Notes under the pieces: model-generated
Database searches by the model: none
Told to the model about the DNA's origin: nothing
Seen by the model: the letters and a program-made list of their open reading frames with translations, nothing else
Shown: piece after piece, positions 1 to 24,497 of the stretch
How positions within the stretch are numbered: position 1 is the stretch's first letter
How the letters are laid out: each line of letters begins with the position of its first letter
IMG/VR virus record: IMGVR_UViG_3300036832_000864
Span: 1-24,497 of that record
Origin: a virus
Reading direction: 5' to 3' (one strand)
Length of the DNA: 24,497 nucleotides
Translations under genes and position numbers: made by a program

Positions 1-1
1 C

Positions 2-334
2 AATCGGTCGTGGAATCGGTACACGCTGGGGCGTCTGGGCTGTCCGCATCCCACCGCGGCGGCGGCCCTCAATCGCGTTGTTCAACAACTGGGCATTAGA
101 TCGATGGCGGACTTGGCGGCGAACGTTCACCGCATCGGCGCCTACAAAGGGCTCGGCGTCACCGCGTACTGGACCGTCCTGGCGATCCTGCGCGAAGCGG
201 GCTTCGATGTGGCCGCGGTCCACGAGGAACCCGTCACCTATCTGACGATGAAAGCGCGCGCGCGGCGCCATGCCGCGAAGCACAAGCCACCGAAGAAACG
301 GCGCGCCGGTCCGCCCTCGGAGTCGTCGGAATGA
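2..334 (+). CDS. 5'-truncated small protein with helix-hairpin-helix-like region
   Basis: The reading frame is open from base 2, so the gene probably starts left of the window; ATG 104 is an internal alternative that would give 76 aa. The segment spanning about 17-215 is helical, with conserved-looking glycines (KGLGVTAYWTVLAILREAGF) that resemble a helix-hairpin-helix or an RNA polymerase alpha C-terminal-like fold. That likeness is by eye only. The last 30 residues are very basic (KHKPPKKRR), as in a nucleic-acid-binding tail. Its stop overlaps the next start as ATGA, so the two are probably translated together. Function unknown; DNA or RNA binding is an inference. Confidence 0.6.
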   Translation, partial: NRSWNRYTLGRLGCPHPTAAAALNRVVQQLGIRSMADLAANVHRIGAYKGLGVTAYWTVLAILREAGFDVAAVHEEPVTYLTMKARARRHAAKHKPPKKRRAGPPSESSE

Positions 335-579
335 ATGACTGTCTGCACGCGTGGATCATCCTGCGCCGCGTGACGCACGCGGAGATTGACGAAGCCGATG
401 CCATCGCGCACACCGGGATCACCGTGGTCGCGTGTCGGCATTGCCGCGTCGTTGAATTGTTTCCCATCGAAAACGCGGCGCTGCTCACCGAGCGCTATCT
501 GACGGCGCTGCGTCTCGACCTCGCCGCCGACAACTGGAATCTGCCCAACTTTTTTTTTCACAAGGAGCCGACCGAATGA
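331..579 (+). CDS. Small CxxC-containing hypothetical protein
   Basis: An 82-aa protein starting in an ATGA overlap with the previous gene and ending in an ATGA overlap with the next. Cys4, Cys35 and Cys38 (ACRHC) could bind a metal, but only one CxxC pair is present, so a full zinc ribbon is not supported. The C-terminus encodes Phe74-76 from an uninterrupted run of nine T (550-558) in frame as TTT TTT TTT. A slip of -1 on this run would run straight into the frame of the next gene with no stop between. I do not recognise the family. Confidence 0.65.
   Translation: MNDCLHAWIILRRVTHAEIDEADAIAHTGITVVACRHCRVVELFPIENAALLTERYLTALRLDLAADNWNLPNFFFHKEPTE
550..558 (+). other. T9 run, candidate -1 slippage site
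   Basis: The zero frame reads AAC TTT TTT TTT CAC, so T552-T558 forms a U UUU UUU heptamer of the X XXY YYZ type. After a -1 slip the codons from 558 (TCA CAA GGA GCC GAC CGA ATG) stay open into the gene at 576, giving a predicted 256-aa fusion. Nine T residues could also cause transcriptional slippage or a sequencing error. No stimulatory hairpin was identified, and the AAGGAG at 562-567 is better explained as the ribosome site of the next gene. Confidence 0.35.
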
Positions 580-1100
580 CCCGACAGGAATTGCACGACC
601 TTGCCGCCGCTGGTGTGGCCAATCGGATTCGCGACATCGAACGCGAGCTCGCCGAGTATCACCGCGAATGGCCCACGCTGTTTCTGACACCGACGCCGCC
701 GCAACTGTTGGCCGCGGCGAAAAAGGCGGCGGCGCAGAATGGCAACGGCGCCGCCCACTGGCCCGCGGTCGCCGCGCCGCTGCCGGGACTGGCAGGCAAG
801 ATCCTGACGGTGCTGGCGACCACCGAACAGGCGACCACCGCGAAAATCAAATCGGCGCTGGGCGCCAGCGATTCGGGCTTGAATCGAGCGATCAACAATC
901 TGGTCGCCGCCGGGCGCCTCGTGAAGCGTGAACGCGGCGTCTACACCACTGAGGGCGCCATCCCCGATGCGCCGATGCCGAAGCGCAAAACGTGGACACC
1001 CACGCAGCGCAAAGCGGCGGCGACCCGGATGCGCGCCATGCACAAGGACGGGCGCATCGCGAGAGGGATCGCGAAGGCCAAACGCGCGAAACAAGTGTAA
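576..1100 (+). CDS. Winged-helix DNA-binding protein
   Basis: A 174-aa protein with AAGGAG at 562-567, eight bases before the ATG, which fixes the start. Residues about 1-55 are helical and charged. Residues about 71-125 fit a winged helix: a first helix (KILTVLATTEQ), a turn and recognition helix (GASDSGLNRAINNLV), then a wing (GRLVKRERGVYTT). The C-terminal 40 residues are rich in Lys and Arg (RKTWTPTQRKAAATRMR) and could add non-specific DNA contact. The fold resembles MarR or replication-type winged helices, but the sequence does not fix a subfamily. Its place among other small DNA-binding genes left of the head module suggests a transcriptional or packaging role. That role is inference. 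Confidence 0.7.
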   Translation: MTRQELHDLAAAGVANRIRDIERELAEYHREWPTLFLTPTPPQLLAAAKKAAAQNGNGAAHWPAVAAPLPGLAGKILTVLATTEQATTAKIKSALGASDSGLNRAINNLVAAGRLVKRERGVYTTEGAIPDAPMPKRKTWTPTQRKAAATRMRAMHKDGRIARGIAKAKRAKQV

Positions 1101-1121
1101 CGGCCCGGGCGCTCTAATTTT

Positions 1122-1130
1122 TGGTACACT
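1122..1130 (+). promoter_or_regulatory. Candidate extended -10 promoter element
   Basis: The sequence TGGTACACT has the form TGn-TAnAnT, lying 11 bases before the ATG at 1142. No -35 box is visible at 17 bp, and there is no clear Shine-Dalgarno sequence before this gene, so a near-leaderless transcript is possible. A similar element (TGCTACAAT) sits 13 bases before the first minus-strand gene at 24105. It lies in a 41-bp gap. Weak evidence by itself. Confidence 0.25.
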
Positions 1131-1141
1131 CGGGACCGCCC

Positions 1142-1327
1142 ATGCCGCGCGGTCCTGGCCGCCCGCCCCTGACGCCGGATAACAAACCGGCCGTCGTGCA
1201 GGTGCTTGTCCCATCCTCCGATTACGACCGCGCCTACGACTGCTCACAACGCACCGGCCTGAGCGTGCCCGAGCTGCTGCGCCGCGGCCTGCGCCGCGAA
1301 CTGGCCGACCGCGACGACGACGAATAA
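1142..1327 (+). CDS. Ribbon-helix-helix-like DNA-binding protein with AT-hook-like N-terminus
   Basis: ATG 1142 gives 61 aa; a TTG at 1121 in the same frame would add seven residues but has no ribosome site. The N-terminus RGPGRPP resembles an AT-hook minor-groove motif. Residues about 18-54 fit the ribbon-helix-helix pattern of CopG/Arc proteins: a beta strand (VVQVLVP), helix A (DYDRAYDCSQRTG), then helix B beginning SVPELLRRGLRREL. Such proteins bind operator DNA as dimers. The acidic tail (DRDDDE) is short. Likely a phage regulator, but the target is not known. Confidence 0.6.
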   Translation: MPRGPGRPPLTPDNKPAVVQVLVPSSDYDRAYDCSQRTGLSVPELLRRGLRRELADRDDDE

Positions 1328-1376
1328 ACCAAACATAAATTCATTCGCCTGCGGTTGTGCTCGACACTGATCCGCG

Positions 1377-1595
1377 GTGTGGTGGCAACCGCCCTGCCTC
1401 TATCGAACTGTTGTCGTCAATCTGATCGCTGACCCTGAGTCCGCGATTCAAGGCGTGCTGTGGCGCAGCCGCGGGTCGTGGCTGACGATTCGCAAGGCGT
1501 CGATTCTGAAACCGAACCTCGCGCCGATGGCGGTCGATGGCGATGTGATCGTCCACCGCGCCAATGTGAATTTTGTGCAGGTCTTGCCCGAATGA
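1377..1595 (+). CDS. Small LSm/Hfq-like beta protein upstream of portal
   Basis: A 72-aa frame bounded by an in-frame stop at 1368, so GTG 1377 is the only plausible start. Its stop overlaps the portal start as ATGA, which supports both starts. The sequence alternates as five beta strands: TVVVNLI, AIQGVLWR, WLTIRKASIL, GDVIVHRA and VNFVQVLP. The G-x-L in strand 2 and the final VDGDVIVHRANVNFVQV are reminiscent of Sm1 and Sm2 motifs. Short proteins of this kind are common directly before portal genes in GC-rich phages, from memory, with no assigned role. The LSm fold is a prediction by eye. Confidence 0.6.
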   Translation: MWWQPPCLYRTVVVNLIADPESAIQGVLWRSRGSWLTIRKASILKPNLAPMAVDGDVIVHRANVNFVQVLPE

Positions 1596-3061
1596 TCGTC
1601 CAGAGCAAGGGCACACTCAAAAACATCGGGACACCGGCGGCCTCGTTGCCGGACTACGGCAATAGCTACGGCCTGCATCACCTGACGCCCTACACCTATG
1701 GGGCGCTCTATCGCACCCAACCCAACGTCCGCACGGTGGTGGATTTCATCGCGCGCAACATTGCGCAGGTCGCGCCGCTCGCGTACCGCCGCGTGTCTGA
1801 TCTGGATCGCGAGCGCTTGCCCGATCACGAACTGGTGCAATGGCTCGGCAATCCGAACCCGGGCACGTGTCGCTATCGCCTGTTCGAGAGTTTGATGCAA
1901 GACCTCGGCGTGTACTTCAACGCCTACTGGCTGAAGATCCGCCAGGACTCCGGAACGATGGGCCTCGTGCGGCTCTCGCCGGAACACGTGATGCCGACCG
2001 GCTGGATTTTTCCGACCGGCTATTTGTGGGCCACGCCTGACGGCCAAGTCGTGCCGCTGACGCTGGCCGATGTCGTGCACTTCAACGGCTACGACCCGGC
2101 CGATCCGGTGATGGGCATCTCGCCGCTGGAAACCCTGCGCCAAGTGTTGGCCGAAGAGTCCGCATCGACGGCGTACCGCCGCGCCTACTGGACGAATTCC
2201 GCGCGCCTCGAAGGCGTGATCACCCGGCCGAAGGATGCGCCGAAGTGGACCCCGGAACAGAAACAGGCTTTCCGCGAACAGTGGAAGGGTCGTTTCGCGG
2301 GCACCACCAACGCCGGACAGACCGCCGTTCTCGAGGACGGCATGACGTTCACGGCCACATCCTATTCGGCGCGCGAATCGGAATTCGTGCTGGCGCGGAA
2401 ACTCACGCGCGAAGAGGTCGCGGCGCAATACCACGTGCCGCAACCGATGGTCGGCATCCTCGACCACGCCACGTTTTCGAATATCAAAGAGCAACACAAA
2501 CAGTTGTACCAGGACTGTCTGGGGCCGTGGTTCGAATGGATTCAAGAGGAAATCGAAAAACAACTGCTGCCCGATTGCGACGACACCGACAACGTGTACC
2601 TCGAATTCAACATCGCCGACAAAATGAAGGGCTCTTTCGAGGAGCAAGCGGCCTCGCTGAAAGCGCTAGTCGGGCGCCCGATCATGACGGCGAACGAAGG
2701 GCGCGCGCGGCTGAACCTGCCGTCGATTCAGAACGATCCCACCGCCGACGAACTGGCGCTGCCGCTCAACACCACCGGCGGTCCGTCTGACGCCTTCGAT
2801 GGCGGGCGGATTCCGCCGACGCCTGCGGAGAGTGCGCAGATTGCGCCGATTCTCGATGCGACCCGCGCCCGCCAGATTGATCGCTTGCAGCGATTGCCCG
2901 CGAGTGATCGCGCGTCCGCGTTGTTTGCCGGGTTTGATCGATGGCAGGCGGAACTGGTCGCGGACCTGACGCCCATCGTCGGACCCGAGCGCGCGGCGGC
3001 CTTGGCGCTCGAAGCCAACGTCAGCACCGCGATGACCCTCGCCGGATTGGAGCACGCCTGA
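1592..3061 (+). CDS. Phage portal protein (HK97/lambda-type siphovirus family)
   Basis: The portal forms the dodecameric ring at one capsid vertex through which DNA enters and leaves, and to which terminase and connector dock. ATG 1592 gives 489 aa, a normal length; the frame extends left to 1460 but that would bury the whole upstream gene. The early segment TQPNVRTVVDFIARNIAQV is typical of the HK97 portal family, as is the clip/stem region with LTREEVAAQYHVPQPMVGI and the following NIKEQHKQLYQDCLGPW. The C-terminal 90 residues are less conserved and rich in Arg and Ala. The stop overlaps the protease start (TGATG). High confidence from sequence pattern and gene order. Confidence 0.95.
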   Translation: MIVQSKGTLKNIGTPAASLPDYGNSYGLHHLTPYTYGALYRTQPNVRTVVDFIARNIAQVAPLAYRRVSDLDRERLPDHELVQWLGNPNPGTCRYRLFESLMQDLGVYFNAYWLKIRQDSGTMGLVRLSPEHVMPTGWIFPTGYLWATPDGQVVPLTLADVVHFNGYDPADPVMGISPLETLRQVLAEESASTAYRRAYWTNSARLEGVITRPKDAPKWTPEQKQAFREQWKGRFAGTTNAGQTAVLEDGMTFTATSYSARESEFVLARKLTREEVAAQYHVPQPMVGILDHATFSNIKEQHKQLYQDCLGPWFEWIQEEIEKQLLPDCDDTDNVYLEFNIADKMKGSFEEQAASLKALVGRPIMTANEGRARLNLPSIQNDPTADELALPLNTTGGPSDAFDGGRIPPTPAESAQIAPILDATRARQIDRLQRLPASDRASALFAGFDRWQAELVADLTPIVGPERAAALALEANVSTAMTLAGLEHA

Positions 3062-4047
3062 TGCCTCGCCACCACGCTTTAGATCGCGTCGTTGCCATGG
3101 CGCTCGAACCGTGGGCCATCACGAAACCGATGCTCGGGATCGTCGCGGGCATTCTGGCGCGCCGGATGGCGGGCACCGAAGCGGCCGACAGCCAGGTCGT
3201 CACGCGGCCGGTCAGCGGCTCGCTGCCGACCGGCACCGGCGTGGCCGTGATTCCGATTCACGGCGTGATCGCGCCGCGCATGAATCTGCTCTCCGACATC
3301 AGCGGCGGCGCCACGTTCGAAGAAGCGACCAGTCAGCTTCGCGATGCGGTGGCCGCGGCCGACGTCGGCACCATCGTGCTCGATTGGGATTCGCCGGGCG
3401 GCTCGGTCGCGGGCGCCACCGAATTTGCGCGGGAGGTGCTGCGCGCGCGCGCGGTCAAGCCCGTGATTTCGCAAGCGAATTATCTCATGTGCTCCGCCGC
3501 GTTCTGGGCGGGCGCCTGCGCCACGGAAGTGGTCGCCGCGCCATCGGCGATGGTTGGGTCGGTCGGCGTCTACACCATCCATGAGGATCTGTCGAAAGCG
3601 CTGGATCAACTCGGCGTGAAGCTCACGTACATTTCCGCGGGCAAATTCAAAGTGGACGGCAACGATGCCGAACCGCTGTCCGACACCGCGCGCGCCCACA
3701 TGCAAAGCATCGTCGATGCGATGTACACGCGATTCGTGGGCGACGTCGCACTCGGGCGCGGCCTGACGCCCGCCGCGGTCGCGAACGGCTATGGCCAGGG
3801 CGAAGCGGTCACCGCTGACGAAGCGCTCAGCCTGCACATGGTGGATCGCATCGCCACCCTTGACGACACCGTGGCGCGCGCGCTGACCACGCCGCCGTCT
3901 GTGACGGCCGCGGCGCGGGCGCGCGCCCTATCGACAACCGCTGTCCTCGACACGCCGCAGGAGCCTGCGAAGGCCACCGGCCAGGATCGACGGCGCGCGG
4001 TCAGGCAACTCGAAACGCAATTTCTGGAACACCTGTTCCACCCGTAG
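3061..4047 (+). CDS. S49-family (SppA-like) phage prohead protease
   Basis: A 328-aa serine peptidase that would cleave scaffold or capsid delta domain during head maturation. ATG 3061 overlaps the portal stop. Visible motifs are VAVIPIHGVI (first core strand), DSPGG (oxyanion region), then CSAAFW with candidate nucleophile Ser145, and SAGKFKVDG with candidate general base Lys197. The Ser-Lys distance of 52 equals that of the B. subtilis SppA pair Ser147/Lys199, so K197 rather than K195 is preferred. A C-terminal Ala/Arg-rich tail of about 55 residues ends QLETQFLEHLFHP and may act as a scaffold-like or capsid-binding segment. No separate scaffold gene is present, which fits a delta domain on the capsid protein. 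Confidence 0.9.
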   Translation: MPRHHALDRVVAMALEPWAITKPMLGIVAGILARRMAGTEAADSQVVTRPVSGSLPTGTGVAVIPIHGVIAPRMNLLSDISGGATFEEATSQLRDAVAAADVGTIVLDWDSPGGSVAGATEFAREVLRARAVKPVISQANYLMCSAAFWAGACATEVVAAPSAMVGSVGVYTIHEDLSKALDQLGVKLTYISAGKFKVDGNDAEPLSDTARAHMQSIVDAMYTRFVGDVALGRGLTPAAVANGYGQGEAVTADEALSLHMVDRIATLDDTVARALTTPPSVTAAARARALSTTAVLDTPQEPAKATGQDRRRAVRQLETQFLEHLFHP

Positions 4048-4055
4048 GAGTTTCT

Positions 4056-5321
4056 ATGGTTCCCAACGCGACGACGCTTGAGCAAACGCTCAACACGCGC
4101 ACCGCCGAAGGCTTGGCCCTTGTGAAAAAGACGGCCGCGCTCTGCGAATCGGAAGATCGCGAAATGACGGCCGAGGAACGCGCCGCCATCAACGCTATCG
4201 GCGACGACTGCAAAACGATTGGCGCGAAGCTGGCGCGCGTCAAGGGCGATCAGGCGCTCATCTCCGACTTCGAACGGCTCGCGGTCGAAGGCAAGGGACG
4301 GCCGGTCACCGCGGCCGCCGCCGCGACGGCGAAGGGTCCGCGCCTCTCACTCGGGCAACAGTTCGTGCAGTCGGAAGGCTACGACTTTTTCCGCAACGGC
4401 GGGCATCGTAGCGGCTCCTCGTGGCGATCCCCGAGTGTGGAACTGATCGACCATGGCCGCTTTCGGGCCGACACCCTGACGGAAGATCCGACGTCGGGCG
4501 GCTCGCTGATCGTGCCGCAGTACCTCCCCGGCATCCTGCCGATTCTATTCAAGCGGCTGGTGGTCGCGGACCTGATGGCGTCGGGCCTGACGGATTCGAA
4601 CGCGATCATCTACATGCAGGAAACCAACTGGACCAGCGCCGCGGCGCCGGTGCTCGAAGGCGGCGACAAGCCCGAGTCCAAACTGACGTTCGCGTCGGTC
4701 ACCGACACCGTGCGGAAGATCGCGCACTGGCTGCCGGTGTCGGAAGAAATGTTGGAAGACGTCGCGCAGATCGCGAGCTACATCGACGCGCGCCTGCGGC
4801 TCGGTGTGCAGATCGAAGAGGAAGATCAGTTGCTCAACGGGACCGGCACCGCGCCGGAACTGCTCGGGCTGCTGCTGCGCCCGGGACTGGCGGCACCGTA
4901 TGCGCGCGTGGCGCCCGTGACCAACTCCGATGCGATCCTCACCCAGATGATGACGATTTTCGCGACGTCCTTCCTGATGCCGGATGGCATCGTGATGAAC
5001 CCCGCGAACTGGGCGGCGACCATCCTGACCAAGACGACGACGGGCGAATATTTGACGGCCGGGCCGTTTTCGCCCATTCAAACGCCGACCATCTGGGGCG
5101 TGCCGGTCGCGGTCACCCCGTCCGCGGTCGCGGGCACGGCCCTCGTCGGCGCGTTCAAACAGGGCGCGCAGGTCTTCCGCAAGGGCGGCATCCGCGTCGA
5201 GGCGTCGAATTCGCACGTCGATTTTTTCATCAAAAACTTGGTCGCGATTCGCGCCGAGGAACGGCTCGCGCTGGCCGTCTATCGGCCGGGCGCGTTCGGT
5301 GAAGTGACCGGACTCGCCTAA
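4056..5321 (+). CDS. Major capsid protein, HK97 fold
   Basis: A 421-aa protein that builds the icosahedral head. TAGGAG at 4045-4050 sits five bases before ATG 4056 and is one of the strongest ribosome sites in the window, fitting a very abundant product. Residues about 1-130 are helical and charged, like an HK97 delta domain removed by the protease. After the GGSLIVPQYLPGIL segment the HK97 signature regions follow: KLTFASVTDTVRKIAHWLPV, SEEMLED, then YIDARLRLGVQIEEEDQLL and NGTGTAPELLGLL, and the C-terminal FRKGGIRVEASNSHVDFF. Length and gene order match the family. The exact cleavage point cannot be read from sequence. Confidence 0.95.
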   Translation: MVPNATTLEQTLNTRTAEGLALVKKTAALCESEDREMTAEERAAINAIGDDCKTIGAKLARVKGDQALISDFERLAVEGKGRPVTAAAAATAKGPRLSLGQQFVQSEGYDFFRNGGHRSGSSWRSPSVELIDHGRFRADTLTEDPTSGGSLIVPQYLPGILPILFKRLVVADLMASGLTDSNAIIYMQETNWTSAAAPVLEGGDKPESKLTFASVTDTVRKIAHWLPVSEEMLEDVAQIASYIDARLRLGVQIEEEDQLLNGTGTAPELLGLLLRPGLAAPYARVAPVTNSDAILTQMMTIFATSFLMPDGIVMNPANWAATILTKTTTGEYLTAGPFSPIQTPTIWGVPVAVTPSAVAGTALVGAFKQGAQVFRKGGIRVEASNSHVDFFIKNLVAIRAEERLALAVYRPGAFGEVTGLA

Positions 5322-5333
5322 CACACCACAGCC

Positions 5334-5355
5334 CGGGCGGGCGCAGGCCCGCCCG
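5334..5355 (+). terminator. GC-rich hairpin after the capsid gene
   Basis: Bases 5334-5342 and 5347-5355 pair perfectly over 9 bp (CGGGCGGGC with GCCCGCCCG) around the loop GCAG. It starts 12 bases after the capsid stop. No U-tract follows, so it is not a classical intrinsic terminator. It may be a partial or Rho-assisted terminator, or a stabiliser of the 3' end of the capsid transcript, lowering output of the genes downstream. That role is inference. Confidence 0.5.
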
Positions 5356-5374
5356 AGCAGCGGAAGGGACACCA

Positions 5375-5599
5375 ATGGCGTGGTTCTGGGGCTATTCACG
5401 GATGCAGGGCGATCCGGGGCCGTGTCCCGTGGACGATACTCCGCACACCGCCTGCACGCCCGAAAGCGTCGGCGGCTCGCTGACGGTGCATAGTCACCGG
5501 CCGCGCGTGCTGGATCGCACGCCCGCGCCCGCGACCGCCGTGTCGCCGCCCTTCACCACGAAAACGTATCGACGGCGCCCGCGGAAGGTCATCCCGTGA
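5375..5599 (+). CDS. Small hypothetical protein between capsid and connector
   Basis: A 74-aa protein with a GGAAGG ribosome site at 5362-5367, seven bases before ATG 5375, and a GTGA overlap with the connector gene at its end. The sequence starts with an aromatic stretch (MAWFWGYSRMQG), is rich in Pro and Thr, and ends strongly basic (YRRRPRKVIP). It has no recognisable domain. Position suggests a minor head protein or a protein joining capsid and connector, but low-complexity composition gives little support. Real translation is likely because of the ribosome site and coupling. Confidence 0.65.
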   Translation: MAWFWGYSRMQGDPGPCPVDDTPHTACTPESVGGSLTVHSHRPRVLDRTPAPATAVSPPFTTKTYRRRPRKVIP

Positions 5600-6231
5600 G
5601 CAACTTTGTCGCCGCGCCCTGGGCCTCGCCGTGGTCGGTGTCCTCCATCGTGGTGACGCCGCCGAGCGAAGAACCGTTGACGCTCGATCAGGCGAAGCTG
5701 CTCGCCAATCTCGATTGGCCCACCGGCGATCCACGCGATGCGATGATGACCAGTTTCATCAGCGCCGCGCGGCAACAGGTCGAACAAGACACCGGGCTCG
5801 CGCTGCTCACGCAAACGCGCAACGTGACCATCACCGTGCGCCAGACGTATTACGGCTACTACGGCTATTGGAGTGCGTTCGGGTATATCGGCTACGACGG
5901 GTACTACTATCCGCCCGACCCGGTGATCATCCCGCTGCCGAATCAGGCGCGGCCGCTCCAGTCGATCACCCAGACGGGCACGCCTGTTGATCCGACCGAC
6001 CCGTGGTGGATGCCCGATGTCACCACGACCTATCAGATCGTGGCGGGCTGGGCAGACCCGGCGACGTTGCTGCTCGAAGCGCCGTTACTGGTGCACGCGG
6101 TCGGCTTGCTGGTAGCGCATTACGCCACGCTCGGGCGCGACATCGCGACCGTCATCCGCGGCAGCTTGCTCGAATTGCCGTACGGCTACGAAGCGGCCAT
6201 CGCGCCCTATCGCTTGGTGTGGGTACCGTAG
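5596..6231 (+). CDS. Head-tail connector, HK97 gp6-like adaptor
   Basis: A 211-aa protein that would sit under the portal as the first adaptor ring. The GTG start overlaps the previous stop (GTGA). The N-terminal region EEPLTLDQAKLLANLDW, followed by helices SFISAARQQVEQDTGLALL, is the usual pattern of the gp6-like connector family. Residues 85-105 hold ten tyrosines plus Trp92 and Phe95 in 21 positions, an unusual aromatic insertion between two strands. The C-terminal helices (LLVHAVGLLVAHYATLGRD) are also typical. The stop overlaps the next GTG by one base. Confidence 0.85.
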   Translation: MSNFVAAPWASPWSVSSIVVTPPSEEPLTLDQAKLLANLDWPTGDPRDAMMTSFISAARQQVEQDTGLALLTQTRNVTITVRQTYYGYYGYWSAFGYIGYDGYYYPPDPVIIPLPNQARPLQSITQTGTPVDPTDPWWMPDVTTTYQIVAGWADPATLLLEAPLLVHAVGLLVAHYATLGRDIATVIRGSLLELPYGYEAAIAPYRLVWVP

Positions 6232-6617
6232 TGGGCATCATCGGCGGCGCCATCGGGATCGCGGCTCGACCGCATCGGGTCACGCTACAAGCGCCGGGAC
6301 CACCCGTGCCCGATGGTGACGGCGGCTACACCGAATCGTGGGTCAACCTGAACCCGCCGCAAGTGTGGGCGGAAATTGTGCCCGCCAGCGCGCGCGCCAT
6401 CGAACGTCTGACGGCGAGTGTCGCGGTGCAAGCGGTCGCCACGCACGTGGTCACGCTGCCCTATCACCCGCAACTGACGGTGACCTCGAAACTCTTATTC
6501 GGCACGCGCGAGTTTCAAATTCACGACGTCGCGAACCTCGACGAAGTGAACACCACGCACGTGTTGATCTGCTCGGAGATTCTCAGTGGCTCAAATGTTG
6601 TTGGACGGCGTGGCTGA
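6231..6617 (+). CDS. Head closure (stopper) protein
   Basis: A 128-aa protein matching the head-completion family (SPP1 gp16-like or HK97 gp7-like), which seals the DNA-filled head and presents the surface for the tail. The GTG at 6231 shares one base with the connector stop. The recognisable segments are RPHRVTLQAPGPPVPDGDGG, WAEIVPASARAIERLTAS and the closing strands KLLFGTREFQIHDVANLDE. The beta-barrel pattern and gene order support the call. It overlaps the next gene by 32 bases, more than any other pair except the small lipoprotein gene. Confidence 0.8.
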   Translation: MGIIGGAIGIAARPHRVTLQAPGPPVPDGDGGYTESWVNLNPPQVWAEIVPASARAIERLTASVAVQAVATHVVTLPYHPQLTVTSKLLFGTREFQIHDVANLDEVNTTHVLICSEILSGSNVVGRRG

Positions 6618-6987
6618 ATTTCGCGAAATGCTCGCGGCGCTGCCGGCCAATCTGGCGGCCGAAGCCCAAGACATCGTCCGCGATGCGGCGGTCGCCGCGT
6701 TCGATGCGGACCTCGCTGCCTATCCGCCCGGCGAGCTCCGCGACAGCATGGTCCTGCTCGATGAAGGGACGCCGCTCGACGTGGTGTGGCGCGTCACCAA
6801 CAAGTCGCCGCTCTCCACGTTCTGGGAATACGGCACGCAGGTCCGCCACACCAAGATGGGGTACAACCGCGGCGCGATGCCCGCGGCGCCGACGTTCGTG
6901 CCGAATGCCCAACGCGCGCGCGTGGACATGCTTCGCCGCTTGGTCGCGGTGCTCGAAGAAGCGGGTTTCGACGTGAGCAACGTATGA
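6586..6987 (+). CDS. HK97 gp10-like neck/tail completion protein
   Basis: A 133-aa protein of the HK97 gp10 family, thought to sit at the head-tail joint. GTG 6586 is the first start; ATG 6595 (MLLDGVAEF) is an alternative three codons on, and no ribosome site separates them. The family pattern is visible as LDGVAEFREMLAALP, the helix to YPPGELRDSMVL, and the highly typical STFWEYGTQVRHTKMG followed by PAAPTFVPNAQRARVDM. Ends with ATGA overlap with the tail terminator gene. Confidence 0.85.
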   Translation: MAQMLLDGVAEFREMLAALPANLAAEAQDIVRDAAVAAFDADLAAYPPGELRDSMVLLDEGTPLDVVWRVTNKSPLSTFWEYGTQVRHTKMGYNRGAMPAAPTFVPNAQRARVDMLRRLVAVLEEAGFDVSNV

Positions 6988-7856
6988 GCCTGCCCGATAC
7001 CAGCGCGGTCGATGAAGCGCTCGTCGCCGTGTTGAGCCATGACGCGGCGCTGCACGCGATCTTGCCTGACGGCGTGGCGTTCGACCTCGCGCCGCAAGGC
7101 TGGACCCAATTCGTGATCGTGACCCAACTCGCGCACGTGGACGTCTATTCGATGACGGGCGCGCCGAATCCGGCATCGGCGTACGAGACGGTCACCTATC
7201 TGGTGAAAGCGGTTGCCAAGGGCACCAGCGGCCTCGCGACGAAAGACGGCGCCGCGCGCATTCACCAACTGTTGCAAGGCGCCTCGATGCCGATCATCGG
7301 CTACGACCTGATGCAGATGGAACGCACCGAACGCGTGCGCTACACCGAACTTGATCAAGCGACCCAAGATCGCTGGAACCATCGGGGCGGGCATTACGAC
7401 ATCTGGGTCACGCCCGAAAGTGCGGAAGGAGATGACCCCGTGGGCTACTACGCCATTGATTCGTTCGGTGGTGATCGCAGCGTCTACCAACAGACCGAGA
7501 TCGCGAACGCCTATCCGACGATCAACGCCACGCAACCGTATGCGGCGGTCGCGCCCGGCACCGTGCTGCTGGTGCTCGATACGCTGCCCGCCGATGGGCA
7601 AGTCCAGTTCGAACTGTCGGCGCGGCTGCAAGCGGCGGGCGGCGGCGTGGTCGGTAAAGCGGCGCTCTTCAACATGGACCGCCAGACCGTGATCCCGGGC
7701 TCTGAACTGTCGTTCCCGGCGGACGATGTGATCGGCTCGCGGCAACGGAGCGGCCCGCTGACGCTGGCGCCGAGTGTCGCCTATGGCGTGCTGATCACCA
7801 CGTCGGCCGCGGCGAATGGGCTGGCGGTGTGGGGCGCGAAACTCGTGCATCCGTAG
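6984..7856 (+). CDS. Tail terminator (DUF3168-like) fused to an extra beta-rich domain
   Basis: A 290-aa protein. Residues 1-150 match tail terminator/DUF3168 proteins: helix SAVDEALVAVLSHDAALHAI, QFVIVTQLAHVDVYSM, and the closing strand GGHYDIWVTPE. That family normally ends near here at 130-150 aa. Residues 153-290 form a second domain of predicted beta strands (GTVLLVLDTLPADGQVQFEL, VAYGVLITTSAAANGLAVWG) with no family I recognise, perhaps a decoration domain on the tail terminus. The junction holds a consensus ribosome site and an in-frame GTG, so the second domain may also be made alone. Confidence 0.75.
   Translation: MSLPDTSAVDEALVAVLSHDAALHAILPDGVAFDLAPQGWTQFVIVTQLAHVDVYSMTGAPNPASAYETVTYLVKAVAKGTSGLATKDGAARIHQLLQGASMPIIGYDLMQMERTERVRYTELDQATQDRWNHRGGHYDIWVTPESAEGDDPVGYYAIDSFGGDRSVYQQTEIANAYPTINATQPYAAVAPGTVLLVLDTLPADGQVQFELSARLQAAGGGVVGKAALFNMDRQTVIPGSELSFPADDVIGSRQRSGPLTLAPSVAYGVLITTSAAANGLAVWGAKLVHP
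7427..7442 (+). promoter_or_regulatory. Internal ribosome site and GTG start inside the tail terminator gene
   Basis: AGGAG at 7427-7431 (in GGAAGGAGA) is followed after eight bases by GTG 7440, in the same frame as the surrounding gene. Start there would give a 138-aa protein ending at 7856, beginning VGYYAIDSFGG. This is as strong as the ribosome sites of the capsid and major tail genes. It lies exactly at the boundary between the terminator domain and the extra domain. Confidence 0.55.
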
Positions 7857-7864
7857 GTGACGCC

Positions 7865-8599
7865 ATGAAGTATCCGATCCCCGTCGCGATTCTCTGCGGT
7901 CTGCTCGGCTCGACGCTCGGCGTCTGGGCGCAGAACGAAATCTCGCGGTTTCAAAAAGTCGTCATCACCTCGACCGATCCCGATGCGCTGATCGTCGGCG
8001 GCCAACCTGTCTCGGGCGGCGGCAGTACACCGAGCTGCGGGCCGAATCAGTTCGTGCAGAGTTCCACCACGTGCGGCAAAACGCTGCTCGCCGCGAACCC
8101 GACCGCGACGACGCCGCTGTTGACCGTGGGCTATACGAACAATCCGACGCTGTTTCAGGTCTACACCGACCCGAATCCGAACGATGACGGCATCCGCGTT
8201 TTTGGTGGTGTGTATTTCGGCGGCAGCACCGGCAGGCAACTCGCCGTCGAATCGCCGGGTAATGACATCGGCGGGTTTTTCTCCATCACGCAAAACAACG
8301 AGATCATGAACGATCTCACGCGGCCCACGCTGACGTCGGGCTTCGGCGCGGGCGCGGCGTTGCAGGCGCACGCGACCGGCAGCCTCGGCCGCGTCACGCT
8401 GGGCACCGCCCCGGGCGCGACGTTGGTACTGGATACCAGCTTGTCATCGAGCGTCCCTGGCCCCGTGTGCATCTTTCAAAACGAAACGACCGGCACGTTG
8501 TTAGGCCATACGCAAAGCACGGGCACGATCACCATTACGGGCACGTTCACGGCAGGCGACCTGATCACGTGGATGTGCTGGGACATGCGCGGACCATGA
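7865..8599 (+). CDS. Protein with N-terminal signal peptide in the tail module
   Basis: ATG 7865 gives 244 aa; the frame is open 12 codons to the left but those overlap the previous gene and would hide the signal. Residues 1-22 look like a signal peptide: Lys2, a hydrophobic core (PVAILCGLLGSTLGV), then VWA before Gln23 as a signal peptidase I site. The rest is Gly, Thr and Ser rich, with strand-like repeats (LVGGQPVSGGG, PTATTPLLTVGYTNNPTL, VYFGGSTGRQLAV) as in beta-helical or fibre proteins, and several cysteines that could pair outside the cytoplasm. The stop is in an ATGA overlap with the glycosyltransferase. Either a secreted surface protein or a tail adhesin; function unknown. Confidence 0.65.
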   Translation: MKYPIPVAILCGLLGSTLGVWAQNEISRFQKVVITSTDPDALIVGGQPVSGGGSTPSCGPNQFVQSSTTCGKTLLAANPTATTPLLTVGYTNNPTLFQVYTDPNPNDDGIRVFGGVYFGGSTGRQLAVESPGNDIGGFFSITQNNEIMNDLTRPTLTSGFGAGAALQAHATGSLGRVTLGTAPGATLVLDTSLSSSVPGPVCIFQNETTGTLLGHTQSTGTITITGTFTAGDLITWMCWDMRGP

Positions 8600-9648
8600 A
8601 AGTCTTGGTCGTTTCACCGGGCGCCGCATGGTCCACCGCCGACGTCGATGCCGGTCTGCGCTACGGCCTCGCCGCGCATGGCGTCCAAGTGGTGCGCTTC
8701 CGCCTGACCGAACGCATCGAGCGCTCGCGCAGCCTGCTCTATGGCGCATGGCGCAAAGCCAAACGCACGCGGCCCGACCTGAAACGGCCGACCGCGGGCG
8801 ACGTCTTTTACGAAGCGGGCGAACGGGCGGTGACGATGGCGCTGCGGCACGAGGTCGATGCGGTGATCGCCGTCTCCGCGATGTTTCTGCATCCCGACGT
8901 GGTGATTATGATGCGCCGCGCCGGACTGCGCGTGGTCGTCCTGTTCACCGAATCGCCCTATGACCTCGCGAGCGAGGTCGCCGTGGCCAAACTGGTGACC
9001 GGCTGCTGGACCAACGAATCGAGCGCCCTGCCCAACTTCCGCGCGGTCAATTCGCACGCGGGGTTCCTGCCGTGCGCGTGGCATCCCGAGATCCACACGC
9101 CCGAGCCGCAAGCGCTTGATGCCACCGTCGATGCCCACGACGTCGTTTTTGTCGGGTCGGGCTGGGCCGACCGCGTGGCGTGGTTCGAACGCCAGGACTG
9201 GACCGGCATCGATCTCGGGCTCTACGGCCACTGGCCCACGGTCGGGCGCCGTCACCGATTGGCGCGCTACGTCCGCCATGGCGCGGTCGATAACGCGCGC
9301 ACCGCGGCGCTGTATCGGCGCGCGACACTGGGGCTCAACCTCTATCGAGACACGGGCGGCGCGCCGGCCGAATGTCTGAACCCTCGGGCCTACGAACTGG
9401 CGGCGTGCGGTGTGGTGCACTTCAGTTCCCCGCGCGCCGAAGTGACCGCGCGCTTCGGTGACTTGGTGCCCATCGTGCCGGACGGGATCGCCAGCGGCCT
9501 CATTCGCGACTGGCTTGCAGATGCAGACCGGCGGGCCGCGGTTCGCGCGGCCTTGCCAGCGACGGTATCGGACGCGTCGTGGATTCTCCGCGCGCGCACG
9601 GTGATCGGCGATTTACAAACCCTGCTGCGGGCCACCGCCGCAGCGTAG
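8596..9648 (+). CDS. Glycosyltransferase, GT-B fold, CgeB/DUF3880-like
   Basis: A 350-aa protein starting at ATG 8596 in an ATGA overlap. The N-terminal Rossmann half starts MKVLVVSPGAAWS; the C-terminal half has VVFVGSGWADRVAWF, then ALYRRATLGLNLYRDTGG and AECLNPRAYELAACGVVHF. That last part is the nucleotide-sugar-binding motif of the family 1 type found in CgeB-like proteins. It would transfer a sugar from a nucleotide-sugar donor; acceptor unknown. Placed between the tail terminator and major tail protein, it may decorate virion proteins or the secreted protein encoded just before it. Glycosylation of virion proteins is known in some actinobacterial phages. Base composition matches the neighbours, so no sign of recent transfer. 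Confidence 0.85.
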   Translation: MKVLVVSPGAAWSTADVDAGLRYGLAAHGVQVVRFRLTERIERSRSLLYGAWRKAKRTRPDLKRPTAGDVFYEAGERAVTMALRHEVDAVIAVSAMFLHPDVVIMMRRAGLRVVVLFTESPYDLASEVAVAKLVTGCWTNESSALPNFRAVNSHAGFLPCAWHPEIHTPEPQALDATVDAHDVVFVGSGWADRVAWFERQDWTGIDLGLYGHWPTVGRRHRLARYVRHGAVDNARTAALYRRATLGLNLYRDTGGAPAECLNPRAYELAACGVVHFSSPRAEVTARFGDLVPIVPDGIASGLIRDWLADADRRAAVRAALPATVSDASWILRARTVIGDLQTLLRATAAA

Positions 9649-9659
9649 GAGAAACGACG

Positions 9660-10052
9660 ATGCTTCACCACGGTAAGAACGGCGCCATCTACGCTTCGAC
9701 GTCGGCCGCGGGCGCGGCCGCCTTGGTCGCGCACATCTCCGATTTCACCCTCGACATGGTGCAAAACACCGTCGAAACCACGTCGATGGGTGACACCAAC
9801 AAAACCTATGTCACCGGCCTGAAGGACGTTAAAGGCACGCTGACCGGGTTCTGGGACGACACCGACGATACGTTGTTCGATGCGGCGGATTCGATTGACG
9901 GCATCGTGCTCGCGCTCTACCCGTCCGTGGTGGTGCCGGGCAAGTGCTTCAGCGGTCCGGCGTGGCTCGACGTCTCGATCAAAACCGGCGTGGCCGCGGC
10001 GGTGACGCTCTCCGGCAACTTCGTCGCGAACGGATCGTGGAAGCGGACCTAA
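9660..10052 (+). CDS. Major tail (tube) protein
   Basis: A 130-aa protein preceded by TAGGAGA at 9646-9652, seven bases before ATG 9660, fitting high expression. The pattern HISDFTLDMVQNTVETTSM, then VTGLKDVKGTLTGFWDDTDD and LYPSVVVPGKCFSGPAWL, is that of short tail tube subunits with the gpV/Hcp-like beta barrel, and the final strands (AAVTLSGNFVANGSW) complete it. It forms hexameric rings stacked round the tape measure. At 130 aa it is near the lower end of the family and lacks the extra immunoglobulin-like domain of lambda gpV. Position before the chaperones is standard. Confidence 0.9.
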   Translation: MLHHGKNGAIYASTSAAGAAALVAHISDFTLDMVQNTVETTSMGDTNKTYVTGLKDVKGTLTGFWDDTDDTLFDAADSIDGIVLALYPSVVVPGKCFSGPAWLDVSIKTGVAAAVTLSGNFVANGSWKRT

Positions 10053-10053
10053 C

Positions 10054-10356
10054 GTGGACTTTGCACACCACGTCGTCATCTCCGGCGAGACAGGGCTCAT
10101 TCGGTACGAACACGTGGTCTGCGCGCGGTTGGGCGCGTGGACCGTCGAGGACGGCGTCCTGTCCGCCGTCATTCTCGAAGTCGTCAACGCGTGGTGGCTG
10201 TCGCAGCCCGCCAACACGTTTCAGTTCGTGATTCCGCGGCCGAATGGTCGAACCATCGAACGCGGCATCACGGGGTTGCAGATCGCGGGCAGCGCGCTCG
10301 GAGCGCAACTGATCCCGAAAGTGAGGCCGACCAATGCCACGCATGTATCGCCCTGA
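10054..10356 (+). CDS. Small hypothetical tail-module protein
   Basis: A 100-aa frame starting at GTG 10054 directly after the major tail gene stop; GGAAG at 10039-10043 is a weak ribosome site ten bases away. It overlaps the chaperone gene by 23 bases. Predicted strands HHVVISGETGLIRYEHVVCA and AWTVEDGVLSAVILEVVNAW, then FQFVIPRPNGRTI, suggest a compact alpha/beta protein. I do not recognise the family. Given the position, a minor tail component or chaperone cofactor is possible. Confidence 0.65.
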   Translation: MDFAHHVVISGETGLIRYEHVVCARLGAWTVEDGVLSAVILEVVNAWWLSQPANTFQFVIPRPNGRTIERGITGLQIAGSALGAQLIPKVRPTNATHVSP

Positions 10357-10750
10357 AACGGTGCGCCTGTCGCTGTCCGATGACGGCTGGATTCTGATCA
10401 AAAAGCGGCTGACCGCGGGCGAAACGCGGCACATCTTCGCCCGCATGGTCAAAAAACTCGAGCCAGGCAAGCCGCCAGAAATTGATCCCGAGCAGGCGGG
10501 CCTCGCCAACGTCGTGGAATATCTGGTCGATTGGAACATCACCGACCCCGAGGGACGCCCGATTCCGATTCGCGATCAGAGTCCGGAATTTATCGCGTCG
10601 GCCTTGAACGAACTAGACTCGCTGGCCTACACCGAAATTCAGGAAGCGATCAGCACGCACATTGCGGCGATGGATGCCGCCCTGGCCGAAGAAAAAAAAA
10701 TCCGGACTGGCGCGCGCGAATCGTCAGCGACCTCCACATCTGCCGCCTGA
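10334..10750 (+). CDS. Tail assembly chaperone, gpG-like
   Basis: A 138-aa protein whose ATG 10334 follows GTGAGG at 10321-10326. In lambda-type phages gpG and its frameshift product gpGT bind the tape measure and recruit tail tube subunits. Features that fit are position just before the tape measure, a folded N-terminal region (VRLSLSDDGWILIKKRLTAG) and helix FIASALNELDSLAYTEIQEA. At the end is an A9 slippery run, after which the zero frame continues only 16 codons of low-complexity sequence (SATSTSAA). This short non-conserved tail after the slip point is normal for gpG. Confidence 0.85.
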   Translation: MPRMYRPETVRLSLSDDGWILIKKRLTAGETRHIFARMVKKLEPGKPPEIDPEQAGLANVVEYLVDWNITDPEGRPIPIRDQSPEFIASALNELDSLAYTEIQEAISTHIAAMDAALAEEKKIRTGARESSATSTSAA

Positions 10751-10839
10751 TGCACTGGACGTTGCCGGACCTGCTCGACGTGCCGGTCGAAGTGTACGAA
10801 GTGTTGGTCGATGACCTGAACACCCAGCCGCCGCGGTGA
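10334..10839 (+). CDS. Tail assembly chaperone gpGT (-1 frameshift product)
   Basis: The predicted product is codons 10334-10699 of the gpG frame (122 aa) followed by 46 aa from 10699-10839 in the -1 frame, 168 aa in all. The T part begins NPDWRARIVSDLHICRLMHW and ends with DVPVEVYEVLVDDLNTQPPR. The M-x-W-x(4,5)-L-x-x-(V/L)P pattern followed by a helix is what is normally seen in gpT. No independent start or ribosome site for the T frame is convincing: the ATG at 10748 would leave only 30 aa. The tape measure starts five bases after the T stop. Confidence 0.8.
10693..10699 (+). other. A AAA AAA slippery heptamer for -1 frameshift
   Basis: Nine A residues lie at 10692-10700. The zero frame is GAA GAA AAA AAA ATC, giving the X XXY YYZ heptamer at 10693-10699. 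A -1 slip continues at 10699 (AAT CCG GAC TGG) and stays open to 10839. Placement between gpG and gpT frames is the classical one. AAAAAAG/A heptamers are efficient in bacteria, though A9 may also slip during transcription. Confidence 0.8.
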
Positions 10840-10843
10840 CTCT

Positions 10844-13800
10844 ATGCCGACCATGAACGCGCGGTTCAACGCTGATTTCACCTCCTTCTCGGCCGCGGTC
10901 GCGCAGGCGGATGTCGAGTTACGCGGGTTCGACGCGAACATCGGCGACGTCAGCAAAAGCCTGTCGAAGATGGTCGATGACTTCGGCGGGCGCCAACTGA
11001 TCGAACAAGCGACCCTGATGGCCGATGCCGTCGCCAAGATCGGCGGCGCCAGCCAACTGACCGACGAACAACTCGCGCGCATCAACGCCACCGTCAGTGA
11101 GGCGTCGGACAAGATCGCGCGGCTGGGCGGCGAAGCGCCGCAGTCCTTCCAAGACATCACCGACGCGGCGAAACGGCTGGACGATCAGGACAAATCCACC
11201 GGCACGTCGTTCACCGAACTGGTGTCGAGTTTCGTCAGCGCTCAAGCGATCATCGGCGCGCTGACGACGGCGTGGCACACGCTGATCGGGTTCATGGAGG
11301 ATTCGATCACCGCGGCCAATGACGAAACCGCGGCGCAAAACAAACTCAATGCGGCGCTGACGGCGCAAGGCACGTTCGTGCCCAGCGTCACCAAGGCGTA
11401 CGAGGACTACGCCAAAAGCCTGCAACAGACGACGACCTATTCGGCGGTGACGATTACCCAGACCGAAGCGATGCTCGCGCTGGTGGGCGGCGTGATGCCG
11501 CTCGACATGGAACACGCGCTGCACGCGACGACCGATCTGGCGGCGGGCCTCGGCGTCGATCTGAAAACCGCGACCGAAATGGTATCGCGCGCGGCCGAAG
11601 GCAACATCACCGTCTTGAGTCGGCACGGGGTCGAACTGGATAAGACGCGCGCGGCGGCCGAAGGCTTTGGCTATGTGCTCGATCAGATCGACGCCAAGTT
11701 CGGCGGACAGGCGGCGACCGCGGCGCAGACCTACGCCGGGCGGCTGGCGCAACTGTCGAACGCATGGGGCGACGTCGAATCGGCGGTCGGCAAGATCATC
11801 ACCCAGAACGGCACCGTGCTGAAAGCGGTGTCGCTGGTCACCGAAGCGCTGAACAAATACACCACCGATCTCGATTTCAACCGGCAGACGAATAACTTCG
11901 TCTCCGATGCGCTGATCGACCTGACGCAAGCGATGGCGTTCGTGATCCAGTCGGTGACCTGGCTGGTCGGCAAGTTCGCGGACTTCCACGTCGCCGGGCT
12001 CCAACTCGAAAAAGATTTGCTGCGCACCGAGAAGGCGTTTATCGACATGGCCGACGCCTCGCTTCAGGTGTTCCGGATCACCGACCCGGTCGGCTGGGCG
12101 CGCACGTGGTCGGTGGCCTCGAAAGACATGGAGGTCGAGAGCGACCGCATCGCGCAAAAAATCAAAGACCTCAGCACCGCGCAGAATGACACGGCGAAAA
12201 CGACCGACGACTGGGCGAAGAAAAACGCGACGATGCAGGCGGCGCTGGCGGACTTCGGGAAGCAACTCGAAGCGACCCGCGGCCAGACCGTGAAGCTGGC
12301 CGACGCCAGCCAGCAGAACGCGAACGCGTGGGACAACAGCACGCAACCGCTCGCCCAAAACGTCAAGGCGCAGAAGGACGGCCAGAAGCAAGCGGACCTC
12401 TACGCCAAAGCGCTGCAAGGGCTCACCGACGCGATTGGCGGGCCCGATGGCCTGAACCCCGCGACCTACGAAGGGATCAAATATTTTCTCCAGTACAGCC
12501 AGAACACCGGCGACATCGCGCGCGTGATGGGCACCACCGCCGAAGCGGTCAAGACGGTATCCGATGCGCTGAAACAAAGCGCCAAAGACGCCGACGTGTT
12601 GCAGAACATGCGCGACCGGATCGCCGGGCCCGATGGCCTCGATCCCGCGGTAGTCGAAGCGATCAAGTACTTCCTCGAATTCGGCAAGAGCGTCGAGGAC
12701 ATCGCCAAAATCATGGACGTGTCGAAAGGCGCGGTCCAAGGCGTTGACGACGAAGTCAAGGTGATGGCCTACATCCACCAGCAAACGCTGGGGACCATCA
12801 AGATCGCGTACGAACAGTGGTCAAAGTCCACGACCGCCGCTCTGAAAACGACCAACCAAGCGGTCGCCGACAATCTCACCGCGACGGTGGACTGGCAGAA
12901 AAAGCTCGGCGATCTCCTGGACACCAGTCCGATTCACAAAATCTCCGAGACGTGGAAAACCGAGCTCGCCAAGCTGGACGATCCCGAACATCGGATGCAA
13001 GAGAACTGGCAGGCCGCGGTCGATTCGCTCAACGCCTATTTCACCGAGCAGATCAAAGAGGAAAAGTGGAAAGACGCGCTCACCACCGCGGGCACCGGCG
13101 CCGCCACCGATTTCATGTCCGCGTTCGAAGGGCAACTAGCGCAGTTGCCGGGTCTGATCAGTAGCGCGATAGGCGGCGGCAACATCAGCCAGGGCTTCTC
13201 CAATCTCGGGAAAACGCTCGCCGGCAATATCGGCAGCGACATCGGCAAAAGTTTCGCGACCAGCGGCGTGGGCGCGAGTATCGGCAGCACGATTTCGAAT
13301 GCCGTCGCGGGCGGCAGCACCAAAGCGGCGGGCCTGTTCACCAACGTGATCGGCGGCGCCATCAGCGGGGTCGCGACACTCGGCATCAGCACGGCGATCA
13401 GTCTCGGGGCGACGTTCATCGGCAAGCTGTTCAACGATCCCGAAAAGCAAATCAACCCGGTCCGTGAAGCGTTCGTGCAGGCGGCGGGCGGGCTCGACAT
13501 GTTGAACCAGAAGGCCTACGCCGCGGGCATGACGCTGAATCAGTTGCTCCAAGCGAAGAACGCCGACCAATACAACGCGGCGATCCAAGCGCTCAACGAC
13601 GGCTTCACCCAGCAGGCGACGGACCTGCAACTGGTGACCGACACCGCGGCGAAATACGGGTTCACGCTCCAAGAGCTGGGCCCCGCGCTGCAAAAGCAAG
13701 CGCTCGATACCCAAGCGCAGCAACTCTACAAAGATTGGCAAGTCCTGAATTCCGCGGGGCTCGACACCGTTGCGATTACGACGCGTATGGCCAGCAGCGT

Positions 13801-14425
13801 CAGTGCCTACGTCGATCAGGCGATTGCGATGGGGTCGGACGTGCCTGCGGCGATGGAGCCGATGATCGACCAGATGGTCAAGACCGGCCAACTGCTCGAT
13901 GCCAACGGCAACGCGATCACAGACTTGGGCGACGCGGGCGTCACGTTCACGATGACGATGTCGCAGGGATTCCAGGCCCTGATCGCCTCGGTCAAGGATC
14001 TCACCACCGTGATTTCGCGCAGCCTCGGCGTCGCGCTCGATGACACACGGCAGCAACTGCTGACGATGCCGACCACCCTGGGCGTCGATGTCCACTACAA
14101 CGATCCCGGCTTCACGCCGAGCGGCGGCGCATCGGTGACCGGGACCGAAGCACAAACCGTGGACGTTCCTGGCTACGCCACCGGCACCAACGGCAATTTC
14201 CTCGACTTCGGCCGCGGCTCGCTGGTGATGCTGCACAACAAAGAAGCGGTCGTCCCGCAGGGTCAATCCGTGGGCTCGAGTGATGCCGCGCCCGGCGTCA
14301 CCGTGATCGTCAACGCGCAAGGCGCGTTCTTCGATACGCCCGATTCCATGCTGCGGCTCGCGGACAAAGTGAACGAAGCGCTGACGACGAAGTATGGCCT
14401 GACGCATCCGCTGCGGGCGGCCTGA
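10844..14425 (+). CDS. Tape measure protein
   Basis: The longest gene (1193 aa) lies right after the chaperones. The protein runs down the tail tube and sets its length; at about 1.5 angstroms per residue it predicts a tail near 180 nm. Residues 1-130 are coiled-coil-like helices, residues about 125-150 a first hydrophobic segment, 524-647 a tandem duplication, and about 765-865 a Gly/Ala-rich hydrophobic region (ATLGISTAISLGATFIG) as in the membrane-active part of tape measures. The C-terminus has VPGYATGTNG and MLHNKEAVVPQG, a very typical tape-measure ending. ATG 10844 is chosen; ATG 10853 is an alternative. No peptidase or lysozyme motif was seen. Confidence 0.93.
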   Translation: MPTMNARFNADFTSFSAAVAQADVELRGFDANIGDVSKSLSKMVDDFGGRQLIEQATLMADAVAKIGGASQLTDEQLARINATVSEASDKIARLGGEAPQSFQDITDAAKRLDDQDKSTGTSFTELVSSFVSAQAIIGALTTAWHTLIGFMEDSITAANDETAAQNKLNAALTAQGTFVPSVTKAYEDYAKSLQQTTTYSAVTITQTEAMLALVGGVMPLDMEHALHATTDLAAGLGVDLKTATEMVSRAAEGNITVLSRHGVELDKTRAAAEGFGYVLDQIDAKFGGQAATAAQTYAGRLAQLSNAWGDVESAVGKIITQNGTVLKAVSLVTEALNKYTTDLDFNRQTNNFVSDALIDLTQAMAFVIQSVTWLVGKFADFHVAGLQLEKDLLRTEKAFIDMADASLQVFRITDPVGWARTWSVASKDMEVESDRIAQKIKDLSTAQNDTAKTTDDWAKKNATMQAALADFGKQLEATRGQTVKLADASQQNANAWDNSTQPLAQNVKAQKDGQKQADLYAKALQGLTDAIGGPDGLNPATYEGIKYFLQYSQNTGDIARVMGTTAEAVKTVSDALKQSAKDADVLQNMRDRIAGPDGLDPAVVEAIKYFLEFGKSVEDIAKIMDVSKGAVQGVDDEVKVMAYIHQQTLGTIKIAYEQWSKSTTAALKTTNQAVADNLTATVDWQKKLGDLLDTSPIHKISETWKTELAKLDDPEHRMQENWQAAVDSLNAYFTEQIKEEKWKDALTTAGTGAATDFMSAFEGQLAQLPGLISSAIGGGNISQGFSNLGKTLAGNIGSDIGKSFATSGVGASIGSTISNAVAGGSTKAAGLFTNVIGGAISGVATLGISTAISLGATFIGKLFNDPEKQINPVREAFVQAAGGLDMLNQKAYAAGMTLNQLLQAKNADQYNAAIQALNDGFTQQATDLQLVTDTAAKYGFTLQELGPALQKQALDTQAQQLYKDWQVLNSAGLDTVAITTRMASSVSAYVDQAIAMGSDVPAAMEPMIDQMVKTGQLLDANGNAITDLGDAGVTFTMTMSQGFQALIASVKDLTTVISRSLGVALDDTRQQLLTMPTTLGVDVHYNDPGFTPSGGASVTGTEAQTVDVPGYATGTNGNFLDFGRGSLVMLHNKEAVVPQGQSVGSSDAAPGVTVIVNAQGAFFDTPDSMLRLADKVNEALTTKYGLTHPLRAA
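12413..12784 (+). repeat. 62-residue tandem duplication in the tape measure
   Basis: Two adjacent units, 12413-12598 and 12599-12784 (residues 524-585 and 586-647), share the pattern LQ-x(3)-D-x-I-x-GPDGL-x-PA, then E-x-IKYFL, DIA-x-x-M and AV-x-x-V-x-D. The DNA still matches locally (GGGCCCGATGGCCT at 12440 and 12626, 186 bases apart). Each unit ends in a helix-turn-helix-like segment (EDIAKIMDVSKGAVQGV). Confidence 0.8.
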
Positions 14426-14436
14426 GAGGGACGACG

Positions 14437-14883
14437 ATGGGCACCGCACAAGCGTCCGACTATTTCGAAAACGCGATCATCGATCACTTCTTCCGCTCGC
14501 GGACCGTGCCCAAACCGGCGGCGCTCTACGTCGCCCTGTTCACCGCGGCGCCGAGTGATGCGGGCGGCGGCACCGAAGTGCCCACCTCCACCGGCTACAA
14601 ACGCGTGGCCCTCAATCCGAATGATTTGAATTGGACGGCGACCCAGACCGGCACCACGGGCAACAGCACCGGCAACAGCGGGCGCACCACCAACGCGATT
14701 GCGATCACGTTTCCACCGCCGGTCAACGCGGCGTGGGGCACCATCACCCATTTCGGCATTTTCGATGCGCTCACGGGCGGCAACCTGCTCGTCTGGGATG
14801 CGCTCACCGCGCCCGGTGTGGTTCGGCAAGGCGACAACGCCGCGGTGTTTCCGGCGGGCGGCATCGGCATTACGGTCAAGTAG
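14437..14883 (+). CDS. Small tail/fibre-associated protein
   Basis: A 148-aa protein with AGAGGGA at 14425-14431 before ATG 14437. The pattern SDYFENAIIDHFF, then ALYVALFTAAPSDAGGGTE, and GTITHFGIFDALTGGNLL is that of a widespread phage protein usually annotated as tail fibre or minor tail protein. The fold is probably a beta sandwich. The stop TAG is followed at once by the next ATG, with no ribosome site, so the next gene is probably reached by coupled translation. Role: probably a tail tip or fibre-base subunit. Confidence 0.8.
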   Translation: MGTAQASDYFENAIIDHFFRSRTVPKPAALYVALFTAAPSDAGGGTEVPTSTGYKRVALNPNDLNWTATQTGTTGNSTGNSGRTTNAIAITFPPPVNAAWGTITHFGIFDALTGGNLLVWDALTAPGVVRQGDNAAVFPAGGIGITVK

Positions 14884-17800
14884 ATGGCGACCATCGATCT
14901 CGTCGTGGTCGGCGCGGGCGGCGGCGGCGCGGCCCCAAACGGCGGCGGCGGCGGCGGCGGCAAGGTCGCGCAAAGCTCCGGCGTCTCGGTCACGCTCCCA
15001 GCCACGCTGACGATTACGGTCGGCCAAGGCCACGCGGGCGCGGATGGTGATGCGTCCACCGCGTTCGGCGTCACCGCGCCCGGCGGCAAGACGGGCATCG
15101 GCACCGTCACCCAACCGACCAGCGCCCCCGTCGATTTCCTGGTCGTCGCGGGCGGCGGCGGTGGTGGCGGCGGCACCGGTTACGGCGCGTTCGGCGGCGG
15201 CGGCGGCGGCGGCGGCGTGGTGCAGGGCACGTACCAGACGGGCGCGGGCTCGTACGCGATCACCGTCGGGGCGGGCGGTCCGGGCGCGCATGGCACGAAC
15301 ACGCGGGCGGCCAACGGTGGCGATAGCGCGTTCGGCGGCTACGTCGCGAAGGGCGGCGGCGGCGGCGGCAACTCGTCGGCCAATCCGCCAGACAAGCTCG
15401 GGAGTGCCGGTGGCAGCGGCGGCGGCAGTGCGAGCAGTGATGCGAATAACAACCCCGGTGGCGCGGCCTCGCAAGGGTTCCCCGGCGGACGGGGCGACAA
15501 CACCGGCCTCTCGGCGTCGGGCGGCGGCGGTGGACAAGGTCAAGCGGGCGGCGTGGGCAACGGCCATTTCGGCGGCGCGGGCGGCAACGGGTTCACCGCG
15601 TTCGATGGTTCACAGGTCGGCGGCGGCGGCGGCGGCAACGGCCAACAAGGGCGCGGCCTTGGTGGTGTGGGCGGCGGCGGCAACGGCGGCGCGGGCGGCG
15701 TGCCCGACACACCCGGCGTTCCGAACACGGGCGGCGGCGGCGGCGGCGGCACGGGCCAAGACGGCGGCTCCGGTAAGGTCGTACTGCGCTACCCGACTGG
15801 CGCCCTGATCGCGACCGGCGGCAACATCAGCACCTCGGGCGGCTACACCTACCACACGTTCCCGAACGTCGGCACCGTGTACTTCACGGTCACCGACCCA
15901 TTCGCCGCGGGCTCCAACAAGGGCGGCGCCGCGGGCAATGGCAACGCGGGCGGCGCGGGCGCGCTGGGCACCGCGGGCGGCGGCGGCGGCGGCGATGCGG
16001 CGGCGGGCGGCGCGGCGTCTGCGAACGTGGGCGGCGCAGGCGGCACCGGCACCACGGTCGCGTGGTATCCCGGGGCCACGTTCGGCGCGGGCGCGGGCGG
16101 CGGCGGCGCGACCCCGGGCGCCCCAGCGAGCACGCAACCGAACAGCGGCGGCGGCGGCGCGGGCGGCGCGTCGGTCACCGCCGGGCAAGATGGCACCGTC
16201 ATCGTGCGCGCGCCGAACGGCACGATTGGATTTTCCGGCGCGGACGCCATCTCGGTCGGCACCACCACGACGATCTGGGTCTGGTCCAAGAGCGCGACGA
16301 TCACCGCCTACGTGCCCGCCACGCCGACGTTCGCGGTCGAAGCGGAGATCGACGTCGGCACCGACACCACGTTTCTCGCGGGCGGGCCGTTCAAAGCGTA
16401 TCTGTGGGCGCGCAGTAAGGTCGCGCGCTCGCACACCACGCGATCCGGCTACATCGCGCCAGCGGTCACCGTGCTGCTCACCACCTACGACGCCAATGGC
16501 AATTCCACCGGCACGCAAGATTTGTCGCACGTCATCCAGCGCGGCACGCTGCACATCAGTCAACAACTGAACCAACCGGATCGCTGCACGTTCACGCTGA
16601 TTCCGCAAACGCCGTTCGTGCCGCATATCGGTGACCGGCTGATGATCGGCCTTGCGGCGGTCGGCGGCGGCACCACGGGCGCGGCCAAGCAGGTCGCGCG
16701 CGCGGAGTTCGGCGGCGGCGTCGTCAGCACCACCAACACGCGGCGCAACGGCAATCTGCCGCCATGGATCTCGGTCACCTGTCAGGCGTGGGACTGGTGG
16801 TTTGACTCGCGCCTCGTGACGTGGGCGTGGCCCAGCCAATCGGCGAATCTCACCATTGCTGATCTGGTGAATCGGTTCGTGAACAACGGCGACCGACCGA
16901 GCACGAGCCCCGTCTTTTCCGTCGCGGACGTGCAGTCAGGACTGGCCACGCTCGACGCGTTCGAAGTGAGCAACGCGCGGCCGACCGATGTGCTGCGCCA
17001 GATCACCGGCTTGCTCGGCGGCGGGTTTTACGTAGACCCCCATTTGATTCTGCACGCGTGGGGCGGCGGCGCGGAACAACTGCAGACCGATCCGGTGATG
17101 CTGACGAACGACCTCCAATCGTTGAAAAGTTTTCAGCACACCTACGACGGCACGCAACTGCGCAGCCGCGTGATCGTGGAAGGCAGTACGGCCTCGGTGC
17201 AGATTGACATTCCGCAAGGTGCGACGACCAATTCGCTACCGCTCGACGACGAAACCCTGCTCAGAGGTGACGACCCGACCGTCATCCGATGGACGCGATT
17301 TGGATCGCAATGGGGCCTGCAACGCGTCTATCACGGCGCGTTCCCGGTCGGTAATCCGCCGCAGACCACCGCGATTGCGCGCGCGGTCCCGAATGGCACC
17401 GCGCAGGTCAATTTGGACTTCGCGAGTCGCGCCGTCGCGCCACCCTCCAATTTCGAATACGGGTTTTGGCTCAAGGTCGGTGACACGTTTCTGTTTTGCC
17501 TCGGCCTGACGGATCTCGGCAGCGGCAACTGGCGCACGGCGCTCAACACGCAGATCACGGCCGCAGCGCCTTACGGCTCGCTGGCCTCCGCGATTGAAGT
17601 CGGCGCGCAGATCACCGGCGTCGATTACGCGTTCTGGGGTCCAGTGGCCTACATCCGCGGCCTCGCCGCTAACTCCACCGCTGGCACGATTCGGCATCAC
17701 CCGGTCGATTCGCCATTTATGGTGTTGACGAATTCGGAGGACACGCGCACGAACGCGTATCCCTACATCGAATCGCTTGTGCAGGACGGGCGCTACTCCT

Positions 17801-18072
17801 ACGCAGGCGCGCAAGCCCGCGGCGACAGCGACCTGACGGCGTTCCAAAATCCGCTCTTGCAAGCGCTCTGGGAAACGGACGATTTCAACGCGCGCCCTGG
17901 GCGCCTGCAACGCATCCACCTGACCGATGTCGATCCGCTCGATGCGAGCCTGACGATTCTGAGCGCCGAAGTCACCGTCGATTTACTAATCCATGCGCCG
18001 CGCCGGGTCTGCACCGCGGGCGCGGTCAAACCGAGCACGCTGCTCGATGTGCTGCTGACGAATCCGACATAG
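14884..18072 (+). CDS. Large polyglycine-domain protein fused to a tail-hub-like domain
   Basis: A 1062-aa protein. Residues 1 to about 470 are glycine-rich, with runs of seven or eight Gly and short strand breaks (IDLVVVGAGGGG, VDFLVVAGGGGG, SYAITVGAGG) as in the Gly-rich domains of phage fibres and adhesins; polyglycine type II helices are known in the S16 gp38 adhesin. From about residue 540 the sequence changes to an ordinary composition resembling gp27/Tal-like tail hub proteins: DLSHVIQRGTLHISQQL, PHIGDRLMIGL, TCQAWDWWFDSR, and a domain around DVLRQITGLLGGGFYVDPHL. The C-terminal part (about 770-1060) is beta-rich. It probably forms the tail tip and contacts the host surface. Fusion of both parts in one protein is unusual. 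Confidence 0.75.
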   Translation: MATIDLVVVGAGGGGAAPNGGGGGGGKVAQSSGVSVTLPATLTITVGQGHAGADGDASTAFGVTAPGGKTGIGTVTQPTSAPVDFLVVAGGGGGGGGTGYGAFGGGGGGGGVVQGTYQTGAGSYAITVGAGGPGAHGTNTRAANGGDSAFGGYVAKGGGGGGNSSANPPDKLGSAGGSGGGSASSDANNNPGGAASQGFPGGRGDNTGLSASGGGGGQGQAGGVGNGHFGGAGGNGFTAFDGSQVGGGGGGNGQQGRGLGGVGGGGNGGAGGVPDTPGVPNTGGGGGGGTGQDGGSGKVVLRYPTGALIATGGNISTSGGYTYHTFPNVGTVYFTVTDPFAAGSNKGGAAGNGNAGGAGALGTAGGGGGGDAAAGGAASANVGGAGGTGTTVAWYPGATFGAGAGGGGATPGAPASTQPNSGGGGAGGASVTAGQDGTVIVRAPNGTIGFSGADAISVGTTTTIWVWSKSATITAYVPATPTFAVEAEIDVGTDTTFLAGGPFKAYLWARSKVARSHTTRSGYIAPAVTVLLTTYDANGNSTGTQDLSHVIQRGTLHISQQLNQPDRCTFTLIPQTPFVPHIGDRLMIGLAAVGGGTTGAAKQVARAEFGGGVVSTTNTRRNGNLPPWISVTCQAWDWWFDSRLVTWAWPSQSANLTIADLVNRFVNNGDRPSTSPVFSVADVQSGLATLDAFEVSNARPTDVLRQITGLLGGGFYVDPHLILHAWGGGAEQLQTDPVMLTNDLQSLKSFQHTYDGTQLRSRVIVEGSTASVQIDIPQGATTNSLPLDDETLLRGDDPTVIRWTRFGSQWGLQRVYHGAFPVGNPPQTTAIARAVPNGTAQVNLDFASRAVAPPSNFEYGFWLKVGDTFLFCLGLTDLGSGNWRTALNTQITAAAPYGSLASAIEVGAQITGVDYAFWGPVAYIRGLAANSTAGTIRHHPVDSPFMVLTNSEDTRTNAYPYIESLVQDGRYSYAGAQARGDSDLTAFQNPLLQALWETDDFNARPGRLQRIHLTDVDPLDASLTILSAEVTVDLLIHAPRRVCTAGAVKPSTLLDVLLTNPT
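14914..16190 (+). repeat. GGC-rich simple-sequence tracts encoding polyglycine
   Basis: Many GGC runs encode Gly stretches, for example near 14937-14962, 15151-15216, 15350-15370, 15618-15640 and 15729-15750. The three-base period means slippage would change Gly number without breaking frame. The same skew creates long false frames on the minus strand here. Confidence 0.75.
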
Positions 18073-18082
18073 AGGAACACCG

Positions 18083-18643
18083 ATGCCTATTACACGCACC
18101 GCGATGATCGATGACGACGGGTCGGGACTGACCGGCACCATCATTGACAACCCGTGGAAAACCGAACTGTATAACCAGATCGACGCGGCCGACGTCGCCG
18201 CGAATAGCACGCAACTCCTCCACGCCGCGGCCGGTAATACGACGCTGACGGGCGGCCAGAACCTAGACCTAGTATCGATCAGCGGATTAACCGCCCTCGA
18301 TTGGCTCGAAGTGTTTTGGCACCTCCAAAATGGCAGTGTGGCGAACGCCAATCCGGTCAAGTTCGCGACCACCAACGAGTACATCGGGCAACTCGTCCCC
18401 TCTATCGCGGCGGGCACCGTCGCGCAGGGACACTCCATCATTCGTCAAGGGGTGAGCCAGCCGCTCGCCTGCGGCTGTCTGTCCGAAGGCATGATGGCCG
18501 CCGCGCGCGTGGATAGTTTTCAGTACGCTGCCATCACGGTCGCGTGGACGGCCACTTGGACGCTAGCGCTGCAAGCCCTCGGGTTGCCCGCTGGGGGTTC
18601 CTTGAACTGGGCGTGGAACGTCTATCGCCGCAAAGGGCAATAG
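18083..18643 (+). CDS. Tail appendage/fibre protein
   Basis: A 186-aa protein with AGAGGAA at 18071-18077 before ATG 18083. The start MPITRTAMIDDDGSGLTGTI followed by NPWKTELYNQID is, from memory, common at the N-terminus of phage tail fibre and appendage proteins. The rest is strand-rich (LDLVSISGLTALDWLEVFWH and FQYAAITVAWTATWTLALQA) and could form a receptor-binding or trimer domain. Position after the hub protein fits a distal tail component. No enzyme motif was seen. Confidence 0.65.
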   Translation: MPITRTAMIDDDGSGLTGTIIDNPWKTELYNQIDAADVAANSTQLLHAAAGNTTLTGGQNLDLVSISGLTALDWLEVFWHLQNGSVANANPVKFATTNEYIGQLVPSIAAGTVAQGHSIIRQGVSQPLACGCLSEGMMAAARVDSFQYAAITVAWTATWTLALQALGLPAGGSLNWAWNVYRRKGQ

Positions 18644-18651
18644 GAGGGCAC

Positions 18652-18810
18652 ATGGACCCGTTGTTAGTCGTGATCGTCGTGCTGTTGGTTCTCTGGATTG
18701 CAGGCGTCGGGCTCGGTGGCGTCTATCTCGGCGGCGGTTTGATCCACATTCTGATCGTGCTGGTGATCGTGCTGGTGTTGGTGCGCCTGCTGACAGGCCG
18801 CCATCTGTGA
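18652..18810 (+). CDS. Small two-helix membrane protein, DUF5670/Lmo0937-like
   Basis: A 52-aa protein with one of the best ribosome sites in the window (TAGGAGGG, 18641-18648), three bases before ATG 18652. The sequence is two hydrophobic helices (LLVVIVVLLVLWIAGV and LIHILIVLVIVLVLVRLL) joined by a glycine-rich loop. The GGLIHxLLVxxxxxLxxRLL ending resembles the Lmo0937/DUF5670 family of small bacterial membrane proteins of unknown function. In a phage late operon next to a possible hydrolase, a holin role is also possible. The stop overlaps the next start as GTGA. Confidence 0.75.
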   Translation: MDPLLVVIVVLLVLWIAGVGLGGVYLGGGLIHILIVLVIVLVLVRLLTGRHL

Positions 18811-19145
18811 ACAAACGGACATATAGAAAAGAACGCACCATGAAGGAAAAGGGACACCCGAAGGCCAGTCACAACGAAAAGGTCACCGTGCTGCGGGTTG
18901 ATGACGGCGAACCGTTCATCGAGTCGGCGCAACTGATCACCAACGGCGACGGCTCGGTGAGTTTCCTGCTCGACAGCGGCGAGTATGCAGGCCAAGACCC
19001 CGAGCACTACGGCGAGCGCGTCGATGGTGAGAACAAGCAATATCAACGCGCGACCGTCAGCGGCAACACGGTGACGTTCCTGCCGCATCCGGACTACCCG
19101 GCCTACGTGTATCTCTTCGGCGCCGGCAAGGTGTACCCAGTATGA
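18807..19145 (+). CDS. Hypothetical beta-rich protein
   Basis: GTG 18807 overlaps the previous stop (GTGA) and gives 112 aa; ATG 18840 in the same frame (101 aa) is an alternative, and neither has a strong ribosome site. The N-terminus is basic (RTYRKERTMKEKGHPK). From about residue 27 the sequence suggests a small beta domain: KVTVLRVDDGEPFIES, GSVSFLLDSGEYAG, QYQRATVSGNTVTFLP and YVYLFGAGKVYPV. I do not recognise the family. It sits between a membrane protein and a hydrolase-like protein and is coupled to both, so a shared function is possible. Confidence 0.65.
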   Translation: MNKRTYRKERTMKEKGHPKASHNEKVTVLRVDDGEPFIESAQLITNGDGSVSFLLDSGEYAGQDPEHYGERVDGENKQYQRATVSGNTVTFLPHPDYPAYVYLFGAGKVYPV

Positions 19146-20206
19146 GCGCCGCGGCCATCGCCGCTTGCATGGGCCGCGCGACCACACCCGCGCCGCCGAT
19201 CATCGTGCGCGCCCCGCTGCCGCTGCCACTGCCGCGCGCAGATCGCGACGGCGTGCCCTGGGCGACCACGCTGCCGTGGGAGGGCGGCGTGGCGCCCATC
19301 GACCGCGACTACTGCCGCGGCGATGCGTGGGGCGTCGAAATGCCGGGCGCGCCGATGGTGCCCGGCGTCAGCGGGCGCTATCCCGAGCGCATCCTCTCGT
19401 GGTTTCTGGATCGCTATCCCGACAAATTCCAGCACGAGTACCTGACCAAGTACGCGGGCTTCGGCTACACCCACTTCTATTTGTCGCCGCCCGATTCCAT
19501 TCAAGGCTTCGGGCGCACGCTGGCGCAGTTCAAAGACACCTGCAAGCTGGTGAAACAGTACGTGCCGTATGTCGGCCTGAACCTCGCGTCGAAGCTCTAT
19601 CAGCCGCGCGACATGACCGCCGACGCGTTTCAGGCGTATGTTGATCCGCTGCTCGATGCGCTGCTCGATGTCGGTGACGAATTCGTGCCCGCGTGGGAAT
19701 ACGATCTGTGGAACATCCCCGGCCCGAATGCGGTCACGATTCACAAACACGTCGGCGACCGCGCGCACGCCGCGGGCAAAACGTGCTGGCAGCACTACTC
19801 CGCGCACGTGACGTCATGGTTTGCCGATGGCGATTCGCGCGGGCGCTTCGGCTGGTATGACGACCTGGGCCACTCCACCAACGGGATCAACTATCAAGGC
19901 GATCCCAACTGGACGACGCAAGACGCGTGCGACCGCGCGGTCGATACGTTATGGCAGTTCGCGCAGCAAGGTTACGGTCACAAGTTCCGGTACTGGGAAG
20001 ACCTCGCCACGCTGATGTTCGATGGCAACCCGCAGTCGGATTTCATCAACGGCGTGTGGGTGCCGCGCGGTCCGGCGATGACACCCGAGGATGCGAACTG
20101 CCGCGGCTGGTATCTCGCGTGCACGTTCGACAACGTGAAAGGGACCGACGGCAAAGTATGGGGCTTCGGCAACGGCGGCCGACACCCGGACGGGTCACGG
20201 ATCTGA
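19142..20206 (+). CDS. Glycoside-hydrolase-like protein (possible TIM barrel)
   Basis: A 354-aa protein starting in an ATGA overlap. After a Pro-rich N-terminus of about 35 residues, the sequence has alternating strands and helices as in a TIM barrel: YTHFYLSPPDS, YVPYVGLNLAS, EFVPAWEYDLWN, KTCWQHYSAHVT, GWYDDLGHSTNGINYQG and HKFRYWEDLATLMFD. Glu186 (AWEYD) and Glu286 (YWEDL), each near the end of a predicted strand and 100 residues apart, would suit an acid/base and nucleophile pair as in clan GH-A. I do not recognise a named family, so enzyme activity is inference. It could be a lysin, depolymerase or receptor-binding protein. Confidence 0.6.
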   Translation: MSAAAIAACMGRATTPAPPIIVRAPLPLPLPRADRDGVPWATTLPWEGGVAPIDRDYCRGDAWGVEMPGAPMVPGVSGRYPERILSWFLDRYPDKFQHEYLTKYAGFGYTHFYLSPPDSIQGFGRTLAQFKDTCKLVKQYVPYVGLNLASKLYQPRDMTADAFQAYVDPLLDALLDVGDEFVPAWEYDLWNIPGPNAVTIHKHVGDRAHAAGKTCWQHYSAHVTSWFADGDSRGRFGWYDDLGHSTNGINYQGDPNWTTQDACDRAVDTLWQFAQQGYGHKFRYWEDLATLMFDGNPQSDFINGVWVPRGPAMTPEDANCRGWYLACTFDNVKGTDGKVWGFGNGGRHPDGSRI

Positions 20207-20400
20207 TCGCGGGTCTATTGCTGGCGATGCTGGCGAGCGGCTGCGGGCTGGAAAGCGATCTGAAACATCGCCTCCACCTGCGGTCGCTGGTCTGCGCCGA
20301 TGGCTGGCCGGTGAAACTGTTACAGGACTCGCGCTGCCCGGACGGGATCTGCGGCTACACCTGCGCACCAGGACGATGGGCCGATGTCGTCACACCTTGA
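20158..20400 (+). CDS. Small cysteine-rich lipoprotein
   Basis: ATG 20158 gives 80 aa; the frame continues left but only this start yields a proper signal: basic residues (MGLRQRRPTPGR), a hydrophobic core (LIAGLLLAMLA), then ASGC with Cys29 as the lipidation site. The residue at -3 is Ala, less usual than Leu. The mature part is about 52 residues with Cys46, 60, 65 and 69, and ends GRWADVVTP. The start lies 49 bases inside the preceding gene in another frame. It could be an outer-membrane spanin-like protein or a surface-exclusion lipoprotein. The stop overlaps the convergent methyltransferase gene by 11 bases. Confidence 0.6.
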   Translation: MGLRQRRPTPGRVTDLIAGLLLAMLASGCGLESDLKHRLHLRSLVCADGWPVKLLQDSRCPDGICGYTCAPGRWADVVTP

Positions 20401-20890
20401 ATCCGACGTAGAACAAATCGCCGCGCGCCGTGGTCGCCAGATGTGTCCCGCATAATCCGGCAGCCGCGGCCCACGTCGCCACCTCCGCGCCAGAACAATT
20501 CCGGTAAAACTCACCCGGCCGCAACGGGCCACCATCGCGCGCCGAATGCGGTGCCCTGCCCGTGGTGGCACAAGTCACGATCACGATCCCATCGGTCGCG
20601 ATCATCTGCCCGATTTGCGCAAAGATCGCCGCGGCCTCTGCGGTGTGCTCCAAGACTTCGCAACAGACCACCGTGTGAACTTTGACCGCGGGCACGAATG
20701 CCGCGGCATCGGCGACGACATCGACGCCGGGCCCCGCGATCAGATCGACTCCGATATACGGCGGCGCGCAGGCGGCGAACAAGCCGCGGACGCTGCCGTT
20801 GATGTCGCGCGATCCGAGTTCGATCACCGGGCCGTGTGGCTGATAGCAAGCCACCGCCCATTGGACAAACGCAAAGGCTTCCGCGTGCAT
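20390..20890 (-). CDS. Class I SAM-dependent methyltransferase
   Basis: A 166-aa protein with the fold pattern of Methyltransf_11-type enzymes. Motif I is VIELGSRDINGSVR (residues about 22-35), Asp49 in IGVDL would bind the ribose, DAAAF follows near 61-65, and VVCCEVLEHTAEAAAIF is the typical motif IV with the EHT/EH element. Substrate is unknown; there is no DPPY/NPPY or PC motif, so a DNA base methylase is not supported. The start ATG overlaps the large terminase stop by one base (TGATG). The C-terminal end runs 11 bases into the convergent lipoprotein gene. Confidence 0.8.
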   Translation of the reverse strand: MHAEAFAFVQWAVACYQPHGPVIELGSRDINGSVRGLFAACAPPYIGVDLIAGPGVDVVADAAAFVPAVKVHTVVCCEVLEHTAEAAAIFAQIGQMIATDGIVIVTCATTGRAPHSARDGGPLRPGEFYRNCSGAEVATWAAAAGLCGTHLATTARGDLFYVGFKV

Positions 20891-22566
20891 CAGGCCACCA
20901 CCATGTCAGGATCTTCCGCCGCTTCGGGCGCGGTCGTGCGGATGGCGAGGTTCCACGCAATCGCCAGCCCCACAATCGGATCGATGCGCCCGCGGCTGCG
21001 CTTTTTGACCGGATAGATATTGTCTTTCCCGTCGCGCTGCACCACCACGTTGCCCGCGCACCAGAGCATCAACGGATCGCGCTCCGCATCGACTTCGCCC
21101 GCGAGCACGGCCGCTTCGAGGGCCAGACAGCCGCTCGACATCCCCGGATACGATTGCGGCACTTCGAGAATTTGATCGACGTCGAAGCCATCATCGCGCG
21201 TCAGTTGCGTGATCAACTGGTCGGCGTGCCACGGGTCGAAGCCCACGCGCACAATCGTCGCGTCCTGGCGCAGCTCCCTGAGCGCCGCGCGGATGACTTG
21301 GTGATCCACACGCGTGCCCGGCACCGGCAACAGGTAGTGCGCCGCGGCCCATTCTTCGTAGGGCGCCCGGTCGCGCCGCGCCCGCTCTTTCATCGTCTCG
21401 GCAGGCGTCCACACCCAACGCCGCACACACCAGCGCGCCCGCGTCGGCGTGGGCGGAAACAACGCGATCATCGCCGTCAGGTCCAACTTGGCCGCGAGGT
21501 CGATGCCAACAAAGCACGGATCACCCGGCAGTAAATCGAGCGCATCGGTTTGCCCTTTGCGCCAGCCATCGAGCGACAGCCACGGCTGTAACGTGTTCAC
21601 CCAGAGATTCAAATGCTTCTGTTGATAGGCGGCGGCGGCGCCCGTGATGCCGAGCGCTTTGATCACTTTCGTGCGCAGGTCTTCAGGGTTCACCGAGATC
21701 CCGTAATTCGGATTCGCTTTGCGCGCCGTGGTGTCGAGCGTCCAATCATCCTCGGGGTCGGCGTGCGCGATGAACGCGAAATAGGTTTCATCGACCAACG
21801 CGCGCTCGAGAATTTGACAGGCGTAATTGTGTTCGTGGCCGCACGGCGAGTTCGGGTCATCGCCCGCGGTCGTGATTTTGAAGATCACCGGCTGGCGGCG
21901 CGCGCCCGTCGCGGTTTCGAGCACATCGATCATCCCGCGCGTTTTGTATTTGTGAATCTCGTCCAAGCTGATGAAATGCGGGTTGAGCCCGTCCATCGAA
22001 TCTTCGTCGGCGCCCAGCGGTTCGAGTTTCGAACTGGTGACCTCCCGAAAGAGGTTCGATTTCAGCACCGCGATCCGCGTGCGCAGGCCGCTCGATACCA
22101 CCAGTTGTTTCGCGTCCCCGAACACGATCCGCGCCTGATCTTTTTTGGTCGCGGCGCAGTAGCCCTCGGCCCCGGGCTCGCCATCGAAAAACGTGACATA
22201 CACCGCGACGACGGCATCTTCGAGGGACTTCCCTTGCTTGCGCGGTAGTTCGTTATACGAATGCCGGAAGCGCCGATAGCCCGTTTCGCAGTGGACCCAG
22301 CCGAACAGCGAGCCGAGCCGGAACACCTGATGCGGTTGCCAGCGAATGTACTGGCCCGCCCACTCGCCTTTGTAGTGTTTCAGTTGTTCGCCGAAGCGGA
22401 GAAACCGATTGACCAGATCGAGGTCGAGGCGAAACGGAAACGCGCGCGTGGCTTCGCGACTGCGATCAAACTCGTGACGGGCGCACGCAAGGCGATGGAA
22501 TTTGCCCGCGGGCACGTGCCCACGTAACACCGTTCGAGCGTACCCATCCATCTCATGTCGCGCCAC
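20890..22566 (-). CDS. terL: Terminase large subunit
   Basis: A 558-aa ATPase-nuclease that drives DNA into the prohead and cuts it. GTG at 22564-22566 is chosen because AGGAAAGG (plus-strand 22573-22580) lies six bases upstream; an ATG five codons later is the alternative. Around residues 105-114 is a Walker A-like LPRKQGKS (the lysine-containing deviant P-loop of this family), around 198-203 Walker B FISLDE, and the nuclease half has GIDLAAKLDLTA near 354, FDPWHADQ near 444 and RIDPIVGLAIAW near 528, each with an acidic metal ligand. The pattern matches the HK97 gp2-type (Terminase_1) family. It is read opposite to the portal, which is unusual. Confidence 0.95.
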   Translation of the reverse strand: MARHEMDGYARTVLRGHVPAGKFHRLACARHEFDRSREATRAFPFRLDLDLVNRFLRFGEQLKHYKGEWAGQYIRWQPHQVFRLGSLFGWVHCETGYRRFRHSYNELPRKQGKSLEDAVVAVYVTFFDGEPGAEGYCAATKKDQARIVFGDAKQLVVSSGLRTRIAVLKSNLFREVTSSKLEPLGADEDSMDGLNPHFISLDEIHKYKTRGMIDVLETATGARRQPVIFKITTAGDDPNSPCGHEHNYACQILERALVDETYFAFIAHADPEDDWTLDTTARKANPNYGISVNPEDLRTKVIKALGITGAAAAYQQKHLNLWVNTLQPWLSLDGWRKGQTDALDLLPGDPCFVGIDLAAKLDLTAMIALFPPTPTRARWCVRRWVWTPAETMKERARRDRAPYEEWAAAHYLLPVPGTRVDHQVIRAALRELRQDATIVRVGFDPWHADQLITQLTRDDGFDVDQILEVPQSYPGMSSGCLALEAAVLAGEVDAERDPLMLWCAGNVVVQRDGKDNIYPVKKRSRGRIDPIVGLAIAWNLAIRTTAPEAAEDPDMVVA

Positions 22567-22583
22567 GCGGCGCCTTTCCTGGG

Positions 22584-23084
22584 TTAGTGATCGTGTCGCG
22601 GCGATGCCGCCGGCGGCGGCGCATCGAATTCACCGAACGGGTCGGCGTCGGGCGCGGTGACGGTGACGCGGGATCGGCTCGATGGCGTCAACCCGAGCTC
22701 CGGCCAGAGTTTCGTACAGCCCGACAAGGCCTTCGTCGCAATCGCGAGATACGGATTCGGAATCGGATACCCGTTCGGCGTTTGAATGACCATGCCCGAC
22801 GTGCGGACGCGATCCATCGCATCGAGGTACCGGGCCCATTCGAGACAGAGCGCCAGCAGCGCGGCGCGGTCGGCATCGCTGATCTGTCGGGCTTTGTGCA
22901 GCATGGGCGCCAACCGCTGCCATTCGGCCAGCGCCGTGGGCACCGCGGCCAGTTCGGGCGGGTCCGCGCGCCACGTGTGGTCGGACGTGGGCGGTTGTGG
23001 TTCGTCGTGGTTCATGGCCCGCTTGCCCGGGTTCCCTTCCAACCGGCGGCGCCATGAGGGTAACGGCTTGCGCCCTGCGCCCAT
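22584..23084 (-). CDS. terS: Terminase small subunit, P27 family
   Basis: A 166-aa protein that recognises phage DNA and loads the large subunit. The start ATG at 23082-23084 follows the previous stop by two bases; the frame is open further upstream but that part belongs to the other gene. The N-terminus MGAGRKPLPSWRRRLEGNPG followed by KR is the typical P27 start (GRKP-x-P-x(n)-LxGNPGKR). The rest has helices TALAEWQRLAPMLHKAR and DADRAALLALCLEWARYLD, then the conserved TPNGYPIPNPYLAIATKALS, ending with GLTPSSRSRV, all typical of P27. A 17-base gap precedes terL. Confidence 0.92.
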   Translation of the reverse strand: MGAGRKPLPSWRRRLEGNPGKRAMNHDEPQPPTSDHTWRADPPELAAVPTALAEWQRLAPMLHKARQISDADRAALLALCLEWARYLDAMDRVRTSGMVIQTPNGYPIPNPYLAIATKALSGCTKLWPELGLTPSSRSRVTVTAPDADPFGEFDAPPPAASPRHDH

Positions 23085-23086
23085 GG

Positions 23087-23830
23087 TTAAAACAATCCCG
23101 CCACCGGCCGCAGCGCGATCCGCCGCGGCGTCGGATACTCGCGGACGATGGCGCCATCGAGTTCGATGCCCATCTCGGTGCGCGGCGCCGCCGACTGTTT
23201 GAAAAAGAACGCCGTGCCCTGGCGCGTGGCCTTCTGCCGCAGCTCGCGCACCCACGCATGATCCATCGGCCGGAAGTCTGGCCCAGATTCGCCGCCGACG
23301 ATCAGCCAATCGATCTTGCGGAGGTCTAACGACGGCATCGGCCCGAGCACAGGTTCGGCCGAAATGAACCGTACCGCGGCCGGAATCTCGCGCAAGCGGT
23401 CGGCGCGGTACGTGTGCCGGTCGTTTTCGATGCTCACACCGAGCCAGACGTTGGGATACCCGCGGCCCCAATCGGCGGGCAAATGGTCGGCAATGCGATC
23501 ATCGCGCTTCGTGAGGATCTGAAAATGCAGATTCGGGCAGGCGCGGACGACGGCCCACGCCTCGGCGCGCCACGCGTCCGCGGTCGGATGGAACCAATCG
23601 GACCATGAACACGTGAACACGCGCTCGATGCGCTTCGCGGCCGCGGCCTCGCGCTGCCACTTGGCGGGCTGGCCCCACGTTTTCGTCCGGACCACCACGG
23701 TCGGGTCTTGGCCGTAGCGCTCCTGCGCCGTGAACATATAGCAATGCGCGCAGCCCGGCGACACTTTGTCGCAGCCGCGCCACGGGTTCCACGTGCGTTC
23801 GGTCCACGCGATGATCGTTTGTTCGCTCAC
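23087..23830 (-). CDS. Gp37/Gp68 family (DUF5131) three-cysteine protein
   Basis: A 247-aa protein starting at GTG in a GTGA overlap with the upstream gene. The N-terminus TWNPWRGCDKVSPGCAHCY is the hallmark of phage Gp37/Gp68 proteins, with Cys20, Cys27 and Cys30 as CX6CX2C. The rest shows FTCSWSDWFHPTADAWR, LTKRDDRIADHLP, NVWLGVSIENDRHTYRADRL and DWLIVGGESGPDFRPMD, all typical of the family. The three cysteines and the barrel-like strand order suggest a radical-SAM-like iron-sulfur enzyme, which has not been proven as far as I know. Its place beside the terminase genes may be just operon membership. Confidence 0.9.
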   Translation of the reverse strand: MSEQTIIAWTERTWNPWRGCDKVSPGCAHCYMFTAQERYGQDPTVVVRTKTWGQPAKWQREAAAAKRIERVFTCSWSDWFHPTADAWRAEAWAVVRACPNLHFQILTKRDDRIADHLPADWGRGYPNVWLGVSIENDRHTYRADRLREIPAAVRFISAEPVLGPMPSLDLRKIDWLIVGGESGPDFRPMDHAWVRELRQKATRQGTAFFFKQSAAPRTEMGIELDGAIVREYPTPRRIALRPVAGLF

Positions 23831-24105
23831 TTAGGCTCCTTCGGCATAGTAGCCGCTTTCTTTTTCCGGAATTGCTCCCGGCGCGTTTGCCAGCGCCAGC
23901 CGTGCGCGCCGCAACTGACATCGAGGGCGCGATCCGCGTGCCCGCCGACGACCGGCTCGCCGCAATGCGCGCACACCCGCCGCGGGCGCCCCGCTTTTTT
24001 GGCGTTCTGTTTTCTCGCCCGCTTCTGGCGGGCCGTGTTCGCGAGTCCACCAAGGCGCCCGAGGACGGCCGCGGCGTTTTCTTCCGTGATAGTTTTTTTG
24101 GCCAT
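23827..24105 (-). CDS. Small basic zinc-finger-like protein
   Basis: A 92-aa protein, first gene of the minus-strand operon. Residues 1-42 are Ala/Arg/Lys rich (GRLGGLANTARQKRARKQNA) and end in AGRPRR, an AT-hook-like motif. Cys45-x2-Cys48 and Cys65-x2-His68 could form one zinc site. The C-terminus is again basic (REQFRKKKAATMPK). Nucleic-acid binding is likely on composition; a role in packaging-site recognition or regulation is speculation. No Shine-Dalgarno sequence is seen before ATG at 24103-24105. Stop overlaps the next start as GTGA. Confidence 0.65.
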   Translation of the reverse strand: MAKKTITEENAAAVLGRLGGLANTARQKRARKQNAKKAGRPRRVCAHCGEPVVGGHADRALDVSCGAHGWRWQTRREQFRKKKAATMPKEPK

Positions 24106-24118
24106 AGTTAGCGCTTTA

Positions 24119-24127
24119 ATTGTAGCA
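24119..24127 (-). promoter_or_regulatory. Candidate extended -10 promoter for the minus-strand operon
   Basis: On the minus strand the sequence reads TGCTACAAT, an extended -10 (TGn) with TACAAT matching TATAAT at five of six positions. It lies 13 bases before the ATG at 24105, in a locally AT-rich patch inside very GC-rich DNA. No -35 box is visible at 16-18 bp. Transcription would begin about 7 bases before the ATG, leaving no room for a ribosome site, so the transcript would be near-leaderless. Confidence 0.45.
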
Positions 24128-24131
24128 GTGA

Positions 24132-24199
24132 AATGCAGGCGGCGGCGGCGAGAATGCAGGCGCGCGGACTGCCGCGACTGCCGCGATGATTCGCGGCGG
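24132..24199. repeat. Short direct repeats and hairpin upstream of the minus operon
   Basis: AATGCAGGCG occurs at 24132-24141 and 24153-24162, 21 bp apart. GACTGCCGC is repeated in tandem at 24167-24175 and 24176-24184. A hairpin follows: GCCGCGA (24180-24186) pairs with TCGCGGC (24191-24197) around TGAT, extendable by a G-T pair and a further G-C pair. These lie just behind the candidate promoter and could be operator or terminase-binding repeats, but no known site is recognised. Confidence 0.4.
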
Positions 24200-24261
24200 C
24201 GGCGGCTTTCGCGGGCGGCGGCCGAGCGGCGGCGGGCGGCCGGTCCTGGGTTCGCGGCGGG

Positions 24262-24497
24262 CGGGCGGCTGGGCGGCTGGCGGGCGGCTGGGCGGGCTTG
24301 CGGGGCGGCTGGCGGGCGGCGAGCGCTGGCGGGCGGCTGGCGGGGCTTGGCGGGCGGCTGGGCGGCTGGCGGCGGCTGGGCGGGCTTGCGGGGCGGCTGG
24401 CGGGCGGCGAGCGCTGGCGGGCGGCTGGCGGGGCTTGGCGGGCGGCTGGGCGGCTGGCGGCGGCTGGGCGGGCTTGCGGGGCGGCTGGCGGGCGGCG
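24262..24497. repeat. 88-bp GC-rich tandem repeat at the window end
   Basis: Bases 24321-24408 and 24409-24496 are identical 88-bp copies; an upstream partial copy differs by a one-base indel in a GGCGG run. Each unit is built from shorter GGCGGGCGGCTGG-like pieces. 88 is not a multiple of three, so a repeat protein is unlikely. The plus strand is almost pure G, C and T, with G-runs able to form G-quadruplexes. I see no gene from 24106 to 24497. Perfect identity at a contig end also fits an assembly artefact. Confidence 0.85.

Follow-up and report, generated by a model that had tools for sequence, protein, structure and literature searches.

A viral tail terminator gene fused to a beta-rich C-terminal domain, with a candidate in-frame start at the joint

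Does a tail terminator gene that runs on into an additional beta-rich domain, with a ribosome site and a GTG codon at the joint, encode one protein or two, and how did the domain come to be attached? The gene lies on one viral record, 24,497 bases long, analysed here as a whole and referred to as the window, and extends on the plus strand from an ATG at 6984 to a TAG at 7856 (290 aa). Residues 1-152 (6984..7439, plus strand) comprise a tail terminator domain and a linker, and residues 153-290 with the stop codon (7440..7856, plus strand) a beta-rich C-terminal domain of 138 aa that belongs to no known family. The linker, ESAEGDDP (7416..7439, plus strand), consists of the eight residues past the usual stop point of the family, as placed by alignments and by the ends of relatives.

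By family match and gene position, the N-terminal part is identified as a PF11367-like siphophage tail terminator. Residues 11-126 match Pfam family PF11367 (Tail_completion_gp17), with a score of 24.8 bits for the N-terminal part alone, just over the cut-off of 24.5, and of 22.9 bits for the whole protein. A phrog_5 connector lies upstream and a phrog_10528 major tail protein downstream, and named phages show the same gene order around the terminator. The resemblance to siphophage terminators (PF11367; counterparts lambda gpU, SPP1 gp17 and T5 p142) covers the N-terminal ~145 residues, the HK97 gp10-like gene before and the tube protein after, and the hexameric ring that would be expected of the product; the 138-aa C-terminal domain, in contrast, is lacking in 128 of the 132 distinct relatives. 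These relatives came from a search with the terminator part, which gave 58 viral loci, and from two further scans that added about 150. In the same 128 of the 132 distinct homologous cores the protein ends at most 43 aa past the core, mostly at most five, which bears out the preliminary description's remark that the frame exceeds the usual family length. A typical relative ends in RWNHRGGHYEVWVTPV followed by a stop codon, where the frame of the window continues, and the terminators, or genes in terminator position, of named phages with related capsid proteins encode 118-130 aa, with the tube protein directly after.

Long extensions occur in only four of the 132 cores, namely in three lineages of the window's clade and in L089 (L089:2544-3353), where the terminator is fused to a different extension of 132 aa, beta-rich in appearance. 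Kinship between this extension and the 138-aa domain was considered and rejected, there being no similarity by BLAST or HHalign; since the two are unrelated, fusion to the terminator must have arisen at least twice. Relatives of the C-terminal part were found in five viral records, of which L002 and L003 are nearly identical to the window, L004 and L005 form a second lineage and L007 a third. The second and third lineages share 72% protein identity with the window overall, with 61-62% in the terminator part and 83-84% in the C-terminal part, and a stretch of 25 residues from A147 to T171, leading from the linker into the domain and including AEGDDP, is invariant across lineages. Comparison of the sequences strongly supports a 290-aa fusion that is derived and clade-specific. 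The preliminary description had offered a recent gene fusion or a lost stop codon as alternatives to a second product, and of these the fusion stands, in three lineages, whereas an indel or lost stop introduced by assembly does not.

The 138-aa domain has no match in Pfam, PHROGs, NCBIfam or PDB sequences. It was not found as a stand-alone protein in the phage collection, in viral contigs (three queries) or in genome contigs (two queries), the contig scans being built on short peptide patterns that reach close relatives only, nor by a profile search of six-frame translations of the loci and of the forward frames of all loci; the only records recovered were the same five fusions. Stand-alone homologues of the second part directly after terminators, which had been proposed as supporting evidence, were thus looked for and not found. 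An AlphaFold2 run with three sequences yielded an all-beta model with a mean pLDDT of 55, with values of 51-78 for most of the core and poor ones for the first 41 residues. A prediction of the full-length protein was set aside (mean pLDDT 42). Foldseek matches to the domain model were weak, the best in the PDB at E 6.6e-3, with no PDB match at E <= 0.001, and the best viral match at E 7.7e-4, and they were largely of one kind, namely CBM6/CBM35-type modules, C1q/TNF/BclA-like jelly rolls, the cement protein of phage KHP40 and collagen-fibre proteins of viruses. Tail terminators are ring-shaped hexamers that sit at the tail top, some of them with extra domains, and the T5 terminator with a C-terminal tag undergoes aberrant polymerisation (PMC11784142), for which reason a C-terminal domain on a terminator may not be neutral. 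The most likely role would be that of surface domains arranged in a ring around the neck, which perhaps bind glycans, a role proposed because of the weak fold similarity and the neighbouring genes.

Those neighbours occupy a slot between the terminator and the major tail (tube) protein, which forms its downstream border (9660..10052, plus strand; phrog_10528, E 5.7e-11). The window's slot is filled by the fused domain, by a 244-aa protein that is hydrophobic at its start and fibre-like by eye (7865..8599, plus strand), and by a PF13524 glycosyltransferase (8596..9648, plus strand; Pfam E 8.6e-12), related genes of which are found in the slot of many relatives. The 244-aa protein is 83-84% conserved and specific to the window's clade, and its gene and the fused domain were found only together. 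It looks membrane-anchored, which is odd among virion genes. The slot is empty in 62 relatives, holds a glycosyltransferase in 57 (21 also with a methyltransferase) and has other content in six, counts that are skewed towards the glycosyltransferase, one scan having used that protein as query. The PF13524 glycosyltransferase lies between terminator and tube protein in loci L025, L029, L032, L038, L050 and L075-L150, often accompanied by a methyltransferase (MSRDVLLYGLSQS...) or by another transferase, and may modify the virion or the host surface. The region between terminator and tube gene has the appearance of a hot spot for insertions. Three terminators (L106:57-563, L181:2982-3971 and L191:1616-2086) carry a short Trp-rich tail (e.g. 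SGWIQPGWLQTP), which might be a docking peptide; the genes after them begin similarly and are fibre-like. Slot genes of 164 aa (MHPAAYRFVAAIVSAG...VVELGGRDVNGSIRGLF) sit in L133, L145 and L150, and by eye a minus-strand open reading frame of the window (20390-20890, start MHAEAFAFVQWAVACYQPHGPVIELGSRDINGSVRGLF) is like them. Elsewhere in the window, the tape measure gene contains a direct repeat of ~93 bases (12427-12519 and 12613-12705, 72% identical).

Taken together, the locus is probably best read as a terminator that has captured a neck or tail-top decoration domain, with the fused protein as the main product. The fusion is read directly from the frame, while the order of events given here is the one that we infer. 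In the ancestor of the clade, accessory genes would have entered the slot between the terminator and major tail protein genes, an entry proposed because the slots of relatives are empty or differently filled. The terminator stop would then have been lost, letting the frame run through the eight-residue linker and on into a former gene, probably the first of the accessory ones, whose ribosome site and GTG start would remain recognisable in the linker. Other terminators are followed by spacers of about the linker's length, and AGGAG occurs in several of these. A hexamer of the 290-aa terminator would display six beta-sandwich domains around the tail top, as a neck or tail-top decoration that most likely binds surface glycans, and some free 138-aa domain may, more tentatively, come from the GTG as well. 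Capture has against it that no stand-alone ancestor was found in the collections searched and that the model of the C-terminal domain is weak.

At the joint itself, a Shine-Dalgarno-like sequence, GGAAGGAGA (7424-7432, plus strand), contains an AAGGAG core (7426-7431), with AGGAG at 7427-7431, and precedes the candidate internal start, an in-frame GTG at codon 153 (7440..7442, plus strand) that is GTG in three lineages. The arrangement AAGGAG-N8-GTG falls exactly at the joint, AGGAG ending eight bases 5' of GTG 7440, and translation from this codon would give 138 aa; the coordinates and lengths first described were right. The start at 5596 is laid out similarly (GCGGAAGG...CCC-GTG). An out-of-frame ATG at 7432 was rejected as a real start, as it abuts the Shine-Dalgarno sequence with no spacer and is ACG in L007.

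It is, by a small measure, probable that the site is unused, being either a by-product of how the acidic linker EGDDP-V is encoded or a relic of the start of the gene that was captured. Chance expectation was estimated from synonymous shuffles of the late genes (4748 codons). AAGGAG placed 4-10 nt before an in-frame ATG or GTG was expected 0.14 times in these genes and seen once, and a looser 5-mer core before an in-frame start was expected 1.95 times and seen twice, so that about two such cores would arise by chance. With a permissive duplex energy as the only requirement, 3.2 equal sites were expected per shuffled region and one was seen. With the peptide held fixed, 21% of synonymous recodings pair equally well, and 9% combine such pairing with a start codon; the conserved peptide AEGDDP, which itself favours the motif, explains much of the joint site. 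Taken by itself the motif is no more than mildly unusual, and it is notable through its position at the usual stop point of the family. Among the three lineages, no excess synonymous conservation at the site could be demonstrated, and no conserved RNA hairpin was found around it, the region folding no better than shuffles and differently between lineages. An unused site is harder to reconcile with its placement exactly at the joint, with the ranking of the same codon first in all three lineages and with the rare glycine codon within it, the last two of which are detailed below.

Somewhat less than an even chance is given to one gene with two proteins, in which GTG 7440 also starts translation and yields the free 138-aa domain. 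This proposal is compatible with a fusion and adds to it an active start. Pairing with the anti-Shine-Dalgarno sequence at the joint (-8.8 kcal/mol) is stronger than at the MCP start (-6.8) and the MTP start region (-7.3) and is the best among internal in-frame starts of the window's late genes, and no other among them has a full AAGGAG, which here is well spaced. On an approximate initiation score, coded for this analysis after the RBS-calculator idea, GTG 7440 (+3.6) equals MCP (+3.7), ranks second among the window's 193 internal starts and comes first in its own gene; the preliminary claim that the site is of the strength used by structural genes is borne out by both measures. Within the terminator gene, the column of codon 153 outscores every other internal in-frame start in each of the three lineages, and in none of six neighbouring genes (seven genes compared) is the same codon on top in all three, although L005 and L007 are closely related and the comparison is in effect of two independent lineages. 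GGA makes up only 4-8% of glycine codons, yet it is chosen at the joint in two lineages. The layout at 5596 and the endolysin precedent discussed below also favour an active start. Against it, apart from the share of recodings that pair equally well, the score falls from +3.6 in the window to +8.0 in L007 and +10.0 in L005, and L005 has GGG for GGA. The independent fusion in L089 likewise shows no start with a ribosome site 3' of its joint. It had been suggested that homologues which were all fusions and lacked the element would count against a second product; all are indeed fusions, but AGGAG-N8-GTG is present in the window and L007, and AGGGG-N8-GTG in L005. Two proteins from this gene remain a tentative proposal, with the top internal start in three lineages in its favour. 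If free domains were made, they may join fused copies, giving a ring with more surface domains than terminator subunits; that full-length protein and free domain co-assemble into such a decorated ring at the tail top is itself considered unlikely. Finally, the idea that two genes were joined by an error of assembly or sequencing found no support and can be dismissed, because independent records share the open joint: it is open in all records with the C-terminal part, which come from three metagenome samples and represent three lineages, of which two reach only ~70% DNA identity to the window.

In lambda C/Nu3, a nested in-frame start gives a shorter product that is the C-terminal part of the longer one. 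The proteins there are a head protease and a scaffold, whereas a terminator and a surface-type domain are concerned here. By analogy of layout, the two-polypeptide endolysins are the closer precedent (PMC9430671, PMC7098653). In LysIME-EF1 and CTP1L, as here, an N-terminal functional domain and a C-terminal beta-rich domain share one frame, with a ribosome site and an in-frame start at the domain joint (PMC9430671); those proteins are lysins, whereas here a virion structural protein is concerned, the second product is only a candidate and no homology is claimed. The survey of endolysins trusts internal starts by conservation of their position, and predicted sites in 15% of portal genes were taken as false positives (PMC9430671). 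Lactococcal 936 phages bear carbohydrate-binding decorations on tail and neck proteins, some in part of the copies (PMC6669499), and so resemble the present case in that tail or neck proteins have gained beta-rich binding modules. The additions there are made by a frameshift on the tube protein or as separate neck proteins, whereas here the terminator is fused without a frameshift and sugar binding is putative.

Terminators with extra domains and two-product genes with internal starts are each already known. No match to a 138-aa domain on this terminator family turned up in the libraries searched, of which the paper library was partial, so that absence from it is weak evidence. The terminator caps the tail and docks the head; in nearly all of the 132 relatives it has stayed small. 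Two independent beta-rich fusions, together with a slot that holds fibre-like, glycosyltransferase and methyltransferase genes, suggest that these phages add surface functions at the tail top. The internal start, if truly used, would carry the two-polypeptide strategy beyond lysins into virion structure.

Follow-up and report, generated by a model that had tools for sequence, protein, structure and literature searches.

The window analysed here, 24,497 nucleotides, is the whole of a virus record (IMGVR_UViG_3300036832_000864), linear and incomplete, from a soil phage whose genes for terminase, portal, major capsid and tape measure mark it as an HK97-type tailed phage. Behind the tail genes lie four forward-strand genes at 18652-20400 (Table 1), all in the reading frames that the initial annotation had assigned to a coupled unit in this place. 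TAGGAGGGCAC precedes the first of them, and the start of the third overlaps the stop of the second (ATGA). Locus L002 retains the beta-rich protein (87.5% across the 40 aa available), the enzyme (85%) and the lipoprotein (67%) in the same order, and because order and similarity are both kept the series is not a product of chance: it is real, coupled and conserved. The last tail-region gene before it has counterparts at the same position in L008 (60.8% over 51 aa), G034 and, weakly, G009. Two records, L094 and L004, share identical probes or proteins with the window and overlap it; L004 and G031 are the window's own phage and not independent relatives, and gene calls in the relatives were made with a custom script, not a standard caller.

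Table 1. Genes of the four-gene module and the tail-region gene preceding it (positions in the window)
Feature	Position	Strand	Basis
Final gene of the tail region, 186 aa, ahead of the module (for context)	18083..18643	+	Relatives in the same place
Two-helix membrane protein, 52 aa, DUF5670/lmo0937 type	18652..18810	+	Pfam PF18919
Beta-rich partner, 101 aa, probably a glycan-binding module	18840..19145	+	Identity to G008/L193; profile comparison
TIM-barrel protein, 354 aa, putative GH-A-like enzyme hydrolysing polysaccharide; Glu186 and Glu286 are candidate catalytic residues	19142..20206	+	AlphaFold2 (AF2), VIA-align
Small Cys-rich lipoprotein, CTG start inferred	20203..20400	+	12-row alignment; profile hits

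Elsewhere in the window, the terminase genes (20890-23090, reverse strand) stand behind the tail genes and are inverted relative to 1460-5321 (forward strand), whereas TerL lies upstream of the portal gene on the same strand in G008, G009, G034 and G044; this difference in order and strand points to a rearrangement in the window phage. The right end of the record (24260-24497) is a very G-rich 88-bp tandem repeat of 2.7 copies at 99%. A glycosyltransferase-like gene, so labelled by eye, sits within the head-tail operon (8596-9648) and has kin in seven of the 14 clustered contigs, counting the window and its own extension, while the reverse-strand gene at 23087-23830 encodes a radical-SAM-like protein (TIGR04471, 51.5 bits, far below the cut-off of 355). 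QueC-, GTP cyclohydrolase I- and PTPS-type genes in G045, a relative lacking the enzyme, suggest that its DNA carries modified guanines. The bacterial genomes with the closest TerL relatives (L066, L067) gave no host call, since these relatives lie on short MAG contigs on which, by eye, all genes are phage-like.

The first gene product matches Pfam family PF18919 (E 3.3e-6; 27.5 bits, above the gathering cut-off of 23.5), confirming its membership in a family common on bacterial chromosomes, and scores 28.1 bits against NCBIfam model NF033488, below the cut-off of 30, for which reason we call it a DUF5670 protein and not the lmo0937 equivalog. The earlier description of a two-helix membrane protein is borne out by this match and by two hydrophobic segments discerned by eye, and TAGGAGGGCAC lies ahead of the start, where that description had a very strong ribosome site. 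The name DUF5670 was not found in the literature searched; lmo0937 does occur there.

The fourth gene encodes a small lipoprotein, as anticipated, with the lipobox LASGC followed by a conserved Cys-rich C-DG-PV-C-GICGYTC-RW pattern in a 12-row alignment. Its reading frame has neither ATG nor GTG at the expected start; we infer initiation at CTG 20203, since the homologues in L003 and L007 begin with an ATG over the enzyme stop where the window has CTG. The family occurs at 49 viral loci, many of them without the enzyme within 4 kb on each side, and profile hits are found in loci with the enzyme. Tail operons of soil phages commonly have it as their closing gene, often between tail genes and a gene that looks integrase-like by eye.

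The 354-aa product of the third gene has no match in Pfam or PHROG and only one of chance level in NCBIfam, none of the three revealing a known muralytic domain, nor has it a significant sequence match in the PDB; across the four proteins of the series, nothing in the family libraries exceeded a cut-off except DUF5670. It is likewise without a match in 50,697 cultured-phage records, and a scan of 84,980 bacterial and archaeal genomes for its family gave 66 stretches that fit the pattern and none that was confirmed. The family comprises seven close loci and, by profile scan, 35 viral loci, with a distant homologue in L193 (profile E 7.7e-13) in which both glutamates discussed below are kept, as judged by eye.

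An AlphaFold2 model of this protein, built on a 33-sequence alignment, is a TIM barrel (pLDDT 87.8, pTM 0.87), in agreement with the hydrolase-like barrel first proposed from the sequence. The Foldseek comparison suggested at that time did return TIM barrels, though as a mixed list (epimerases, dehydroquinases, GH18 and others) that was sorted only by VIA-align, in which the best 50 of 1000 re-aligned PDB chains are glycosidase-type barrels (GH140, GH53, GH5, GH1). The top row is the GH140 structure 8t9w (Z 16.6, 241 residues, 3.2 Å), and GH53 is represented by 7osk (Z 16.3) and 1ur0 (Z 16.2). Over the four families Z ranges from 15.4 to 16.6 across 241-269 residues at 7-14% identity, values that among TIM barrels are no proof of membership in clan GH-A. 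The best 50 also include beta-klotho, which we take to be a glycosidase-like but inactive protein. Among the viral fold matches are phage proteins that carry a GH5 annotation.

Seven residues (E186, E286, H111, H218, W226, Y251 and Q252) are invariant in all 33 aligned enzymes. Glu186 follows strand 180-182 and Glu286 follows strand 281-285, the fourth and seventh by our own strand count, and in clan GH-A the catalytic glutamates stand where strands four and seven end. The residue before the catalytic acid is usually Asn in that clan; here the candidate acid is preceded by Trp185. We regard Glu186 and Glu286 as a candidate catalytic pair of GH-A type. The protein resembles the clan GH-A families (GH53 galactanase, GH140, GH5, GH1) in its TIM barrel and in two invariant glutamates 100 residues apart and differs from them in its low identity and in having no Pfam GH match, so that 'GH-A-like' refers here to predicted fold and residues only; as sequence-profile comparison linked it to no GH family, it is not filed in any. 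It looks like a member of an unnamed and seemingly new family of sugar-polymer-cutting enzymes. A non-catalytic protein that binds a glycan receptor with a GH-like barrel would suit a position beside tail genes and the fact that no activity is known, but the invariance of the glutamate pair and of several other polar and aromatic residues in 33 of 33 sequences leads us to favour catalysis and to consider mere binding very improbable.

The reading frame of the beta-rich protein can open at GTG 18807 or ATG 18840 (stop at 19145), the latter being favoured because homologues suggest it. Identity is 78% to the protein of G008 and 69% to that of L193, where members of its own family are again paired with the enzyme. 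In L005 and L008 its slot is taken by CBM92-like proteins; L006 also has such a protein, but with a further small gene in between. The proteins of these three loci have a G-DG-V-L-x-x-G-x-Y-V-S-type repeat like that of CBM92 (CpCBM92A/B) and match the CBM92 structures 7zoh and 7zoi with E 5.8e-5 and 1.7e-4, values summed over two weak repeats, the single-domain E-values being weak (1.3 and 3.7). CBM92 is a three-repeat beta-trefoil with WExF motifs and a domain of roughly 150 aa, whereas the partners have about 100 aa. The window protein is itself short for three CBM92 repeats, and its link to the family is a profile match to the partners of L005, L006 and L008 (P 5.4e-4, probability only 30%). 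CBM92 domains are reported to bind beta-glucans (PMC11039641). Taken at the level of sequence comparison, the 101-aa partner is probably a glycan-binding module. Three further leads on this protein were set aside, namely its AlphaFold2 model (pLDDT 49), a low-scoring match to the STIV turret of an unrelated virus (E 0.073 in Pfam, 0.011 in the PDB) and homology to the fused N-terminal domain described next (probability 12%).

Pairing of the enzyme with a small upstream gene is widespread. At many loci the enzyme gene is directly preceded by one of 91-136 aa, often with an overlap of a few bases, and the proteins encoded there are of several kinds. In L017-L024, L026 and L032 the partner is replaced by an N-terminal extension of the enzyme of about 100 aa followed by a Pro-rich linker; L025, L028, L030 and L031 are exceptions with a longer gene upstream. 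In the underlying tally the enzyme is missing for L007, L024 and L029 although tblastn finds it, pairing with the lipoprotein is biased upward by L210, L217, L220 and L239, which entered through the scan for that protein, and two pairs of loci (L036/L040, L026/L027) are near-duplicates. Runs of His, often beside Asp or Glu, start several of the fused N-terminal domains (L019, L020, L023 and others) and also open the G008 partner (L046:11989-12321).

Tail genes precede the module in the window, L017, L018, L021-L023, L032, L034, L038 and others, whereas it stands beside RusA/DUF1376-type early genes in L005, L006, L008 and L016 (labels partly by eye) and after a portal-type gene, recognised by eye, in L035 and L041; this difference in place between relatives indicates that it moves as a unit. 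Several relatives have a beta-helix gene downstream of the enzyme (G009 matches Pfam Beta_helix with E 1.5e-8), L002 and L003 carry a different type of gene, of 453-454 aa, after the lipoprotein, and in the podovirus-like G011 and G012 the enzyme comes after a gene that we take to be tail-appendage-like. GH-like proteins behind the tail genes of G044 and G045, which lack the enzyme, were rejected as candidates, sharing a motif only and having no significant PDB sequence match.

As to catalysis, substrate, delivery and timing, we posit that the beta-rich protein and the TIM barrel form a two-part carbohydrate-active module, in which the barrel would cut a beta-linked polysaccharide by a two-glutamate mechanism of GH-A type, for which Glu186 and Glu286 are the candidates, and the partner, or the fused N-terminal domain in other phages, would keep it on the glycan. 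Because the enzyme is placed with the tail genes and has no evident signal peptide, it would most likely act from the virion or after release by lysis, on the host capsule, an exopolysaccharide or a surrounding biofilm polymer; the early-gene (L005, L006, L008, L016) and portal (L035, L041) settings are not what one would expect of a fixed tail spike. The other two products, the lipoprotein and the DUF5670 protein, may be accessory proteins of the envelope whose genes share a place at the operon end. The best reading of the locus is a polysaccharide hydrolase aided by a glycan-binding protein, and we hold it with moderate confidence. A precedent is gp095 of Erwinia phage S6, a GH5 protein reported to degrade a cellulose substrate, with cellulose as the first receptor (PMC9544554); the likeness lies in a phage-encoded barrel of clan GH-A type, an extra N-terminal part and a proposed action on host exopolysaccharide. 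The 354-aa protein differs in having no sequence similarity to a named GH family and in having its partner encoded by a separate gene.

The order proposed by the initial annotation was holin, unknown, muralytic enzyme and outer spanin, that is, an unconventional lysis cassette in which the 52-aa or another small membrane protein would be the holin, the barrel an endolysin of a new kind and the lipoprotein a spanin. The series does resemble holin-endolysin-spanin cassettes in that genes for a small membrane protein, a hydrolase-like enzyme and a lipoprotein are coupled to one another and come after the tail genes. Canonical lysis genes lie behind the tail or between RusA and TerS, and the slots of the module match these; membrane proteins of 45-65 aa are frequent near the enzyme in relatives, and the lipoprotein signal is of o-spanin type by pattern only (lipobox and Cys).

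The lysin families tried were Phage_lysozyme, Amidase_2, GH19, Peptidase_M15_3, SLT and GH108. The claim that the window holds no standard endolysin stands for Amidase_2, Peptidase_M15_3 and SLT, which gave no match in this incomplete record; GH19 and GH108 also gave none, here or in any of 38 contigs, yet their controls were silent and these two results are uninformative. Among contigs with the enzyme, Phage_lysozyme was found in none of 26 and Amidase_2 in none of 27 (window included); Peptidase_M15_3 was absent from all 38 contigs, 19 of which carry the enzyme, and SLT occurred in one of the 38, G050, which does not carry it. The 19 enzyme-bearing contigs, window included, gave no lysin of the families tried, two of the six being uninformative, which is in keeping with a cassette. 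Pfam scans of 39 genes of G008, 49 of G009 and 161 further representatives (of 242 clusters of at least 85 aa) gave no lysin among the families listed. The scans also took in 78 of 87 clusters of at least 95 aa confined to seven further contigs, namely six without the enzyme and G031, and six genes of L193. Where more than 25 families matched, the best 25 of 28, 41, 47 and 64 are covered, so that weak lysin matches could lie beyond them.

The same absence extends to relatives without the enzyme. All 19 MCP relatives of at least 32 kb (G032-G050, 32-44 kb) lack it, and 18 of them give no lysin match either; in these relatives Amidase_2 and Phage_lysozyme gave nothing (none of the 24 records searched for each), Peptidase_M15_3 likewise nothing, and SLT a match in G050 alone. 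A missing lysin therefore does not single out the enzyme and loses its value as a pointer to a cassette: as far as the families tried go, it characterises the lineage. What speaks most for lysis is the SLT-type gene of G050 (167 aa), two genes behind the long tail protein and so in the slot that the module has in the window. A 167-aa neighbour of the enzyme in L193 was considered as a podovirus lysin and dropped, PHROG giving its function as not assigned.

Other observations speak against a muralytic role. The barrel aligns best with polysaccharide-cleaving glycosidases, and we know of no muralytic family in clan GH-A; the partners of three relatives point to glucan binding, and the neighbours too point to polysaccharide. 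A holin role for the 52-aa protein, which belongs to a general chromosomal membrane family, is weakened by the occurrence of DUF5670 near the enzyme in just one locus besides the window, L239, and weakly there (62% over 29 aa, BLAST E 9.3). The lipoprotein has no PHROG match, and no inner-membrane spanin, whose gene usually overlaps that of its outer-membrane mate, was seen by eye among the window genes. We consider a lysis cassette unlikely and the module more likely to be aimed at host surface polysaccharide than at bursting the cell. A broader variant, in which the whole soil-phage lineage lyses without a known endolysin and the GH-A-like glycosidase with its partner here cuts an envelope polymer outside the range of known lysins or, as a first for its clan, peptidoglycan, strikes us as quite improbable.

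The module could instead be auxiliary or serve lysogenic conversion: the enzyme would feed or modify the host through breakdown of environmental (plant or fungal) polysaccharide, and the lysogen's envelope would be altered by the lipoprotein and the DUF5670 protein. Its patchy distribution and changing position would fit, as would the frequent place of the lipoprotein next to an integrase-like gene, and activity has been demonstrated for a GH5 endomannanase from a soil virus (PMC6786970). However, the enzyme and its partner have no evident signal peptide, the genome scan confirmed no bacterial homologue, unlike what a recently acquired metabolic gene would show, and in the window the module is tightly coupled behind tail genes, so that we regard this explanation, too, as a doubtful one.

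The large relatives without a recognisable lysin raise the question of how these phages leave their hosts. The enzyme belongs to a phage-borne family of which neither the cultured-phage records nor the scanned genomes gave a member, and it comes with a conserved, probably sugar-binding partner. If the preferred reading of a polysaccharide hydrolase with a glycan-binding helper holds, the family could guide the study of exopolysaccharides by which uncultured soil bacteria are protected.
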